Below are positions 1 to 64,000 of a stretch of DNA of 64,000 nucleotides, piece after piece; position 1 is the stretch's first letter; each line of letters starts with the position of its first letter. The notes under the pieces are model-generated. The model ran no database searches. It was given only the letters and a program-made list of their open reading frames with translations, and was not told where the DNA came from. The stretch spans positions 62,001-126,000 of the forward strand of contig VXTR01000068.1 in NCBI GenBank assembly GCA_009837355.1, read 5' to 3'. Both the position numbers and the translations under genes were made by a program. The DNA is from Chloroflexota bacterium (lineage in GTDB: Bacteria > Chloroflexota > Dehalococcoidia > Lucifugimonadales > UBA3495).

Positions 1-1047
1 CCGTTCGTTGACCCCGTAGAACAGCGGGGTCTGCTTCTGGAAGACCTGGATGCGCGAGCGGGCAGTTTCAACCACGAAGATGCGCCCCTCGTCATCGCAC
101 TCGACGGCAATGGGCCCCCAGAACAGCTTTTCCCGGTCCAGCCCCTGGGCAATCTTGCGCTCTTCCCACATTTCGGGATTCGCTTCCAGCTTGCCGATGC
201 CCCACTGGGAGATGGTGGCTTGGCCGTAGGTCATGCCGGCAAAGGAGCCGTCAGGATGGAAAGCCTGCATCCGGTCGTTGTTCCAGTCGGCGACATAGAT
301 GGCGCCGTCCCTGTCCACGGCCACGTCGGTGGGCCGGTTGAACTGGCCGGGGCCGTCGCCGGTCTCGCCGAAAGCCATCAGGAACTTTCCGTCGGCGGTG
401 AACTTCTGGATGCGGTCGTTGCGCCAGTCGGCGACGTACACGTTGCCGGCCGCGTCGGTTTCAATGCCGAAGGGCATATTGAACTGTCCGGGACCGGAAC
501 CGAGCTCACCCCACTGGCCGATATATTCGCCGTCGGCGCTGAGCATCTGAATCCGGTGATTGTTGCAGTCCACCAGATACAGCACGCCGTCCCTGCCGAA
601 GACGAGACCGCTGGGTTTGTTCCACTGGCCGTCGCCGTCGCCGGAACGCTCCCACTTGGTGAGGTACTCGCCTTCCGGGGAGTAGATGCTGATGCGGTCC
701 AGGTACTCGTCGGCCAGATAGACGTTGCCATTCGGGCCGATGGTAATGGCGGTGGGCCAGATAATGGCGCCGTCGGTGGCCACCGGTTCGCCGTCGCCCT
801 GCTCGAACACGCCCTTGGCGAACTCGCTGATGAACTCCTCTCCCACGGTGCACATGGTGATGCGCTTGCCGTCGGGACGGTAGTCGTAGGAGCGGCTGGC
901 GACGTACATCACGTCGTCTTCGGCGCGCGCCATGGCGGTGGGATTGCGGAAGCCAGGCCCGGAGAACTCGGCTCTGCCAATGGTGTGGCTGTATTGCAGG
1001 GAAATGCCGATGGTCGGCAAAGCCGTGCGTTCAATGGTAGTGGTCAT
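1..1047 (-). CDS. NHL-repeat beta-propeller protein (3' end outside window)
   Basis: Open from an ATG at 1047 to the window edge (349 codons, no stop), so the C-terminus is missing. The start is preceded by GGAGG at good spacing. Translation shows repeated NHL units of the type G.GQF..P.GI..D..GNVYVAD..N.RIQ.F..DG, at least four in tandem, predicting a beta-propeller. No signal peptide or membrane segment is seen at the N-terminus. It is last in the minus-strand order DUF1800, DUF1501, NHL and is paralogous to the complete gene at 42026-43087. NHL propellers bind ligands or act as lyases; no catalytic assignment is possible here. Family confident, function unknown. Confidence 0.85.
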   Translation of the reverse strand, partial: MTTTIERTALPTIGISLQYSHTIGRAEFSGPGFRNPTAMARAEDDVMYVASRSYDYRPDGKRITMCTVGEEFISEFAKGVFEQGDGEPVATDGAIIWPTAITIGPNGNVYLADEYLDRISIYSPEGEYLTKWERSGDGDGQWNKPSGLVFGRDGVLYLVDCNNHRIQMLSADGEYIGQWGELGSGPGQFNMPFGIETDAAGNVYVADWRNDRIQKFTADGKFLMAFGETGDGPGQFNRPTDVAVDRDGAIYVADWNNDRMQAFHPDGSFAGMTYGQATISQWGIGKLEANPEMWEERKIAQGLDREKLFWGPIAVECDDEGRIFVVETARSRIQVFQKQTPLFYGVNER

Positions 1048-1097
1048 AAAGGTTCCTCCGTTGGCACGGATGGCGGGATTACAATCAGCAGGGTGCT

Positions 1098-1119
1098 GGG
1101 GCGAATACTTATTCGCCCC
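1098..1119. repeat. Dispersed palindromic repeat, copy 1
   Basis: Perfect inverted repeat with arms GGGGCGAAT and ATTCGCCCC around a 4-base loop ACTT. It lies between the end of the DUF1501 gene and the start of the NHL gene. The same palindrome recurs at 4816, 37795 and 43152 with different loop bases, so it is a dispersed REP-like element rather than a gene-specific terminator. No T-tract follows on either strand. Confidence 0.8.
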
Positions 1120-1129
1120 TGTGTACCGG

Positions 1130-2263
1130 CTAGACGAAGTTGAACTTCTCGAACTGGCCGTTGACCAGCGGCTGGGCATCCATCCCCATCCAGTTTTCCA
1201 GCAGGTCGGTGTAGATGCTGCGGAAGTCATTGTTGAAGTGGAGGTCGCCTTCCAGGAGCTTGTCCTCTTCCAGGGAGGGGTACTCGCCGTAGAGGCCGCC
1301 CTTCACGTTTTCGCCTATGACGAAGGCGACGCCACCGCTGCCGTGGTCGGTGCCGGAGCCGTTGTCGTGGACGCGGCGGCCGAACTCGGTGAACACCAGC
1401 AGGGTAACGTTGTCGCTGGCGTCATGCTCGCGCAGGTCGTCCATGAAGTCGCCGACTGCGTTGGAGGTGTTTTGCCAGAGTTTGGCGTGGGCCGCCAGCT
1501 CGCCGGCGTGGGTGTCAAAGCTGTTGTAGGGCGCCGTGGTGTACAGGATGCGAGTGCCGAAGCCGGCCAGGTGCACCTGGGCGATGTTCTTCATGTACTG
1601 GGCGACCACGTCGTCGCCGTACTCCACGGAGGAGCTGTACATTTCGGGAGCGGTGCTGAGGATGTCGGCGCCTTTCAGGGCGTCCATGCCGGTCTGGGAC
1701 AGGTAGTCCACGACGGAACTGCGCCCGATGGTGGGGGAGTACATCTTGGAGAAGATGTCCAGGGCTTCGGTGCGCTGCTCATCGGCCTCAATTCCGGTGA
1801 GAACGCCGTAGGTGGCCAGGTTGCCGACGGAGGCGACGGGCACGCCGGGGGCGGCCAGCGCACGGGGCAGGCCGCGGCCGAAGTTCACGCCGGTCAGCAC
1901 GTTTTCCTTGTTGGGGTCGATTTCCCGGATGGCGCGGCCCAGCCAGCCTTCGGTGCCCTGCTTGTCGGGCTCGCAGGTGTGCCAGATGTCCATGCTGCGG
2001 AAGTGGCTGCGGTTGGGGTTGGCGTAGCCCACGCCCTGGATGATGGCCATTTTGCCTTCATCGTAAAGGCGCTTCATGGGGCCCATGTTGGGGTTGAGCC
2101 CGACGTAGCCGTTGATGTCCAGCGCCTGGCCTTCCGGCACACGCACGGAGGGGCGATTGTCGTAGTACAGCGGGTCGCCGTGAGGCACCAAGGTGTTCAG
2201 GGCGTCGTTGCCGCCGGAAAGCTGGAGGACTACCAGCACCGGATCTTTCTTGGTAGCAGTCAT
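1130..2263 (-). CDS. DUF1501 family protein (module A)
   Basis: 377 aa, start ATG preceded by AAGGAG. DUF1501 proteins belong to the alkaline phosphatase/sulfatase-like superfamily and usually sit beside DUF1800. Seen here: LQLSGGND near residues 13-20, an HFRSMDIWHT segment near 107-116, and EFGRRVHDNGSGTDHG near 293-308, typical of the family. Family members usually start with a twin-arginine signal; this protein begins directly with MTATKKDPVL and has none, so it is predicted cytoplasmic unless exported with a partner. It lies 80 bases after the DUF1800 gene on the same strand, so the two are likely cotranscribed. It is closely similar along its length to the gene at 40778-41905. Catalytic activity unknown. 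Confidence 0.9.
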   Translation of the reverse strand: MTATKKDPVLVVLQLSGGNDALNTLVPHGDPLYYDNRPSVRVPEGQALDINGYVGLNPNMGPMKRLYDEGKMAIIQGVGYANPNRSHFRSMDIWHTCEPDKQGTEGWLGRAIREIDPNKENVLTGVNFGRGLPRALAAPGVPVASVGNLATYGVLTGIEADEQRTEALDIFSKMYSPTIGRSSVVDYLSQTGMDALKGADILSTAPEMYSSSVEYGDDVVAQYMKNIAQVHLAGFGTRILYTTAPYNSFDTHAGELAAHAKLWQNTSNAVGDFMDDLREHDASDNVTLLVFTEFGRRVHDNGSGTDHGSGGVAFVIGENVKGGLYGEYPSLEEDKLLEGDLHFNNDFRSIYTDLLENWMGMDAQPLVNGQFEKFNFV

Positions 2264-2343
2264 TTTGGTTCTCCTTGTGAATCGGTGGAGAAGGCAGGAA
2301 CGAAGATCGCAGCGTTCCTGCCGGTGTAGATTTCCGAGATCGG

Positions 2344-3750
2344 CTAAGCGAACTGGTACTCCTGCGTGCTGACAATGAGCTGGAGAGTCTGGGCGATGGC
2401 CTCAGAGTATTCCGGCGTGCCGGGGGCGGGAGCGCCGTTTCCGCCGGCGTAGGCAACCAGTTGATCGCGGGTTTCAGGGGCCAGTTCGTAGGCGCCGACC
2501 AACTCTAGGCAGCGGTCAACGATGGCGTCCGGGCCGGTCACCTGCTCGCTGTCCAGTCGGGAAACGATTTCCTGGATGCCGGGCAGGCTGGTATTGCCCA
2601 CCTGGTCGGCGGCGAAGTTGATGCGCTCCACCAGGGTGCCGGAGTCGATCCACTCGGCGCCGGTGTGCCAGCCTTCCACGGTGGGCGGATTCATCAGGTC
2701 CTGACCCATGTAGCGGATGGTGTTGGCCAGGGGCTGCAGGCCGAGTTTGGGCGCGGTGAAGTCCTGGACCAGGCGCATGGTGCCGATAACTACTTCGGTG
2801 GGGCTCTTGACCTTCTCGAAGCGGGCGTTCTTGAAGAAGTCGGAGTTGAACAGAACGCGCAGCATGGCGGTCAGGTTGTAGCCGGAGTCGAAGTAGGTCT
2901 GCTCCAGCAGGGCGATGGCCTCGGGATCCCGCGGCGGCGTGTTCTGCCAGGCCGGCACCTGCACTTCGTCGGCCACGAAGAAGTTGTAGAGGTGGCGGGA
3001 AACGAATCGGGCTGCGGAAGGCTGCCGGCAGATGATTTCAACGATGTCGTCGCCATTGAAGTTGCCCGTCTCTCCGAGGAAGGTCTTGTCCTCTTCGTCG
3101 TGGTCGTAGGGGTTGTAGATGAACCCGGACTCGTAGCGGCCGTAAGGATAGCGCGGGATGGCGTTGGTGATGGTCCAGCCCGTGAAGGCTCGGGCGGCTT
3201 CCTTGACGTCGTCCTCGCTGTAGTTGGCGTGGCCGTCCATGCCGACGCCCATGGCGAAGAGTTCGAGCAGTTCACGGCCCCAGTTTTCGTTGATGGAACC
3301 CTTGTGGCTCATGCAGTTGTCCAGGTAGAAGACCATGGCCGGGTCGCGGGACAGGCCCTTAAGCAGGATGTCAAAATTGCCCATGCCCAGCTCGCGGAAC
3401 ATGTCCAACTGCAACTGAATCTGACGGCCATGCTCGCACTTTGAGTTGCCGGTGCAGAGGATGCCGTGCCAGAAGAGGGCGACCTTTTCCTGCAAGGGGC
3501 GCTGAGTGTTAATCATCCGGTAGGTCCAGTAGGCCTGGTTGACCTCCAGCGCGTTCATCTCTCTCCAATCGACGAAGTGGCGCTCTAGGATGTCCATCTC
3601 CAAGTCGGGCTGGGCGGTGGGATTGAGCAGTTCTTCCACGGTGGCTTCGTAGCCATCGGCGGCGCGCTGTTCCAGCTCGGCGTAGGTTGCGCCGAAGCCG
3701 GCGCGACGCATCAGGTGCGCCATCTGGGCAATTTCCTGGTTGGTGGGCAT
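2344..3750 (-). CDS. DUF1800 family protein (module A)
   Basis: 468 aa, ATG preceded by AGGAGG at good spacing. The N-terminal pattern HLMRRAGFGAT (residues about 11-21), the central NWGRELLELFAMG and the later ARAFTGWT and FVSRHLYNFFVADE segments are characteristic of DUF1800. The family is nearly always paired with DUF1501, as here. No signal peptide or transmembrane helix is visible. It is first of the three minus-strand genes and has a 630-base gene-free stretch upstream. A paralogue is at 39281-40684. Biochemical role unknown; the pairing suggests the two proteins act together. Confidence 0.9.
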   Translation of the reverse strand: MPTNQEIAQMAHLMRRAGFGATYAELEQRAADGYEATVEELLNPTAQPDLEMDILERHFVDWREMNALEVNQAYWTYRMINTQRPLQEKVALFWHGILCTGNSKCEHGRQIQLQLDMFRELGMGNFDILLKGLSRDPAMVFYLDNCMSHKGSINENWGRELLELFAMGVGMDGHANYSEDDVKEAARAFTGWTITNAIPRYPYGRYESGFIYNPYDHDEEDKTFLGETGNFNGDDIVEIICRQPSAARFVSRHLYNFFVADEVQVPAWQNTPPRDPEAIALLEQTYFDSGYNLTAMLRVLFNSDFFKNARFEKVKSPTEVVIGTMRLVQDFTAPKLGLQPLANTIRYMGQDLMNPPTVEGWHTGAEWIDSGTLVERINFAADQVGNTSLPGIQEIVSRLDSEQVTGPDAIVDRCLELVGAYELAPETRDQLVAYAGGNGAPAPGTPEYSEAIAQTLQLIVSTQEYQFA

Positions 3751-4340
3751 AAGAAGTACCTCCTGCAGTGGCGATGACGGTTTCGGTTACGAAACAACGC
3801 GGTTGACGGCGGATACCGTAACGAATGGCAACATAACAGCGCAGCCGCACGACGGTTCCGGGCTGATGCCCGAATACTACCCGCCGGGAGTTGCGGTGTC
3901 AAGGCGAAACACCTGGCGCGCAGCACTCGTCGTAGTCGGGGTTTCGGTGTCCGTATCGAGTACGAGGCAGGCGGTTATTTGGGAATTGGCAAGGTTTTCG
4001 ATTTTCGTCGGGGTCGGCCTCCTGTGGTTGGTGGTTGGGTAGCCTGCCTGAGGTCGGTTTCCGGAATTCACTTTGGTCGTTGCCAGCCCCACGGCCGGGG
4101 GGTTCTTACGCACTACCACTTCCAGTGTTTATGACGGCATACGTAGTCCGCCAATGGCAGCTGTGGCCGCACCGTTGCCACTTCCAGTGTCTATGACGGT
4201 AATCTCGATCCGTCAATGGCAGCTGTGGCCGCACCGTCGTGCGATTTAGGATTAGCTGACTGTTTTTGGCCGTTGACGACCTTAGTGATGATGACCTCGT
4301 TGGCAGGCTGGGATGGTTGGCTGATTACACGTGCAAGGCC
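3751..4340 (-). other. Gene-free stretch, possible long leader or small RNA
   Basis: No convincing protein gene is found on either strand. A near-consensus minus-strand promoter at 4341-4370 would transcribe the whole stretch toward the DUF1800 gene. It contains a two-unit tandem repeat (4116-4239) whose unit can fold into two hairpins, and GC-rich hairpins such as CCGGGC-TGAT-GCCCG near 3858-3872. An 80-codon minus ORF (3877-4119) is open but shows no family resemblance. It could be an independent small RNA or an unusually long 5' untranslated region. This is inferred from sequence only. Confidence 0.45.
4116..4239. repeat. Tandem direct repeat, 2 x 62 bases
   Basis: Two adjacent units (4116-4177 and 4178-4239) sharing CCACTTCCAGTGT, ATGACGG and CAATGGCAGCTGTGGCCGCACCGT, with differences concentrated between them. 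Read on the minus strand each unit can form CACT-GGA-AGTG and a second stem of the TGACGG/CCGTCA kind; in one unit this stem changes to TGGCGG, which still pairs through G-U. The 62-base period is not a multiple of three, which argues against a coding repeat. Confidence 0.75.
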
Positions 4341-4370
4341 ATTATAGAACATACGTTTCGCAGTTGTCAA
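4341..4370 (-). promoter_or_regulatory. Consensus sigma-70-type promoter
   Basis: On the minus strand TTGACA (4370-4365) is followed after 18 bases by TATAAT (4346-4341); both hexamers match the consensus exactly. Predicted transcription starts near 4334 and runs through the tandem repeat toward the DUF1800 gene at 3750. It lies just downstream of the stop of the CoA-binding-protein gene, so it does not serve that gene. Confidence 0.7.
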
Positions 4371-4380
4371 CCGGCTCGTG

Positions 4381-4803
4381 TCAGGCCCGCCGCCGCTTGT
4401 GCTGCCGGAGGATGCAGTCGTCCATGATGACGCCCAGGCCAGCGGTCTGCGCTCGCTGGGCTGCCTGCTGGTCAACGACGCCGTCCTGCATCCAGACGTA
4501 GCGGGCGCCGATGGCGATGGCGTCGTCGGTGACCGCGCCGGCGAACTCGCTGCGTCGGAATACGTCCACCAGGTCGATGGCGACGCCCTGCTCGCCGGCG
4601 GCAGCGGAGGCGGATTGCAAGTCGTCATAGGACTGCTCGCCCAGTACCGTCGCGCCGTTCAGGGCCGGGTTCACCGGAATGATGCGGTAGCCCTGGGACT
4701 GCATATAGGCGGAGACTCCGTGGCTGTCCCGGGCCGGGTTGTCGGAGAGGCCGACCACGGCGATGGTCTTCACCTTGTCCAGGATTTCGTCGATCAGGTC
4801 CAT
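4381..4803 (-). CDS. CoA-binding domain protein (YccU type)
   Basis: 140 aa, ATG preceded by AGGAG. The N-terminal KTIAVVGLSDNPARDSHGV (residues about 12-30), YRIIPVNP and VWMQDGVVDQQAA segments are typical of single-domain CoA_binding_2 proteins, a Rossmann fold related to the CoA-binding part of succinyl-CoA synthetase. Length equals that of free-standing members. It is downstream of the cupin and SMP-30-like genes on the same strand, separated from the cupin by a REP-like palindrome. The role of these small proteins is poorly defined; CoA binding is known for the family, and any partner here is unknown. Confidence 0.85.
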   Translation of the reverse strand: MDLIDEILDKVKTIAVVGLSDNPARDSHGVSAYMQSQGYRIIPVNPALNGATVLGEQSYDDLQSASAAAGEQGVAIDLVDVFRRSEFAGAVTDDAIAIGARYVWMQDGVVDQQAAQRAQTAGLGVIMDDCILRQHKRRRA

Positions 4804-4815
4804 TTTGTACTCCTG

Positions 4816-4843
4816 GTAGGGGCGAATAACTACTCGCCCCTAC
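4816..4843. repeat. Dispersed palindromic repeat, copy 2
   Basis: Inverted repeat with outer arms GTAGGGGCGA and TCGCCCCTAC around an 8-base centre ATAACTAC. One base departs from the perfect 12-base arms of the copy at 37795. It sits between the cupin gene and the CoA-binding gene, 12 bases upstream of the latter's start, and would lie in any mRNA that joins them. Confidence 0.8.
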
Positions 4844-4860
4844 ATTTGCCGTCGGAGCTT

Positions 4861-5235
4861 CTACCGGCTGGCGGTGCTGTCGCTGGTGGTGATGGTGATA
4901 TGGCCCATGTAGCCGTTGGCGGTGGCTCCGTGCCAGTGATTCTCACCGGCCTTGACCTGCACCACGTCGCCGACGCCCACGTGATGCTCCTCGGTCTCGG
5001 TGGCGACGATGCCGTTGCCCACGGTGATGACCAGAATCTGGTCGCTGCTGTGGCGGTGCCAGCCGGTCTGCGCTCCCGTCTGGAAGTTGACGACGCTGGC
5101 GTTGAAGAAGTCGCTTTCGCCCTCCGGGATGATGGGCTGGCGGGTGCGATGGACTTCGCCGCCGGTCCAGCCGGGAACCGGCTCGGCAGGGCCCAGGGGT
5201 ACGTGTTCGACGTTGGCGATGCGTACTACGCGCAT
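4861..5235 (-). CDS. Cupin-domain protein
   Basis: 124 aa, ATG after AGGAGG. A single conserved beta-barrel domain carries the two cupin motifs: WHRHSSDQ..V..G (near residues 58-72) and a later GENHWHGA. The HxH and the downstream His are the expected metal ligands. It lies 36 bases after the SMP-30-like gene on the same strand, so the two probably form one transcript. Small cupins bind metals and may be isomerases, dioxygenases or sensors; the substrate cannot be told. The neighbouring lactonase-like gene suggests sugar or organic acid metabolism, which is inference. Confidence 0.85.
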   Translation of the reverse strand: MRVVRIANVEHVPLGPAEPVPGWTGGEVHRTRQPIIPEGESDFFNASVVNFQTGAQTGWHRHSSDQILVITVGNGIVATETEEHHVGVGDVVQVKAGENHWHGATANGYMGHITITTSDSTASR

Positions 5236-5271
5236 GATGCTGCCTCCTATGTTGGGTGAGTGTTGAATGGG

Positions 5272-6189
5272 TTACTTGACGGGCACGGGGATGCCGGCGA
5301 TTTTTACGGGGACGCTGCCGACGGTGTTGCGGCTGGTGAAGTACAGGGTTTTCCAGTCGGCGCCGCCGAAGCAGAGGTTGGTGGTGGCGGACTGGCCGTG
5401 AACCACGATGCCCAGCCGCTCGCCGCCGGCGTTGAGGATGTGCAGACCGCCGGCTCCGCCGCAATAGACGTTGCCCTCGACGTCAACCTTCATGCCATCG
5501 GGGACGCCCTCGCGGTCGCCGCGCATATCGGCGAAGAGGCGGTCGGAGGCGAGGGACAGGCTGCCGTCATCCTGAACGTCAAAGGCGCGGATAATGCCCT
5601 TGCGGGAGTCGTTGATGTAGAGGACGCTCTCGTCGGGAGAGAAGGCCAGGCCGTTGGGCACGACGAAATCGCCCACCAGCAGGGTCAGGGTGCCCAGGTC
5701 GGGGGAGATGCGATAGACGCCGGATATGGTCTGCTCCCACTGCTCCCGGGGACGGCGGAAAGTCCACGGGTCGGTGAAGTAGATGCTGCCGTCGGACTTG
5801 ACCACCACGTCGTTGGGTCGGTTGAGCTGGCGGCCCTGGAACTGGTTGGCCAGGACGGTGGTGGAGCCGTCGTGCTCCAGCCGGCTGACGCGGCGGCCGT
5901 CGTGCTCGGCGGCGATGAGGCGGCCCTGCTGGTCGCGGGTGAGGCCGTTATGGCGGTTGACCGGTTCGGCCTCTACGGTAACCCCGCTGCCGGGGGTGTA
6001 GCGCATCCGGCGGTTGTTGTGGATGTCGCTGAACAGCAGGTAGCCACCATTGCTTTGACTGGAGTCGGTCCACCATAGGGGGCCCTCGGCCGGGCCTTCT
6101 GCGCCGCCGTACCCGGAACCGTGTTCTTCGATGGGCGGGTCGGCGTCGATGATGGCGTCCAGGGCGGGGGATAGCTTTTCAATGGGCAT
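5272..6189 (-). CDS. SMP-30/gluconolactonase-like beta-propeller hydrolase
   Basis: 305 aa, ATG after AGGAGG. Typical SMP-30/LRE-like pattern: EGPLWWTD near residue 36, NRPNDVVVKSDGSIYFTDPW near 121-140, PNGLAFSPDESVLYINDS near 187-204 and PDGMKVDVEGNVY near 236. The EGP glutamate, the NRPND asparagines and the SPDE aspartate match the metal-binding residues of the family, which hydrolyses lactones. No signal peptide. It is first of a minus-strand set with the cupin and CoA-binding genes, and is divergent from the methyltransferase across 202 bases. The natural lactone is unknown. Confidence 0.88.
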   Translation of the reverse strand: MPIEKLSPALDAIIDADPPIEEHGSGYGGAEGPAEGPLWWTDSSQSNGGYLLFSDIHNNRRMRYTPGSGVTVEAEPVNRHNGLTRDQQGRLIAAEHDGRRVSRLEHDGSTTVLANQFQGRQLNRPNDVVVKSDGSIYFTDPWTFRRPREQWEQTISGVYRISPDLGTLTLLVGDFVVPNGLAFSPDESVLYINDSRKGIIRAFDVQDDGSLSLASDRLFADMRGDREGVPDGMKVDVEGNVYCGGAGGLHILNAGGERLGIVVHGQSATTNLCFGGADWKTLYFTSRNTVGSVPVKIAGIPVPVK

Positions 6190-6391
6190 GGTGCGCCTCC
6201 TGGTGCTGGCCGGCGTGGTGGCCGGGCGATGTGGGAGCGGATGCTGACGCCGCCATTGTATGGCCGCAGCTGGCGGGGCGCAACGGCGGATTGGGTAAAA
6301 GTTGTTGCCGCATCGCTATGCGCAGTCAGGCGGGTTTGCGGTTCAATATGGCCCGAAAAGTTAGCGAAGTTTTTGGAAAAGCGCCAATTTT

Positions 6392-7231
6392 ATGAACCAC
6401 TGGCTCAATCAGATTCTACAGGGGGATTGCCTGACGCAGCTGGCTCGGATGCCGGAGGCGTCGGTGAACCTGGTGGTAACGTCGCCGCCCTACAACCTGC
6501 TGAACAGCAGCGGCAACGGCATGAAGAACGGCAACGGCGGCAAGTGGTCCCGCGCCGCGCTGATGCAGGGCTACGCCGGCCACTCGGACGCCATGCCCCA
6601 CGACGACTACGTGGAGTGGCAGCGGGAATGCCTGCGGGAGATGCTGCGAGTGCTGACGCCCGACGGCGCGATTTTCTACAATCACAAGTGGCGGGTGCAG
6701 AAGGGCTTGCTCCAGGACCGGGCCGACATTGTAGAAGGGTTCCCGGTGCGGCAAATCATCATCTGGCAGCGTTCGGGCGGTTTCAATCACAACCCCGGCT
6801 ACTTTTTGCCGACCTACGAGGTGATTTACCTGATAGCCAAGCCGGAGTTCCGGCTGGCGTCGAAAGCCGGCGGCATCGGCGACGTATGGCGCGTGCGCCA
6901 GGATAGAGGCAACCCGCATCCGGCGCCATTTCCGGTGGAGCTGGCGCAGCGGGCGATTGCGGCGACGACGGCTGAAATCGTGCTGGACCCGTTCATCGGC
7001 AGCGGCACCACGGCGGTGGCCGCATTGCTGGAGGGACGGCAGTACGTTGGCATCGACCTGTCGGAGGAATACTGCCGGTTGGCCCAGGAACGAGTGGCCC
7101 GGGTAGAGGCGAAGCTGGACAGCAGCGCCCTCGCCAAGGAACCGGATGAGCCCGCGGCGCCATCGGCCCTGGAGGTCAGGGAAATGCTGATCGGGACGGC
7201 TGAGCAGTGGGGAGTTACGGTCTGGCCCTAA
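6392..7231 (+). CDS. Site-specific DNA methyltransferase (amino-methylating), orphan
   Basis: 279 aa. Motif IV TSPPYN is at residues 30-35 and the AdoMet-binding motif DPFIGSGTT at 199-207; this order (catalytic first) is the beta-class arrangement of N6-adenine/N4-cytosine methyltransferases, and SPPY fits either base. A C-terminal segment beyond YVGIDLSEEYC completes the fold. No restriction endonuclease gene is adjacent, so it appears to be a solitary methyltransferase that may have a regulatory role. The ribosome site is weak (GGAAAAG some 12 bases upstream). Recognition sequence cannot be predicted. Confidence 0.88.
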   Translation: MNHWLNQILQGDCLTQLARMPEASVNLVVTSPPYNLLNSSGNGMKNGNGGKWSRAALMQGYAGHSDAMPHDDYVEWQRECLREMLRVLTPDGAIFYNHKWRVQKGLLQDRADIVEGFPVRQIIIWQRSGGFNHNPGYFLPTYEVIYLIAKPEFRLASKAGGIGDVWRVRQDRGNPHPAPFPVELAQRAIAATTAEIVLDPFIGSGTTAVAALLEGRQYVGIDLSEEYCRLAQERVARVEAKLDSSALAKEPDEPAAPSALEVREMLIGTAEQWGVTVWP

Positions 7232-7290
7232 CTGCCGGCGGGTGAATGGTGATACAATCGCCGCGAAAATCGTGATGCGAGGTAACACCA

Positions 7291-8217
7291 GTGCCCGAAC
7301 AAGAATTTGACCTGTTGATAATCGGCGGCGGCATGGCCGGCCTGACCGCCGGCATCTATGGCGCCCGCTACGGCCTGAACACCGCCATCGTAGAGCAGAT
7401 GATGGCCGGCGCCCAGATTATCAATCTGGAGAAGATTGATAATTACCCCGGCTTTCCCCAGGGCATCGCCGGCTACGAGTTGGGCCCGGCCACCCAGGAG
7501 CAGGCGATGAACGCCGGCGTGGAAGTGCTGATGGACACGGTGGTCGGCGTGTCAACCGACGGCGACTACCTGCTGGTCAACGGCGATATGGGCGGCAGCT
7601 ACCGGAGCAAGGCGGTCATCATGGCGGCCGGCTCCTCGCTGCGGTCGTTGGGCATCCCCGGCGAGGAGGAATTCGACGGGCGCGGCGTGTCCCACTGCGC
7701 CACCTGCGACGGGCCGCTGTACATGGGCCAGACCGTTGCCGTGGTGGGCGGCGGCGACTCGGCGGCGGACGAGGCCCTGACGCTGACCGAATACACCGAG
7801 CGGGTCGTTCTGTTCGTGCGCGGCGACGCCCTGGGCGCACAGCAGGTTTTGCAGGACCGCATCGCCGCCGAACCCAAGATTGAAGTTCGCTACAACACAG
7901 AAGTGGTCGAAATTCTAGGCGAGGATACCGTGTCCGGCGTGAAAATCCGCAGCGGCGACGGCGAGACGGTGGAGCCGGTGAGCGGGCTGTTCATCTACGT
8001 CGGCCTTGACCCCAACTCAGCTTCGGTGGCGGACCTGGTGCCGTTGGACAACGCCGGGCACATTCCCGTCGGACTGAACATGGACACGCCGCAGCCGGGG
8101 CTGTACGCGGCCGGCGATATCCGGCAACAGTCGGCGGCGCAATTGGTGGCCTCGGCCGGCGACGGCGCGACGGCTGCCGTGGCAGCTTTCCGGTACATTC
8201 GCGGCAAAGATTGGTAG
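7291..8217 (+). CDS. trxB: Thioredoxin reductase-like FAD/NAD(P) oxidoreductase
   Basis: 308 aa, GTG start preceded by GAGGT. The FAD-binding motif IIGGGMAGLTAGIYGARYG (residues 10-28) is followed by the redox-active CATC (C136, C139) and the NADPH-binding VVGGGDSAADEA, the order of low-molecular-weight thioredoxin reductases. The C-terminal TPQPGLYAAGDI is the second FAD motif. No thioredoxin gene is nearby, so a ferredoxin- or glutaredoxin-like partner remains possible. Next gene begins within 10 bases of the stop, suggesting cotranscription with the MBL-fold hydrolase. Confidence 0.9.
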   Translation: MPEQEFDLLIIGGGMAGLTAGIYGARYGLNTAIVEQMMAGAQIINLEKIDNYPGFPQGIAGYELGPATQEQAMNAGVEVLMDTVVGVSTDGDYLLVNGDMGGSYRSKAVIMAAGSSLRSLGIPGEEEFDGRGVSHCATCDGPLYMGQTVAVVGGGDSAADEALTLTEYTERVVLFVRGDALGAQQVLQDRIAAEPKIEVRYNTEVVEILGEDTVSGVKIRSGDGETVEPVSGLFIYVGLDPNSASVADLVPLDNAGHIPVGLNMDTPQPGLYAAGDIRQQSAAQLVASAGDGATAAVAAFRYIRGKDW

Positions 8218-8225
8218 GTCCTGCC

Positions 8226-9053
8226 ATGCAGATTACCGAGCACGTGTACAGCACGCACATCTCCGAAGACCCCAACGCATACGGGGCGATGCACCCGGGC
8301 GGCACGCAGATCTACTTCGTTGGCGACCCCAAAGACCGCATGGTGATGATCGACTCGGGCGAGCCGTACCGTGCCTGGCGTCGGCAAATCCTGGAGTACT
8401 GGACGGAGCTGGGCGAACCCGGCATCGACGCCATCCTGATTACCCACGGCCACGGCGACCACATCGGCGGGCTGGACCGGCTACAGGAAGCCTTTGACTG
8501 CCCGGTGCGCTGCCATCCCAAGCTGGCGCCCCGGCTGCAGCATATCCTGGGCGGCAATTCGGTGTCGGCGCTGGGCGCGCGGGAGACCATCGAGACCGGC
8601 GGCGGCGCCAAGCTGCGGCCCCTGTTCACGCCGGGACACGAGGAAGACCACGTTTGCTACTTTCTGCGTCCCGACCGGGTGCTGTTCAGCGGCGACAACC
8701 TGCTGGGCAACTCGTCGTCCAGCGTGCGCGACCTGAAGCTGTATATGAACTCGCTGAACCGCATGGCGAAAACCCGGCCGCAGGTGGTGTGCCCCGGACA
8801 CGGCAATACCATCCTGCGGGGCGAGCAACGCATCCTGCAACAGATTGCCCACCGCCAGGGCCGCGAGGAGCAGGTAGTTGCGGCGGTGGCCGGCGGCGCC
8901 GGCACCGTGGATGAGATCGTAACCGCCGTGTATCCCCGGAACCTGCGCAAGTCGCTGCGGGACGCTGCCGGCAGGAACGTCCGCACCCACCTGGAAAAGC
9001 TGCGGCAGGATGGGCGCGTTGCCGAGACGGCGGCGACCTACCGGCTGCGATGA
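8226..9053 (+). CDS. Metallo-beta-lactamase-fold hydrolase with C-terminal winged-helix region
   Basis: 275 aa from the ATG at 8226 (an in-frame GTG at 8211 would overlap trxB). The metal-binding motif THGHGDHIGG is at residues 73-82, and later TPGHEEDHVCYF and PGHGN supply further ligands, an HxHxDH-type dinuclear site. The last 70 residues, with DEIVTAVYPRN and VRTHLEKLRQDGRV, resemble the winged-helix tail of LACTB2-like hydrolases. Substrate could be a thioester, RNA or a lactone. It overlaps the next small gene by ATGA. Confidence 0.87.
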   Translation: MQITEHVYSTHISEDPNAYGAMHPGGTQIYFVGDPKDRMVMIDSGEPYRAWRRQILEYWTELGEPGIDAILITHGHGDHIGGLDRLQEAFDCPVRCHPKLAPRLQHILGGNSVSALGARETIETGGGAKLRPLFTPGHEEDHVCYFLRPDRVLFSGDNLLGNSSSSVRDLKLYMNSLNRMAKTRPQVVCPGHGNTILRGEQRILQQIAHRQGREEQVVAAVAGGAGTVDEIVTAVYPRNLRKSLRDAAGRNVRTHLEKLRQDGRVAETAATYRLR

Positions 9054-9235
9054 TTTACCGTTCGACGGGGCCGTCGGGCGCGGTGGGCTGCGGCCTCGCG
9101 CTGGTTTTCCTGGGCCTGTTTCTGCTGACGCCCATTGGGTTGTTTTTCATCAAGGGAATAGCCTGGTCGCTGGTGGCCGTCGGCGTGCTGCTGGCGGCGC
9201 TGGGCTTGTGGACGTGGCTGCAGCGACGACGTTAG
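9050..9235 (+). CDS. Small membrane protein, two predicted helices
   Basis: 61 aa. The start overlaps the preceding stop as ATGA, which supports translation by coupling. Two hydrophobic segments (about residues 11-32 and 37-55) with a short loop and a basic tail QRRR suggest an inner-membrane hairpin. No family is recognised. Cotranscription with the MBL-fold hydrolase is likely, but the function is unknown. Confidence 0.6.
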   Translation: MIYRSTGPSGAVGCGLALVFLGLFLLTPIGLFFIKGIAWSLVAVGVLLAALGLWTWLQRRR

Positions 9236-9256
9236 TTGCCGGCAGCACGCTTAAAC

Positions 9257-9676
9257 CTACTCCTCCATCAGGCCAGAGCCGTCGCGTTGCAGCAGTTCGA
9301 TTCGCACGTCGTCGGGGCCGCGAACGAAGGCGATGCGGACGCCGGGCCGGATGGTACGCGGCTCGGTGTAAATCTCGGCGCCCTTGCTGCGCAGGTCTTC
9401 CACCGCGCCGTCGATGTCGTCCACCCGGAAGCCGAAGTGGTCCAAGCCGAGGTGAGGGTCGCGCGGGCTCAGGTCAAGGTGCTCTTCCGGCGGGACCGAC
9501 GCGATGAAGATGGCCAGGCCGTTAATGTCCAGGTCGACGCGGGGTACGCCGTCGCTCTGGATGAGGCGCAGCACCTTGGCGCCGAACATGGTCTCGAAAA
9601 AGCCGGCCATGCCCTCCGGGTCCTTGGTGCGCACGTGGATGTGGTCGTAGGTGTAGGTGTACTTGGGTGTCGTCAT
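9257..9676 (-). CDS. VOC/glyoxalase-fold protein
   Basis: 139 aa from the ATG at 9676, which has GGGAGG at 8-base spacing; the reading frame is open further upstream but without a ribosome site. The pattern YDHIHVRTKDPEGMAGFFE at the N-terminus and LDHFGFRVDDIDGAVEDL near residue 76 are the paired beta-alpha-beta-beta-beta units of the vicinal oxygen chelate fold, and a final VRIELLQ carries the expected Glu ligand. Such proteins may be lyases, epimerases or dioxygenases acting on short oxo-acids or CoA esters; a methylmalonyl-CoA epimerase role is possible but not shown. Confidence 0.83.
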   Translation of the reverse strand: MTTPKYTYTYDHIHVRTKDPEGMAGFFETMFGAKVLRLIQSDGVPRVDLDINGLAIFIASVPPEEHLDLSPRDPHLGLDHFGFRVDDIDGAVEDLRSKGAEIYTEPRTIRPGVRIAFVRGPDDVRIELLQRDGSGLMEE

Positions 9677-9742
9677 CGCGAAAGCCTCCCGGCCCGGTAA
9701 TTTGGTAGGCCGACGTGGTTTGGTTGGCTTTATACACAACAA

Positions 9743-9771
9743 GGAGCGCAGCCGCAATGCAACTGCGCTCC
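9743..9771 (-). terminator. Candidate terminator downstream of the nitrite reductase gene
   Basis: Arms GGAGCGCAG and CTGCGCTCC, 9 perfect base pairs, with an 11-base loop, lie 22 bases after the stop of the nirK-like gene. On the minus strand the stem is followed by TTGTTGTG, a moderately T-rich tract, so intrinsic termination is plausible but not certain. Confidence 0.55.
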
Positions 9772-9792
9772 CGGAATCAGGCCAATCGCCGG

Positions 9793-11037
9793 CTATTGGA
9801 TCGGGCCGGGCGGCTTGACCTGCTCCATCAGGTCGTTGTTCCACTCGCCTTCCGCCACCAGGATTGCCTTGGCATCATAGGCGAAGGCTTCAATCAGGTT
9901 GTGGGACAGGTACACGTAGGTTCCCGGTTGGCGGATGGTATGGATGGAGGCTGCGGCGGATCCGGCCGCGATGATCCAGGTTTCCAGGTCCAGCTCGGGC
10001 GGGTCGTTGAAACCGCCCCGTTCCCATACGTAGTCGCCATGACCGCCGATAAGGTGGGGATAGGACTGCCGGTTGGCCTGGGCGTGGACAATCAGCACGT
10101 TCTCCCCGACGTTGGCCGTGAGCTGTCCGTCGCCCTGCAGCGTGCCTGTGACGCCGTTGAACACGATATGGGTCGGGATCAACGTCTTCATAGCTTCCAA
10201 ATCATCTACCAACGATGCTGCCGGGCCGTCGTATCGCTTGAAGTCGCCGTTGGCGTCCCGGGGCAGATAGTAGTCCTGCTCGCCGATGTAGTAGGCCCGG
10301 TCGTAGGGCACCGGGTTGCCGGCCGGGTCTCTCAGCCCGTCTTTGGGCAGCACCATGATGGCGCCGTTCATGCCGTGAGTAACGTGCCACGGCACCATGG
10401 TGCCGCCGGGCGCGCAGTGGTACACGAACACGCCGGGCTTGACGGCCCGGAACCGCAGCACCACCTCCTGTCCAGGTCCCACCTGGGTCAGGGAGCCGCC
10501 GCCCAACGCGCCGACCGAGGCGTGAAAGTCGATGTTGTGGAGCAACTCGCTGCTGGACGGGTTCACCAGGGTCAGCTCAACGTAGTCGCCCTCGTGCACC
10601 ACGATGATGGGGCCGGGGACTGAGCCGTTGAACGTAAATGCCCACATGAATGCTCCTGGAGCAACCTCAATCTCCTTTTCCTCGACCACCATGCGCACCT
10701 CCAGCACTCTGGGCTCGCCCGTGTTCACCTGCTCGTGTTCCGGCAGGAAAGGCGGCGCGACCAGTTCTTGGGTTACCCGTTCCAGGCTGCTGACGTCCTC
10801 TGGCTCCCAGGTGGTGGGGCCGGTCCAGTATTCCGAGGTTCGCGCGGCGGTGTCCTCGCTGCCGGCGCCGGCGGCGGGTACGCCTTCCGGACTGGGTAGC
10901 GCCGTGGGCAGTGAAAACTCCGGTGTGGGTGTAGCGTCAGCGCTGCCCCGACACGCCACCGCGACGGCCAGCAATGCCGTCGCTGCCAACAATATCAGGG
11001 TCAACGGAATGATTCGGTTCCGAATCTGATGCCTCAT
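9793..11037 (-). CDS. nirK: Copper-containing nitrite reductase (NirK type), lipoprotein
   Basis: 414 aa from the ATG at 11037, preceded by AAGGGG; the longer open frame has no ribosome site. Residues 1-29 form a lipoprotein signal ending AVAVAC (lipid Cys29). Two cupredoxin domains follow. All expected ligands are present: type 1 copper H167, C208, H218, M223; type 2 copper H172, H207, H328; active-site D170 and H290. The motifs [19 protein letters not shown] and PHLIGGHGD match NirK/AniA. It would reduce nitrite to nitric oxide outside the cytoplasmic membrane. It stands alone, with no other denitrification genes in view. A palindrome at 11102-11120 may control it. Confidence 0.9.
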
Positions 11038-11101
11038 GGTTTCCCCTTGCTGGGACCGGGCTGTAGTTTGGTTGCCCAGTACCTCTATTGTATCATTAGA
11101 C

Positions 11102-11120
11102 TTGATATATAACGTATCAA
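11102..11120. promoter_or_regulatory. Palindromic operator candidate upstream of nirK
   Basis: Perfect inverted repeat TTGATA-N7-TATCAA, 65 bases upstream of the nirK start. The half-sites resemble FNR/DNR-type boxes (TTGAT...ATCAA) but the gap is wider than the canonical four bases. On the minus strand a TACAAT -10 candidate follows about 10 bases further with no good -35, so activator-dependent transcription would fit. The regulator is not in the window. Confidence 0.5.
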
Positions 11121-11238
11121 TTTCTGTGATTGGTTTTGCAGCAATCATGCGATTCTGTTGCTATCAGAAGAGTTGGCCGGGTTGACAGGGATGGCCGCCA
11201 CCCTAGAATGACCGCATCAGAGCATCGGGAGGCCCGTT

Positions 11239-12543
11239 ATGCCGGACACTCACTCGGAAGAAGAACTGCTGGATTTAGCCCGGAAGTACAGCTTCCGCAG
11301 CCGGATGGATCGCAGCGGCGTTACCGGCCCGATTTTCGTTTGGGGCCGTGGCTCTGTGGTGCGCGACGTCAACGGCAAGGAGTACCTGGACTTCAACTCC
11401 GGCCAGATGTGCGCCGCCCTGGGGCATAACCATCCGCGCATCGTCCAGGCCCTCCAGGAAAGCGCCGAGACGCTCATCCACAGCCACATGACGATGCTGA
11501 ACGACCGGGAGATTATCCTGGCCAGCCGGCTGGCGGAAATCACGCCGGAGGGCCTCAACCGCAGCATGTTCCTCGGCTCCGGCAGCGATTCCAACGAGGC
11601 GGCCATGGCCATCGCCCGGCGCTATACCGGGGGCTACGAAGTGGCCAGCCCGGTGGTCAGCTTCCACGGCATGAGCGACGCGGCCCGCGCCGTTACCTTT
11701 GCCGGTTGGCGCCAGGGCTACGGCCCCTACGCGCCGGGCAACTATCCAATCATCGCGCCCTACCGCTACCGCTGCAACTTCTGCCAAGAGCGGCCGGCCT
11801 GCGATTACACCTGCCTGGACACCAGCTTTGAACTGTTGGACGCGCAGTCCGACGGGCAGATGGCCGGGGTCATCACCGAGCCGCTGTTCAGCGCCGGCGG
11901 CGTGATTGAGCCACCTCCCGGTTGGTTGCAGGAGTTGAAACTGCGCTGCGAGCGGCGGGGAATGCTGCTGATTCTGGACGAAGCGCAGACCGGCCTAGCC
12001 AAGCTGGGCACGATGTGGGCCTCCGAGCAGGAGGGCGTCGTTCCCGACATTTTCACCATCTCCAAACACTTCGGCGGTGGCATCGCCATCAGCGCGGCCA
12101 TCACCACCGACGAGATTGAGGAGCGGGCGGTGGAAACCGGCCTGGTGGTGGCCCACTCGCACTCCAATGACCCGCTGACCTGCCACGCCGCCATCGCCAG
12201 CCTGGACATCATCCTGGAAGAAAACCTGGTTGACGTGGCCCGGCGAATTGGGGAGTACTGGCAGGCGCACCTGCTGCGATTGCAGGAAAGGCACGAGCTG
12301 ATTGGCGACGTGCGCGGGCGCGGTCTGCTCCAGGGTATCGAGTTCGTAACCGACCGCGAGACTCGGGAACCAGCCTACGCCCAGGGCCAGCAAATCGGCC
12401 GGCAACTGCTGGAAAACGGCCTGATAGTAAGCATCCGGCGGCAGGGGTCGGTGCTGCGTTTTGTCCCGCCGTTCACGACCACGGAGGAGCAGATGGACCT
12501 GGCGGCGGACATTTTGGACCACGCCATAGCATCGGTTTCGTAG
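11239..12543 (+). CDS. Class III PLP-dependent aminotransferase (dialkylglycine decarboxylase-like)
   Basis: 434 aa, ATG after GGGAGG. The fold-type I pattern is clear: GSDSNEAAMAIARRYTGG near residue 113, ILDEAQTGLAKLG near 245 and ISKHFGGG with the PLP lysine at K276. The stretches YRCNFCQERPACDYTCLD and GVIEPPPGWLQELK resemble 2,2-dialkylglycine decarboxylases and related omega-aminotransferases. Amino donor and acceptor are unknown. It is convergent with the cobC-like gene: the two stops are adjacent (12543/12544). Confidence 0.87.
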   Translation: MPDTHSEEELLDLARKYSFRSRMDRSGVTGPIFVWGRGSVVRDVNGKEYLDFNSGQMCAALGHNHPRIVQALQESAETLIHSHMTMLNDREIILASRLAEITPEGLNRSMFLGSGSDSNEAAMAIARRYTGGYEVASPVVSFHGMSDAARAVTFAGWRQGYGPYAPGNYPIIAPYRYRCNFCQERPACDYTCLDTSFELLDAQSDGQMAGVITEPLFSAGGVIEPPPGWLQELKLRCERRGMLLILDEAQTGLAKLGTMWASEQEGVVPDIFTISKHFGGGIAISAAITTDEIEERAVETGLVVAHSHSNDPLTCHAAIASLDIILEENLVDVARRIGEYWQAHLLRLQERHELIGDVRGRGLLQGIEFVTDRETREPAYAQGQQIGRQLLENGLIVSIRRQGSVLRFVPPFTTTEEQMDLAADILDHAIASVS

Positions 12544-13173
12544 TTACCGTTCCCACGCCCGCACCACGCCGCTGATGTGCGACGTGTCGTTGTACAGGTG
12601 CATCACGCAGTTGTCCGGGTAGGTGTAGATGACCGTCAGCGAGCAGTTGGACATGGCGAACTTCCAGTTGGCTTCCAGGGGCAGGCCAAGCAGGGATACG
12701 ATGCCCGCCCGCAGGCTGCCGCCATGCCCGACTATGAGCGCGCTCTCGTCCAGGTGAGTGTCCTTTATCCTCTGCACGATGCCGGCCAGGCGTCTGCTGG
12801 TTTCGCGGATGGTCTCGCCGCCGGGGGGCGCGAAGTCCAGATCGTTGACCATCGACGGTTCGTACAGTTCGGGGTACTTCTCGCGGTACTCAGCCTCCGT
12901 CAGACCCTCGAACACACCCTTGTTGTATTCCCGCAGCTCCTTGGTGAACGTGATGGGCACGTCGCGCTCACCCAAGGCGACGCGAGCGGTTTCCGCGGCC
13001 CGGGACAAGTCCGACGAATAGACGGCGTCGATGGGCACGTTGGACAGGCGACGGGCCAGCATCCGGGCCTGCTCCTGCCCACGCTCGGACAGTGACACGT
13101 CGGTGTGCCCCTGAATCCGGCCGGCAACGTTCCACTCGGTTTCGCCGTGGCGGGTGATGTAGATGATGCCCAT
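12544..13173 (-). CDS. cobC: Histidine phosphatase, likely alpha-ribazole-5'-phosphate phosphatase
   Basis: 209 aa, ATG after GGGAG. The phosphohistidine motif ITRHGETEWNVAGRIQGHTD is at residues 6-25, with E86-type REYNKGVFEG and a second catalytic His in VGHGGSLRAG near 151. These define the branch that includes phosphoglycerate mutases, fructose bisphosphatases and CobC. Sequence alone does not fix the substrate; its place as the last gene of a riboswitch-led cobalamin operon makes removal of phosphate from alpha-ribazole phosphate or adenosylcobalamin phosphate the best guess. Confidence 0.8.
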   Translation of the reverse strand: MGIIYITRHGETEWNVAGRIQGHTDVSLSERGQEQARMLARRLSNVPIDAVYSSDLSRAAETARVALGERDVPITFTKELREYNKGVFEGLTEAEYREKYPELYEPSMVNDLDFAPPGGETIRETSRRLAGIVQRIKDTHLDESALIVGHGGSLRAGIVSLLGLPLEANWKFAMSNCSLTVIYTYPDNCVMHLYNDTSHISGVVRAWER

Positions 13174-13187
13174 GTTGCTCCCTTACG

Positions 13188-14366
13188 TTACTTCGCAGCG
13201 TTGTCGTTCCTTACCTCAGCAATGGCGTCGGTCAAACGCCGGCAATCTTCGACCGGACGCAGGCCGATGCGGATGCAATCCGGCAATCCAAAAGACGCGC
13301 AATCCCGCACGAACAACCCTCGGCGAGCCAACCGGTCCCGCAAGGCCCCGGCGTCCTCCACCTGCGCCAGCACGAAGTTGGCGGCAGCGGGATAGCAGCG
13401 GATGCCCAGCGTGTCCAGACCATCTACCACGCAGCGCAGCGACGCGGCGACGGCGGCTCGCGCCCGTGGCGGATACTCCACGTCCGCAAGGGCCACCACG
13501 CCGGCGGCCTGAGCCAGTCCATTGACGCTCCAATCCGGTTGCAGCGCCAACAGCCTGTCGATGACCTCCGGACTGGCAACCGCATAGCCCAACCGCAAGG
13601 CGGTCAGCGCGTAGTCTTTCGTCATCGACCGCAAGGCGATGATTGACCGATGCCGGGCAGCCAACGCTACCACGTCGGCCTCGGCGTGGCGTTCGGCAAG
13701 ATTGATGTACGCTTCATCGACCACCAGCAGGCTGCCCACGCTTTCGGCGGCGTTGGCCAGGCGGTGCAGTTCCTGGGAGGCCAGCATTGCCCCAGTGGGA
13801 TTGTTCGGGTTGCACACGAACACCAGCGCCGGCCGCCGGGTGTTGATTTCAGCAATGGCAGCGGCGATGTCCCAGGCGAACCCGCCATCGGCGCGCGTTG
13901 CCGTCAGCGTATGCACCTCGCCGCCGGAGATGCGCACGGCGCCGTCGTATTCCCCGTAGGTTGGCGTGAGCAGCAGGGCGGACGCGGAGCAGCCGGAGGG
14001 AGGTAACCCGATGTACGCGCGGGTCAGCAAGTGGATGACCTCTGTGGAGCCGTTACCGACGATGACGTTCTCCACGGCAACGCCGTCCTGCCCATGGTGG
14101 GCGGCAATTGCTTCAGTCAAAGCCAGGCAGTGAGGGTCGGGGTAGGCGGCCAGGTCAACGCTGGCCGTGGCTTCCGCCACGCCGCCCGGCGGCCCCAGCG
14201 GGCTGACGCTGGCGGAGAAGTCCAGGCAGTCTTCAGCGCGCAGTCCCAAAGCGCGCAGCTCGGCCGGCTTGATACCCCCGTGAACGGGGCGAAGGGGCGA
14301 GGTGGCAGCAACTGAGGCGGGCGGCATGGTGGTGTGAGAGAAGATTGCGTGGTACTGGACGGCCAT
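13188..14366 (-). CDS. cobD: L-threonine-O-3-phosphate decarboxylase-like PLP enzyme (CobD)
   Basis: 392 aa if the ATG at 14366 is used, 22 bases after the cbiB stop; an in-frame ATG at 14327 is an alternative, and neither has a strong ribosome site. Fold-type I aminotransferase with the HisC/CobD pattern: GNGSTEVIHLL, FVCNPNNPTGAML, VVDEAYINLAE and the PLP-lysine segment SMTKDYALTALRLGY. It would make (R)-1-amino-2-propanol phosphate for the cobalamin loop. HisC is closely related, but operon position between cbiB and the cobC-like phosphatase favours CobD. Confidence 0.83.
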   Translation of the reverse strand: MAVQYHAIFSHTTMPPASVAATSPLRPVHGGIKPAELRALGLRAEDCLDFSASVSPLGPPGGVAEATASVDLAAYPDPHCLALTEAIAAHHGQDGVAVENVIVGNGSTEVIHLLTRAYIGLPPSGCSASALLLTPTYGEYDGAVRISGGEVHTLTATRADGGFAWDIAAAIAEINTRRPALVFVCNPNNPTGAMLASQELHRLANAAESVGSLLVVDEAYINLAERHAEADVVALAARHRSIIALRSMTKDYALTALRLGYAVASPEVIDRLLALQPDWSVNGLAQAAGVVALADVEYPPRARAAVAASLRCVVDGLDTLGIRCYPAAANFVLAQVEDAGALRDRLARRGLFVRDCASFGLPDCIRIGLRPVEDCRRLTDAIAEVRNDNAAK

Positions 14367-14388
14367 TGGTATGCGTTGGCATTTTACA

Positions 14389-15369
14389 CTACGGCCACAG
14401 CGTCCACCGCAGCCAGATGATGCCGATGGCGACGGCGGCGGCCAGCGCGGCGGTGGCGTACAAGACGCGGTTCGCCCGCGCGATGTGATGGACTGCCGGC
14501 TCCGGTGCCGGGTCGCCCAGGCGGTAGTGTCCAACCTTCTCCAGCGTAACCCCCAAGCCGCCAGCCATGGCGGCCATGGTCCAGCCGGCGTTGGGCGACT
14601 CGGTTCGTTTCCGGTGGGCCAGCATAATGCGCCAGGCCCGGCCGGCGGACACCCCCGGCAGGGCAACCGTCGCCATCCACAGCAGCAGCGCCGCCAGCCG
14701 CGCCGGCAGCAGGTTGACCAGGTCGTCCAGCCGCGCCGACGCCTTGCCCAGGTATTCATAGCGGCCACGATAGCCGACCATGCTGTCCAGGGTATTGATG
14801 GCGCGGTATGCGACGGCGCCGGGCAAGCCGAACAGGGCAAAGGCCAGCAGCGGCCCGACGACGCTGTCGGTGATGTTTTCGGCCACGGATTCAATGGCGC
14901 CGGCGGCCATCTGCCCTGCGGTCAACTGCGAGGTATCCCGGCTGACCAGCGCCGACATCTCCCGCCGTGCTTGGGCTATGTCCCCTGACGATAAAACGCG
15001 CCCGATGCCGGCGGCGACGCGGTGGAGCATCCGCACCGAAAAGGTGGTTTTCAGCAGCACGGCGACTACCACCAGGTACGCCAGCGGATGCAATTGCAGC
15101 AGCCCGAAAGTGACCGCCCAGGCCAACGCCCCCCACCACGCCGGTATCAGCAGGGCCATTCCCGTGCCGAATACCAACTGCAACGCCGGCGGCGACTGCT
15201 GACCGGGAGCGATGCGTTCGGCCAAAGCCACAGTCTTGCCCATCCACACCGTGGGGTGTAAGCGGTTAGGCGGTTCGCCCAGCGTCAAGTCCAGCAGCAG
15301 GGCCAGCAACAATACCAGCGCATCAAGAGGGACGGGCAGGCCGTTGAGTGCGTCGCCGACTGCGTTCAT
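14389..15369 (-). CDS. cbiB: Adenosylcobinamide-phosphate synthase
   Basis: 326 aa, polytopic membrane protein. The early LLDLTLGEPPNRLHPTVWMGK motif region (residues about 25-45), the MVGYRG..EYLGKASARLDDLVN stretch near 191-214 and a cluster of hydrophobic helices are characteristic of CbiB/CobD(Pseudomonas). It attaches aminopropanol phosphate to adenosylcobyric acid. The start ATG overlaps the cobS stop as ATGA. The last stretch carries a C-terminal hydrophobic helix. Assignment is firm from motif plus operon. Confidence 0.92.
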   Translation of the reverse strand: MNAVGDALNGLPVPLDALVLLLALLLDLTLGEPPNRLHPTVWMGKTVALAERIAPGQQSPPALQLVFGTGMALLIPAWWGALAWAVTFGLLQLHPLAYLVVVAVLLKTTFSVRMLHRVAAGIGRVLSSGDIAQARREMSALVSRDTSQLTAGQMAAGAIESVAENITDSVVGPLLAFALFGLPGAVAYRAINTLDSMVGYRGRYEYLGKASARLDDLVNLLPARLAALLLWMATVALPGVSAGRAWRIMLAHRKRTESPNAGWTMAAMAGGLGVTLEKVGHYRLGDPAPEPAVHHIARANRVLYATAALAAAVAIGIIWLRWTLWP

Positions 15370-16241
15370 AAGGCGGAATAGGAGAACCAGCCGCCCTGCA
15401 GGGGCAGCCAGTCGAGCAAGTGGAAGAAGACGCCGGCGCCGTACCCCAGGTCAAGATATTCGGGCGGTTCAATGCCGAGCCACACCGTGAAACACGCTAG
15501 CGAGAATGCCTCCACTATCTCGTTGGTTGCGCCGTAGCAGTCTCCGGTCAGGCCGCCGCCCAGCCTCCGGGCAGCCCAGAGACCCAGCGCCATTGCCAGT
15601 AACGACGATGCCGCCAGGACCGATATGCCCACCACGCCGAGGGTCAGCCAGCATACTCCGGCGGCGGTGAGCAGTGCGAGCAGAGTCGCTAGCCACGGGC
15701 GACGCCCGGCGAAAAACGCGCTGCCGATGCCCTGCTGGCGTCCGTAGGGAAAGGCCGTCAGCAACAGGGTCATGCACCACCGGGATATGACCGGAAATAC
15801 CAACAGGGACGCGGCCAGGGAACCAATCAGCAGGGCCAGGCTGCTGAGGGCAGCGAATTTGACCAGCAGGACGCAGAAGCAGCCGGCCACCGCGAATGAT
15901 CCCACGCGGGAATCGCGCATAATCTCCAGGCGGCGTTCCACGGTGCGACCGCCCCACATGGCGTCGCAGAAGTCCATCAGGCCGTCCAGGTGCAGGAAGC
16001 GGTTGACCAGGGCGGGTATAACCGTCAGTAGCCCTGCGGCCAGCAGAGTGTATGCAAAGGGCGGCGGGATGAGAACGAACAGCTTCAGCACGCCGACCAG
16101 CAGCAGCCCGTACAGCAAGCCGACGACGGGATACCAGCCCCGGGAGCGGGATATTTCGGCGTCGGTCGGCTCGCGCACGCCAACGGGCAGCAGCGTCAGA
16201 AACGACAGGGCCACCAGCAGCGGGGCGAACACATAGCGCAC
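15366..16241 (-). CDS. cobS: Adenosylcobinamide-GDP ribazoletransferase
   Basis: 291 aa assuming a GTG start at 16241, 8 bases after the cobT stop; the frame is open further upstream but that part overlaps cobT and has no resemblance. The motif LHLDGLMDFCDAMWGG (near residue 88) and RDSRVGSFAV are diagnostic of CobS, followed by GGLTGDCYGATNEIVEA near the C-terminus. Several hydrophobic helices fit a membrane enzyme. It joins the activated corrinoid to alpha-ribazole. No ATG exists near the expected N-terminus, which is why a GTG is chosen. Confidence 0.9.
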   Translation of the reverse strand: MRYVFAPLLVALSFLTLLPVGVREPTDAEISRSRGWYPVVGLLYGLLLVGVLKLFVLIPPPFAYTLLAAGLLTVIPALVNRFLHLDGLMDFCDAMWGGRTVERRLEIMRDSRVGSFAVAGCFCVLLVKFAALSSLALLIGSLAASLLVFPVISRWCMTLLLTAFPYGRQQGIGSAFFAGRRPWLATLLALLTAAGVCWLTLGVVGISVLAASSLLAMALGLWAARRLGGGLTGDCYGATNEIVEAFSLACFTVWLGIEPPEYLDLGYGAGVFFHLLDWLPLQGGWFSYSAL

Positions 16242-16249
16242 CAGCGTAG

Positions 16250-17320
16250 CTATCCGTCGTCCCGGTCGGATACGCCGGCCTCGGCGAAAGTGGCCATCTC
16301 CGCCAGGCATTTCGCCGCCGCTTCCACGATGTGCATCGCCAGCGCGGCGCCGGTGCCCTCGCCCAGCCGCATCTCCATGTCCAGCAGCGGCGTTAGCCTC
16401 ATGGCCTGCAAACCCACGTTGTGCCCCGGCTCCACCGAGCGATGGGCCGCAATCATGCGCTCCGCAACCGCCGGGCAGATGCGCCACGCTATCAGCGCCG
16501 CGGCTCCGCTGATGAATCCGTCCACGATGACTGCGCAGTTGCGGCTTGCCGCGCCCAGCATCACGCCGGCCAGTACGCCGATTTCATAGCCGCCCACCTT
16601 CATCAGCACGTCCAGCCCGTCGTTGCCGTCGGGTCGGTTGACCTCCAAGGCGCGGCGGATGGTGGCGATTTTGGCGGCCAGCGCGTCGTCGTCAACGCCG
16701 GTGCCGCGTCCGGTAACGTCGGCCGCGTCCGCGCCGGTAATGGTCGCAGTGATGGCGGCGGAGGGAGTGGTGTTGCCGATGCCCATGTCGCCGCCGGCAA
16801 TCAGATTCGCCCCGGCGTCGGCCCGCTCGTTGGCGGCGGCGATGCCGATTTCCAGGCAGCGGATGGCATCGGCGCGGCTCATGGCGGGGCCGGCGGCAAT
16901 GTTGCCGGCCCCGTAGCCCACCTTGGCAATGGTGAGGCCGGGCTGCGGTTCAAGGTCAACGGCCACGCCAGCGTCGATTACGGTGATGTCGGCTCCGGCG
17001 TGGCGGGCCAGGGCGTTGATGGCTGCTCCGCCGGCCAGGAAGTTGAACACCATCTGCGGCGTTACCTCCGCTGGATACGCCGACACTCCTTCGGACGCTA
17101 CGCCGTGGTCGCCGGCCACTACGATGACGGCTTTGCCCGTCACCTGCGGTATCGGCCGGCCGAAGATGCCGGCCAGCTGAACGGACAAGTATTCCAGCCG
17201 GCCCAGGCTGCCGGGTGGTTTGGTCAGGACACCCTGGCGGGCCTCGGCGGCGGCGACAGCGTCCGCGTCCAGGGGGCTAATGGCGGCAATGGTTTGGTCA
17301 ACCAGCGTGGAGATGGTCAT
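16250..17320 (-). CDS. cobT: Nicotinate-nucleotide-dimethylbenzimidazole phosphoribosyltransferase
   Basis: 356 aa from the ATG at 17320, one base after the cobO stop. CobT signatures are seen: TKPPGSLGRLEYL near residue 33, VVAGDHGVASEGVSAYP near 66, GDMGIGNTTPSAAI near 176 and VGGYEIGVLAG near 247, and the catalytic Glu in LGEGTGAALA near 324. It makes alpha-ribazole phosphate from dimethylbenzimidazole and nicotinate mononucleotide. Size is normal. Tight spacing places it in the same transcript as cobO and cobS. Confidence 0.93.
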   Translation of the reverse strand: MTISTLVDQTIAAISPLDADAVAAAEARQGVLTKPPGSLGRLEYLSVQLAGIFGRPIPQVTGKAVIVVAGDHGVASEGVSAYPAEVTPQMVFNFLAGGAAINALARHAGADITVIDAGVAVDLEPQPGLTIAKVGYGAGNIAAGPAMSRADAIRCLEIGIAAANERADAGANLIAGGDMGIGNTTPSAAITATITGADAADVTGRGTGVDDDALAAKIATIRRALEVNRPDGNDGLDVLMKVGGYEIGVLAGVMLGAASRNCAVIVDGFISGAAALIAWRICPAVAERMIAAHRSVEPGHNVGLQAMRLTPLLDMEMRLGEGTGAALAMHIVEAAAKCLAEMATFAEAGVSDRDDG

Positions 17321-17321
17321 G

Positions 17322-17891
17322 TCAGAACTCGATGCCCGGCTGGGCCTTGATGCCGGCGTCATAGGGATGCTTGACTACGTTCATTTCGGTTACCAGGTCG
17401 GCGTACTCCACCAGCGCCGCCGGGGCGTGGCGTCCGGTGATGATAACGTGCTGCATCTCCGGCCTGGCCTTGAGAGTTTCCACCACGTCTTCGACGGGCA
17501 GCCAACCGTAGTGCATGGGGTAGGTGAACTCGTCGAGGATGACCAGGTCGTGTTCGCCGGAGGCGATGACCTCCTTGGCGTCTTCCCACAGGGCGCGGGC
17601 CAGGTCGGCGCTGGCTTCCAGGTCCTGGGAGCGCCAGGTGAACCCGTCGCCCATGGCGCGGACGGCTACGCCCATCTTCTGGGCGGCCCGCTGCTCGCCG
17701 AAGTTGGCCGTGGTGTGCTTGATGAACTGGAGCATAATCACCTTCATGTCCCGGCCCCAGGCGCGCATCAGCACGCCCATGGCGGCGGTGGTCTTGCCCT
17801 TGCCGTTGCCGGTGTTGACGATGACCAACCCCTTGTTGATGCGGGGGCCGCGCACGGACTGAGGCCCGTGGCGAGTTTCTTGCGTTGTCAT
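17322..17891 (-). CDS. cobO: Cob(I)yrinic acid a,c-diamide adenosyltransferase
   Basis: 189 aa, ATG after GGAG. The P-loop NTGNGKGKTTAAMG (residues 26-39), VIMLQFIK, and VILDEFTYPMHYGW identify the CobA/CobO family, which moves the adenosyl group of ATP onto Co(I) corrinoids. The N-terminal residues TTQETRHGP are polar and typical. It lies 25 bases after cobB on the same strand. The assignment is firm; corrinoid specificity (cobyrinate diamide or cobinamide) is not resolved. Confidence 0.92.
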   Translation of the reverse strand: MTTQETRHGPQSVRGPRINKGLVIVNTGNGKGKTTAAMGVLMRAWGRDMKVIMLQFIKHTTANFGEQRAAQKMGVAVRAMGDGFTWRSQDLEASADLARALWEDAKEVIASGEHDLVILDEFTYPMHYGWLPVEDVVETLKARPEMQHVIITGRHAPAALVEYADLVTEMNVVKHPYDAGIKAQPGIEF

Positions 17892-17916
17892 TCGGAGGTC
17901 TCCTTGTGAGAGGGGT

Positions 17917-19290
17917 TCATTTGCTGGCAGCGGCGGCGCAAGTATCGACTAATCGCCGGGCGAGACCGGGCCGGCTGCCCAGGTGCACGTGTACGTAGGA
18001 TGCCCACACGCTGCCCTTCCGAAAACCCTCGGGCCGTCCCGACTGGTTAACCACGCGGTAGGCGGCGGATTCCTCGCTGGGTGGCTCCTGTAGCACCGAC
18101 CAGTGGAACTCGTGGCCGCGCACCTGCTCGCCGGCGCACAACAGAGGGCCGGCGGCGCAGGCTTCAACTTCTCGATAGCCCAAGTGCAGCCGGCGTCCCT
18201 CCATTGAGGACACCACCGGGATCGCGCCGACCATGTTGAACTGCCGTCCGTCCAGGTCCGAAAGGCTGTCGCCCAGATACATCAGGCCGCCGCACTCGCC
18301 GTACACCGGCAGGCCGCGCTGAACTGCGGAGCGCATCGAACGCAGCATACCTTCGTTTTGAGCTAACTCACCGGCGAAAAGCTCCGGGAAACCGCCGCCA
18401 AGGTACACGCCGCCCACCCCGTCGGGTAGGGCTTCATCGTCCAGCGGGGAGAAGGGAATGACCTCAGCGCCCCATGCGGACAGCAAGTCCAGCGAGTCCT
18501 GGTAGTAGAAGGAAAACGCCCGGTCCTGCGCCACGGCGATGGCGGCTCGGGCCCTCTGCGGAGTGTCTGGAAATACCTGCGTCGCCGCGTTGATGGGCCC
18601 GCCGGCAGTGGCGGCGATGCGGATAATAGCGTCCAGGTCAACGGTCTGCTCGATCTGGGCGTTGAGGGTGTCGTACCACTGGTTGACGACAGTGCCCTCG
18701 ACGGTGGGAATCAGGCCCAGGTGTCGCTCGGGCTGCACCAGGTCGTCCCGGCGAGGCAGCCAGCCCACTACGGGCTGCCCGGTGGTGGCTTCAATCTGGG
18801 GCTGGCAAAACTCCAGGTGACGCTCGCTGCCGACGCCATTGAGGATTACGCCGGCGATGCGCAGGTCGGGGTCAAACTGCTGGTAGCCGTAAACCTCAGC
18901 GGCAACGCTGCGGGCGACCTTGCCGGCGTCGGCAATGAGAATCACCGGAGCGTCCAGCAGTTTGGCCAGTTCGGCGGTGGAGCCATCCTCGTCCAGCGAC
19001 GAATGGCCGTCGAAGACTCCCATCACGCCCTCGACCACGGCGATGTCGGCGGCGCCGGCGGCGCGGTGAAACAATTCGGTTACTACTGGGTGCGGCAGCA
19101 GCCAGGTGTCCAGGTTGCGGGAGGGCACGCCGCAGGCGATGGTGTGATAGGTAGGGTCGATGTAGTCGGGGCCGGCCTTGAACGGCTGCACCCGCAGGCC
19201 ACGGCGTGCCAGCGCGCCCATAACGCCGCTGGCGATGGTGGTCTTGCCCACGCCGGAACGCACGCCGGCGATTACGATGGCGGAGGTCAT
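17917..19290 (-). CDS. cobB: Cobyrinate a,c-diamide synthase
   Basis: 457 aa. N-terminal dethiobiotin-synthetase-like ATPase domain with P-loop GVRSGVGKTTIASGVMGAL (residues 9-27) and KAGPDYIDPTYH; C-terminal class I glutamine amidotransferase domain with the catalytic cysteine in GECGGLMYLG (near residue 332) and a late His in GHEFHWS. It amidates the a and c side chains of cobyrinate using glutamine and ATP. The start overlaps closely with the end of the preceding unknown gene (one base gap). Length is normal for CbiA/CobB. Confidence 0.93.
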   Translation of the reverse strand: MTSAIVIAGVRSGVGKTTIASGVMGALARRGLRVQPFKAGPDYIDPTYHTIACGVPSRNLDTWLLPHPVVTELFHRAAGAADIAVVEGVMGVFDGHSSLDEDGSTAELAKLLDAPVILIADAGKVARSVAAEVYGYQQFDPDLRIAGVILNGVGSERHLEFCQPQIEATTGQPVVGWLPRRDDLVQPERHLGLIPTVEGTVVNQWYDTLNAQIEQTVDLDAIIRIAATAGGPINAATQVFPDTPQRARAAIAVAQDRAFSFYYQDSLDLLSAWGAEVIPFSPLDDEALPDGVGGVYLGGGFPELFAGELAQNEGMLRSMRSAVQRGLPVYGECGGLMYLGDSLSDLDGRQFNMVGAIPVVSSMEGRRLHLGYREVEACAAGPLLCAGEQVRGHEFHWSVLQEPPSEESAAYRVVNQSGRPEGFRKGSVWASYVHVHLGSRPGLARRLVDTCAAAASK

Positions 19291-19291
19291 G

Positions 19292-19741
19292 CTACGGGTG
19301 CTCTCCGGCTGCCCCGAACTCGTCGGCGGACAGCGCGATTTTTGCCGGGTACTTGTCCAGCAGCGACATAAAGAAGTTGTGCCGAGGCGGATTGGTGGTG
19401 TCCTCGTCGGACTTGCGGAGGTAGATGCGCATGGCCGGGTTGCCGTCGCTGTCGCGCATCCACAGCTGGTAGGACGGGAGGCCCTGGTCGTTGGTGGTGT
19501 GGATGAACTCGGCTTCCCGAATCTTGGACATGTCCAAGTGCATATGAGTGCCGCCGGGGACCATCAAGGTGACGATGCGTCCGTCCGGCGTGAAACGCAG
19601 GTCGTCGAAGTCCATATAGACCTCGGCAGAGGCGGCGGTGCTCTCCAGCATGACCACCACCTCGTTGAACCCGATGCCGTCGGCGCCGTCGCGACATTCT
19701 TCCAGGATAGTGCGGAGAGTAGAGTGGGAAGGTTCAGGCAT
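19292..19741 (-). CDS. Unknown protein, first gene of the cobalamin operon
   Basis: 149 aa from the ATG at 19741, with GGAGAGG at good spacing; the frame is open upstream but overlaps the riboswitch expression platform. No firm family is recognised. The middle is beta-rich: VYMDFDDLRFTPDGRIVTL, GGTHMHLDMSKI and LWMRDSDGNPAMRIYL. This alternation faintly recalls ChuX/HutX-like heme-carrier proteins, with HMH as a possible metal or tetrapyrrole ligand, but that is a weak resemblance. It is the first gene after a B12 riboswitch and next to cobB, so a corrinoid or cobalt handling role is plausible inference. Confidence 0.75.
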   Translation of the reverse strand: MPEPSHSTLRTILEECRDGADGIGFNEVVVMLESTAASAEVYMDFDDLRFTPDGRIVTLMVPGGTHMHLDMSKIREAEFIHTTNDQGLPSYQLWMRDSDGNPAMRIYLRKSDEDTTNPPRHNFFMSLLDKYPAKIALSADEFGAAGEHP

Positions 19742-19923
19742 TGTGGGCACCTCTCCTGCTGGGCGTGGGGTTGTAGGTCCGATTTTGGTACGCTGAAGAA
19801 TTATAACAGCCGCCGAACATCTTAACGCTGTCGAGTTCGGTTCGGAATGCGCGCCCCGGAAGGTCGGTGGAGGAGGATACCGACCCGCCGGAGCAGCGCG
19901 GGAGAAGTCAGTCGTCGGGTCAA

Positions 19924-19957
19924 CAAAAAAACCCGATTGCACTTTCGCAATCGGGTT
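19924..19957 (-). terminator. Intrinsic terminator of the cobalamin riboswitch
   Basis: On the minus strand AACCCGATTGC pairs perfectly with GCAATCGGGTT (11 base pairs, 6-base loop) and is followed by seven T residues. It lies about 90 bases after the B12 box and before the first operon gene, the expected place for the expression platform of a transcription-terminating riboswitch. Confidence 0.88.
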
Positions 19958-20039
19958 GGGGTAGGCAACCGGAGGCAACGATTCTACGTTAAGGCCGGCC
20001 TGATCCGCCCACTCGTTCCACGAAGTGCAGCTAGAACAT

Positions 20040-20275
20040 GCCCGCTGGCAGGCCTCCTGGCTGATGGCTGATAGCGACGCTCCTCCGCCTTCCCATCCGC
20101 TTGGCAACGGACAGTGGCTTGCGTTCGCATCCAACGGATGCTATCGGGAGGGCGTCTCGCCAATTACAGTGGCGGGACCGCACCGGATTCACACCGGATT
20201 TCCTTTTCAGCGCGTTTGACGCCGTATCCAAACGGGGTATCAACGCGCCACCGGCAGGCATTTGGTGGATTCGGT
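20040..20275 (-). promoter_or_regulatory. Cobalamin (AdoCbl) riboswitch
   Basis: Minus-strand RNA with the conserved core: GGAAATCCGGTG (20203-20192), then GTGCGGTCCC and GCCACTG (20174-20168), and the B12 box AGCCAGGAGGCCTGCC (20062-20047). These are the consensus elements of cobalamin aptamers in correct order. The P1/P2 side begins near 20275. The terminator at 19924-19957 lies downstream and the first ORF starts at 19741, so high cobalamin should stop transcription of the biosynthetic operon. The gene-free stretch 19742-20361 is explained by this element, its promoter and its terminator. Confidence 0.95.
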
Positions 20276-20289
20276 TGTTAACGCGTGCT

Positions 20290-20318
20290 AGGTTAACAGG
20301 CCCGGTAGTCGCTGTCAA
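20290..20318 (-). promoter_or_regulatory. Promoter of the cobalamin operon
   Basis: TTGACA (20318-20313) and TAACCT (20295-20290) separated by 17 bases on the minus strand, placing the transcription start near 20283, just before the riboswitch aptamer. A second TTGACA lies 7 bases upstream. The -35 is perfect and the -10 weak. Confidence 0.6.
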
Positions 20319-20361
20319 ATGTCAAATCGGGACCAATTAAGCGGACGGGGGCTGTTTCGTC

Positions 20362-21372
20362 TCAGTATTCCAGCATCATGCGTTGCAGTTCGTCGTGGTC
20401 GGCGGTTAGCGTCAGGGCCAGCATTAGAAGGATACGGGCCTTCTTGGGATGCAGGTTGTCGGCGACGAGGTAGCCCTCCTCAACGAAACGCCGGGTTTGC
20501 ACCACCCGGCCCGTGCCGACGTGGGTCGCAATCACCACGGGCACGCCGGCGGCAACGGCGCGCTGCAGAGCCGCCATGAAGGTCGATGGCGATCCGCCGC
20601 TGCCCAGGCCCGCCGCCACGATACCACCCACGCCGTCGGCAACCAGCGCGTCAATTGCCGTGCCGCCGGCGCCGGCATAGGCATACGCGATGTCAACCCG
20701 TGGCAGTTCGGCAACGGCGGACACGTCAAACTCGGAGTCAACGGTGTGCCGTCGTTCCGGCCGGCGGTAGTACACCACCTGACCGTCGGAATCGGCGTAG
20801 CCCAGGAATCCCAAATGGCCGGACTGGAAGGTTTCCACCCGGTAGGAGTCGGTCTTCGTAACGTCCCTGGCGGCTTGGATTTCGTTGTTGAGCACGACCA
20901 ACGCGCCTCGCCCGGCCGATTGGGGAGCGGCGGCCACACGCACGGCGTCCAGCAGGTTGTTGTCGGCGTCGGTTCCCATGGCCGACGGCGGACGCATGGC
21001 TCCGGTTACCACTACCGGGCGCGGGTCGCGGACAGTGAGGTTCAGAAAGTAGGCGGTCTCTTCCAGCGTCGCCGTGCCATGGGTTACGGCCACGCCGCCC
21101 GCCCCGGCGTCGTCGGACAGTTGGGCGTTGATGCGCTTGGCCAGGGTGAGCCAATGGTGCGGGTACATCTCGGTGCTGCCCACGTTGACAACCTGCTCGG
21201 GTATGACCTCAGCCAAAGCTTTGGCCTCGGGCACGCGGGCGAGCATCTCGTCGATGGTCAGCTGCCGTCCGCTGTAGCTGTAGTTGGCGAAATCGGTGCG
21301 CGATTCGGCGAAGAAGGATATGGTGCCGCCGGTGCCGAAGAGATACACGCGGGGGAGTTGGTCGTATGTCAT
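20362..21372 (-). CDS. ansA: L-asparaginase (type I/II family)
   Basis: 336 aa, ATG after AGAGGACC. The first catalytic threonine lies in the N-terminal FGTGGTISF (residues 12-20) and the second motif is VTHGTATLEETAYFL (near residue 98), followed by VVVTGAMRP and DNNLLDAV. All are asparaginase/glutaminase signatures. No signal peptide is evident, which favours a cytoplasmic enzyme releasing ammonia from asparagine. It is divergent from ftsH across 133 bases. Substrate preference between asparagine and glutamine is not predictable. Confidence 0.9.
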   Translation of the reverse strand: MTYDQLPRVYLFGTGGTISFFAESRTDFANYSYSGRQLTIDEMLARVPEAKALAEVIPEQVVNVGSTEMYPHHWLTLAKRINAQLSDDAGAGGVAVTHGTATLEETAYFLNLTVRDPRPVVVTGAMRPPSAMGTDADNNLLDAVRVAAAPQSAGRGALVVLNNEIQAARDVTKTDSYRVETFQSGHLGFLGYADSDGQVVYYRRPERRHTVDSEFDVSAVAELPRVDIAYAYAGAGGTAIDALVADGVGGIVAAGLGSGGSPSTFMAALQRAVAAGVPVVIATHVGTGRVVQTRRFVEEGYLVADNLHPKKARILLMLALTLTADHDELQRMMLEY

Positions 21373-21404
21373 GTTAGGTCCTCTTTAAGTGCGCGGTAGC
21401 CGTT

Positions 21405-21433
21405 TTGCAATTTTGGCGTGTCGCCGGTAATAT
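21405..21433 (+). promoter_or_regulatory. Candidate ftsH promoter
   Basis: TTGCAA (21405-21410) and TAATAT (21428-21433) with a 17-base spacer, about 70 bases upstream of the ftsH start. Each hexamer matches four of six consensus positions, so this is a reasonable but unproven promoter. Confidence 0.4.
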
Positions 21434-21505
21434 AGTAACCGAACTCCCGGCCGGCCCGCTGCGCAGCGGCCAACGTAGCCGAAACACCCACCATGCAGGG
21501 GAGCT

Positions 21506-23503
21506 ATGACCAATAATCGCTGGGTTCGCAACAGCCTGATTTACCTCCTGATTATCATCGGGGTCATCGTCATTTTCTATACGCTGATTCCCAGCTTCGG
21601 GAGCAGCGAGCAGATGTCCCTGAAGCAGGTGCTCGACCAGTCCCGCGGCGGCCAAATCAAGCAGATTATCGTGGATGGCGAAAAGCTCACCGTCATCCCG
21701 ACCACCGGGACCGGCGGTGAGATGGTGAAGTACACCAGCCGGATCGGTAAGAACACCGACCTCATCCAACTGCTTTCGGACCACGGCGCTCTGTCGGGGC
21801 CGACGTCGCCCGACGTGGAGTACAAGGGCTCCAGCGGCTTCGGCAGCGTGTTCGGGATACTCCTCAACTTCCTGCCCCTGATTTTCTTCGGCGGCCTGAT
21901 CCTGCTGATGATGCGCCAGGCCCAAGGCTCCAACAACCAGACCATGAGCTTTGGCCGGAGCCGGGCCCGGATGATGCCCTTCAATCGCCCGTCGGTAACG
22001 TTCAATGACGTGGCCGGCGTTGACGAGGCCAAGGCCGAGCTTGAGGAAGTGGTTGACTTCCTGAAATACCCTGAGCGGTTCCTGCAATTGGGCGCGCGCA
22101 TCCCCAAGGGCGTGCTGCTGGTCGGGCCGCCGGGCACGGGCAAGACGCTGCTGGCCCGCGCCGTCGCCGGCGAGGCCGGCGTACCCTTCTTCCATATCTC
22201 CGGCAGCGAGTTCGTCGAAATGTTCGTCGGCGTGGGCGCGGCACGGGTGCGCGACCTGTTCGAGCAGGCCAAGCGCAACGCTCCGTGCATCATGTTCGTT
22301 GACGAAATCGACGCCGTAGGCCGGCATCGTGGCGCGGGGCTAGGCGGCGGCCACGACGAACGCGAGCAGACGTTGAACCAGATCCTGGTGGAAATGGACG
22401 GCTTTGAGACCAACACCAACATCATCGTCATCGCCGCCACCAACCGGCCCGACATCCTGGACCCAGCCCTGCTGCGTCCAGGACGCTTTGACCGTCGGGT
22501 TACCCTGGACCTGCCCGACGTAACCGGACGGGCGGCGATTCTGGACGTGCACGTCGCCGGCAAACCCCTCGCCAAGGAAATCAAGATTGACGTACTGGCC
22601 CGGGAGACTCCAGGTTTCAGCGGCGCTGACCTCTCAAACCTGGTGAACGAAGCCGCCCTGCTCGCGGCCCGCAAGAACCAGTCCAACATCTTCATGCAGG
22701 ACTTTGAGGAAGCCATCGAGCGGGTTATCGCCGGTCCGGAGCGCAAGAGCCGGGTCATCAACCAGCGCGAAAAGGAGATGACTGCCTATCACGAGGCCGG
22801 GCACGCGCTGGTGGCCTGGCAGCTCCCCCACGCCGACCGGGTGCATAAAATCAGCATCGTTTCCCGCGGCAACATGGGCGGACACACTACCTTGCTGCCC
22901 GAGGAGGACCGCTACCTTTGGACCAAGAACCAGTTCCAGGATATGCTCGCCGTGATGATGGGTGGGCGCGTCGCCGAGGAGCTGATTTTTGACGAAGTTA
23001 CCACCGGCGCCAGCAACGACATCGAGCGGGCCACCAAGACCGCCCTGGGCATGGTGAAACGCTACGGTATGTCGCCCAGCCTGGGACCGCGCACTTTCGG
23101 CAAGCGCGAAGAGCTCGTTTTCCTGGGTCGAGAACTGAACGAGGAACGCGACTACGGCGACAAGATTGCCGAAGAGATTGACGTTGAAGTTCGGCACCTT
23201 ATCCACAGCGCTTACCGCCAGGCCCAGGAAGTGCTGATTGACTACAAGCCCAAGCTGGTGCAGGTTGCCGAGTACCTGATTGAGCACGAGGCCATATCTG
23301 GCGACGCGCTGGTGCAGTTGTTCAACGACGACTTGCCCGGGGAGGAACCGGAACCGGCAATTCCAACGCCGGCCCCGCAATCGCCCTACGCGCCGCCGGC
23401 TCCACCGGCCAACCAGGGCGACCCGCTGACCAATCCGGCGCCGTCATTCGCCAGCTCTGAAACCAGTGACCCGATACCGGGCGCTGCGGCGGGCGACGAC
23501 TGA
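21506..23503 (+). CDS. ftsH: ATP-dependent zinc metalloprotease FtsH
   Basis: 665 aa, ATG after GGGGAG. Two transmembrane segments (about residues 9-29 and 116-137) frame a small extracytoplasmic domain. The AAA domain has Walker A GPPGTGKT at 207-214, Walker B IMFVDEID near 262-269 and the arginine-finger region RPGRFDRR. The protease has HEAGH at 429-433 as zinc site with the third ligand Asp further on. The C-terminal 50 residues are Pro-rich and low complexity. It degrades damaged or unassembled membrane proteins. The hflK and hflC genes downstream encode its known modulators. Confidence 0.96.
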
Positions 23504-23555
23504 CCGGCCGGTGCGGCCGAGTTCCGAAAGCAAGGGCCGGCTTTGGATCCCGCCC

Positions 23556-23870
23556 CTAATTTTCGCTGTCGTCGGCGTCCGATTCCAGGGGCAGGCTACG
23601 GTAGTAGAGGCCCCATTGGTACATCAGGTTCTCCACCCGCGGGTCCTTCAGTGCGACAACCTCGCGGAAGAATCCGGCTAAGGCGTGTGCCGGACGCAAT
23701 TCGTCCGTGCAAACCCAACTGCGCTCGCTGGGAACGACATATATCAGACCACTCTGGTGGGGGCAGGTAACCTGGACGCGGGCCATATCGTTACCGGTTT
23801 TCACCGTAATGCCCTGGGGCTGGCTCCCCGGCCCGGCGACGTTTGACGAAAGTTGTAGCGGCGTAGTCAT
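23556..23870 (-). CDS. Hypothetical protein between ftsH and hflK
   Basis: 104 aa on the strand opposite to its neighbours. No family is recognised. It has a single CPHQSG and one further Cys (WVCTDEL), and an acidic C-terminal tail. A ribosome site (AGGA about 11 bases upstream) is weak. Codon use is ordinary for the window and no other ORF covers the stretch, so it is probably real, but function is unknown. Confidence 0.55.
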   Translation of the reverse strand: MTTPLQLSSNVAGPGSQPQGITVKTGNDMARVQVTCPHQSGLIYVVPSERSWVCTDELRPAHALAGFFREVVALKDPRVENLMYQWGLYYRSLPLESDADDSEN

Positions 23871-24027
23871 AGCAGCATCGTCCTGTAAGTGGCAATGGAT
23901 TCCCGGTCGGGATTATAAACCATCGCCGCGGTGATGGTGTTATACTGTTGCGGTTGCGATTTTTCGCAGCCTCAATCGGCAGTAGGAAATTCGACTGTCC
24001 ACTCACCCTAACGAGAGGAACGCATCC

Positions 24028-25122
24028 ATGTTTTCACCCGGCGGCGGGCAGCAACAGCCACCTCGGCAGCCCGAATTCGATTTTGACCAGATACTCGGTC
24101 GTGTCCGCGGACTTTTTGGCGGTAGCGGCGGCCGCTTCGGCGGCGGGAACCTGGGCATCATCATTGCGGCGGTAGTCGCGCTGATTATCATCATCTGGGC
24201 GGCTACTGGGGTTTACACCATCAGCCCAGGTGAAAATGCCGCCCTGCGTCTGTTTGGCGCGGTGCAGGGTGACCCGGTGGCCGAGGAAGGTTTGCACTGG
24301 TGGTGGCCTTCGCCGGTGGGCAAGAAGGACGTGGTGCTTGTGACCGAAACTCGCCGGATGGAGTTGGGGTTCCGCTCTAACGACGCTGCCGTGAACACCC
24401 CCTTCCTGGAAGAGGCGCTGATGATTTCCGGTGACCTCAACATCGTCGACGTGCAAATGGTGGTTCAGTACCGCATCAACAACCTGAACGATTTCCTGTT
24501 CAACGTTGACGATCCCGGGGAAACCACCCGCCTGATACCGGAAGGACAGCCCGACGGCCGGACGCTGAAAGACGGAGCCGAAGCGGCCCTGCGCCTGGTG
24601 GTTGGCCAGCGTTCCATCGACGACGTGCTGGTCCGAGGTCGTGAGCAAGTGGAAACCGACACGCGTGCGCGCCTGCAAGCGATTATGGACAGCTACGTAG
24701 CCGGCATCGAAGTGATTTCGGTCCAACTGCAGGACGTGAAGGCTCCGGAAGAAGTGCGGGACGCCTTCGACGACGTGCTGAGAGGCCGCCAGGAGCGGGA
24801 AACCCGTATCAACCAGGCCCTGGCCTACGAAGCCGACGTGATTCCCCGGGCCAGGGGTGACGCTCAGCGCATCATTGAAGATGCAGAGGCGTTCCGGCAG
24901 GCCCGTATTGAGACCGCCCAGGGTGAAGCGCAGCGCTTTGAAGCGGTGCTCGACGAGTACGAAAGCTCGCCGGAAGTTACCCGCCAGCGGCTTTACCTGG
25001 AAGCCTTGGAGCAGTTCCTGCCCAACGTGTCCAAAATCATCGTTGACCCCGAATCCGAATCAGTGCTGGTTCTGGGACAGGACGGCAATATCATACCGGC
25101 CCCCATCGGCCCCAGCCCGTAG
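24028..25122 (+). CDS. hflK: FtsH modulator HflK (SPFH/prohibitin family)
   Basis: 364 aa, ATG after GAGAGGAACG. A Gly/Gln-rich N-terminus is followed by one membrane helix at residues 42-60, then the SPFH domain with VYTISPGENAALRLFG and IVDVQMVVQYRI, and a long Arg/Glu-rich coiled-coil region (about 245-300). HflK assembles with HflC into a large membrane-bound cage around FtsH and limits its access to substrates. The gene pair hflK-hflC is 68 bases apart. Assignment firm. Confidence 0.93.
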   Translation: MFSPGGGQQQPPRQPEFDFDQILGRVRGLFGGSGGRFGGGNLGIIIAAVVALIIIIWAATGVYTISPGENAALRLFGAVQGDPVAEEGLHWWWPSPVGKKDVVLVTETRRMELGFRSNDAAVNTPFLEEALMISGDLNIVDVQMVVQYRINNLNDFLFNVDDPGETTRLIPEGQPDGRTLKDGAEAALRLVVGQRSIDDVLVRGREQVETDTRARLQAIMDSYVAGIEVISVQLQDVKAPEEVRDAFDDVLRGRQERETRINQALAYEADVIPRARGDAQRIIEDAEAFRQARIETAQGEAQRFEAVLDEYESSPEVTRQRLYLEALEQFLPNVSKIIVDPESESVLVLGQDGNIIPAPIGPSP

Positions 25123-25190
25123 CCTTTCCGGTTGCGAGAAGTCAAGCAGGTTGACAATTTGACCGTCCCACCAGTCCGGAGAATCCTCCA

Positions 25191-26165
25191 ATGCGAAATC
25201 TAATCATCATTGCTATTGTCATCATCGTCGGGTTGGTGCTGCTGCGCCAGTCGCTGTACGTGGTTGACGTTACCGAACAGGTCATCATCCTCCGCTTCGG
25301 TGAGGTGGTGAAAACCCGTCTGGCTCCGGGCCTGGACGTGAAAGCGCCCTTTGTCGATACCGTGGTGCGTTTGGACAAGCGCGTACTGCGGATTGACGCC
25401 CCGCCGGTGTCAATGCCCGACCAGGACAAGGAAAACCTGGTGATTGACATTTATGCCCGCTATCGCATCACCGACCCGGTGCAATTCCGCAAGACCTTGC
25501 AAACCGAAGGCAACGCCCGCAGCCGCCTTGGCGACATCGTAACTTCCACCCTGCGCGACCGGGTCGCCCTGCGCGACCGCACCGACATCATCGGCGCCAG
25601 GCCCCTGGTTGACGAATTTGGCGTCCCGGTTGTTGACGATGAAGGCCTCCCGTTGGTTGAGGCTCAGGAAACCCGTACCGAGATTCTTGACGAAGTGCTT
25701 TTGGAAGTGCAGCGAATCACCGGAGACAACCCCGACACCACACAGCGGGAGGACTTCGGCGTCAGGATGATTGACGTTCGCATCAAGCGGGCAGACTTCC
25801 CCGAAGCGGTTACCGCCTCGATTTACACCAGGATGCGGGCCGAGCGTAACCGTATCGCCGCCGGCTTCCGCGCCGAAGGTGAAGAGGAAGACCGCAAAAT
25901 TCGCGCCGCCACGGACCGGGACCGGGACATTATTCTGGCCGAAGCCCAGCAGCAGTCCAACCGCATACGCGGTGAAGGTGAAGCGGAAGCCATCAGCCTC
26001 CTGGCCGGCGCTCTGAACCGGGACCCTGAGCTGTTCGCGTTCCTGCGCAGCCTGGAAGCGTACCAGCGGATTATCCAGGGACAGGACACCATCATCCTGT
26101 CGTCGGACTCGCCGCTGTTTGATTACCTGGCGGCGCCAACTGCGCCAGCCCGGTCGGGCAACTAG
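25191..26165 (+). CDS. hflC: FtsH modulator HflC (SPFH/prohibitin family)
   Basis: 324 aa, ATG after GGAGAATCC. A membrane anchor covers residues 3-19, then the SPFH domain (VVDVTEQVIILRFGEVV, KENLVIDIYARYRI) and the ADFPEAVTASIYTRMRAERNR segment leading into the coiled coil, which is diagnostic of HflC. It pairs with HflK. An insert FGVPVVDDEGLPLVEAQETR (about 142-161) is longer than in the E. coli protein. Operon with hflK; followed by a long hairpin that may end transcription. Confidence 0.93.
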   Translation: MRNLIIIAIVIIVGLVLLRQSLYVVDVTEQVIILRFGEVVKTRLAPGLDVKAPFVDTVVRLDKRVLRIDAPPVSMPDQDKENLVIDIYARYRITDPVQFRKTLQTEGNARSRLGDIVTSTLRDRVALRDRTDIIGARPLVDEFGVPVVDDEGLPLVEAQETRTEILDEVLLEVQRITGDNPDTTQREDFGVRMIDVRIKRADFPEAVTASIYTRMRAERNRIAAGFRAEGEEEDRKIRAATDRDRDIILAEAQQQSNRIRGEGEAEAISLLAGALNRDPELFAFLRSLEAYQRIIQGQDTIILSSDSPLFDYLAAPTAPARSGN

Positions 26166-26167
26166 GG

Positions 26168-26210
26168 CAAACGCTTGGGGGCGGGTCAGCGACCCGCCCC
26201 CAAGCGTTTG
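26168..26210. terminator. Long perfect hairpin between hflC and the aldolase gene
   Basis: Arms 26168-26187 and 26191-26210 are perfectly complementary over 20 bases (CAAACGCTTGGGGGCGGGTC) with a 3-base loop AGC. It sits between two convergent genes with stops 2 and 12 bases away. There is no T-tract on either side, so it may work as a bidirectional, Rho-type or RNA-processing barrier rather than a classic terminator. Confidence 0.65.
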
Positions 26211-26222
26211 ACGATACATCGT

Positions 26223-27083
26223 CTAGCGGCCAGCCAGGCGACGGCCTTCCGCAACCCCGTCGGCGGAGCGGGTGGGTGCGGTGATGAGGATGCTGAAACC
26301 CTGTTCCAGACGCATCGGGATTTCTGCGGCGGAGCAGCCCACGGCGCAGGGTACGCCGGCATCCTTGCAGATGCCCAGGATGCGCAGCAGCATCTCCTGC
26401 ACTTCGGGATGATTGGCGTTGCCCTTGTGTCCCAGGGCGACGGACATATCGCCGGGGCCGGCCCAGATTGCGCCAATGCCCTTCACCTGCCGTAGAATGT
26501 CGGGCAGGTTCCGCACGCCGGTGGGCTCCTCCACGATACCCATCAGCAGCAGGTTGCCGTCCGGGTCAAGAGGCCAGATGTCGGCGGCGTCATAGTACTC
26601 CGATGGGGTAAGACCCCAGTAGCGCGGAGCGATGCGCTGCCACCAGCCCCGTTCGCCCTCCGGCTCAAAATCGGCAACGCCGGGAACCTGCGGATAGCGC
26701 GCCGCCCGCACCGCCGACATCGCCCCTTCCACCGTGTCCAGGTGGGGCAGAATCAGGCCGTACACGCCGGTGTCCAGCGCTTGCTTGATTACCCACTGGT
26801 TCTGCTCCCGCGTGTTGGGCGGAATGCGCACCACGGGCGTCGGGTCAGCCTGGAGGCTGTCGGCGTCCGCCACCCGTTTGCGGTTGAGCAGGAACTGGAG
26901 CGAAGTGCGCAGGTTGTTGAAGGACAGCCCTTCATGCTCCATTTCAATCATCACCAGGTCGTAATCCGAATCGGCGAAGTAGGTCATCTCGTCCAGGTTG
27001 CCGTTCCAGATAAGCCCGGTGCCGAAGACGGGCTTTCCCTCTTCCAGCAGCTGAATTGCCTTGTTGTAGCGCGTGGCGGGCAT
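26223..27083 (-). CDS. HpcH/HpaI aldolase family protein
   Basis: 286 aa. The family pattern is clear: the Arg/His-like opening, YDLVMIEMEHEGLSF near residue 40, GLILPHLDTVEGAMSAV near 133 and IGAIWAGPGDMSVALGHKG near 218, with metal ligands Glu and Asp as in 2-keto-3-deoxy-sugar-acid aldolases and 4-hydroxy-2-oxoheptanedioate aldolase. It would split or form hydroxy-oxo acids with a divalent metal. It starts 3 bases after the M16 peptidase stop, so it is the last gene of that transcript. Substrate unknown. Confidence 0.85.
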   Translation of the reverse strand: MPATRYNKAIQLLEEGKPVFGTGLIWNGNLDEMTYFADSDYDLVMIEMEHEGLSFNNLRTSLQFLLNRKRVADADSLQADPTPVVRIPPNTREQNQWVIKQALDTGVYGLILPHLDTVEGAMSAVRAARYPQVPGVADFEPEGERGWWQRIAPRYWGLTPSEYYDAADIWPLDPDGNLLLMGIVEEPTGVRNLPDILRQVKGIGAIWAGPGDMSVALGHKGNANHPEVQEMLLRILGICKDAGVPCAVGCSAAEIPMRLEQGFSILITAPTRSADGVAEGRRLAGR

Positions 27084-27086
27084 GGT

Positions 27087-28352
27087 CTATCTCCTCACTG
27101 CCTTCTCAAATCCTGCGTCGTCGTCGTGGGGGCCGACCACTGCCAGGCGGAACTCATTGCCATGGAGGAGGCGTTCCGCCGTGCGAACCACATCGGCTGG
27201 TGTTACCTGGTCAAGCCTGGCCGCGGTCTCGTCGGGCGTGGTAATTTCGCCCATCAGGAGCTCCTGCGAAGCCAGCCAGGACGCCACCGAGCGGGAGTCT
27301 TCCATCCGCATCAACAGTCGGCCCTTGATGTATTCCCGCGCCTTGTGAATTTCGGACTCGGGAGCCGGCTGCAGCAGGGTCGCCATTTCTTCCCGCGTCG
27401 CCGCTACCGCCTCAATCGCCCGGGCCGGCTCGGTACCGCACGACACCACCAGCGCGCCGCAATCCCGGTAGCTGCTGATGGAGCTGTGGCAGTCGTAGGT
27501 CAAACCGCGGTTTTCCCGCAGGCTTTGAAACAGCCGGCTGCTCATGCCGTCGCCCAGCACCCCATTGAGCACCGTCGCGATGTACCGGTCTTCATCAGCC
27601 AGGGCGAAACCTGGCAGGCCCAGGCAAACGCTGGTTTCCTCGGTATCGCGGCGATCCATCAATACAGTGGCGGAATCGGCCGACGGCGGAACGGCCGGCT
27701 CCCAGTCCAGCAGCGCGCCGGGCTGCCAGTGCCGGGTAGCGGCGCCAATCAGCGCCAGGGAGTCGGCGTGGGTGATGGCGCCGGCCATTCCAACCACGGT
27801 GTTGTTGGGCCGGTACTGTTGCTCCATATAGCGGCGCACGTCCTCCAGGGTGATGCCGGCGACAGTTTCCGCCGTTCCTCCCACGTCCCGGCCCATTGCC
27901 TGGTCCGGCCACATGGCCCGGTCAATCATCAGGTCGCAGACATGCGCCGGGTAGTCGTTGGTCATCCGCAACTCATCCTGGATGACCTCCCGCTCCTTCT
28001 CCATTTCTACCGGGTCGAGTAGCGGATGGAGTATCAACTCTAGCAGTACAGGCAGGGCGCTGCTGGCGTGAACGCTGGCCACCTTGCACCAGAAAGAAGT
28101 CATCTCCCGGTCGGTGGCGGCGTTCATAATGCCGCCCACGCCTTCCACGGCTTCGGAGATGGCCAGGGCGGTGGGCCAACTGCGGGTGCCCTTGAAGGGC
28201 AGATGCTCCAGAAAATGAGACAGGCCGGCTTTTTCGGCAGGTTCGTAGCGGGAGCCGGCTCCCACGACGATGAACATTGACACGCTGCGGGTGTGCGGCA
28301 TTTCCGCCGTCAACACCCGCAGCCCATTGTCCAGGACTGTGCGTCTATACAT
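27087..28352 (-). CDS. M16 family zinc peptidase
   Basis: 421 aa. The inverted zinc motif HFLEH at residues 46-50 and the downstream Glu in the helix around EREVIQDEL fit M16B processing peptidases (PqqF/MPP-like). A second, non-catalytic domain lies in the C-terminal half (RYRPNNTVVGMAGAI onward). No signal peptide. The start ATG directly follows the TAG of the MBL-fold gene, so the two are coupled. Substrates of free-standing bacterial M16 proteins are usually peptides; none can be named. Confidence 0.9.
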   Translation of the reverse strand: MYRRTVLDNGLRVLTAEMPHTRSVSMFIVVGAGSRYEPAEKAGLSHFLEHLPFKGTRSWPTALAISEAVEGVGGIMNAATDREMTSFWCKVASVHASSALPVLLELILHPLLDPVEMEKEREVIQDELRMTNDYPAHVCDLMIDRAMWPDQAMGRDVGGTAETVAGITLEDVRRYMEQQYRPNNTVVGMAGAITHADSLALIGAATRHWQPGALLDWEPAVPPSADSATVLMDRRDTEETSVCLGLPGFALADEDRYIATVLNGVLGDGMSSRLFQSLRENRGLTYDCHSSISSYRDCGALVVSCGTEPARAIEAVAATREEMATLLQPAPESEIHKAREYIKGRLLMRMEDSRSVASWLASQELLMGEITTPDETAARLDQVTPADVVRTAERLLHGNEFRLAVVGPHDDDAGFEKAVRR

Positions 28353-29015
28353 CTACGTATTCAGCCAATCCACGTCGCCCTGCAGGTCGGCCGGGTGGGA
28401 CTTGGACATGAAGACGTCGTATCGGCGCTTGGCCTCCCCGATGGTGGTGTTGTCGGGGCCGTGCCCGGGATACACGTAGGTGTCAGCGGGCAGGGTCAAC
28501 AACTTGGCGCTGATGCTGTCGAGTACCTGCTGAAGGGCTTCAGGGCTGCGCGTTCGTCCCGGCCCGCCGGGAAACAGGGTGTCGCCGGAAAACAGGAAAC
28601 CGCCAATCTGGTAGCAGGTCGAACCGTCGGTGTGGCCCGGCGTGCCGATGCACCGGATGACGCGATTGCCGAACTCCACGGTGTCGCCGTCATTGAGCTG
28701 ACGTTGCGGCGGGCTGGGTGGCAGGTGAGCGTCGTCGGTTCCGATAGCGGCCGGCGCGCCAATGGCGCCGGTGATTTCAGTGTAGCCGGCCAGGTGGTCG
28801 CCATGGCCGTGGGTGATGAGGATAGCCTGGACCTCAACGCCGCTCTCGCGGACTTCGTTGAGCATCTTCTCCGGCTCGTCCGGCGTGTCGATGCAAACGG
28901 CCTGGTTGGTCTCCGGGCAGATGACGATGTAGCCGTTGTTGCTTAGGCTGCCCATATCCGGAATCTTGTGGACGGTTACGTCGCCCGCTCCTTGCGCCTG
29001 ATGATGAACTGGCAT
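28353..29015 (-). CDS. Metallo-beta-lactamase-fold hydrolase (glyoxalase II-like)
   Basis: 220 aa from the ATG at 29015, with GAGGAGG at good spacing; an upstream extension lacks a ribosome site. The metal site THGHGDHLAGY lies near residue 65, a later GTPGHTDGSTCY near 123 and PGHGPDNTTIGEAKR near 191. This arrangement is that of hydroxyacylglutathione hydrolase-like or persulfide dioxygenase-like enzymes. It is directly followed by the M16 peptidase gene. The thiol or thioester it acts on is unknown. Confidence 0.88.
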   Translation of the reverse strand: MPVHHQAQGAGDVTVHKIPDMGSLSNNGYIVICPETNQAVCIDTPDEPEKMLNEVRESGVEVQAILITHGHGDHLAGYTEITGAIGAPAAIGTDDAHLPPSPPQRQLNDGDTVEFGNRVIRCIGTPGHTDGSTCYQIGGFLFSGDTLFPGGPGRTRSPEALQQVLDSISAKLLTLPADTYVYPGHGPDNTTIGEAKRRYDVFMSKSHPADLQGDVDWLNT

Positions 29016-29071
29016 ATTGCTGCGCCTCCTCTGAATCGTAGAATTGCGGTTGCATTGTAGCAAAGGGCCGA

Positions 29072-30169
29072 CTAGCCGCCCAGCCGCGCCCGCATCCCGT
29101 CGGGCACCTGCCGGATGCGGCGGCTAAAAGCGGTATCCCAGCGCATCGACACTTGGCGGGCGGCCTCAGTGATTAGCGCCGCGCCGTTCAAGTAGTCGTC
29201 CCGGTGGATGTACTCGGCGGCGATGGAACCGTCCTCCGCGCCGTTGTGGTAGTTGCCCAGTGGGAAGGCCATGCCGGTGGAGCGGTAGCCCCAGGCGTTG
29301 AACGCGCTGGCCTCGCAGACGCCGCCGCTCATCAGCTGGCGCTGGCAGCGGAATTCGGAGTTGCTGGCGGCAAGAATCTCCCTGGCGCGAATCAGCGGGG
29401 CCTCGGCGTCGTTGTTGAAAGTGCTGCCGGCGTCGCCCACGCGGATGACCGGGCCGCTGCCGATTTCGGCGCCGGGCAGCGTCCGCGACGATTCCAGCGA
29501 CACTACCAGGGTATCCATCGGCAGCGTGCGCGCCTCGGCCAGCAGCCGTGCCCCTACCAGGCCGACTTCTTCGGCCCGGGTGAACACGCCGTACACGTCA
29601 CCGTCGGGCGGCTCATCACGCAGCGACGCCAAGGCGGACAGAATGCCACCGCAGCCGGCCAGGTCGTCGGCGGCGCGCATGACAATATGGTCGTCCTCGA
29701 TGCTGAAATCGGGCAGATCAAAAACGGCTGCCGAGGGTATGGGAATATCGTCCGCTGGCGCGTCGGTCAGGCGAATCGCGGCCTGTCGCTCCCTCTCCTC
29801 GCCATGCGGCCCGACGGTCTCGGCGGCGACGCGTCGGCCGGCCGGCAGTATCACTTGCAGGGGCACACCGGCGGCAAAGGCTCCACCGGGTATGCCGCCC
29901 GAGGCTTTGCCGATTAGATAGTCGCCGTCCCGTCCCACAATCTCAAAACCGGGATGGTCCATGTGGGCCATGAAAGCAATGGGCGGAACGCCGTCGGTAT
30001 CTGTGCCGGCGATGTGCGCGATGATGTTGCCGAAGTTATCCGTTCGCCAACTGACGCCGATTTCGGTAAGCATGCCCCGGACGGCGGTGGCCACGCCGTT
30101 CTCGTGGAATGCCACGGCCGGCTGCGCGCCCAGGCGAGCCAGAAAGTCCAGTGCTTGGTTAGAGGTCAT
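29072..30169 (-). CDS. M42-family aminopeptidase (metal-dependent)
   Basis: 365 aa. Zinc ligands are visible: AHMDHPGF (H69, D71), the bridging MRAADDLAGCGG region near 163-174, the catalytic pair in FTRAEEVGLVGA near 196 and SLESSR near 220. These are hallmarks of M42/M28-like aminopeptidases of the clan MH. The last motif GNYHNGAEDG may carry the final His. Predicted cytoplasmic. It is first of a four-gene minus-strand run (M42, MBL hydrolase, M16, aldolase) and is divergent from the Ldh-like gene. Confidence 0.86.
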   Translation of the reverse strand: MTSNQALDFLARLGAQPAVAFHENGVATAVRGMLTEIGVSWRTDNFGNIIAHIAGTDTDGVPPIAFMAHMDHPGFEIVGRDGDYLIGKASGGIPGGAFAAGVPLQVILPAGRRVAAETVGPHGEERERQAAIRLTDAPADDIPIPSAAVFDLPDFSIEDDHIVMRAADDLAGCGGILSALASLRDEPPDGDVYGVFTRAEEVGLVGARLLAEARTLPMDTLVVSLESSRTLPGAEIGSGPVIRVGDAGSTFNNDAEAPLIRAREILAASNSEFRCQRQLMSGGVCEASAFNAWGYRSTGMAFPLGNYHNGAEDGSIAAEYIHRDDYLNGAALITEAARQVSMRWDTAFSRRIRQVPDGMRARLGG

Positions 30170-30300
30170 ACCAGTTCCGCCTGATTGGAATTAGGCTCAT
30201 TGTGCCATCGGGGCCTTGATTAGGCAAACCGCCACCAGCCGTTGGGTGCTATACTGCTGCCCGCAATTTTCGTTTGATTAATGAACCCAGGAGGTGCGCC

Positions 30301-31377
30301 GTGCTGCCCAAGTTTCGAGTGAGTCTGGACGAGGCTACGATGGTTCCGGGAGATGTCCTGAAATCCACCGTCGCCGCCGTCTTCGAGAAGATGGGCGTGC
30401 CACCGGAAGACGCTCAGCTGGGCGCGGACGTCCTGGTGCTGGCCGACCTGCGCGGCGTGGACTCCCACGGCGTCTCCAATATGCTGCGCAGTTACGTCGG
30501 CGGCTACACCATCGGCCAGATTAACCCCAGGCCCAATATGCGGATTGTCCGCGAGACTCCCAGCACCGCCAGCATCGACTCCGACCGGGGCCTCGGCATC
30601 ATCACCACGCCCAAGGCCATGGACATCGCCATCCGCAAGGCGTCCGAGGTCGGCGTCGGCATGGTTACCGTCGGCAACGCCCGGCACCTCGGCATGGCCT
30701 CATATCACGCGATGATGGCGCTGGAGCACGACATGATTGGCGTGTGCATGACCAGCTGCCCGCCGTCCGTCGTGCCCACGTTCGGCGCCGAGCCGCGCCT
30801 GGGCACCAACCCCATCGCCATCGCCGTGCCGTCGCGCAACGAAGCGCCTTTCGTGTTCGACGCGGCCACCAGCACTGTGGCCGGCAACAAGGTCGGCATC
30901 GCCCGCCGCCTGGGTGTCAAGCTGGAACCCGGCTGGCTGGCCGATGCCGAAGGCAACCCCATCATGGAAGAAGCCGACGCCCCCGCCAACTACACCCTGC
31001 TCACGTTGGGCAGCACCCGGGAGTTGGGTTCACACAAAGGCTACGGCCTGTCCTGCATGGTGGACATCCTGGCCGGCGTGCTCACCGGGTTCGGCTATGG
31101 TGCCGTGCCGGGACGGCCCAACTTCGGCCACTACGTCGCCGCCTACAACGTGGCCGGCTTTGACGACCCCGACCATTTCAAAGACCAGATGGACGAATGG
31201 CTGCAGATGATGAAAAACACTCGTCCCGCCCCAGGCGAGGAGCGGGTCATGGTAGCGGGACAGCCGGAGGCCGAAATGGAGGAAATCCGTCGCGTGGAGG
31301 GTGTCCCCCTCCACCAGGAGGTGGTGGACTGGTTCCACGACACCTGTGGCGAACTGGGCATCGATTGCCCCTTCTAA
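30301..31377 (+). CDS. Malate/L-lactate dehydrogenase-like (Ldh_2) oxidoreductase
   Basis: 358 aa from the GTG at 30301, which has AGGAGG at good spacing. The Ldh_2 family motifs are present: DLRGVDSHGVSNMLRSYV (near residue 50), VGNARHLGMASYHAMMAL near 122 and GTNPIAIAVPSRNEAP near 170, and the catalytic His of DSHG. These NAD(P)-dependent enzymes reduce 2-oxo acids such as oxaloacetate, sulfopyruvate or ureidoglycolate derivatives. The substrate is not determinable. It is convergent with the AsnC-like gene across 12 bases. Confidence 0.87.
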   Translation: MLPKFRVSLDEATMVPGDVLKSTVAAVFEKMGVPPEDAQLGADVLVLADLRGVDSHGVSNMLRSYVGGYTIGQINPRPNMRIVRETPSTASIDSDRGLGIITTPKAMDIAIRKASEVGVGMVTVGNARHLGMASYHAMMALEHDMIGVCMTSCPPSVVPTFGAEPRLGTNPIAIAVPSRNEAPFVFDAATSTVAGNKVGIARRLGVKLEPGWLADAEGNPIMEEADAPANYTLLTLGSTRELGSHKGYGLSCMVDILAGVLTGFGYGAVPGRPNFGHYVAAYNVAGFDDPDHFKDQMDEWLQMMKNTRPAPGEERVMVAGQPEAEMEEIRRVEGVPLHQEVVDWFHDTCGELGIDCPF

Positions 31378-31389
31378 TTCGGGTCGGTT

Positions 31390-31629
31390 CTAGACGCTAT
31401 TGGTGAACCAGAGGCAAGTAACGGTGTTGGTAACGCCGTTGATGGGGCGGATGCGGTGCCGCATTATTTCGGTAATGTCTTCCACGGTGCCGGCCTCCAA
31501 CTCGACGACGGCGTCGTAGGGGCCCAGCACTTCTCTCACCGCCGCGCCGCTGATGCTGTTGAGCCGGTCAACAACCTCCCGCGTCATCGCCGGTTCAATG
31601 TTGACGAGTACGTATGCGTTCGCCGCCAT
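31390..31629 (-). CDS. Lrp/AsnC ligand-binding (RAM) domain protein without DNA-binding domain
   Basis: 79 aa, ATG after AGGAGG. The whole protein is the alpha-beta RAM domain seen in Lrp/AsnC regulators: AYVLVNIEPAMTREVVDRL, then VLGPYDAVVELEAG and RHRIRPINGVTNTVTCLW. There is no helix-turn-helix. Stand-alone RAM proteins exist and may bind amino acids or modulate partners. It has its own promoter candidate upstream. Function unknown beyond ligand binding. Confidence 0.85.
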   Translation of the reverse strand: MAANAYVLVNIEPAMTREVVDRLNSISGAAVREVLGPYDAVVELEAGTVEDITEIMRHRIRPINGVTNTVTCLWFTNSV

Positions 31630-31672
31630 GGGATTACCTCCTGCAAAGCAATATCATTGCGTTATGGGATAC

Positions 31673-31701
31673 AGAGTATTGCCTTGTGCAATAAATGTCA
31701 A
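31673..31701 (-). promoter_or_regulatory. Candidate promoter of the RAM-domain gene
   Basis: TTGACA (31701-31696) and TACTCT (31678-31673) with a 17-base spacer on the minus strand, 44 bases upstream of the start and after the end of the flavin monooxygenase gene. Perfect -35, weak -10. Confidence 0.45.
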
Positions 31702-31729
31702 TGGTATGAATCCTCTCGCCTGTCGGTAA

Positions 31730-32854
31730 TTACTTCAACGCCGGTATCACTTCTTTCCCGAACAGCTCGATGGAGCGCATGGTATCGGCGTGGGACAGCC
31801 GCCCGCCCTGGGCTTCCAGCAGCAGCGAGCCGACGCCCAACTCGTCCCGGATGTGGCGTAGCTTCTTGATTACCGTGTCTGGGCTGCCCACCACCAGGTG
31901 GTAACGCTCCTGCAGCTCCTCGTAGGAGAGTTCGTGCAGCGGGGTCGGACGTCGAGCCGCCACCGCCTGCGCGCCGGCCCGGGACGTATAACCCGGCGGC
32001 GACCAGTATTCCCGAGGGCCGCGCAGCGGATAGTTCATCCGCCACAGGAACGCTTTGCCCGACTCCTGCGCCTTCTCGTCGGTGTCGTTCACGTGACAGC
32101 AAATCATAAAGGCGAACTTTTCCGGCCCCGGCTCCCAGCCGTCTTCGGCGGCGTACTCCCGGTAGCGGGCGAACAGGCTCTTCGCCACTTCCAGCGGCGT
32201 CAGGAACGCGGCGTAGGTGTAGCGGCGGCGCGCCGTCCACTCCACCGTCTCCGGGCTGCCCGTGCCCGGCACCCACACCGGCGGGTGCGGTTTCTGCACC
32301 GGCAGCATCCACGGGTTCACCGCGCGATAATGGTAGTGGTTCCCTTCCCACCGGAACGGGCCGGGCGTCGTCCAGGTTTTCACCACCAGGTCGTGGCACT
32401 CCTCGAACCGCTCCCGGTTGTGGATGGGATTGGTGTTGTTGGCCCACGACTCAATCCCAATCCCGCGCACGAACCCGGAGATGATGCGGCCGCCCGAAAT
32501 CACGTCCAGCAGGGCGATTTCCTCGGCCAGCCGCACCGGGTTGTCCGACGTGGGCAACATATTCCCCAGCATCAGGATCCTGGCCTGCTTGGTGATGCGC
32601 GCCAGGATGCCGCCGGTGATGTTAACCTCCACGTCCATGCACGACGGCGTGTTGTGATGCTCGTTAATCATCAGCCCGTCGAAGCCCATTTCCTCGGCGT
32701 ACTGGTACTCGTCCAGGTAGCGGTTCATCAGGCCGCTGGCTGTGTCAGCGTCAAAGTACGTGTTGGGAAAGGTGAGGCGCATGGACGGAAATTTCTCCGC
32801 CTCCGACTCCGGGAACTCGGCGTAGGGCATCTCGGTGAAGTAAAAAACGTCCAT
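31730..32854 (-). CDS. Luciferase-like flavin monooxygenase, paralogue 1
   Basis: 374 aa from the ATG at 32854, with GGAGGC at good spacing. The LLM TIM-barrel pattern is seen: YQYAEEMGFDGLMINEHHNT near residue 50, VRLAEEIALLDVISGGRIISGFVRG near 108 and PHPPVWVPGTGS near 188. The family uses reduced FMN or F420 with oxygen to oxidise carbon, sulfur or nitrogen substrates. It is paralogous to the gene at 33696-34931, with an alpha/beta hydrolase gene between them. Expansion of this family is known in SAR202-like Chloroflexota; substrate here unknown. Confidence 0.9.
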   Translation of the reverse strand: MDVFYFTEMPYAEFPESEAEKFPSMRLTFPNTYFDADTASGLMNRYLDEYQYAEEMGFDGLMINEHHNTPSCMDVEVNITGGILARITKQARILMLGNMLPTSDNPVRLAEEIALLDVISGGRIISGFVRGIGIESWANNTNPIHNRERFEECHDLVVKTWTTPGPFRWEGNHYHYRAVNPWMLPVQKPHPPVWVPGTGSPETVEWTARRRYTYAAFLTPLEVAKSLFARYREYAAEDGWEPGPEKFAFMICCHVNDTDEKAQESGKAFLWRMNYPLRGPREYWSPPGYTSRAGAQAVAARRPTPLHELSYEELQERYHLVVGSPDTVIKKLRHIRDELGVGSLLLEAQGGRLSHADTMRSIELFGKEVIPALK

Positions 32855-32885
32855 CAACTTGCCTCCATTCCGGACAGACGCCAGC

Positions 32886-33665
32886 TTACAAAAAGGCCAG
32901 CGCCGCCTGCACGAATTCGTCGGGCTTTTCAATCTGCGGCGAGTGGCCGCAGTTGGGAATGACCGTTACCTGCGAGCCGGCAAGAGCCTGCTGGTATAGC
33001 CTGGCGCATTCCACCGGCACCAGGTTGTCGTTCTCCCCCCACACGATGTGCGTCGGGATGCTGACCCGGCCCAGCTTGGCCGGCAGGCGCGGGTTATGCA
33101 TATAGGGCCTCCAGGTGAGCCGGATGGCCATTTCCCGATCGCCCTCTGCCTGCTGCGCCTGCTCCGGCGTGGGGTCGGAGCCGAACAGCTCGTCCCACTC
33201 CGGCACCTGCGCCGGGTCGTGATAGACCAGTTCACGCACTTGCTGGGGGCTGATGATGAAGATGTCGGTGATTTCGCCGTCGTTGGGCTTGATGCCGGCG
33301 GCGCCCACCAGCATCACCTTGCGGAAGGCGTGGCCGGTCATGGACAGCATCTCGGCGGCCAGCCAGCCGCCCATGGAGAAGCCGATGGCCCGGGCGTTCT
33401 CCAGTCCCTCCTGCTCCTGGTACCAGGTGTAGAAACACGCCAGGTCCTGCATAGTTTCAACCCAGCCCGGCCGGTCGCTCTTGCCGTAGCCGGGATGGGA
33501 CGGCAGATAGACGGTGAACTTTTCGGCCAGCGCCTGGGCGTAGCGGCGCGGGCCGGCGTTGCCGCCGGCCCCGTGCAGCACCAGCAGCGGGTCGCCGGAG
33601 CCGCCCTTATAGACTTGCAGGTTGCCGCCGGCTACGGAGATGGTTTCCTCGGTGAAGTTTGGCAT
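32886..33665 (-). CDS. Alpha/beta hydrolase
   Basis: 259 aa, ATG after AAGGAG. The fold signs are clear: HGAGGNAGP oxyanion-loop segment near residue 31, nucleophile elbow GFSMGGW with S97, and a late GHSP with the catalytic His near 246; the acid is probably the Asp in WGENDNLVP. It lies between two paralogous luciferase-like monooxygenase genes on the same strand, so it may cleave an ester or ring product made by them (a Baeyer-Villiger-type step is one possibility). That link is inference. Confidence 0.88.
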   Translation of the reverse strand: MPNFTEETISVAGGNLQVYKGGSGDPLLVLHGAGGNAGPRRYAQALAEKFTVYLPSHPGYGKSDRPGWVETMQDLACFYTWYQEQEGLENARAIGFSMGGWLAAEMLSMTGHAFRKVMLVGAAGIKPNDGEITDIFIISPQQVRELVYHDPAQVPEWDELFGSDPTPEQAQQAEGDREMAIRLTWRPYMHNPRLPAKLGRVSIPTHIVWGENDNLVPVECARLYQQALAGSQVTVIPNCGHSPQIEKPDEFVQAALAFL

Positions 33666-33695
33666 TGGGATGATTGCTCCTTGGGAGTTGGTCGG

Positions 33696-34931
33696 TTAGA
33701 TGGCGGTGAGACCGGGCATTACGCCCTCTTTCTGGAAGGGGTCGGTCAGCTCCAGCTCCTCTCCGATTTCACGAAGGGCCGGCAGCACTTCCTGCCCCAT
33801 CAGCTCCAGGCAGCGCATGGTGTCCTCGTGGCTGATGGAACCGTCATTGGTCCACACCGCCAGGATGCCGGGACGCATGAAGCTCAGCACCTCGCGGAGT
33901 TGGCTGATGACGGTGTCCGGACTGCCGATAATCCAGCGCTTGGAGTCCAGGATGGAATCGTACTGCGCGCCGTCCAGCCCGCCCACCCGGAAGGGGTCGC
34001 TGCGAATCTGCTCGCGCAGGCGCAGGAACCGCGGGTCGTCGCTGCGGCTGCCGTAGCCCACCGGCGACGCGTAATCCCGCGGCAGCGGGATGCGGCCCAC
34101 GCCTATGTTGCCCACCATGTACCCCTTACCCACGTCGTAGGCTTTCTCGTCGGTGTCCTGCACGTGAATGCGCACCAGGTAGCCGAAGTTCTCCGGGCCC
34201 GGCTCATACCCGTGCTCCCGGGCTGCCTCGGCGTAGATGGCTTTCATGTCCTGGGTGCCCTGCGGGTCGGTTTCCAGGAAGATGTACGGATAGTTCCGCT
34301 CGGCGCACCAGATGAGGGTTTCCGGGCTGCCGGTGCCGGGAATCCAGACGGGCGGATGCGGCTTCTGCAGCGGAGTTTGGAAGGGATTGACCACCCGGAA
34401 GTGGTAGTGGTCTCCCTCCCAGCGGAACGGCCCCGGCGTCGTCCACGTCTTGATTACCAGGTCGTGAGCTTCCTCGAACCGCGCTCGGTTGTGCAGCGGA
34501 TTGGTGTTGGTGGCCAGGCTCTCCACGCCGGTGCCCCGCACGAATCCGGACACCAGCCGCCCGCCGGAAATCATGTCAATCTCGGCCAGTTCCTCGGCCA
34601 GGCGTATCGGATTGTCAAAAATGGGCAGCGGGTTGCCCAGCAGCACGATTTTGGGCTTCTTGGTCACCCGGGCCAGGATGGCTGCCTCCAGGTTCATGGT
34701 AGCGCCCAGGCAGGTCGGCGTGTTGTGATGCTCGTTCAGCATCAGCCCGTCGAAGCCCACCTCCTCCGAGTACTCGTACTCGTCCAGGTACATGTTGTAC
34801 AGGTAGTGCCCCTCCGCAGGGTCGAAGTTGGAGTTGGAGAAGGTGAGCCGCACCGCCTCGTTGGGCGAGTTGCGCACGTCCTCCTCGGTATAGTTCACGT
34901 AAGCCCGTTCGGTAAAACGCATCAGGAACAT
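33696..34931 (-). CDS. Luciferase-like flavin monooxygenase, paralogue 2
   Basis: 411 aa, ATG after GGAGGCC. Same layout as paralogue 1: YEYSEEVGFDGLMLNEHHNTP near residue 50, NPIRLAEELAEIDMISGGRLVSGFVRG near 108 and PHPPVWIPGTGSPET near 195. The two share many residues throughout, so they arose by duplication. It is the first gene of the minus-strand set with the alpha/beta hydrolase and paralogue 1. The C-terminal 30 residues extend past paralogue 1. FMNH2 or F420H2 as cofactor is not resolved. Confidence 0.9.
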   Translation of the reverse strand: MFLMRFTERAYVNYTEEDVRNSPNEAVRLTFSNSNFDPAEGHYLYNMYLDEYEYSEEVGFDGLMLNEHHNTPTCLGATMNLEAAILARVTKKPKIVLLGNPLPIFDNPIRLAEELAEIDMISGGRLVSGFVRGTGVESLATNTNPLHNRARFEEAHDLVIKTWTTPGPFRWEGDHYHFRVVNPFQTPLQKPHPPVWIPGTGSPETLIWCAERNYPYIFLETDPQGTQDMKAIYAEAAREHGYEPGPENFGYLVRIHVQDTDEKAYDVGKGYMVGNIGVGRIPLPRDYASPVGYGSRSDDPRFLRLREQIRSDPFRVGGLDGAQYDSILDSKRWIIGSPDTVISQLREVLSFMRPGILAVWTNDGSISHEDTMRCLELMGQEVLPALREIGEELELTDPFQKEGVMPGLTAI

Positions 34932-35018
34932 CGGATGGCCTCCTTGAGTGGCTGGCCGGGTTAGGGGAGACGGGGTCGCATGGTGGCATCATACACCCGT
35001 ATCGGCGTGAGTCGGCGA

Positions 35019-35933
35019 TTAGATTCCCTCAGCGAAATAGTTTTCGTCCAGCTTCTTGATTTCGTAGGTGTATTCGGTGACCACACCAACACCATGCCTG
35101 ATCATCAGTTGAGCCAGTTCGTTGCCGTCAACCAACCGGATGAATTTGTTGCCGGCGGATATCGTCTGTGCTGTTTGGCGGGCAGTACCGCTGAATGTTG
35201 AAGCGGTGATAAACACGCCCTTGGTGGCGCCTTTCGCGTCGAGACTACCTGAGAAGTTGCGTATTTCCGGCTCACCGACTTGACCCGCCCAGCGTTTGGC
35301 CTGTACGTACACCTTCTCCAAGCCCAACGCATCCTGGTTGATTATCCCGTCGATGCCACCGTCGCCGCTGCGCCCGACCGTTTCACCTTGCCCATAGCCC
35401 ATTTTCACTAGCAGATCAACTACCAGTTGCTCAAATTGCTCTGGGGTTATCCCATTGACGGTGGCTCGCAAATCGCTGATTAGATTCGCCAGTAATCCCC
35501 TATACGCAGTTGCCATCGTCTCGGCGGGCGGATTTTCGTCAAGCGAATCATCAGCCTCAACGTCTAAAGACGAATGCGCCGAAAAAGGAATCAGTGCCTC
35601 CGATGCTCTCGCCAGTGCAACCAACTGCCTCCTTTCGATGGGACCGGAATGTTGGGAAAGAAATTCTCGACCAGCTCGCGTGATCAAGAAATGCCCGCGC
35701 TGTGGCCTGTCCAACATACCCGCCTCGCTTAGCTTGAGAGCTGCGGAAGTTACCCGGTAGTCGAACACCAACGAAGTTCTAGACCCCCCGAAAACTTCTT
35801 GACGGTCTGCATCAGTGACATTGAGATTGGACGCCGCCACTGCGATCAATTGCTGTCGCGATATCCTACCGCTCGTTCCAGCGGCAATTTCTAACACTGG
35901 TCTATAAAAATCAGCTTGTGGTGGTACTGCCAT
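35019..35933 (-). CDS. mrr: Mrr-type restriction endonuclease
   Basis: 304 aa. An N-terminal winged-helix part (Mrr_N-like, residues about 5-95) is joined to a PD-(D/E)XK nuclease domain: GRSGDGGIDG with D191 and D195, then VYVQAKRW with Q211-A-K213, the catalytic D...QXK variant of Mrr. Such enzymes cut modified DNA (type IV restriction). No modification gene is adjacent; the orphan methyltransferase is 28 kb away. The gene is flanked by 87 and about 700 bases without genes and looks less GC-rich than its neighbours, so recent transfer is possible. Confidence 0.88.
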   Translation of the reverse strand: MAVPPQADFYRPVLEIAAGTSGRISRQQLIAVAASNLNVTDADRQEVFGGSRTSLVFDYRVTSAALKLSEAGMLDRPQRGHFLITRAGREFLSQHSGPIERRQLVALARASEALIPFSAHSSLDVEADDSLDENPPAETMATAYRGLLANLISDLRATVNGITPEQFEQLVVDLLVKMGYGQGETVGRSGDGGIDGIINQDALGLEKVYVQAKRWAGQVGEPEIRNFSGSLDAKGATKGVFITASTFSGTARQTAQTISAGNKFIRLVDGNELAQLMIRHGVGVVTEYTYEIKKLDENYFAEGI

Positions 35934-36631
35934 CGCTGCAATCTCCTACTCGGTTCGACTATTCCGGCAACCTGCCGCGTTCCTATCGTAGTCTGATGCA
36001 TTCCGGCAAGCGCCACGCGCGCCCGACATCATACACCCCGACGCAACCGCCGCGCCCCTCCGCTCAATCCCCCAACGAAAATCCAGGCCCGCACCCCCTT
36101 GACAACCCATATACGAACATATACGCTAATAGCGTCTAGGCAGAACCTTATTCCATTACCATCCCATCCAGAGGCAGGATTTCACTTCGACGGCCAACCC
36201 CGTCAGTACCAAAATCGCAACCGGCCCAGGTGGCAACTGCCGATCAAAGACTGACTCCTCACCGGCAATGCCCCACTGGTGTCCCTGGGACAGTCCCAGC
36301 CCGCGTGTAGGCGCGTCCTTACCGGCGCGTCGAGTACACGGAAAGTAGGTCAAATAGTTGCGTGCCCAACCCGGCCGTACGCTGACAACGAAGCGAAGTC
36401 CTGCCTCCCACAACCAACGAACCAACCGATCAACCGAAAGGAGCAAACCCAGACCACACACCAAACATCCTTCGCGGGGACGACCCCGTTGCACAGACCC
36501 TCTCCGCTGCGCCGTTTGCCGCGTTTTCGGTTGACACCCCGGCGCGCCCGATGCTAGCATAATCAGCCGCCGGAACGAACGTAAAATTCCGGGCGCTAGT
36601 GGGGCACGGCCCTTAACCAAGGAGGACACAG
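35934..36631. other. Gene-free stretch between mrr and citrate synthase
   Basis: No supported gene is seen. A weak promoter-like pair TTGACA-17-TACGCT lies at 36099-36127 on the plus strand, and a better one serves citrate synthase at 36531. A minus-strand open frame (36156-36629) contains a short stretch (WLWEAGLRFVVSVRPGW) that faintly recalls DDE transposase segments but lacks any catalytic pattern; a decayed insertion is possible, not shown. No RNA gene is recognised. Confidence 0.5.
36531..36560 (+). promoter_or_regulatory. Citrate synthase promoter
   Basis: TTGACA (36531-36536) and TAGCAT (36555-36560) with an 18-base spacer, about 70 bases upstream of the citrate synthase start, which itself has AAGGAGG. 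Perfect -35 and a moderate -10. Confidence 0.55.
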
Positions 36632-37768
36632 ATGGCCGACCAGCCGGAACTGCATCGCGGTTTGATGAACGTCTATATGGACACCACCGAGTCCAGCTTC
36701 ATCGACGGCGACATCGGAAAACTCCTCTATCGTGGCTACGACATCCACGATCTGGCGGAGAAGTCCACCTTTGAAGAAATCATCTACCTGGTGATGTACG
36801 GCGAGCTGCCCAACCGCGCCCAGTTGGCCGAAATCGACGCCTTCCTCCGGGCCAACCGCCGCATCCCCGACGAAATCATCACCGTTATCGACGCGGTGAA
36901 ATCCGCGCACCCCATGGACGTGCTCCAGACCGCCATGATTGGCTTGGCCGCCTTTGACGAGGAGTCGGAAGACAACTCCAAAGAAGCCAACATCCGCAAA
37001 GCCCTGCGGCTGACCGCCCAGGCCCCCACCATCGTCACCGCCCACCATCGCATACGCAACGGCCTGGAGCCGGTCGCGCCCAACCCTGACCTGAACCACG
37101 CCGGCAACTTCCTCTATATGCTCTTCAATGAGGTGCCGGACGACGAAACCATCGCCCTCATGGACGTGGACTTCATCCTCCATGCCGAGCACGGCGTCAA
37201 CGCTTCTTCCTTCGCAGCCCGGGTGGCAGCGTCCACCAACTCCACGCTGCACGCCGCCGTTTCCGGCGCAGTGGGCACCCTCAAAGGCCCGGCCCACGGC
37301 GGCGCCGCCGAAGAAGTGATGAAGATGTCCATGGAAATCGGCAACCCCGAGAACGCCGAGGAATACGCCCGCAACAAGCTGGACAACCGCGAGCGCATCA
37401 TGGGTTTCGGGCACCGTGTGTACAAGGCCGAAGACCCTCGCGCCCGCCACCTGCGGGAACGCTCCCAGGCCCTCGGCGAAAAGCGCGGCGACCCCCGCTG
37501 GTTCCAGATTCTCACTCACCTGTCCGAGGACGTGATGGCTCCCTACCGCGATCGGGGCATCTACGTCAACGTTGACTTCTACGCCGGTTCCATCTACCAC
37601 CTGCTGGGCATCGAGTCCGACCTTTTCATCCCCATCTTCGCGCTGGGACGCGTCCCCGGCTGGTCGGCCCAGTGCATCGAGCAGTACGAGAACAACATCC
37701 TGCTCCGACCCCGACTGCATTACGTCGGCCCCATGGACCGAGAGTACGTGCCCATCGAGCAGCGGTAG
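36632..37768 (+). CDS. gltA: Citrate synthase (citrate/methylcitrate synthase family)
   Basis: 378 aa, ATG after AAGGAGG. Short type I bacterial/archaeal form. The catalytic triad is visible: His in HAEHGVNAS (H187), His in GFGHRVYK (H261) and Asp in NVDFYAG (D315). LLYRGYDIHDLA near the N-terminus and RPRLHYVGP near the end are also typical. It condenses acetyl-CoA with oxaloacetate, though 2-methylcitrate synthase is not excluded by sequence. It stands alone between its own promoter and a REP-like palindrome downstream. Assignment to the family is firm. Confidence 0.94.
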   Translation: MADQPELHRGLMNVYMDTTESSFIDGDIGKLLYRGYDIHDLAEKSTFEEIIYLVMYGELPNRAQLAEIDAFLRANRRIPDEIITVIDAVKSAHPMDVLQTAMIGLAAFDEESEDNSKEANIRKALRLTAQAPTIVTAHHRIRNGLEPVAPNPDLNHAGNFLYMLFNEVPDDETIALMDVDFILHAEHGVNASSFAARVAASTNSTLHAAVSGAVGTLKGPAHGGAAEEVMKMSMEIGNPENAEEYARNKLDNRERIMGFGHRVYKAEDPRARHLRERSQALGEKRGDPRWFQILTHLSEDVMAPYRDRGIYVNVDFYAGSIYHLLGIESDLFIPIFALGRVPGWSAQCIEQYENNILLRPRLHYVGPMDREYVPIEQR

Positions 37769-37794
37769 CGCACGACCGGATATGCTGCAGCTAG

Positions 37795-37822
37795 GTAGGG
37801 GCGAATAACCATTCGCCCCTAC
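37795..37822. repeat. Dispersed palindromic repeat, copy 3
   Basis: The most complete copy: 12-base perfect arms GTAGGGGCGAAT and ATTCGCCCCTAC around loop AACC. It is between convergent genes, 26 bases after the citrate synthase stop. On the plus strand AGTTTTTC follows 1 base later, so here the element could also act as an intrinsic terminator for citrate synthase. Confidence 0.85.
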
Positions 37823-37844
37823 AGTTTTTCCGGTTGTGTCCGCG

Positions 37845-38669
37845 CTACGGGTACACTTCCAGATTCCCCAGGTGCACTTCGGCAACAATCTCGCGTTCCC
37901 CATTGTGCTCGTGGTCGTGTTCCACGTGCCCTTCTGAGCCGGTGCCGCTCTGCCCGTGCCCTTGACCCACGTCTGGCACGCTGACGGTAGTCGAAGCTTC
38001 CACCTTCGCCCCGTCGAACACCAGGTCGCTGTGGTCGTTGGTGTTCAGCGTAACCCGTATCTCGCGTTCCCCGGCCGGCAGTTGGTCAATGCGGTATTCC
38101 GACTCAAAAACCCGTCCCAGCTTCACGCCGTCCACGTAGATGTGCGCGTGTCCCGCGCCGGGCGTATGAGCTTGGTCAACTGACTCCGGGGCGAACTGGA
38201 ACCCTTCGGTGTCAATGCGAATGTCAACTCCGCCGTCGGCGTCCGGTTCCGCGGTGATGGCCACGCTGACCGGCGTTTCGGACACCACCGTCCTTGCGTC
38301 CGAATGGAGCGGGTCTCCACCAAACACGTGGAAATTGATGGCGAATGCCCCGGCCGTGCTAGCCTCGAAATTAAGGATGCTGGGCTCCTCCGGAGAGACC
38401 GGGGCCGTCAGGTCGTAACCGTGCAGGTGCACCTCCCCTGCCTCGTCCGCGGTAAATCTGAAACTGACCGTGTCCCCTTGCGCTACTTTCAGGTCTTCAC
38501 GGGTGAGCGTGGTGGAACGCTCGGAAATCTCCATGACGATAGGAACTCCATCGCTATGTGTCGGCGCGGAAGGGCCACACGCCATCAGGAGTGGCAGCGC
38601 GATGGCGACTGCTATTATAGCCAGCCAATAACCCGGCCGGCTTGGTCTTGCGTGATTCAAACGCATCAC
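37845..38669 (-). CDS. Lipoprotein with cupredoxin-like and His-rich regions
   Basis: 274 aa. Residues 1-31 are a lipoprotein signal ending LLMACG (lipid Cys). The first mature domain (about 45-130) has the beta pattern of a cupredoxin-like fold, LTREDLKVAQGDTVSFRFTADEAGEVHLHGYD, with HLHGYD and later NFHVFGGDPLHS as possible metal ligands. The second half has GHAHIYVDGVKLGRVFESEY and ends in a His/Glu-rich tail (HVEHDHEH). The fold assignment is moderately supported; copper or zinc binding in the envelope is inference. Adjacent minus-strand gene 38715-39209 is also His-rich. Confidence 0.75.
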   Translation of the reverse strand: MMRLNHARPSRPGYWLAIIAVAIALPLLMACGPSAPTHSDGVPIVMEISERSTTLTREDLKVAQGDTVSFRFTADEAGEVHLHGYDLTAPVSPEEPSILNFEASTAGAFAINFHVFGGDPLHSDARTVVSETPVSVAITAEPDADGGVDIRIDTEGFQFAPESVDQAHTPGAGHAHIYVDGVKLGRVFESEYRIDQLPAGEREIRVTLNTNDHSDLVFDGAKVEASTTVSVPDVGQGHGQSGTGSEGHVEHDHEHNGEREIVAEVHLGNLEVYP

Positions 38670-38714
38670 GAAAATCCTCCATGCTCGTTGAGATGAGACG
38701 GAATGGGTGAGGAT

Positions 38715-39209
38715 TTACGCGATTGGAGGGGGCAGTAGTGGCGCGACGTTGTGTCCTTCCGGCTGCGGAAGTCGGACCGCGAAGGGCGCAAGGGGATTGG
38801 AGTCCCTGCCCCGCGGCGACGCCGGACGCTGCGCCTCGGGCGCTTTGTGAAGCGGGGCGTTCAGCACTGCCAGCATCAGGCTGGCGGCAGTATCGGTAAA
38901 GTAGGCCATGCCATCGGGCCGCAGCCCTTCGCTGCCATAGGCCGGTACGCCGAGTTGGCCGGCGTGCCAGTGCATACGATCGGACTCCAGCAGGTGCAGA
39001 TGCGGAGCCGGACGCCCATCCGGATAGAGGTGCTGGTGAGTATGGGAACGCTCGGCGAAATGGTGGTCGTCCAGCGGCCCAACAATGGGAACGGCCAGCG
39101 CGAACAGCGCCATGGCCAGCAACGCCATCCGCAGGAACGAGGGCGGTTCAGTGGCGTAGGCGCCGTGCTTGACCTGTTCGGAGTGGTAGTGCATGGATCC
39201 CGCTGTCAT
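38715..39209 (-). CDS. His-rich membrane-anchored protein
   Basis: 164 aa from the ATG at 39209; an in-frame ATG at 39194 (159 aa) is equally possible and neither ribosome site is strong. One hydrophobic helix (FLRMALLAMALFALAVPIVG, about residues 28-47) is followed by a segment crowded with histidines: DDHHFAERSHTHQHL and APHLHLLESDRMHWH. A second mildly hydrophobic stretch near TDTAASLMLAVL follows. No family is recognised. It is 45 bases upstream of the lipoprotein gene, so the two may form a metal-binding envelope pair. Confidence 0.65.
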   Translation of the reverse strand: MTAGSMHYHSEQVKHGAYATEPPSFLRMALLAMALFALAVPIVGPLDDHHFAERSHTHQHLYPDGRPAPHLHLLESDRMHWHAGQLGVPAYGSEGLRPDGMAYFTDTAASLMLAVLNAPLHKAPEAQRPASPRGRDSNPLAPFAVRLPQPEGHNVAPLLPPPIA

Positions 39210-39213
39210 ATCG

Positions 39214-39242
39214 TTGACAGCAGTAACAGCATAGCAGATAAT
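39214..39242 (+). promoter_or_regulatory. Promoter of the second DUF1800 module
   Basis: TTGACA (39214-39219) and GATAAT (39237-39242) with a 17-base spacer. The predicted start near 39249 leaves about 32 bases of leader with GGAGG before the DUF1800 ATG. This is one of the best promoter matches in the window. Confidence 0.75.
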
Positions 39243-39280
39243 AGGCCAAATTCTGAACACATTTTGCAGGAGGCGAAGTG

Positions 39281-40684
39281 ATGGCATCTCAGGACATTGC
39301 CTTGATGGCCCACCTGATGCGCCGCGCCGGCTTTGGGGCTACCCGTGATGAGCTGGAAGAGCGGGCCGCCAAAGGGTACGAGGCTACCGTTGAGGAGTTG
39401 CTCGACCCCGAAAGCCAGCCGGCTATCGACCGCTACGAGCTCGTTCGGTATCAACCGTGGACGTGGCGCCCCGGCACCATCCAGGGCATGGGTTCGGCAG
39501 AATGGCTGTACTTCATGACCAACACCAAGCGCCCGTTGGAAGAGAAGATGGCCCTTTTCTGGCATCAGGTCTTCGCCACCGGCGTTTCCAAGGTTGACCA
39601 CTACGACGAAATCACCCGGATGGTGGCCCTCTTCCGCGAAAAGGGCATGGGCGACTACAAGGAGCTTCTCCTTGAAGTGGCGAAGAACCCGGCGATGATT
39701 TACTGGCTGGACAACTTCGAGAACCACGCCGACGCGGTGAACGAAAACTGGGGCCGCGAGCTGCTGGAGCTGTTCAGCATGGGCGTTGGCACCTATACCG
39801 AGGTTGACGTTCGGGAAGCCTCCCGGGCCTTCACCGGCTGGACTTTCGAGCCCAAGTTGCCCCGCGGCCCCATCGGCCGCCACGACTGGCAATTCCAGTA
39901 CCTGCCCGAAGACCACGACGACGGCGAAAAGACTTTCCTTGGCGAGTCCGGCAACTTCAACGGTGATGACATCATCAACATCATCTGCGAACATCCGGCC
40001 ACGGCGACCTTCGTCGCACGCCACCTGTACAACTTCTTCGTTGCCGACGAAGCGCAGGTTCCCGCCTGGCAGGTAATTCCCCCGGTGGACGAAGACGCCA
40101 TCGACATGCTGGCCGACGCTTTCGTTGACTCCGGCGGCAACCTCACCGCCGTGCTGCGCGTCCTGTTCAACAGCGACTTCTTCAAGAACGCGCGCTACGC
40201 CCGCTTGAAGAGCCCCGCCGAAGTGGTGGTTGGCACCCTGCGTCTGGTCGGCGGCTTTGAGTTCCCCGGCCCCGGCTTGGGTGAAATGGCTCGCCAGCCC
40301 ACCTACATGGGCCAGGACCTGCTCAACCCGCCCAGCGTTGAAGGCTGGCACACCGGCGTGGAGTGGATTAACAGCGGCTCGCTGATGCGCCGCATCAACT
40401 TCACCGCCGATATGGTCAGCGACGTAAGCCGCCCCGGCATTCGCTCCATGATTGGCCGGATGCAGGCCCAGGGCGACCTTACCCCGCAGGCTATGGTGGA
40501 AAACTGCCTCGACCTTATGGGCCCGCTGGAAGTTGACGACGCCACCCGCGAAGAGTTGGTTTCCCACGCGCAGAATGACGGCAACCTCTCCTGGGGCACC
40601 GACAGCGACGTGGCAGCTTCCTCTGAGCGCATCTCCGAAATGCTGCAGCTGATTGTCTCGCTGCGCGATTTCCAGTACGCCTGA
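39281..40684 (+). CDS. DUF1800 family protein (module B)
   Basis: 467 aa from the ATG at 39281, which has GGAGG seven bases upstream. It shares the same family marks as module A: HLMRRAGFGAT at residues 9-19, NWGRELLELFSMGVG near 160, ASRAFTGWTFEP and TATFVARHLYNFFVADE. It lacks signal peptide and membrane helices, as in module A. It begins a plus-strand run DUF1800, DUF1501, NHL, in the same order as module A read from its own promoter. Function unknown; DUF1800-DUF1501 pairing is well known. Confidence 0.92.
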   Translation: MASQDIALMAHLMRRAGFGATRDELEERAAKGYEATVEELLDPESQPAIDRYELVRYQPWTWRPGTIQGMGSAEWLYFMTNTKRPLEEKMALFWHQVFATGVSKVDHYDEITRMVALFREKGMGDYKELLLEVAKNPAMIYWLDNFENHADAVNENWGRELLELFSMGVGTYTEVDVREASRAFTGWTFEPKLPRGPIGRHDWQFQYLPEDHDDGEKTFLGESGNFNGDDIINIICEHPATATFVARHLYNFFVADEAQVPAWQVIPPVDEDAIDMLADAFVDSGGNLTAVLRVLFNSDFFKNARYARLKSPAEVVVGTLRLVGGFEFPGPGLGEMARQPTYMGQDLLNPPSVEGWHTGVEWINSGSLMRRINFTADMVSDVSRPGIRSMIGRMQAQGDLTPQAMVENCLDLMGPLEVDDATREELVSHAQNDGNLSWGTDSDVAASSERISEMLQLIVSLRDFQYA

Positions 40685-40777
40685 CGCAACCGCTGCGGCG
40701 CGGCGCAATAGCGACCAGCCGCAGCGATGCTCTGCACCGTCCCCATTGACGGCCCACATTCACAGGAGCAAGCAGAA

Positions 40778-41905
40778 ATGACCGCAACCAAGAAAGATCC
40801 GGTTCTGGTAATCTTGCAGCTCACCGGCGGCAACGATTACATGAACACCGTTATCCCCCACGCCGACCCGCTGTACCGGGACAACCGCCCGGTGGTGGGC
40901 GTCGCCGATGACCGCATCGTGAAGCTGAACGAGCAGATTGGATTCCATCCCGAAGTCGCTCCCCTGAAGCGCTTCTGGGACTCCGGCGACATGGCCATCA
41001 TCCACGGCGTCGGCTACGCCAACAGCCCGCGCAGCCACTTCCGCAGCATGGATATCTGGCACACCTGTGAGCCGGACAAGCTGGGTACCGAGGGCTGGCT
41101 GGGCCGCGCCACCCGGGACATCGACCCTAACAAGGACAACGTGGTAACCGCCGTCAGCTTCGGGCCGAGCCTGCCTCGGGCGCTGGCCCTCCCCGGCGTT
41201 CCCGTGGCCTGTGTGGATGACCTTGACAACTTCGGGATGCTCACCAGCATCCAGGAAGAGATGCAGCGGGACAAGATTATCAACCGCTTCACCCGCCTGT
41301 ACTCGCCCACCATCGGCAGCGGCTTCGTCATGGATTACCTGGGCCAGACCGGCCTGGACAGTCTGAAAGCCGCCGACATCCTGAACGTCGCGCCGGGCCG
41401 GTACAGCAGCACCATTGAGTACCCGGACACGCCCATTGCCCGCAAGCTCAAGGGTATCTCCCAGGTGCATCAGGCTAACCTCGGCAGCCGCGTCCTCTAT
41501 TGCGACCACGGCAGCTTTGACAGCCACTCCAACCAGGTTGGGATGCACGACGGCCTGTGGAAGGACGTTTCCGCCGCCGTCTCCAGCTTCTTTGACGACC
41601 TCCGGGAAAACGACGCCAGCGACAACGTCATCCTGATGATGTTCTCCGAGTTTGGCCGCCGCGTCCATGACAACGGCAGCGGTACCGACCACGGCGCCGC
41701 CGGCTTGGTCTTCGTGATGGGCGACGCCATCAAAGGCGGCGAGTACGGCGAGTACCCGTCCTCTCGGCCTGAGAACCTGGAGCAAGGAGACCTGGTTCCC
41801 AACACCGACTTCCGTGGCGTGTACTCCGCCATCCTGGAAGACTGGATGGGCCTGGACGCCAACCCCATCGTGGGCGGGCAGTTCGAGAAGGTCGCGTTCG
41901 TCTAA
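40778..41905 (+). CDS. DUF1501 family protein (module B)
   Basis: 375 aa from the ATG at 40778, with AGGAGC upstream; an earlier in-frame ATG at 40727 lacks a ribosome site. LQLTGGNDYMNT at residues 13-24, GVGYANSPRSHFRSMDIWHT and MMFSEFGRRVHDNGSGTDHG match the paralogue in module A. The Tat signal common in this family is missing in both paralogues. It lies 93 bases after DUF1800 B, in the same transcript. Likely works with DUF1800; enzymatic activity not established. Confidence 0.92.
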   Translation: MTATKKDPVLVILQLTGGNDYMNTVIPHADPLYRDNRPVVGVADDRIVKLNEQIGFHPEVAPLKRFWDSGDMAIIHGVGYANSPRSHFRSMDIWHTCEPDKLGTEGWLGRATRDIDPNKDNVVTAVSFGPSLPRALALPGVPVACVDDLDNFGMLTSIQEEMQRDKIINRFTRLYSPTIGSGFVMDYLGQTGLDSLKAADILNVAPGRYSSTIEYPDTPIARKLKGISQVHQANLGSRVLYCDHGSFDSHSNQVGMHDGLWKDVSAAVSSFFDDLRENDASDNVILMMFSEFGRRVHDNGSGTDHGAAGLVFVMGDAIKGGEYGEYPSSRPENLEQGDLVPNTDFRGVYSAILEDWMGLDANPIVGGQFEKVAFV

Positions 41906-42025
41906 ACGGGCGACGGTTCCGGTCTTCGGGACACGCCGACAGGCAGAATCGGCCGGGGCCAGTGGGTAAAAATCTGCTGGCCCCGCAGTTTTGACAAGAC
42001 ACACAGGCAGCAAGCAGGTAAAACT

Positions 42026-43087
42026 ATGCTTACTCAAATAGCAAAGGGCCGGGTGTATGACTACAGCCACTCGGTGGGTCGCGGCGCCGCTTCGGGAATG
42101 GGCTTCAGCCAGCCCACCGCCATGGCGTATGAAGGCAACACGGTGTACGTGTTGAACCGGGGCATCGAGGGCATCTCCAACGTTCCGTGGAATAAGCTGG
42201 CCTACGGCGCCAGGGTCAGCATCATTGACCTGGGCGAAAAAGAGGGCGACGAGGAATTCACCGGGGAGTTCGGCAAGTACGGCGACCGGGATGGCGAGTT
42301 CATCTGGCCCTCCGGCATGGTGCTGGCCCCTAATGGCCACATCTACGTCGCGGACGAGTGGATGAACCAGGTATCCGAATTCGAGAAGGACGGCACTTTC
42401 GTTAAGAGATGGGCTACCGTTCCCAACGACGACGGCAAGGAGCACGCCACGTCCAGCCTCGCAGTCGACGCCGACGGCAACCTATACTGCACCGACGGCC
42501 GCAGCCACGAAGTACGCAAGTTCACTGCCGACGGCGCGTTCATCACGGGCTGGGGTGGGCTCGGCGACGGCAACGGCCAGTTCAACTCCCCGTGGGGCAT
42601 CACCGTGGACCAGAGCGACGGCTCGGTGTACGTGGCCGACCACCGCAACCACCGGGTGCAGAAGTTCACCGCCGACGGCCAGTGGCTGATGCAGTTCGGA
42701 GAGCCGGGCACTAAACGCGGCCAAATGCACCTGCCCGTCCAGATAACCATTGACCCCCAGGGCGATGTGTATGTGGCCGACTGGAGCGACAACGGTATGC
42801 ACCCGGGCAAGGTTCACGTCTTCGACCGGGAAGGCAACTTCATCATTTCCCTCATCGGTGACGCCCAGTGGCTGAGCAAGTGGGCGGACATGACCGTGGT
42901 CGCCAACGCCGACTATCTCAAGCGCCGGCGCGAAGTTCCCACCACCGAATCGGAGTGGCGCTTTGCATTGCCCACGGATTTGTACTTTGACGACCGTGGC
43001 CGGCTGGTGGTGCTGGACGCCCAGCGCAGCCGCCTGCAAATCTACAACAAGATGGATGGCTACATGGTTCCCCAGATGAACCTGTAA
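42026..43087 (+). CDS. NHL-repeat beta-propeller protein (module B)
   Basis: 353 aa. The N-terminal part of about 60 residues (GRVYDYSHSVGRGAASGMGFSQPTAMAY onward) is followed by at least four NHL units, for example GQFNSPWGITVDQSDGSVYVADHRNHRVQKFTADG. Repeats are regular enough to predict a beta-propeller. No signal peptide is seen. It is a paralogue of the partial gene at 1-1047, with which it shares the N-terminal IGRAEFSGPGF-like section. It lies 120 bases after DUF1501 B. NHL propellers bind RNA, peptides or act as lactonase-like enzymes; role unknown here. Confidence 0.9.
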   Translation: MLTQIAKGRVYDYSHSVGRGAASGMGFSQPTAMAYEGNTVYVLNRGIEGISNVPWNKLAYGARVSIIDLGEKEGDEEFTGEFGKYGDRDGEFIWPSGMVLAPNGHIYVADEWMNQVSEFEKDGTFVKRWATVPNDDGKEHATSSLAVDADGNLYCTDGRSHEVRKFTADGAFITGWGGLGDGNGQFNSPWGITVDQSDGSVYVADHRNHRVQKFTADGQWLMQFGEPGTKRGQMHLPVQITIDPQGDVYVADWSDNGMHPGKVHVFDREGNFIISLIGDAQWLSKWADMTVVANADYLKRRREVPTTESEWRFALPTDLYFDDRGRLVVLDAQRSRLQIYNKMDGYMVPQMNL

Positions 43088-43151
43088 CCAGGCATCGGGA
43101 AACTCCCTTTCCCGGTGCGAGAGGGTTACAGTGAGGGGCGTTCCCTCAAAC

Positions 43152-43175
43152 AGGGGCGAATAATCATTCGCCCCT
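43152..43175. repeat. Dispersed palindromic repeat, copy 4
   Basis: Arms AGGGGCGAAT and ATTCGCCCCT around loop AATC. It lies 64 bases after the NHL B stop and 26 bases before the next start. A T-tract does not follow, so it is unlikely to be a classic terminator. Confidence 0.8.
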
Positions 43176-43201
43176 ACGCCTTGTCTAACGTGGCTGCATC
43201 G

Positions 43202-43528
43202 ATGATTACCCACACTCAGGAACCCGACTACATTCAGCTGGCGGAAACCACGCCGGGAATGCTCTGCTGTGAAGCGCCACCGGAGATTCTGGAAGCCTGC
43301 GCCCTGGACAACGAACCGACGCCCTTTCTGGAGCGGTTCTTTGAAGCCGGCATTCGCGCCTACGCCCGTCACGAGCACGGCCGGGAACTGCCCCAGATGT
43401 ACGTCAATAACGCCATCCTGGTGCTGTGGCTGCGCGCCTGCCGACTCTACACCAACGGCTTGCTGGGCATAGCCGACCCCGACTCGGAGAAGAAGTTCTT
43501 CTCCAGCGCCGATGCTACTCCGGATTGA
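43202..43528 (+). CDS. Hypothetical protein after the NHL gene
   Basis: 108 aa from the ATG at 43202; the longer open frame reads through the palindromic repeat and is not favoured. No family is recognised. The centre is AYARHEHGRELPQMYVNNAILVLWLRACRLYTNG, with a moderately hydrophobic helix-like run. It has two adjacent Cys (LCCEAP). It lies between the NHL B gene and the dehydrogenase, all on the plus strand. No ribosome site is strong, so the start is uncertain. Confidence 0.55.
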   Translation: MITHTQEPDYIQLAETTPGMLCCEAPPEILEACALDNEPTPFLERFFEAGIRAYARHEHGRELPQMYVNNAILVLWLRACRLYTNGLLGIADPDSEKKFFSSADATPD

Positions 43529-43560
43529 GCTCGGCGCCATTTCCCAAGGCCTCGGAACTT

Positions 43561-44403
43561 ATGACTACCGGAATTTTGGACACCAGGGCCTCCGGCGCCC
43601 GCCGCTTTGAAGGACAGGTCGCCGTCGTTACCGGCGGCGGACAGGGCATCGGCGCGGCCACGGCCCGTCGGTTGGCCCAGGAAGGGGCAGCAATCGTCAT
43701 TGGCGATATGGTTGCCGAGTCCTCGGAGCGGGTGCAGGCTGCCATTCGTGATTTTGGCGGTTCCTGCGAGATCGCCCTCGGCGACCTCTCCCGCTGGGAA
43801 AACGCCGAGGCCCTGATGGCCAGGGCGCACGACGCCTACGGCAAGGTTGATGTCCTGGCCAACATCGCCGGCGGTACCATCTGGTTCCAGTCGTTCCAGT
43901 ACTATACCCCGGAGCAGATTCAGGCGGAGATTGACCGCAGTTTCTGGACGGCGATGTGGTGCTGCCGAGCTGTCCTGCCATACATGATTGAGCAGGGTTC
44001 CGGTTCCATAGTCAACATCGCCACCCACGCTGTCACCGGGCGGTTCCGAGTGCCCTACGCCGCGGCCAAGGCTGGCCAGATTGGCTTGACTACCTCGTTG
44101 GCCCGCGAGGTAGCTCACCTCGGCATCCGGGTGAACTGCATCGCGCCCAGCGGCACTGCGGCCGACGACCGAACCACTCCGCGCGACCACGGCGTCGCCG
44201 TGGCCCCGCCGGAATTGCCCGCCATCGAGCGGGCCGACCAGCAGGAATACCGCTCGGCAACACGGAACTCCGAAATACCTATGGGCCGGCGCGGCGAAGC
44301 CGATGAACAGGCGTCCGCTATCGCCTTCCTGGCCTCCCACGACGCCTCGTACATCACCGGGCAGGTGCTGGCGGTCGGCGGCGGACAGCCCTACCCATTC
44401 TAA
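43561..44403 (+). CDS. Short-chain dehydrogenase/reductase (BenD-like)
   Basis: 280 aa from the ATG at 43561. The nucleotide-binding TGGGQGIG is at residues 24-31, NIAGG near 101-105 and the catalytic YAAAK at 166-170. The usual catalytic Ser is replaced: the aligned place reads IATHAV with T155. The segment GRFRVPYAAAK resembles dihydroxycyclohexadiene carboxylate dehydrogenases (BenD type). A Rieske oxygenase gene lies directly downstream, so oxidation of a cis-diol is a natural guess. Cofactor (NAD or NADP) not certain. Confidence 0.87.
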   Translation: MTTGILDTRASGARRFEGQVAVVTGGGQGIGAATARRLAQEGAAIVIGDMVAESSERVQAAIRDFGGSCEIALGDLSRWENAEALMARAHDAYGKVDVLANIAGGTIWFQSFQYYTPEQIQAEIDRSFWTAMWCCRAVLPYMIEQGSGSIVNIATHAVTGRFRVPYAAAKAGQIGLTTSLAREVAHLGIRVNCIAPSGTAADDRTTPRDHGVAVAPPELPAIERADQQEYRSATRNSEIPMGRRGEADEQASAIAFLASHDASYITGQVLAVGGGQPYPF

Positions 44404-44411
44404 TCATCGTC

Positions 44412-44431
44412 ATTCCGGCGAAAGCCGGAAT
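44412..44431. repeat. Short hairpin element ATTCCGGC-GAAA-GCCGGAAT
   Basis: Eight perfect base pairs closed by a GAAA tetraloop, 8 bases after the dehydrogenase stop. Hairpins of this sequence type (CATTCC...GGAATCC) occur scattered in many bacterial genomes. It could stabilise the 3' end of the mRNA or be a remnant mobile element; no T-tract follows. Confidence 0.6.
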
Positions 44432-44522
44432 CCGGTCTCTGGGCGTCCGCAAACGAACAACTCCTTGACCCCTCTGCTAATATGAACGAAATTCATCGCC
44501 CAGCATGACGGGAGCAACGATT

Positions 44523-45971
44523 ATGGGACTCAAACGCCTTTTGCTCAAACCGCTTTCCGGCTACCCCGGCGGCTATAAGAAGATGCGGCGAGGAACCCAG
44601 AGCTTCGACTCTACGCCTCCCTTCAAGACGCCCGACAACTCCCGCGACCGGCGCAGCCGTATGCCTCCTACGGGCTTCCGCGAGTACTGGTATCCTGCGT
44701 TGCCGGCTAAAGACGTGAAGAAGGACAAGCCCACCATGTTGCGGATGCTGGGCACCGATGTGGTCTTCTTCAAGGACAAGGAAGGCGAGGTGCAAGCCCT
44801 CCTGGACTGGTGCCCCCACCGCGCCGTCTATCTTTCCATGGGTCGCTGCTACTTTGAAGGATTTTTGACCTGCCCATACCACGGCGCCACCTTCGACGGC
44901 GACGGCAATTGCGTCGCTTTCCTGACGGAAGGACCGGAATCGATGATGGTCGGCGCGCCCGGTATGAAGGCCCGCAAGTTCCCCACCGTCACCCTCAAGG
45001 GCCTGGTCTTCGTCTGGATGGGCGAAGGCGAACCCGTAGCTCCCGAAGAGGACATACCGCCGGAGATGTTTGAGGAACACAACATCTGCCGACCGTCCTT
45101 CTGTATGTTCGATTGCAACTGGGTGCTGGTGCTTGAGAACACCATGGACGCCCACAACGCCTTCATGGTTCACCGCAATGCCCTGCGCATCTTGGGCAGT
45201 CGCGTTGGTGGTCGTCCCCGTACACCGCTGGGGTATCGCACCAACCTTGTCAACAACAAAAACGTCCACTACCGACCCGGCAGCGGAAAATCTTCCGTTG
45301 AACAGTACTACTATGACGAGGAAGGGAAAATCTCCTACCAGATGTACTATCCCGGCGTTGATGGCGTCTGGCCCCTGCACCGCTGGCGTCTGGCTTGGAC
45401 GTGGTTCTTCGACTGGAAAGCTCGGCGCAGGGGGCAGGATCCATATTACCGCCGGGGCGCCGCTGCCGACACGCCCGACGTGAACGAATGGAACGGTACC
45501 CGTCTGCCCGGAATGTCCCGTACCGGCGGCAATCACCGCTACTTCCGCAGTACCCGCTGGCCCGTGCCCGTGGAGGAAAACCTGACGCGGATGGTGTACC
45601 TCAACGTGGAGCGGTACGAAACGCGGCCCGGACTCTTCCGCCGGTTGGTAAAAGGAGCCACCTGGCCCTATCGCAATTGGGAACTCAACTTCAACTTCCG
45701 CAACCAGGACTACGACGCCGAGAAGTACACGCAATACGATATGCCCGAGTACCTGTCATCCACCGATTCGGTGGTGGTAGCCATGCGCCGGCTTTTCGCC
45801 GACCACAACCGCGACGTCATTCGCCAACGGGAGCGTGAAGAGGCTCTGCCGGAAATGATGGAAGAAAGCGAAGCCGAACGCATGGTGCGAGAGGGAGACG
45901 TCAAGGTCGCATCGGCTACCGAAGCCTTTGATGCTGACCGGCTGGAGTCAGAATTGCTGCGTAGGGTGTAG
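44523..45971 (+). CDS. Rieske non-heme iron oxygenase, alpha-subunit type
   Basis: 482 aa from the ATG at 44523, with GGGAG at 8-base spacing (an ATG at 44505 is less favoured). The Rieske [2Fe-2S] ligands are C97, H99, C117 and H120 in CPHR and CPYHG. The mononuclear iron site shows ENTMDAHNAFMVH with D209, H211 and H217. These fit ring-hydroxylating oxygenases or related demethylases. The N-terminal 50 residues and the C-terminal 60 are extra. It follows a cis-diol-dehydrogenase-like gene, but no reductase or beta subunit is nearby. Confidence 0.9.
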   Translation: MGLKRLLLKPLSGYPGGYKKMRRGTQSFDSTPPFKTPDNSRDRRSRMPPTGFREYWYPALPAKDVKKDKPTMLRMLGTDVVFFKDKEGEVQALLDWCPHRAVYLSMGRCYFEGFLTCPYHGATFDGDGNCVAFLTEGPESMMVGAPGMKARKFPTVTLKGLVFVWMGEGEPVAPEEDIPPEMFEEHNICRPSFCMFDCNWVLVLENTMDAHNAFMVHRNALRILGSRVGGRPRTPLGYRTNLVNNKNVHYRPGSGKSSVEQYYYDEEGKISYQMYYPGVDGVWPLHRWRLAWTWFFDWKARRRGQDPYYRRGAAADTPDVNEWNGTRLPGMSRTGGNHRYFRSTRWPVPVEENLTRMVYLNVERYETRPGLFRRLVKGATWPYRNWELNFNFRNQDYDAEKYTQYDMPEYLSSTDSVVVAMRRLFADHNRDVIRQREREEALPEMMEESEAERMVREGDVKVASATEAFDADRLESELLRRV

Positions 45972-45984
45972 GCGTCTAGCGCCC

Positions 45985-45993
45985 TGCTATACT
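45985..45993 (+). promoter_or_regulatory. Extended -10 promoter of tRNA-Ser
   Basis: TGCTATACT (extended -10, with TATACT at 45988-45993) ends 23 bases before the tRNA. There is no convincing -35, which fits an extended -10 promoter. Confidence 0.5.
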
Positions 45994-46016
45994 ATAAGCG
46001 CTGGCCTTTCCATAGC

Positions 46017-46104
46017 GGAGGGATGGCAGAGTGGACGAATGCACCGGTCTTGAAAACCGGCAGGGCTAATACCCTCGTGGGTTCGAATCCCACTCCCTCC
46101 GCCA
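46017..46104 (+). tRNA. tRNA-Ser, anticodon TGA
   Basis: Acceptor arm GGAGGGA pairs with TCCCTCC, G discriminator at 46101 and an encoded CCA at 46102-46104. The anticodon loop CTTGAAA gives anticodon TGA, which reads UCA and related serine codons. A long variable arm (GGGCTAATACCCT) is present, as expected for serine, and GTTCGAATC forms the T arm. Total 88 bases with CCA. Confidence 0.97.
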
Positions 46105-46113
46105 GCTTACGGC

Positions 46114-47553
46114 TCACACCCGATTGCCCCAGTCAACATAGCGCGCTCCGCCGAACTGGCTGACCTGCACCTTCTGACGGTATCCGGCGGTTTCGGCTTC
46201 ATGTGCCTCAGTCCTCACGTCGCGGGTCGAGCCGGTTTCGTCTTTGAGGGCCTCTGATATCGCTCTGCCTTCCATCGCTCCCTCGTATCCGGTGATTCCC
46301 AGCAGGCGCAGGATAGTTGGAGCCAGGTCAACGTTGCCGGTTGGGGTATCAATCACAGTTTTGCTGCGCAGAGATGGGCCGCGCGCTAGGCCAACGTTGC
46401 GCAGTTCGTGCCGGCTCATGCTGCCATGCTGTCCCTGACCGGGAACGCCCCCGGTGGCCGGAGCGTGACCGGCGTAGCCGGCTTCATTGGCGTCGCTGTT
46501 CCAGGGGAATGACATAATCAGGTCCGGCGAGCGCAACCCGTCACATCCAATAATAGATGCGGGGAGTGTGCCGGCTGGCTGCCCGACGCGCTCGGATGCG
46601 AACAGTGGGCCGCACCAGTCCTGGGCAGTCAGCCACCGAGTGAACCGAGCCGCCACGCCAGGGTCGCAGTTGTTGACGTAAAACAGCGCCGAGCCGCCGT
46701 TGGCTGCAACGGCTACACCGCCATTTTGGTCAATAGTCGGAAAGCCACTGTCTCTCAGCATAGCCTCCACTGGAATGACCCTGCTGATGGTGGAATATCC
46801 GTGGTCGGACGCTATGAATACATCCGTGGTGTCCAGTCTGCCGTTTTGCTCCAGCCAGGCCATCACATTGCCAAACTCGGCGTCGGCTTCGCTCAGTGCT
46901 TGGTTGGCTCGGCCCGTGCCAACACCGTCCTCGTGCTGTGTCTTGTCTGGCTCGGATGACCAGAGCAGGGCCACGGCGGGGTTGAGTTCTGGGAGTATGT
47001 ACTCGGTCATGATGCGACGAGCGTGTGCCAGGCGGGATGTGTTGGGTAACTCCTGCGGCGGCCAGGCTCCAAACCGGGTTTCAAGCTCAGAATGCAGAGA
47101 GCGGGGCAATGTAAAGTCAGGGTGGATGGTCGCGCCACCGACCATCGCTGCGTTGGGGTTGTGTTGGTAGGCATTGCCGCTGGTTCCGTTGCCGATGGCG
47201 ATGTACTCCCGACCGTGCCGACCCAGGATGTCTGCGAGGGTAGGAGCCAGCAGGGTCTTGCCGGTTGCGTCGGCGATGGCTTGGAGGGTAGGTTCCATGG
47301 CGGGTATTATGCGGTGTGGATCAAAATCGCGGCAGAGGAACGTATTTCCAGCCAGGCCATGCCGGCCGGGAAGACAGCCGGTAACCATGCTGGACGCATT
47401 CACCCGGGTCACGGTGGGAAAAACCGGGTGATGATTGGCGAAGGTAACGCCGCCGTCGGCGAATTTGGCCAGATTGGGCATCAACTCCGGTGTAATCTGG
47501 GACGGTTGCAGTCCGTCGAATACCACTATCAGGACATTGTGAGCGTCAGGCAT
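46114..47553 (-). CDS. Type I phosphodiesterase/nucleotide pyrophosphatase family protein
   Basis: 479 aa. The N-terminal VLIVVFDGLQPSQITPELMPNL and HHPVFPTVTRVNASSMVTG (nucleophile Thr within PTVTR near residue 49) and the metal-binding IASDHGYSTI near 250 place it in the alkaline phosphatase superfamily, phosphodiesterase/NPP branch. The later GSMSRHELRNVGLARGP supplies further ligands. No signal peptide, so probably cytoplasmic. It is last in the long minus-strand run, 15 bases after the nucleoside hydrolase. Substrate (nucleotide, phosphonate or lipid headgroup) is unknown. Confidence 0.85.
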   Translation of the reverse strand: MPDAHNVLIVVFDGLQPSQITPELMPNLAKFADGGVTFANHHPVFPTVTRVNASSMVTGCLPGRHGLAGNTFLCRDFDPHRIIPAMEPTLQAIADATGKTLLAPTLADILGRHGREYIAIGNGTSGNAYQHNPNAAMVGGATIHPDFTLPRSLHSELETRFGAWPPQELPNTSRLAHARRIMTEYILPELNPAVALLWSSEPDKTQHEDGVGTGRANQALSEADAEFGNVMAWLEQNGRLDTTDVFIASDHGYSTISRVIPVEAMLRDSGFPTIDQNGGVAVAANGGSALFYVNNCDPGVAARFTRWLTAQDWCGPLFASERVGQPAGTLPASIIGCDGLRSPDLIMSFPWNSDANEAGYAGHAPATGGVPGQGQHGSMSRHELRNVGLARGPSLRSKTVIDTPTGNVDLAPTILRLLGITGYEGAMEGRAISEALKDETGSTRDVRTEAHEAETAGYRQKVQVSQFGGARYVDWGNRV

Positions 47554-47568
47554 ACCGGGACTCCTTGG

Positions 47569-48513
47569 TTATTTCCATTGCAGCAACTCATCAATGGCCG
47601 CCAGCGCGGCCCCGCTGTCCACGCCATCCCGCGCGGCTATGGAAATCGGGCCCTTAGTAGCGTCCGCAACCTGGCATGTCCCCCAGAACGCGGGATCATC
47701 GGTGGTATTGGAATCGACTACCGTCATTGCCACCGGCTGCAAGCGCACCACGTGAGGATGCGTTACCGCAAGGATGGTCAGCGGGTCGTATAGATGAAAT
47801 AGCTGGCGTGTTGAGTCTTTGCGAAACCAGCCGTTCAGCATTTCCGACGCCAGCTTGCCCATAGGGTTGGCCGTAGACGTCGGCGGAACCTGGTCATGGG
47901 ATAGATACACTTGCCGGCACGCGCCCAGGTCAATCAAAGTTAGCGGGATGCCTGACTCTATCACCAGTCTGGCCGCCGTGGGGTCGCTGTAGAAATTGAA
48001 TTCGGCGTGAGCAGAAACATTGCCGGGCACGTTGACGGCGCCACCCATTACAACTACACGCTTGGCGGCGCGCAAAGCCGCCGGTCGTCGCCTCAACAGA
48101 CGAGCCAGGTTGGTCAAAGGACCGAGCGCGATGACGGTAATCTCTCCGGGGTTATCCAGCAGGGACTGGGCCAGGAAGGATACGGCTGGGGTTTGTGACG
48201 GAGCGAGGTTCGGGTCGGGTAGCCGCCGAGTCAAGCCGGAAGCGGAGTGAACCTGGCGCGCGTAGGCATAGCGGCCGCGCATCGGACGCGCCGCGCCCTT
48301 GCATATTGGAATGTCAGGGCGTCCAACGTGTTCCAGAATCGCCAGTGCGTTCCGCGTGGCGCGAGCCAGAGGAACGTTGCCGGCCGTAGTGGTCAAGCCA
48401 ATGACGTTGAACTCCCGACAGGCCAAAGCCATCAGTATCGCGACGGCGTCGTCAACCCCTGGGTCAGTATCCAGGATTACCGGGAGGATGGGATGAGTGC
48501 CATCAGATGCCAT
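47569..48513 (-). CDS. Nucleoside hydrolase (inosine/uridine-preferring family)
   Basis: 314 aa. The calcium-site motif VILDTDPGVDDAVAILMAL is near residues 13-31 and MGGAVNVPGNVSAHAEFNFYSDP near 151-173 holds the active-site Asn/Glu residues. The family hydrolyses the N-glycosidic bond of ribonucleosides. It overlaps the upstream epimerase gene by 11 bases, so it is in the same transcript. Because this operon also makes adenosyl- and ribosyl-hopanoids, adenosine-type by-products could be its substrate; that is inference. Confidence 0.89.
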   Translation of the reverse strand: MASDGTHPILPVILDTDPGVDDAVAILMALACREFNVIGLTTTAGNVPLARATRNALAILEHVGRPDIPICKGAARPMRGRYAYARQVHSASGLTRRLPDPNLAPSQTPAVSFLAQSLLDNPGEITVIALGPLTNLARLLRRRPAALRAAKRVVVMGGAVNVPGNVSAHAEFNFYSDPTAARLVIESGIPLTLIDLGACRQVYLSHDQVPPTSTANPMGKLASEMLNGWFRKDSTRQLFHLYDPLTILAVTHPHVVRLQPVAMTVVDSNTTDDPAFWGTCQVADATKGPISIAARDGVDSGAALAAIDELLQWK

Positions 48514-49540
48514 TATGAGACCCCATTGCCAGCAAGTAGGAGTGGCAATAGGCGCGGATGGCCTGTTTTGACGTGTAGTTGAACTGTGTCCCCGTGGCCT
48601 GCCGGAACTTGGTGGAGGTCACGATTAAAGGGTGTCCGGCAAGGCCCCTACGGCTGATGCCGTGTGCCCGGCGAGGGTTGGGTAAGCCCGATGAGCCGGG
48701 CCTCCGGCAAAGCTCTATGACATCCCCAGGGGCGACGATTCCATTGCTGGCCACGTTGTAAACGCCGTTGAGTCTCTGTGAGATGGCGTGCTGGGTGGCG
48801 CGAACCAGGTCTTGCTGGTGTAGAAACTGGAAGGGGATGTTTCGCTTTCGTTTTGAAGCGGAGATGGAAGGAAAGAGTAGCTCATCCGCCACGGGACTGG
48901 AACCGCTCGGCCCTACCGTCATAGCGGCGCGTAATACGGCAATGCCCATTTCGTTCGGAGCAAGGCTTGGGTTCTGAAACTCCTCGGGATCGGGCTCAGC
49001 CTCAAGCAGAAGGCGATGTCGCTGTCCCGGATTGGGGGAGGAACGTTCGGTGAGCGGGATAGAGTTGCCTCGATTGATTCCGTACACACGGATGTCGGAC
49101 AGATACACCAATTGACCCACTCCGGCCACTCGACACATACGAGTCCAGTAGGCGGTGTTATTGAGAAACTGTTCTTGGTCAGATCCATCGTAGTGGCTGC
49201 CCACGTGAACCAGCGAGTCAACGTCTTCCAGATCCAGGACGTCCGATATGTCGGCCATAGTGGGCCGTCGAGTATCCATAATCATGTCCCACGCTCTTGC
49301 TTGCATCACCTCCGGTATGTCGTCAATGTGCAGAATTTCGCCGCCGTCCCTCCGGTCCATCCGGTAGGCGGACACCCGTTTAACCGGCCAGCGCAACGGC
49401 TGGGTGTCAATAGTCACAAAATGGCAGTTGGGCCATTCCGACTCCAGATGGGCCAACAGCAAGCCGCCGAAAGTGGATGAAGAGCCGACAACGGCTACCA
49501 CCTTGGGAAGGATTTGCGATGTCCGATCGGAGGTGGTCAT
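48503..49540 (-). CDS. NAD-dependent epimerase/dehydratase-like protein
   Basis: 345 aa. The N-terminal Rossmann segment VVAVVGSSSTFGGLLLAHLE (residues about 12-31) has a variant glycine motif (GSSxxxGG), followed by VDSLVHVGSHYDGSD near 110 and YLSDIRVYGINR near 146, which carries a Tyr at the expected place of the catalytic YxxxK but without the Lys four residues later. It overlaps the class II aldolase stop by ATGA. It may be an extended SDR acting on a sugar or nucleotide sugar, or a non-catalytic member. Function unknown. Confidence 0.78.
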   Translation of the reverse strand: MTTSDRTSQILPKVVAVVGSSSTFGGLLLAHLESEWPNCHFVTIDTQPLRWPVKRVSAYRMDRRDGGEILHIDDIPEVMQARAWDMIMDTRRPTMADISDVLDLEDVDSLVHVGSHYDGSDQEQFLNNTAYWTRMCRVAGVGQLVYLSDIRVYGINRGNSIPLTERSSPNPGQRHRLLLEAEPDPEEFQNPSLAPNEMGIAVLRAAMTVGPSGSSPVADELLFPSISASKRKRNIPFQFLHQQDLVRATQHAISQRLNGVYNVASNGIVAPGDVIELCRRPGSSGLPNPRRAHGISRRGLAGHPLIVTSTKFRQATGTQFNYTSKQAIRAYCHSYLLAMGSHNGI

Positions 49541-50193
49541 TGTCGAAACATCTCCATTTCGGCGGCGATAGCATCCTCCGGCAGGTTCACGGCAGCGCGG
49601 GGGCCGAAGTTGCGCGCCAGGACGAAAATGTGGGCCAGTCGTTCAACCAGGTCGCAGACTTCCAGAGCTTCCCAGATGTCGGGACCGACTCCCACGACAC
49701 CATGGTTGCGCAGCAGGGCGGCGTTGCGGTCGCCCAGAGCGGCCCAGGCTTCCTCGGCGAGTTCCTGTGTACCGGGGAAGGCATACTCGCTGACCTTGAC
49801 GGGACCGCCGATAGTAAGCAGCATTTCGTCAATGAGCGGTGGAATGTCGCGTCCAACTACCGCCGCCACGGACGCATATATGGAGTGAGTATGCGCCACT
49901 GCCTGCACGTCGTCGCGATTACGGTAAATCTCGAGGTGCACGCGGGTTTCCGACGAGGGACGCATCCCGCTAGGAACCACGGGCTCGCCGTCCAGGTTGA
50001 CGACGACCAGTTCTTCCGGCTGCAGGCGGTAGTAGGGATGGTGAGTAGGCGTAACCAGCAGCAGCCCCTGGTCCCCGACGCCGGAAAGCCTCAGGCTGGT
50101 GTTGCCCGAATATGCCCCGACTAGCCCCCGTCGGTACATTTCGCGGGTAGCTTCGGTCAATTCCCTGCGTTGTTCAGCCCATTGGTCTGACAC
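49537..50193 (-). CDS. Class II aldolase/adducin family protein
   Basis: 218 aa with a GTG start at 50193, overlapping hpnE by 20 bases; a longer start is possible. Zinc-ligand pattern AVAHTHSIYASVAAV near residue 98 and LLRNHGVVGVG near 159 with the early YSGNTSLRLS match L-fuculose-phosphate aldolase and ribulose-5-phosphate epimerase relatives. It would split or rearrange a phosphorylated sugar. It is directly downstream of hpnE. A role in salvage of 5-deoxyribose or ribose phosphate released near HpnG/HpnH is a reasonable hypothesis. Confidence 0.83.
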   Translation of the reverse strand: MSDQWAEQRRELTEATREMYRRGLVGAYSGNTSLRLSGVGDQGLLLVTPTHHPYYRLQPEELVVVNLDGEPVVPSGMRPSSETRVHLEIYRNRDDVQAVAHTHSIYASVAAVVGRDIPPLIDEMLLTIGGPVKVSEYAFPGTQELAEEAWAALGDRNAALLRNHGVVGVGPDIWEALEVCDLVERLAHIFVLARNFGPRAAVNLPEDAIAAEMEMFRQ

Positions 50194-51613
50194 GTTGCTG
50201 CTCCGGCGCGTGCGTGCGATGACCCACTGACGACATAACCGCCGCAGCCGCATTATATCCGCTGATGACCGCGCTCTCCATAGTGGAAGGCCAGCCGGTG
50301 TCGGTCCATTCCCCGGCCAGGAACAGGTTCGGTGACTCAGTGTGCGGGCCGGGGCGAAGTCTGTTGGCGCCGGGGATGCAGCGGAAGGTCGCGTTACGCT
50401 GCTTGACTACCACGGCCTCAAGCAAGGCGGCGTCGCGAGCTTTGGGGAACGCTCGGCGCATCTCATCGGTTATGAGATTGACCAGCGCCTCCCGTTCCGT
50501 ATCAATGAATTCCCAGGCCGCGCTGATTGATACGGACAGGGACTGTTGAACATTGGCATCAGCCTCTCCAAGGATTCGGGAACTGTTGAAAACCCATTGC
50601 AGCGGGCTGTTTACAAAGTAGCAGAAATCCCCGGTCATCACCGGCGCATCATAGCGTAGATGAACGTTGACGATTGGCGAGGCTTCCAGCGCCGACAGTT
50701 TGGTACTAGTGGGGCTGCCGGCCAATGATTGCGGCAGAAGACTGGGCAATACCCAGAAGGGAACGGCGCTGACGTAAGCGTCGGCCTGCATGGTATTGCC
50801 GTCGCTGAGGGTAACGTGCCGGATGGTTTGCTCGCCGCAGATGTTGACGCTGCGGACAGGACATCCAGTAACAACTCGAACCCCCAGGCTTTCCAGGTAG
50901 CGCTGCGCCGGCCGTGCCAGGGCATCACTAAGCGGAACCGTGGGGTATCCCACGTTGGCAGCGCTATGCCCACCCAGCAGCCCGTCCTGAACAATCATCA
51001 ACCCCATGGCTGCACTGACGTCGCGCACGTTATCGTTAAGCGTGCCCTCGATCAGCACGTTCCACAGATTAGAAATGGTACGCTCCGACTGACTCTTGGC
51101 GCGCAACCATCGGTAGAAGGTCATGTCTTCCAGATGAGGTTGTTGCCTCCGTGTGAACATTGCCGCCATCAATCCTAGCACGGTGGTGGCCTTGTCCTTA
51201 AGGTTCAGGTGAGGGTAGGTCAGAAATGCCGGCAGCAGGTGCCATGGCGAGGGGCCCGGCGCCCCGTACAGTCGGCCCAAACGACCGCCACGGTCGTACA
51301 CGGCAACTTCCAACTGGGGTTGCAGCTTCCAAAGATGACGAGCGTCAATGCGTTCCAGAAACGACACAAGGTTCCGGCAGGCGCCAACAATAACGTGCTG
51401 CCCGTTGTCGAGCGCCCGGCCACTTTGAGGGTCCTGAAAAGAAAAGACGCGCCCGCCCAACGTGGCACGGGCTTCCAGCAGCGTAACCTTGTAACCTGCC
51501 TCAGCCAGCTGGGCAGCAGCGGAGATCCCCGCCAGTCCACCGCCAATGACCAGCACGGAATGAGACGCACGGGCGATGGAGTTGTTCACCTCAGTAATAG
51601 GCCTGTGAGCCAT
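50174..51613 (-). CDS. hpnE: Hydroxysqualene dehydroxylase HpnE
   Basis: 479 aa. N-terminal FAD-binding motif VLVIGGGLAGISAAAQLAEAGYKVTLLEARATLGGR (split here only for description; glycines near residues 24-29), then an amine-oxidase-like body, and the C-terminal FLAGEWTDTGWPSTMESAVISG that closes the FAD site. The pattern and place directly after hpnD identify HpnE, which turns hydroxysqualene into squalene. The start overlaps hpnD by 28 bases, a sign of coupled translation. No membrane helix is evident. Confidence 0.9.
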   Translation of the reverse strand: MAHRPITEVNNSIARASHSVLVIGGGLAGISAAAQLAEAGYKVTLLEARATLGGRVFSFQDPQSGRALDNGQHVIVGACRNLVSFLERIDARHLWKLQPQLEVAVYDRGGRLGRLYGAPGPSPWHLLPAFLTYPHLNLKDKATTVLGLMAAMFTRRQQPHLEDMTFYRWLRAKSQSERTISNLWNVLIEGTLNDNVRDVSAAMGLMIVQDGLLGGHSAANVGYPTVPLSDALARPAQRYLESLGVRVVTGCPVRSVNICGEQTIRHVTLSDGNTMQADAYVSAVPFWVLPSLLPQSLAGSPTSTKLSALEASPIVNVHLRYDAPVMTGDFCYFVNSPLQWVFNSSRILGEADANVQQSLSVSISAAWEFIDTEREALVNLITDEMRRAFPKARDAALLEAVVVKQRNATFRCIPGANRLRPGPHTESPNLFLAGEWTDTGWPSTMESAVISGYNAAAAVMSSVGHRTHAPEQQRVRPMG

Positions 51614-52482
51614 GCCCGGGCCATCAGGCGCAGTTTGGCGGCTTTGCTCAAGCCAATGCGCTGGGTAAAAACATCATACCCAGCACGTTCAATGCGATTC
51701 AGCACTCCGCTGTAAATCAGGCCAAGGGCTGCCGGGCAGGCGCGGGAACGGGCCGGCAGGTAAGGGAGCAGTAGTCGCCCGCTGGCAAAGAGGCCGCGCG
51801 CACGTTCAATCTGAAGCCGCAGCAGGTCGGATATCCCTTCGGTAACGACGCCGGCGGCGATGTCAGCCTCGTCAACGCCGAAGCGAGCCATTTCATCCTG
51901 TGGCAGATAGACCCGGCCGAATTCCCAGTCCTCACGCACGTCGCGGCAGATATTGGTAATCTGCATTGCCAGGCCGAGGTCGATGGCGCGCTGGCGAGCC
52001 GGCTCCCCTCCACGGTACCCGAAAATATGGATGCAGATGAGGCCCACGACAGACGCCACTTGGTAGCAGTACCGTCGCAGTTCTTCAAAGTCGGCATATC
52101 GGGTTTTCACCAGGTCGGATTCGACCCCGTTCAGCACTTCCTGGAAGTATTCCTGTGGGATGTCGTAGGTAATGGCAACATCATAGAGGCCAATAAAGAG
52201 GGGCTGCGTGGCTAGCCCCAAGTAGGCTTCGGCCAGCATTTCGCGCAGCTGATTGACCCGCGCCAGTTTTTCGTCGTGAGTTCCTTCGGCGTCAACCGAA
52301 TCATCGCAGTAGCGGCAGAAAGTGTAGGCCACGTAGATGGCTCGACGCTGCGGCGCGGGCAGGGTCAAGAATGCGAAGTAGAAGTTACGGGCTTCCCGGC
52401 GCGTAACCTGCCGGCACTCTTCATAGGCGTCGGCCAACACCTCAGGCGGGGGTGGCGATGCGGCACGCGCGGGCGTAGTCAT
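51586..52482 (-). CDS. hpnD: Presqualene diphosphate synthase HpnD
   Basis: 298 aa. Squalene/phytoene synthase family: the first Asp-rich motif YTFCRYCDDSVD is near residues 52-63 and the second, NICRDVREDWEFGRVYLP, near 178-195. It condenses two farnesyl diphosphates to presqualene diphosphate. The pairing hpnC-hpnD-hpnE is the three-gene route to squalene used by hopanoid producers, with hpnC on its 5' side here. Start lies 6 bases after the hpnC stop. Confidence 0.92.
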   Translation of the reverse strand: MTTPARAASPPPPEVLADAYEECRQVTRREARNFYFAFLTLPAPQRRAIYVAYTFCRYCDDSVDAEGTHDEKLARVNQLREMLAEAYLGLATQPLFIGLYDVAITYDIPQEYFQEVLNGVESDLVKTRYADFEELRRYCYQVASVVGLICIHIFGYRGGEPARQRAIDLGLAMQITNICRDVREDWEFGRVYLPQDEMARFGVDEADIAAGVVTEGISDLLRLQIERARGLFASGRLLLPYLPARSRACPAALGLIYSGVLNRIERAGYDVFTQRIGLSKAAKLRLMARAWLTGLLLR

Positions 52483-52488
52483 CGGTTT

Positions 52489-53487
52489 TCACACAGTCGG
52501 CAGCCCATAGCCAAGGCCAAACCTATTGAGCAGCCATGCCGAACCCAGCAACCAGGCTTTACGGCCCTTGGACAGCGCCGGCCGGTTGCTGAGTACGTCA
52601 TAATCTTGCCCGCGGATGGCCTCCAGCACCGCAACGCCGCCACGAGTGAACAAGGCTACCGGCAATCGAGCCGGACCATCTAAAGACGCTACCAACGGTG
52701 TGCCCTGACGGAACAATTCCATGGCGACGTCGCATTCGTAGCGCAAAAGTGCCCGGAAAGCGTTGTCAGCTTTTTCGGAAGCGATGCTGTCCTCAGTTAC
52801 GCCGAACCTGTCCCGGTCCGCCGTAGGCAGATAGATGCGTCCCCGGTCACGGTAATCGCGGGCCACGTCCTGCCAGAAATTGGTCAACTGCAAGGCGGTG
52901 CAGGTGCAGTCCGCTAGGCGCTGACGTTCCGAGTCAGAGTATCCGAAAAGATACAGGAAAAGGTGGCCGACCGGGTTGGCGGAGTAAGCGCAATAGTCTA
53001 GAACGTCGTCCAGCGTGGCGAACCGACCGGAACCCTGATCTATACGGTTAGCCTGAATTAGGCGAAGGAAGGGTTCGCGGGGTATATCGAAAACCCTGAC
53101 CGTGTTTTGGATGGCGACTGTGATGGGATGGGACGGTCGGCCGGTGTAGGTGGATTCCAGTTCCGATTGCCACCAGTCAAGCCGTTCCAGGCGATGTTGC
53201 GTAGTCGCGTAGTCGGGGCCCCCATCGGTCGCGGAGGGTTCACCGGCGTGCTCCGGCCTCACTTCATCGCCCAGGTCGTCCACCATCCGGCACCAGGCGT
53301 AGATAGCGTGGACGTGAGGCAGTTTATCCCGAGGCGTAATCCAGCCGCCCACGTTGAAGTTTTCGTAATGACTGCGAGCCAGGTCGGCGCAGTAACGATA
53401 GGCGTCGTCCAGCGGGACGCTTGGCGAACCTGGCGCAACGGTGGATACGGTCGCAGCCGACGGCCCGGTGTCAAAGGTGGTGGACAT
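52489..53487 (-). CDS. hpnC: Hydroxysqualene synthase HpnC
   Basis: 332 aa. Second squalene/phytoene synthase family member: HAIYAWCRMVDDLGDE near residue 65-80 and NFWQDVARDYRDRGRIYLP near 205-223 carry the paired Asp motifs. HpnC converts presqualene diphosphate to hydroxysqualene. It is distinguished from HpnD by position and by its longer N-terminus. Residues 1-25 are Thr/Ser-rich and probably unstructured. Follows the YjbQ-like gene by 30 bases in the same direction. Confidence 0.9.
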   Translation of the reverse strand: MSTTFDTGPSAATVSTVAPGSPSVPLDDAYRYCADLARSHYENFNVGGWITPRDKLPHVHAIYAWCRMVDDLGDEVRPEHAGEPSATDGGPDYATTQHRLERLDWWQSELESTYTGRPSHPITVAIQNTVRVFDIPREPFLRLIQANRIDQGSGRFATLDDVLDYCAYSANPVGHLFLYLFGYSDSERQRLADCTCTALQLTNFWQDVARDYRDRGRIYLPTADRDRFGVTEDSIASEKADNAFRALLRYECDVAMELFRQGTPLVASLDGPARLPVALFTRGGVAVLEAIRGQDYDVLSNRPALSKGRKAWLLGSAWLLNRFGLGYGLPTV

Positions 53488-53517
53488 GATGCACCCGGGT
53501 TTAATGGACTGGCGGCG

Positions 53518-53961
53518 CTAATCTCCGACGATTTGCACCATCACTTCGCGAGGCCGAGGATGGTCCAACTCGATGAAAAAGATACTCTGCCACTGGCCGA
53601 AAGGTATTTTGCCGTCGATCAGCGGGATAGTTTCACTGCAGCCGAGCATCAGGTGCTGGAGATGGGCATGGCCGTTAGGGGACTCGTCCTCGGTCATGTT
53701 CACCGTGCGGATGGAGAAGTCATTGTGGCGGTAATACGCGTCGCGGGGGGCGATGCGCTCTAGGAACTCGGCCATGTCCTCAATCAGCAACGGTTCGTTT
53801 TCGTTGATTTTCACCGCCGCGGTGGTGTGCCTCGAGTACACCAGAACGAGGCCGTTGCTGACCTTGGACTCGGCCACACACCCCTTCACCCAGTCGGTGA
53901 TGTCAATCAACTGCGGGGCGTCTTTGGTATCGACTTTGAGGGAGAAATTTTTGACTTTCAT
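53518..53961 (-). CDS. YjbQ/UPF0047 family protein
   Basis: 147 aa from the ATG at 53961. Family pattern: VLVYSRHTTAAVKINENEPLLIEDM near residue 42, YRHNDFSIRTVNMTEDESPNGHAHLQHLMLG near 78, and GQWQSIFFIELDHPRPREV at the end, with the SRHTTA and GHAH histidines conserved. Members have weak thiamin phosphate synthase activity; their main role is unclear. It overlaps the end of the squalene-hopene cyclase ORF by 59 bases on the same strand. Its place inside a hopanoid operon is unusual. Confidence 0.88.
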   Translation of the reverse strand: MKVKNFSLKVDTKDAPQLIDITDWVKGCVAESKVSNGLVLVYSRHTTAAVKINENEPLLIEDMAEFLERIAPRDAYYRHNDFSIRTVNMTEDESPNGHAHLQHLMLGCSETIPLIDGKIPFGQWQSIFFIELDHPRPREVMVQIVGD

Positions 53962-56047
53962 AAGTGGCACTTTGACTACATGGCTGTGGTTCGGTGTAAA
54001 TCCGGTTACGGTAGCGGGCCAAGGCCAGCAAGGGCCAAGTGTTACGGTACAGATGGTAATTTATCATAAACCCAGCGGATAATTCCATGCCTTGGAATCC
54101 GCGTTCGCCGGGCTTGGGCACCCGGCTCACCCTTTCGCCTTTGATGTATCCGGGGAACCCTGTGCCCGTGAAGTACGGTTCTTCCCAATGCCCATCGGGC
54201 TGTTGGGTTCGCAGCAGATAGTCAACGCTGCGGTGGGCGGCCGGATGGTCGCCGTCGCCGGCGGCTATGAGAGCCATAAGAGCCCACGCGGTCTGCGAAG
54301 CGGTGCTCGGACCGACACCGTGCTGCTCGATGTCAACGTAGGAAGCGCAGGATTCGCCCCAACCCCCGTCGTCATTCTGATGGTCCAGTAGCCATTGAAC
54401 GGCGCGGCGCACATAGGGCTGTTTCATGTCCTCACCAATTGCTTCCAGCGCCGGTAGAACTGCGCCAAGGCCATAGACATAGTTGACGCCCCAGCGCCCG
54501 AACCAACTGCCGTTGTCCTCCTGCTCGAAACGGAGGTATCGGTAAGCAGATTGCAGGGATTCGGTGTTGATCTTGTAGCCCAGCTTGCCGTACATTTCCA
54601 GCACATGGGCGGTGACGTCGGCGCTGGAAGGGTCCAGGACTTCTCCGAAATCGCTAAAGGTCAGAGCGGTTACGTAGGCATGATTGTTGTTCTTGTCGAA
54701 AGAGGCCCAGCCACCATCCCTGTTTTGCATTCCGGTTACCCAGTCCAGAGCGCGGTCAATGGCCTGTTGGCGCAGAAAGTCTTTGTCGTCAGGCAGTTTC
54801 CCCAGGCGCAGGGCCAGTACCACCTCAGCGGTGTCGTCAATGTCAGGGTAACAGTTGTTGTGAAACTCGAACGCCCACCCGCCGGGTTGGAGCTGGCGCG
54901 CCTGCACCTGCCAGTCTCCGCCAACCAGAATCTGTTTGTCCACCAGCCAGTTAGTAGCGGACGCAAGCATGGGGTCATCGGTAGAGACGCCGCTCTCGGC
55001 CAGAGCCTGCACTACCAAGCAAGTATCCCAAACGGGGGAGATGCAGCCCTGAATTGTCCAGCGATCGTCTTTCTGGATGCCGAACCCGTCGAGTCCGTGG
55101 AAACCTCGCTTGATTGCCGGGTGATCATTGGGAAAGCCGCAGATGCTGAGGGCAATCAAGCTGTACACCCAGGGAGGCTGAATACCACCCCAACTGCCGT
55201 CGTCCTCCTGGTGTTCCAGAATCCAGCGGATTGCCCTTTTCTCGGCGGCTTTGGTCAAGGGATTGAATTTCTTGACGCGGTAATAGATTTTCCCTAGGGT
55301 TTCGTCGATGATGTGCATCAACCTGGGCAATGTAAAGCCCGGTGGCTTGGGAAGGGTGTAGTCGGTGCCGGCACGGCCGTTGGGGAGCAATTCGTCGATG
55401 GCCTGTTCAGGCGGTATTGGTCGCACCGGGCGCTTGGAAAGTACGATGGACAAGGGCACTATGCAGCCGCGGGCCCAGCTGGCAAAACGGTAGATGCTGA
55501 GCGGCGCCCAATCGGGCAAAAGCATCATTTCGGTGGGGAGACGAGGCGTACCCTCCCAATCCCATTGGCCGAAAAGAGCAAACCAGATACGAGTGAACAC
55601 GCGCACCCTCGGCAAGCCTCCCCGTTGCAGGATAAACTCCCTGGCGCGACTCATAGCGTCGGATTCGGGGTCTTCCCCGCATAGTTTCAGGGCAAAGTAA
55701 CACTCCACGGAGGTGGACAAGTCACCAGGAGCGCCGTAATAGATGGACCAGGAGCCGTCGGCGAGCTGCTTGCTGAGCAGGTAGTTGACGATGTGCCGTT
55801 CCCGCTCCGGATTGTGGTGGCCCAGGAAGCGGGACAGCATAACGTACTCCGCCTCCATGGTGTTGTTGGATTCCAGTTCGCCCCACCAGTAGCCCAAGTC
55901 GCTTTGAATGCCGCGGAAGTAGCCGTGCAGCTTCGAGATAGCGCCGTCAACCGCTGCTTGTGAAGGGACAGCTCCGGACGATTCGACATCACGCCGTATT
56001 TTTGTGGAACGCAGCATAATCTCTTTTATCCAGGGTGATTGACTCAC
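53903..56047 (-). CDS. shc: Squalene-hopene cyclase
   Basis: 714 aa, GTG start overlapping the hpnA stop as GTGA. The catalytic DxDD motif is D402-I-D-D405 in PDIDDTAEV, followed by several QW repeats such as QNRDGGWASF and QNDDGGWGES. These mark class II triterpene cyclases, which convert squalene to hopene and hopanol on the membrane. The conserved C-terminal NYHLYRNTWPLLALARYR is followed by about 30 extra residues, rich in Gln and Ser, that overlap the start of the YjbQ-like gene. The tail is probably not structured. Confidence 0.94.
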   Translation of the reverse strand: MSQSPWIKEIMLRSTKIRRDVESSGAVPSQAAVDGAISKLHGYFRGIQSDLGYWWGELESNNTMEAEYVMLSRFLGHHNPERERHIVNYLLSKQLADGSWSIYYGAPGDLSTSVECYFALKLCGEDPESDAMSRAREFILQRGGLPRVRVFTRIWFALFGQWDWEGTPRLPTEMMLLPDWAPLSIYRFASWARGCIVPLSIVLSKRPVRPIPPEQAIDELLPNGRAGTDYTLPKPPGFTLPRLMHIIDETLGKIYYRVKKFNPLTKAAEKRAIRWILEHQEDDGSWGGIQPPWVYSLIALSICGFPNDHPAIKRGFHGLDGFGIQKDDRWTIQGCISPVWDTCLVVQALAESGVSTDDPMLASATNWLVDKQILVGGDWQVQARQLQPGGWAFEFHNNCYPDIDDTAEVVLALRLGKLPDDKDFLRQQAIDRALDWVTGMQNRDGGWASFDKNNNHAYVTALTFSDFGEVLDPSSADVTAHVLEMYGKLGYKINTESLQSAYRYLRFEQEDNGSWFGRWGVNYVYGLGAVLPALEAIGEDMKQPYVRRAVQWLLDHQNDDGGWGESCASYVDIEQHGVGPSTASQTAWALMALIAAGDGDHPAAHRSVDYLLRTQQPDGHWEEPYFTGTGFPGYIKGERVSRVPKPGERGFQGMELSAGFMINYHLYRNTWPLLALARYRNRIYTEPQPCSQSATYESQKFLPQSRYQRRPAVD

Positions 56048-57060
56048 CGACGGTTTCGCAGATAGCCGTGGTCGGTAAACCAGCGGACCGCTTTTTCCAG
56101 CGCAGTTTCCACAGGGCTCTGGGGCAAACCCAACTCGCCAACTGCCTTTTGGCTGCTGACATACATGGGATGGCGGGCGATTTTGACGACTTCAATCGGG
56201 ATGGCGGGATGGCGATGCAATATGCCGCTTTCAAGCCATTGGTCGCAGTAGGCTAGGCCGGTGATGAACCAGAAGGGGAAACGTAGGCGCGGGACACGCC
56301 GGCCCGTGATGGCGGCGAGCATTCCGAATACTTCGCTCAGGGTCAAATTGCGGTGCCCCAGAATATAGCGCTCGCCGGGCCTGCCGCGTTCCATGGCGAG
56401 GATATGGCCCTGGGCGACGTCAGAGACGTCCACCAAGTTCATGCCGGTGTCCAAATAGCCTGGAATGCGTCCCCGGGCAAAGTCCAGGGGAATGCGGCCC
56501 GTCGGTGTGGGTTTGACGTCCCACTTGCCCACCGGGGCGCAGGGATTCACTACCACAACTTCCAAATCGTCATCGTTAGCAGCTAAAGCCAACCGCTCGG
56601 CCTGATACTTGGACTGCTTGTAATGTCCAATGAGATGAGACGCGTCAGGCGGCATGCCTTCATCGCCCAATTTTCCTTGGGGATGCCCCGCGCCGGTTGC
56701 GGGCAGGCCAATGGTGGAAACCGAACTGGTGAACACCACGCGGCGCACCCCGGCCTGACGCACGGCGTCCAGCAGGTTGCGAGTCCCGTCAACGTTGGCC
56801 TGGTAAATCAGGGAGGGATTGGAAGTCCAGAAAGCGTAAGTGGCGGCGCAGTGGTACACGGCGTCGCAACCGGAGACGGCGCGGCGCAGTGAGTCTGCGT
56901 CGAGCAGGTCTCCAATAACCTGTGCGACGCTAGTGCCACGGATTGCCAGGTCGTTGGCTCCCCTACGAACCAGAGCGCGCACATCATCGCCTCGGGCAGC
57001 CAGAGCGCGGGTTAGATTGCCGCCGATGAATCCGGTAGCTCCCGTCACCAGTACCGTCAT
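56044..57060 (-). CDS. hpnA: Hopanoid-associated sugar epimerase HpnA
   Basis: 338 aa, ATG overlapping the hpnG stop as ATGA. Extended SDR with VLVTGATGFIGGNLTRALAARG (residues 3-24), VVFTSSVSTIG near 110 and the catalytic YKQSKYQAER near 146-155. HpnA-like proteins are found in hopanoid clusters and are thought to act on the sugar part of the side chain, though the step is not fully proved. Family position and neighbours agree. Confidence 0.9.
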   Translation of the reverse strand: MTVLVTGATGFIGGNLTRALAARGDDVRALVRRGANDLAIRGTSVAQVIGDLLDADSLRRAVSGCDAVYHCAATYAFWTSNPSLIYQANVDGTRNLLDAVRQAGVRRVVFTSSVSTIGLPATGAGHPQGKLGDEGMPPDASHLIGHYKQSKYQAERLALAANDDDLEVVVVNPCAPVGKWDVKPTPTGRIPLDFARGRIPGYLDTGMNLVDVSDVAQGHILAMERGRPGERYILGHRNLTLSEVFGMLAAITGRRVPRLRFPFWFITGLAYCDQWLESGILHRHPAIPIEVVKIARHPMYVSSQKAVGELGLPQSPVETALEKAVRWFTDHGYLRNRR

Positions 57061-57758
57061 GGCGGAACCTCTCTTGGAATCGGCTGCGCCACAGCTAGAG
57101 CGTCAATTGTGTCCAGAACGCAGCGGGTCAAGTTGCGGCACGCAGAACGGGATTGCATGGCGAGTTTCAAGAGCGTGGGCAGCCGGCCTGGCCGAATGAC
57201 GGCGTTCAGTACAACGCGAGCCGGCCGGACATCCGTGGCTGTCAGGTGCTCGGGCAGAGACTGGTCGGCAGTATCCAGTACAGCGCGGACTGACGCGAAA
57301 GGCACGCCGGCCGCCGCCGCCGCCGATGCAGCCCAATAATCTTCCATGTTAACGGACGCAATGCCGGCAGAGCGACGCAGTTCCGCTTTGGTCGCCGGGC
57401 CGGCGATGCTGCCTACGGTTAGCGACGGCTCGTCGGAGACGTTGACGCCTTGGCTACGAGCGCTGGCGAACATAGCCGAGGACAGCTCGGCGTCGGCGAA
57501 GATGGAGTTGTTTTCGCCGAGGCGGAAAGAAGCGGCGACGTGCAGGTCGCCCGTCCTCAGGCCGGGATCGGCGCTCCCGCAGAAGCCAGCCATTATCACG
57601 GCTTTCGGGCGGACCTGCGCAATGGGGACAAAACCGGTAATCGTTGCCGTTTTGCCAATGCCGGTGACGTAAAAGCACAGTCCACGACTTTCAGGGTCGC
57701 GGATGGCCCGACGGATGCCGGACAGCTCCGTCGCCATGGGTGCTGCTATGGCAAGCAT
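57057..57758 (-). CDS. hpnG: Nucleoside phosphorylase-like HpnG
   Basis: 233 aa from the ATG at 57758 (an in-frame GTG at 57764 is an alternative). MLAIAAPMATELSGIRRAI at the start, YVTGIGKTATITGFVPIAQ near residue 30-48, and ASVNMEDYWAASAAAAAGVPFASVRAVLDTAD near 137-168 match MTA/SAH nucleosidase-like phosphorylases. In hopanoid clusters HpnG removes adenine from adenosylhopane to give ribosylhopane. It sits directly after hpnH with one to eight bases between, and before hpnA. Confidence 0.9.
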   Translation of the reverse strand: MLAIAAPMATELSGIRRAIRDPESRGLCFYVTGIGKTATITGFVPIAQVRPKAVIMAGFCGSADPGLRTGDLHVAASFRLGENNSIFADAELSSAMFASARSQGVNVSDEPSLTVGSIAGPATKAELRRSAGIASVNMEDYWAASAAAAAGVPFASVRAVLDTADQSLPEHLTATDVRPARVVLNAVIRPGRLPTLLKLAMQSRSACRNLTRCVLDTIDALAVAQPIPREVPP

Positions 57759-57765
57759 AGGCACG

Positions 57766-58857
57766 CTACCCCACGCTGATACCGCCTTTATGGGCCGCTC
57801 CAGACTTGATGAAAGTTACCCACTCCCTGGGTTTGCCGATGGCGTTGAAAATCGTGGCTGATTCAAAGCCGCAGTGCATCATGCAGTTGTTGCAGCGAGG
57901 GTCGCGGCCAACACCATATTTTTCATCCCAGAGTTCAGGCTCGTAAAGTTCGTTGAAGTTTTCGGTGTGCTCGTCGGCTAGGGGGTAACAGGGTTTGCGC
58001 CAGCCCATGACGGTATAGGTAGGATTCGACCAGGCGGTGCACTGGTACTCCCGGTCGCCACGCAAGAAATTGAGGTAAAGGGGGTTGTTATAGAACCGCA
58101 TACCGTCCATCCGAGTGGGATCCAGCAGGTTGCGGAAAACGTTGCGAGATTCCTGGCGGGTGAGGAACAAGTCCTGGTCCGGCGCGTCCTCAAAGTCGTA
58201 GCCGGGGGAAATCATGGAGCCCTCCACACCTAGGTCGCTGACGTAGCGGAACATTTCGCGCAGGTCTTCAACGTCGCTGTTGCGGAACACAGTGGTGTTG
58301 GTGCAGACACGATAGCCTCGGTCTATGGCCATGCGGATGCCATCCGTGGCGCGCTTGAAAACGCCAGCGCGGGCTACCGATTCGTCATGCTTGGCCTCCA
58401 TGCCGTCCATGTGGATGACCCAGCAGAAATACTTGGAAGGCGGGACTTTGTCCAGCATCCGAGGCAGAAGCAGGGCGTTGGTACAGCAATAGACGAAGTA
58501 TTTTTGCTCCACCAGGGTGTTGATGATTTTGTCGATGTGGGGGTGAATGGTAGGTTCGCCTCCAGCAATGGAGACGATGGGCGCGCCGGAGTTGTGCACG
58601 GCGGCCAGTGCTTCTTCCACAGGCATCATCTTGTCCAGTACGCCGCGGTACTCGCGAATGCGGCCGCAACCGATGCAGGCCAGGTTGCACATCTCCAAGG
58701 GTTCAAGCATAGTTACCAGCGGAAAGCGCTTGCGACCGCGAAGCCGGTTTTTGAGGATGTACCAGCCCATGCGCAGGCCCAGTTCCATGGGGCGTTTGGC
58801 AGGGGACGTTTGGCCTGCCTCGATGGCAGCTGGGGGGTCGGTATGAGTCTGAACCAT
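57766..58857 (-). CDS. hpnH: Adenosylhopane synthase HpnH (radical SAM)
   Basis: 363 aa from the ATG at 58857, with GGAG upstream. The radical SAM cluster motif CNLACIGC has C57, C61 and C64, followed by VSIAGGEPTIHP, the glycine-rich SAM segment. The C-terminal CNNCMMHCGFES has further cysteines, typical of HpnH. It adds a 5'-deoxyadenosyl radical to diploptene to form adenosylhopane. It lies 37 bases after the polyprenyl synthase gene on the same strand. Confidence 0.94.
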   Translation of the reverse strand: MVQTHTDPPAAIEAGQTSPAKRPMELGLRMGWYILKNRLRGRKRFPLVTMLEPLEMCNLACIGCGRIREYRGVLDKMMPVEEALAAVHNSGAPIVSIAGGEPTIHPHIDKIINTLVEQKYFVYCCTNALLLPRMLDKVPPSKYFCWVIHMDGMEAKHDESVARAGVFKRATDGIRMAIDRGYRVCTNTTVFRNSDVEDLREMFRYVSDLGVEGSMISPGYDFEDAPDQDLFLTRQESRNVFRNLLDPTRMDGMRFYNNPLYLNFLRGDREYQCTAWSNPTYTVMGWRKPCYPLADEHTENFNELYEPELWDEKYGVGRDPRCNNCMMHCGFESATIFNAIGKPREWVTFIKSGAAHKGGISVG

Positions 58858-58894
58858 GGCTATAGTCTCCGAAAGTATGAGCGTGGCCGGTAAG

Positions 58895-60004
58895 TCAGAA
58901 CAGGCGGTAGGCCATGAAGTCAATTAACTGACCGGCATCGTCGGCAGCCCACGGTGGCAATTCCAAGGTGGACAGGGCGGCGCGGGCTTCCTGGGCAGTG
59001 ATTTCGGTGAGATAGTCGGTCTGGGCGGCGGCCCCGATGTCATCCAGAATGTCGAGAACGCGGTCAACATTGCCTTCGTCGAGGGTTTCCTGACTGTAGA
59101 GTCTGAGGAGTTCGTTACGGTTGGCGCCGTCGGCCTGCTGAAAAGCGTAGACGATAGGATAGCTCTTTTTGCGTTGCACAATGTCGCTGTCGGTGGATTT
59201 GCCGGTAATTGCCTCGTCACCCCAGATTCCCAAGTAGTCATCGCGAATTTGGAACAGCCTCCCGATAGCGCGTCCGAATCTGGCGACGCCGTCGATGGTG
59301 TCGGCCTCGTGGGTGGCGACGGTGGCGCCGATTACCAAGCTGCTGCGGATAAGGGCCCCTGTCTTCAAGGCTATCATATCCAGGTATTCATCGGTTCCGA
59401 TTGTTTCCCGCTGCTCGAATTGCAAGTCTCGGCACTGGCCTTCAATCATCTCAACGTAGCTTTGGGTGAGCAACTGGGAGACGCGCACGGCGGTATCAGA
59501 GGCAACAGCGCCGTCGCAATGCAGGATGGCTAAGTCGCCCAAGGACTGCATAGCATCGCCGGCCACGAGAGCTCGAGGAGTTCCCCACAAGGCCCATACG
59601 GTGGGCTGGTGTCGTCGTTCCAAGCCCTGATCCTGGATGTCGTCGTGTACCAGGGAAAAGTTGTGAATCAATTCCAGGGCTGCGGCAGCCGGTGCAGCAT
59701 GAGCCGGTTCTCCCCGCAGGGCGTCACACGCGAACATACATAGGGTAGGGCGAAGGGCCTTACCCTGAGACGCCGGAGTGGGGGAAGGAACGCCGTCGTG
59801 GTCGGACCAACCGAGATGGTAGCGCAGCAGAATGTTAACGGGATGCCACTGCAGGGCAGGCACGGCATCAGCCAGCGCGGCTTCCAGATGCTCACGATAG
59901 CGGTCAAACATAGGCGGCAAAACCGGCCCGGCCTCTGCCGAGCCACCATTTGTCCGCGGGCTGGATTGACGAACTTCTACTGAACCTGTTGGTGTGGTGC
60001 CCAT
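58895..60004 (-). CDS. Polyprenyl (farnesyl/geranylgeranyl) diphosphate synthase
   Basis: 369 aa. First Asp-rich motif LVHDDIQD with D121, D122 and D125, second FQIRDDYLGIWGD near 236-248, plus GKALRPTLC (near 81-89). These define trans-isoprenyl diphosphate synthases. It is the first gene of the hopanoid operon, so farnesyl diphosphate is the likely product. Chain length cannot be fixed from sequence alone. The first 30 residues are polar and the ribosome site is weak, so the start may lie further in. Confidence 0.9.
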   Translation of the reverse strand: MGTTPTGSVEVRQSSPRTNGGSAEAGPVLPPMFDRYREHLEAALADAVPALQWHPVNILLRYHLGWSDHDGVPSPTPASQGKALRPTLCMFACDALRGEPAHAAPAAAALELIHNFSLVHDDIQDQGLERRHQPTVWALWGTPRALVAGDAMQSLGDLAILHCDGAVASDTAVRVSQLLTQSYVEMIEGQCRDLQFEQRETIGTDEYLDMIALKTGALIRSSLVIGATVATHEADTIDGVARFGRAIGRLFQIRDDYLGIWGDEAITGKSTDSDIVQRKKSYPIVYAFQQADGANRNELLRLYSQETLDEGNVDRVLDILDDIGAAAQTDYLTEITAQEARAALSTLELPPWAADDAGQLIDFMAYRLF

Positions 60005-60142
60005 TGGGTTAGACTGCCGAGCGGTGAGGATAGGAGGTCAGCGCGGCGCGCCGTGGTCGAACGGGGCGATTTATTCCAACAGGGCAGAATGTAACGAACT
60101 GCGGTATGGCTGTCAAGCGCTGGGACCCATGGGTCAAGCCCA

Positions 60143-61243
60143 CTAAGCGCTGAGATACGCCTGGCAAACGCGTGCCCCGTCCATTATTTCGCTGATGCGG
60201 GCGGTTTCGCGGGTGGTGTGAAAGTCACGGACGCCAATGCCTACAACCATAGCGGCGATGCCGTGCTCGAAGAAGACGTTGGCGTCGGAACCGCCGCCGG
60301 TCGTTTCCATTGATGGCGTCAGGCCAACGGCAGTAACGGCTTTCGCGATGTCGTCAAGGGCCGGGTGCCCGTCGCCAACCTGATAGGCCTGGTATTGGTT
60401 CCAGATATTCAGGTCGATTGTCGCCTGGGGATACAAGGCGGCGACCTGGTCGAAGGCGCGGCGGATTTCGTCGGTGTAGTTCTCCAGCTTGGCTTGGTTC
60501 CTGGAGCGCAACTCGCCGTCCATATAAGCCGACTCCGGCACAATGTTGCGCTTCAGGCCGCCGTTAAGCACCCCGATGTTACTGGTGGTTTCGTCGTCAA
60601 TTCGGCCCAGGGGCAGGCGAGTCAGAATGTTGGCGGCCACCAGCAGGGCGGAAGTGCCATTCTCCGGCTCCAGGCCGGCGTGAGCGGCAACGCCGGTTAC
60701 GTGGCACTGAACGATGTTCTGGGCCGGCGCGCTGACACAGATGCGGCTGACCGGCCCCTCGCCGTCGAACACCATGCCGCTCTTTGCATTGATCAGCGAG
60801 AAATCCAGGTTGCGCGCGCCGTTGAGTCCGCCTTCCTCGGCCCGGGAGAACACCACCTGCACGGAGCGGCGCGGGCCGCCGTCCTCAATGGCGGAGGTCA
60901 AACCTTCCAGCGCGATGGCAAGGCCGGCTTTGCAGTCGCCGCCCAGAATTGTGGTTCCATCGGAACGCAGGACTTCGCCATCGGCGTCCAGCGTAGGTTT
61001 GATGCCCCGGCCCGGCTCCACGGTATCCATGTGGGCGGAGAGCATTACCGGAGTTTCGCCGGCGTGGTCGTTGCTGCCGGGTAGAGTGGCGACCAGGTTT
61101 CCGTAGTCATCATGGCGGACGGTTGCACCAAGATCGGCGAGACGAGCAGAGAGATGAACGTCGATGGCGTCCTCTTCTCCAGTAGGGCTGTCGATTTTGA
61201 TGAGGTCAATAAGGGTTTGGGTAAGGCGCTGTCGGTCAGGCAT
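60143..61243 (-). CDS. M20-family peptidase (PepT-like)
   Basis: 366 aa from the ATG at 61243; a longer open frame has no ribosome site. Zinc ligands in VMLSAHMDTVEPGRG (H71, D73), ILGGDCKAGLAI (D103) and VVFSRAEEGGLNGA (catalytic Glu pair near 136), and a terminal GIGVRDFHTTRE with the last His. This is clan MH, M20 family, near tripeptidase T or acetylornithine deacetylase relatives. It likely removes an amino acid or acyl group. Divergent from moaD across 157 bases. Confidence 0.9.
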   Translation of the reverse strand: MPDRQRLTQTLIDLIKIDSPTGEEDAIDVHLSARLADLGATVRHDDYGNLVATLPGSNDHAGETPVMLSAHMDTVEPGRGIKPTLDADGEVLRSDGTTILGGDCKAGLAIALEGLTSAIEDGGPRRSVQVVFSRAEEGGLNGARNLDFSLINAKSGMVFDGEGPVSRICVSAPAQNIVQCHVTGVAAHAGLEPENGTSALLVAANILTRLPLGRIDDETTSNIGVLNGGLKRNIVPESAYMDGELRSRNQAKLENYTDEIRRAFDQVAALYPQATIDLNIWNQYQAYQVGDGHPALDDIAKAVTAVGLTPSMETTGGGSDANVFFEHGIAAMVVGIGVRDFHTTRETARISEIMDGARVCQAYLSA

Positions 61244-61361
61244 ACGGAAGGCTCCTGGCTGCATTAGGATGGCAGTGGTGGGTTGCCTGAAATGATACAC
61301 TAGCCGAAGCATACTGAAAGCAAAGTAGCGTGCTGCTTGTTCTGACAGTAGCTTCGCCACG

Positions 61362-61391
61362 TTGACACCGCCGCCATTGCCCGCCCATAAT
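61362..61391 (+). promoter_or_regulatory. moaD promoter giving a leaderless or nearly leaderless mRNA
   Basis: TTGACA (61362-61367) and CATAAT (61386-61391) with an 18-base spacer. The -10 ends only 9 bases before the moaD ATG at 61401, so transcription would start within about three bases of the codon. No ribosome site lies before that ATG. Confidence 0.6.
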
Positions 61392-61400
61392 TACGTCACT

Positions 61401-61652
61401 ATGCGTTTTAACGTTCGGCTGTTTGCGTTATACCGAGAGCGGGCGGGTGCCTCTGTGGTTTCCGTAGAGTTGCCACCAGGTGCATCCGCGGGCGATTTGA
61501 CGACGGCAGTACGTGGAGATTACCCTCAGTTAGCGCCGCCGGAGGTTCGCATCGTGGTGGCGGTGAACGCCGAGTACGCTGATGACGACCAGTTGCTGCA
61601 GCCCGGCGACGAGGTTTGCCTGATACCTCCCGTCAGCGGAGGGCGATGTTAG
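61401..61652 (+). CDS. moaD: MoaD/ThiS-family sulfur carrier
   Basis: 83 aa from the ATG at 61401. Ubiquitin-like fold marks: VRLFALYRERAGAS at the start, a VNAEYADDDQLLQPGDEVCLIPPVSGG end. The Gly-Gly that is activated and thiocarboxylated is here followed by two more residues, Arg and Cys, before the stop. It supplies sulfur to molybdopterin synthase together with MoaE, whose gene lies 31 bases downstream. The extra tail is odd, since a terminal glycine is needed for adenylation. Confidence 0.85.
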   Translation: MRFNVRLFALYRERAGASVVSVELPPGASAGDLTTAVRGDYPQLAPPEVRIVVAVNAEYADDDQLLQPGDEVCLIPPVSGGRC

Positions 61653-61683
61653 CGCCGGACCCCAAATCAAGAGGTTTCTGACG

Positions 61684-62169
61684 ATGATTATCCTTACCGA
61701 CGAACCCCTGGACCCGGTGGCCGTTACCGATTCGGTACGCGGCGACGGCAACGGCGCGGTGGTTACCTTCCTCGGCACCACTCGCGATAACTTCGGTGGT
61801 AAAACCGTCACCCGGCTGGAGTATGAAGCCTACGACGTGATGGCCGTCAAGAAGCTGCACGAAGTGCGGGATAGCTTGCGCGTTGACTACGGCATAGAGG
61901 ACATCGCCATTGCCCACCGCACCGGACGGGTAGATGTCGGGCACATCAGCCTGGTGGTGTCTGTGGCCTCCCCGCACCGGGTGGTTGCATTTGAGGCGTG
62001 CCACGAGGCGGTGAACCGCATCAAGACCATCGTGCCCATTTGGAAGAAGGAATGGTTTGCCGACGGCTCCCGATGGGTCGCCTGCGAAGACCACGAATTT
62101 ACCGACGAAGCTGAGCGCCGGCACGCTCACGCTGGGCGGCGGCACGCGGTTGGCGCGGCGGATGATTAG
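61684..62169 (+). CDS. moaE: Molybdopterin synthase catalytic subunit MoaE
   Basis: 161 aa. MoaE marks: VVTFLGTTRDNFGG near residue 25-38, LEYEAYDVMAVKKL near 44-57, IEDIAIAHRTGRVDVGHISLVVSVASPHR near 74-102 and IWKKEWFADGSRWV near 119-132 with the catalytic Lys pair. The large subunit of molybdopterin synthase moves sulfur from MoaD to precursor Z. It is convergent with rimM with 6 bases between stops. No other moa genes are in view. Confidence 0.93.
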   Translation: MIILTDEPLDPVAVTDSVRGDGNGAVVTFLGTTRDNFGGKTVTRLEYEAYDVMAVKKLHEVRDSLRVDYGIEDIAIAHRTGRVDVGHISLVVSVASPHRVVAFEACHEAVNRIKTIVPIWKKEWFADGSRWVACEDHEFTDEAERRHAHAGRRHAVGAADD

Positions 62170-62175
62170 GGTCGC

Positions 62176-62766
62176 TCAGCGTAGGCCATCCAGCAAGTGC
62201 ACCAGTACCCTGCCTGATGTCAGGTCAATCTCTCTGACCACCTGCGAGATGGCGGGCAGAAGCAGTTCGCCGCCGGACTCCGACTTCACCACGTACACGT
62301 CGTTGCTGCCGGTAACCAGCACCTCTTCAACCCGTCCCAGGCTCTCACCCTGGTCGCTGACCACCGTCAGCCCGACCAGTTGGTAGTGGTAATATTCCCC
62401 CGGCTGCAGTTCAGACTCGGCGCCGGTGGCAGCGTACAGCCATTCGCCGGTGAACTCGCGGGCGGAGACGCCGTCGTTCAAACCTTCCAGTCCCAGGATG
62501 GCGTACCCGTCAGGCAGAGGTCGGTAAGAATCAACGGTTCTTGATTCGCCGGCCAGGGTCAGCGAACTGCCGGACCGGAACCGGCTGGGATTGTCGGAAT
62601 AAGGCTGAATTCTGAGGGAGCCGTCTAGCCCGTGGGCTCGAATCACGCGGCCTACTACAACACTCCCCTCGGGAGGTTTTGGGTCGTCCGTGGTGGCGGC
62701 GTTGACGAATCTGGCCCGGCCACCAACTGGCCTGCGGTAACGCCGGACGCGCTGACGCTCAGACAA
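62176..62766 (-). CDS. rimM: 16S rRNA processing protein RimM
   Basis: 196 aa with a TTG start at 62766 that overlaps the khpA stop; no ATG is in place, so the first 35 residues are the least certain. VVVGRVIRAHGLDGSLRIQPYSDNP (near residue 37) is the RimM N-domain signature; the PRC-barrel domain begins near GEYYHYQLVGL and ends DLTSGRVLVHLLDGL. RimM assists 30S assembly and binds S19. The order rpsP-khpA-rimM is the usual ribosomal operon. Confidence 0.9.
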   Translation of the reverse strand: MSERQRVRRYRRPVGGRARFVNAATTDDPKPPEGSVVVGRVIRAHGLDGSLRIQPYSDNPSRFRSGSSLTLAGESRTVDSYRPLPDGYAILGLEGLNDGVSAREFTGEWLYAATGAESELQPGEYYHYQLVGLTVVSDQGESLGRVEEVLVTGSNDVYVVKSESGGELLLPAISQVVREIDLTSGRVLVHLLDGLR

Positions 62767-62986
62767 TCTCCAGGACTGCCCGGGTGCCGTCCTTGACGGC
62801 AGCGACCCTGAGTAGAACTCGCATCGCTTGGGCCACCCGGCCCTGACGCCCGATGACCTTGCCCTTGTCTTCCGGGGCTACTTCCAGGCGAATTACAATC
62901 TGATCGCCTTCGTCGGACTCGGTAACCCGAACCGCTTCGGGGTTAGACGTGAGCGACTGGGCGATGAACTCAATCAGCTCTTTCAT
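62759..62986 (-). CDS. khpA: KH-domain RNA-binding protein KhpA
   Basis: 75 aa from the ATG at 62986, inside the end of rpsP (17-base overlap). The KH motif VIGRQGRVAQAMRVLL near residues 44-59 with the central GRQGR loop, and the flanking ELIEFIAQSL, identify the small KH protein of the rpsP operon (UPF0109). It binds RNA with little sequence preference in other bacteria. The 8-base overlap with rimM supports coupled translation. Confidence 0.9.
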   Translation of the reverse strand: MKELIEFIAQSLTSNPEAVRVTESDEGDQIVIRLEVAPEDKGKVIGRQGRVAQAMRVLLRVAAVKDGTRAVLEIV

Positions 62987-63239
62987 CGGCGTGTACCTTG
63001 TCGAAAATGCCGTTGAAATCGAAGATGCGGCGTACCGGATCGGATGGCTGAGCGCCCTTGCGCAGCCAATCGACTGCTCGTTGTTCATCAAGCGTTACTG
63101 CCGGCGGGTCCGCCATGGGGTCGTAGTGGCCGATGCCATCAATGTAAGCGCCGTCGCGAGGGTTGCGTTTTTCTGTGACGACGATCCGGTAGTAGGGGCG
63201 ACCTTTCTTCCCCACTCTCCGCAGGCGAATCCGTAGCAT
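62970..63239 (-). CDS. rpsP: 30S ribosomal protein S16
   Basis: 89 aa. MLRIRLRRVGKKGRPYYRIVV at the start (shown only as opening motif of the family), then RDGAYIDGIGHYDPM and ERAVDWL-like RAVDWLRKGAQPSDPVRRI are S16 signatures. The protein stabilises the 16S 5' and central domains in the small subunit. It is first of rpsP-khpA-rimM. A promoter at 63278-63306 lies close upstream, with a larger structured region beyond it. Confidence 0.95.
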   Translation of the reverse strand: MLRIRLRRVGKKGRPYYRIVVTEKRNPRDGAYIDGIGHYDPMADPPAVTLDEQRAVDWLRKGAQPSDPVRRIFDFNGIFDKVHADERAD

Positions 63240-63277
63240 TTCAACTCCGTCTGATAATTTACGATTCTGACACTATC

Positions 63278-63306
63278 AATTTAGGGTTTTGTGCCGATTT
63301 TGTCAA
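63278..63306 (-). promoter_or_regulatory. Proximal rpsP promoter
   Basis: TTGACA (63306-63301) and TAAATT (63283-63278) with a 17-base spacer on the minus strand. The predicted start near 63271 gives a leader of about 32 bases before the rpsP ATG. So rpsP can be transcribed without the upstream structured region. Confidence 0.6.
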
Positions 63307-63382
63307 ACGACGGATGGAATCCGGGTCAAGGTTCTCGAAATAGACTGCTTGGACAGCGCTGACCCGGACACCGGTGCAGATT

Positions 63383-63602
63383 AAAAGGGTATCGGGCCCA
63401 GACTGGACCTTTGGCTTGCCGCCCGATGCTCCCAAAACCTTGGGGCGACGGTAGACACTGGTCTGGGCCCGACTAACGGGCTAATTACCGTGTTTGAAAA
63501 AGCGTTGACGCTAAGCGGTGCTCACCCCGTCGTGTCCAGACTGGTGCCTACCATCGCCCCAGCATGTTAAACTGTGTTCCATTAGCCATCACCTCCTTTC
63601 TC
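63383..63602 (-). ncRNA. Structured leader or small RNA with alternative hairpins
   Basis: Three related arms lie in order C (63534-63560), B (63442-63468) and A (63394-63403) as read on the minus strand. B and C pair over 27 bases with 22 matches and only transition differences; B can instead pair with A through GGGCCCAGAC/GTCTGGGCCC. The A-B stem is followed on the minus strand by GATACCCTTTT, a terminator-like end. The two pairings exclude each other. Together with a leader ORF that covers arm C, this has the geometry of an attenuator. No known RNA family is recognised. Confidence 0.5.
63511..63582 (-). CDS. Putative 23-codon leader peptide
   Basis: The ATG at 63582 is preceded by AGAAAGGAGGTGAT, which is complementary to the whole 3' end of 16S rRNA and is the strongest ribosome site in the window, 9 bases from the start. 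The ORF begins MEHSLTCWGDG and ends GVSTA, then TAG. It spans arm C of the structured region. Codons show no run of a single amino acid that would name an effector; it holds one Cys-Trp pair. Real translation is likely, function inferred. Confidence 0.55.
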   Translation of the reverse strand: MEHSLTCWGDGRHQSGHDGVSTA

Positions 63603-63629
63603 AAAGTTCCGCACTGCGGTTGGGGCAAA

Positions 63630-63657
63630 TTTATCAGGCGGTGTACTGCGTTGTCAA
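63630..63657 (-). promoter_or_regulatory. Distal promoter of the structured leader
   Basis: TTGACA (63657-63652) and GATAAA (63635-63630) with a 16-base spacer on the minus strand. The start would be near 63623, about 40 bases before the leader ATG. It is back to back with fmt, which starts at 63699 on the other strand. Confidence 0.6.
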
Positions 63658-63698
63658 GCCATCCTCAGCACGAGTACGAAGCGCGTTCGGTAGAATCC

Positions 63699-64000
63699 AT
63701 GCCTTGGCGCGTCGTATTCATGGGCACGCCGGCTTTCGTAGTACCGACGCTGGATGCGTTGTGGGCTGACCCATCGGTCGAAGTGGTGGCCGCTTACACT
63801 CCGCCGGACCGCCGGCGGGGACGCGGCCAGGTTTTTGAGGCCACGCCTGTAAAACAGCGTGCCCTGGAGCTGGACATTCCGGTTGAGCAGCCGGCCACCT
63901 TGCGAAACTCCGACGCAGTAGGACGGCTGGCGTCATACACGCCGGACGTTATCGTGGTGGCCGCATACGGCCGGCTGCTGCCTGCGGACGCGCTGGCGAT
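63699..64000 (+). CDS. fmt: Methionyl-tRNA formyltransferase, 5' part
   Basis: Open from the ATG at 63699 to the window edge (100 codons seen). WRVVFMGTPAFVVPTLDAL at residues 3-21 and YTPPDRRRGRGQ near 48-59 are typical of the N-terminal formyltransferase domain; DVIVVAAYGRLLP near 84-96 lies just before the tetrahydrofolate site. It formylates initiator methionyl-tRNA. The catalytic Asn-His-Asp part is outside the window. It is divergent from the rpsP leader. Confidence 0.93.
   Translation, partial: MPWRVVFMGTPAFVVPTLDALWADPSVEVVAAYTPPDRRRGRGQVFEATPVKQRALELDIPVEQPATLRNSDAVGRLASYTPDVIVVAAYGRLLPADALA

Follow-up and report, generated by a model that had tools for sequence, protein, structure and literature searches.

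The window is a 64-kb stretch of a 3.25-Mb, 89-contig genome, the nearest named relatives of which are SAR202/Dehalococcoidia MAGs. Its minus strand carries a run of 13 genes. At the head is a polyprenyl diphosphate synthase gene (58895..60004; PF00348), followed by hpnH (57766..58923), which encodes the radical SAM adenosylhopane synthase (TIGR03470, 429 bits against a cut-off of 225), and a gene encoding an HpnG-like phosphorylase (57057..57764; PF01048), which scored 89 bits with TIGR03468, below the cut-off of 187. The run continues with hpnA (56044..57060; TIGR03466, 412 bits), the squalene-hopene cyclase gene shc (53903..56047; TIGR01507, 760 bits) and yjbQ (53518..53970; PF01894, TIGR00149), which encodes a YjbQ/UPF0047 protein and has a place inside the operon that is conserved across the order. 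These genes are followed by hpnC (52489..53487; TIGR03464, 299 bits, cut-off 250), hpnD, encoding presqualene diphosphate synthase (51586..52482; TIGR03465, 259 bits, slightly below the cut-off of 279), and hpnE, encoding hydroxysqualene dehydroxylase (50174..51613; TIGR03467, 444 bits, cut-off 283). HpnH, Shc, HpnA, HpnC and HpnE all exceed the curated NCBIfam scores, and the set that marks a C35 hopanoid cluster (Shc, HpnH, HpnC, HpnD and HpnE) is complete at this locus. All of the core genes of the known hopanoid operon (hpnA-C-D-E-G-H-shc) are present, but the window adds the polyprenyl synthase gene and yjbQ within the operon and a tail of sugar enzymes at its end.

The tail consists of four genes encoding a class II aldolase (49537..50193, with a GTG start; PF00596, E 6.5e-50), an epimerase-like protein (48503..49540), an IU-type nucleoside hydrolase (47569..48513; PF01156, E 2.4e-72) and a protein of the type I phosphodiesterase/nucleotide pyrophosphatase family (46114..47553; PF01663, E 3.7e-37). 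An earlier note on this DNA had stated that these genes trail hpnE with overlaps or short gaps. This is the case: hpnE and the aldolase gene overlap by 20 bp, the aldolase and epimerase-like genes by 4 bp and the epimerase-like and hydrolase genes by 11 bp, whereas a gap of 15 bp separates the hydrolase and phosphodiesterase genes. A convergent tRNA-Ser(TGA) gene found by ARAGORN (46017..46104, plus strand) lies at the downstream end of the run. The homologues give no support to an in-frame ATG (50253) upstream of the aldolase GTG start. A promoter-like match (50280-50252) lies near the hpnE/aldolase joint, but with 5 matches found versus 5.5 expected the count is at chance level and gives no evidence of an internal promoter. 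A sequence scan of the same joint found no terminator-like site.

Relatives, where the earlier note had proposed that the tail be sought behind hpnE, bear out the arrangement. Ten other congeneric loci were read, from six genomes found by genome search plus four contigs of a named sequence collection, and the order of the 13 genes is identical in every one. All four tail genes are visible in nine of the ten, and the contig of L036 stops within the hydrolase gene. As the same order recurs in every one of these loci, the tail is beyond chance. Within the genus mean pairwise identity is high for HpnH (89%), the aldolase (86%) and YjbQ (86%), lower for Shc (77%) and HpnE (65%) and lowest for the epimerase-like protein (54%) and HpnG (48%), the fastest evolving members of the run.

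In other SAR202 families a longer module follows hpnE, typically directly. Genes for a D-2-hydroxyacid dehydrogenase and an FGGY kinase stand between hpnE and the aldolase gene, a gene for a small beta protein (~123 residues) lies between those of the aldolase and an SDR, and a nucleoside hydrolase gene often follows. The module also lies directly after hpnE in family f47 (L183), whereas in four f68 genomes and one f58 genome it is located away from shc (about 1.5 Mb away in G169). In genome-wide searches the FGGY kinase (E 1e-10) and the small protein (E 0.001) were both missing from each of the seven genomes in the window's genus, and the D-2-hydroxyacid dehydrogenase gene is absent from the window locus. 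Given the genome-wide loss of the kinase and small protein and the missing dehydrogenase, the window tail is a reduced version of this module, a relationship invisible from the window alone and in agreement with the aldolase tree. A coupling to isoprenoid supply through dxs was also considered and dropped, as among the loci read the dxs match is confined to a single f68 module (L189).

The small protein of the relatives was modelled with AlphaFold2 from 15 sequences (pLDDT 88). All 17 PDB matches having E <1e-3 were C-glycoside deglycosidases, either beta subunits or fused chains, and the protein therefore has the beta-subunit fold of the C-glycoside deglycosidases (CarB/C, DgpB/C, DfgA/B). 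The name of PF25653 (HMG-CoA reductase N-terminal domain) hence does not fit the fold of these members. In contrast to the known deglycosidases, no alpha subunit (TIM barrel) was recognised in the conserved module, and the window's genus lacks the small protein itself.

The aldolase of the window retains the catalytic Glu and metal-binding His residues of the FucA/DrdA type. Residues E82, H101, H103 and H164 do not vary among 22 homologues, and they align with the Glu and His motifs of DrdA (6btd) and FucA. A search of the window's genome at E 1e-20 found a single aldolase of this type. The earlier note had likened this protein to the enzymes that split deoxyribulose phosphates in the DHAP shunt. 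The resemblance stands in that, of the single-sequence PDB matches, DrdA ranks first. This 5-deoxyribulose-1-phosphate aldolase of the shunt accepts a variety of aldehydes, and its aldehyde pocket is larger than that of FucA (PMC6079011). However, orthology with DrdA is ruled out: in a tree constructed without Ald2, DrdA groups with FucA outside a clade (98/94) comprising the module aldolases of SAR202, f47, f58 and f68, within which the window's protein is nested.

The epimerase-like protein gave no match in Pfam (E 1), NCBIfam (E 0.001) or PDB sequences (E 1) and was recognised as a diverged SDR by alignment with the intact SDRs that other families encode at the corresponding position of the operon. 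The YxxxK dyad, present in every tabulated SDR from outside the window's family, has been lost from all 11 congeneric sequences. The window protein has Leu and Ala at the dyad positions, the Lys is gone from all 11, and throughout the genus Ser replaces the central Gly of the nucleotide loop. In the alignment three more genomes of the window's family deviate at the dyad. An active epimerase in the window was rejected on this loss; as the dyad is missing in all 11 genomes the label 'epimerase' is probably wrong, and the protein is probably a catalytically dead SDR. The nucleoside hydrolase has an intact DxDxxxDD calcium motif (DTDPGVDDA). In IU-type nucleoside hydrolases the His of the HDP motif, which precedes a conserved Asp, is the leaving-group residue; the window and its genus have YDP in place of the classical HDP, and the sequence is mostly CDP elsewhere in the order. 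The phosphodiesterase can be assigned at the family level only. Among the loci read its gene is restricted to the window's genus, and its membership in the conserved module is not supported.

The strongest result is that an aldolase-centred sugar module is co-inherited with hopanoid synthesis, a tie that goes well beyond adjacency. Among 147 genomes of the order the aldolase is found in 72 and Shc in 74; 62 have both, 10 the aldolase only, 12 Shc only and 63 neither (Fisher 1.5e-18, odds ratio ~33, the p value being only indicative as the genomes are related). With one genome for each of 41 families the corresponding counts are 15, 3, 4 and 19 (p=3.3e-5, kinship between families being ignored). 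The association of the aldolase with HpnH is like that with Shc (odds ratio ~33), whereas that with MtnA, which served as a metabolic control, has an odds ratio of 4.5. This preference for Shc and HpnH over MtnA favours a hopanoid-specific role. In a literature search no report of a sugar-enzyme tail behind hopanoid genes was found, nor any paper containing both 'hopanoid' and 'class II aldolase', and the aldolase was unmentioned in the SAR202 papers found.

The link has exceptions in both directions. Ten genomes carry the aldolase without a detected Shc. Three of these (G033, G086 and G139) have hpnCDE beside the aldolase gene, another three (G119, G132 and G140) retain the genes for polyprenyl synthase, the HpnG-like protein, YjbQ, the aldolase and the hydrolase, and G063 has HpnH. 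In G013 and G071 yjbQ and the aldolase gene stand together, and in G002 the module has no hopanoid genes nearby. The aldolases of G119 and G132 nest within the module clade and hence such genomes may have lost their hopanoid genes later while retaining the aldolase. Nevertheless, the Shc-less genomes argue that the aldolase substrate need not be a hopanoid and count against a hopanoid-specific role. Conversely, most of the Shc loci read that lack the aldolase (G003, G046, G051, G068 and G146) keep the SDR gene, sometimes together with that of the hydrolase, at the operon end. Outside SAR202 the link runs one way, as many genomes have Shc without the small protein. In f68 all 17 genomes with the small protein have Shc (the module context was read in four), in f58 Shc is present in one of two genomes, and a full-length Shc is missing from nine genomes in which the small protein stands alone. 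Given the 12 genomes having Shc but not the aldolase, and the lack of the small protein in most Shc genomes outside SAR202 and f68, hopanoid synthesis does not need the module.

Our main reading, to which we assign a probability of about 0.4 for its two parts taken together, is that the window tail is a reduced form, specific to its genus, of a sugar-cleavage module that is linked to hopanoids and occurs in SAR202 and three further Chloroflexota families, and that the aldolase releases DHAP from a ketose-1-phosphate derived from the ribose part of adenosylhopane or from by-products of its synthesis. Since the window's genus has no kinase or small protein and its SDR is probably dead, the ketose-1-phosphate would there be formed by phosphorolysis (by HpnG or MtnP) and then isomerisation (by MtnA), the steps used by the DHAP shunt of the MtnP type. 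That is, 5-R-ribose-1-phosphate would be converted to 5-R-ribulose-1-phosphate and cleaved to DHAP and R-acetaldehyde (for the mechanism see PMC10986504). R would be either hydrogen, from 5'-deoxyadenosine, or hopanyl, from adenosylhopane, in which case the product would be a C32 hopanoid aldehyde. The nucleoside hydrolase could supply ribose from nucleosides. As MtnP (G000:C46:260267-260986), MtnA (262226-263209 of the same contig, about 1.2 kb away) and the aldolase are all present in the window's genome, a route from phosphorylase through MtnA and the aldolase to DHAP plus an aldehyde is encoded. Sequence cannot separate acetaldehyde formation, which would be by-product salvage, from side-chain cleavage. 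We consider it quite improbable that the module specifically cuts the ribose-derived C5 side chain by converting 5-hopanyl-ribulose-1-phosphate to DHAP and the C32 hopanoid aldehyde following phosphorolysis and isomerisation of adenosylhopane. The suggestion of the earlier note that the tail recycles nucleoside by-products or modifies the side chain is partly supported by these results.

The nearest described system is the DHAP shunt (DrdK-DrdI-DrdA; MtnP or MtnN plus MtnK, MtnA and Ald2), which shares with the window a class II aldolase having the same Glu and His motifs, and MtnP and MtnA encoded in the genome; moreover HpnH is a radical SAM source of 5'-deoxyadenosyl units. The window differs in that its aldolase gene lies behind hopanoid genes and that MtnP and MtnA are encoded outside the operon, a separation that counts against our main reading. 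A rival explanation is that the aldolase, hydrolase, HpnG-like protein, MtnP and MtnA simply perform general nucleoside salvage and clear the 5'-deoxyadenosine, methylthioadenosine and ribosides left by all of the radical SAM and SAM-dependent enzymes of the cell, HpnH merely adding to the load. The proximity of MtnP and MtnA in the genome, the match to DrdA (PMC6079011) and the three Shc-less genomes that keep the HpnG-like protein, YjbQ, aldolase and hydrolase together would all fit such a role. However, the aldolase tracks Shc and HpnH far more closely than it tracks MtnA, and DrdA falls outside the module clade. Moreover, outside the window's family the module includes proteins foreign to the described shunt: a hydroxyacid dehydrogenase, a protein resembling a C-glycosidase beta subunit and a kinase of the FGGY type rather than MtnK or DrdK. 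We regard general salvage as a rather unlikely explanation.

Another view would make the module a mere neighbour, an ordinary sugar or sugar-acid catabolic unit that landed behind hpnE in an ancestor and was mostly lost together with it. A Bacillota MAG (L132) encodes homologues of the dehydrogenase, FGGY kinase and class II aldolase in the same order, but accompanied by ABC sugar and MFS transporters, an IclR regulator and an aldehyde ferredoxin oxidoreductase; the 20 kb read contain no hopanoid gene. This context points to plain sugar catabolism and against a hopanoid role. Moreover, in many SAR202 loci the module is itself followed by unrelated genes such as those that, by sequence recognition, we take to be sufBCD. 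Such a history seems unlikely, as joint presence and absence hold at long distance: the aldolase and Shc remain together when encoded far apart or on separate contigs (G005, G007, G040, G055 and G103), and also in f68 and f58 without adjacency. It is also conceivable that the aldolase family protein decarboxylates or epimerises a hopanoid side chain that has been oxidised, with the dehydrogenases forming a keto acid that the kinase phosphorylates. The class II aldolase superfamily includes both activities, the full module has two dehydrogenases, and the 3-oxo-tetronate-4-phosphate decarboxylase model matches the window protein, although at 101 bits versus a cut-off of 250. We find this scheme highly improbable given that the nearest solved structures are all FucA/DrdA aldolases, the PSSE glutamate is retained, and in the window's genus the locus has no module dehydrogenase and the SDR dyad is lost.

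We infer that the aldolase module functions in hopanoid metabolism, and DHAP release by a reduced form of it remains our preferred reading of the window tail. The analysis corrects one annotation, that of the probably dead epimerase, and questions the Pfam label PF25653. Few molecular fossils are used as much as hopanoids, which are cholesterol-like membrane lipids. The steps beyond adenosylhopane are poorly known: no enzyme has yet been established as the one that forms bacteriohopanetetrol from ribosylhopane (PMC12583986). The sugar enzymes that many uncultivated Chloroflexota families have inherited together with Shc and HpnH provide candidate genes for the processing of the side chain or the disposal of by-products, and the module suggests that the sugar-derived tail of hopanoids is made or recycled through a step not yet described. 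If side-chain cleavage were true, the module would give C32 hopanoids an enzymatic origin or serve to dismantle the side chain.

The hopanoid operon contains a YjbQ/UPF0047 gene across the order (window positions 53518-53970), and yjbQ still adjoins the class II aldolase gene in genomes that appear to have lost hopanoid genes. HpnG of the same operon (hpnG, 57057-57764) is strongly diverged, scoring 89 bits against a cut-off of 187 with a mean identity of 48% within the genus; its neighbour HpnH is 89% identical in the genus. A Rieske-type oxygenase gene adjoins the tRNA (44505-45971), and its product weakly matched the model for the 4beta-methylsterol monooxygenase SdmA.

MtnP and MtnA, the phosphorylase and isomerase proposed to feed the aldolase, were present in all genomes of the genus searched for each (11/11 and 7/7, respectively), and in the window's own genome the two lie about 1.2 kb apart outside the window (contig C46, 260267-263209). 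The small module protein of relatives (loci L089-L103; for example L102:10669-11040) carries the PF25653 label, HMG-CoA reductase N-terminal domain. However, its AlphaFold2 model has the predicted fold of C-glycoside deglycosidase beta subunits, unlike the PF25653 name.

In the f29 genomes lacking squalene-hopene cyclase (Shc; loci L198, L199 and L201), genes for a polyprenyl synthase, an HpnG-like protein, YjbQ, the aldolase and the nucleoside hydrolase remain grouped. At L198, siroheme/heme genes come after this group. Three genomes, G033 (L051), G086 (L067) and G139 (L200), have the aldolase module together with hpnCDE, and no Shc was detected in them, raising the question of whether these bacteria may make squalene or C30 products and no hopanoids.
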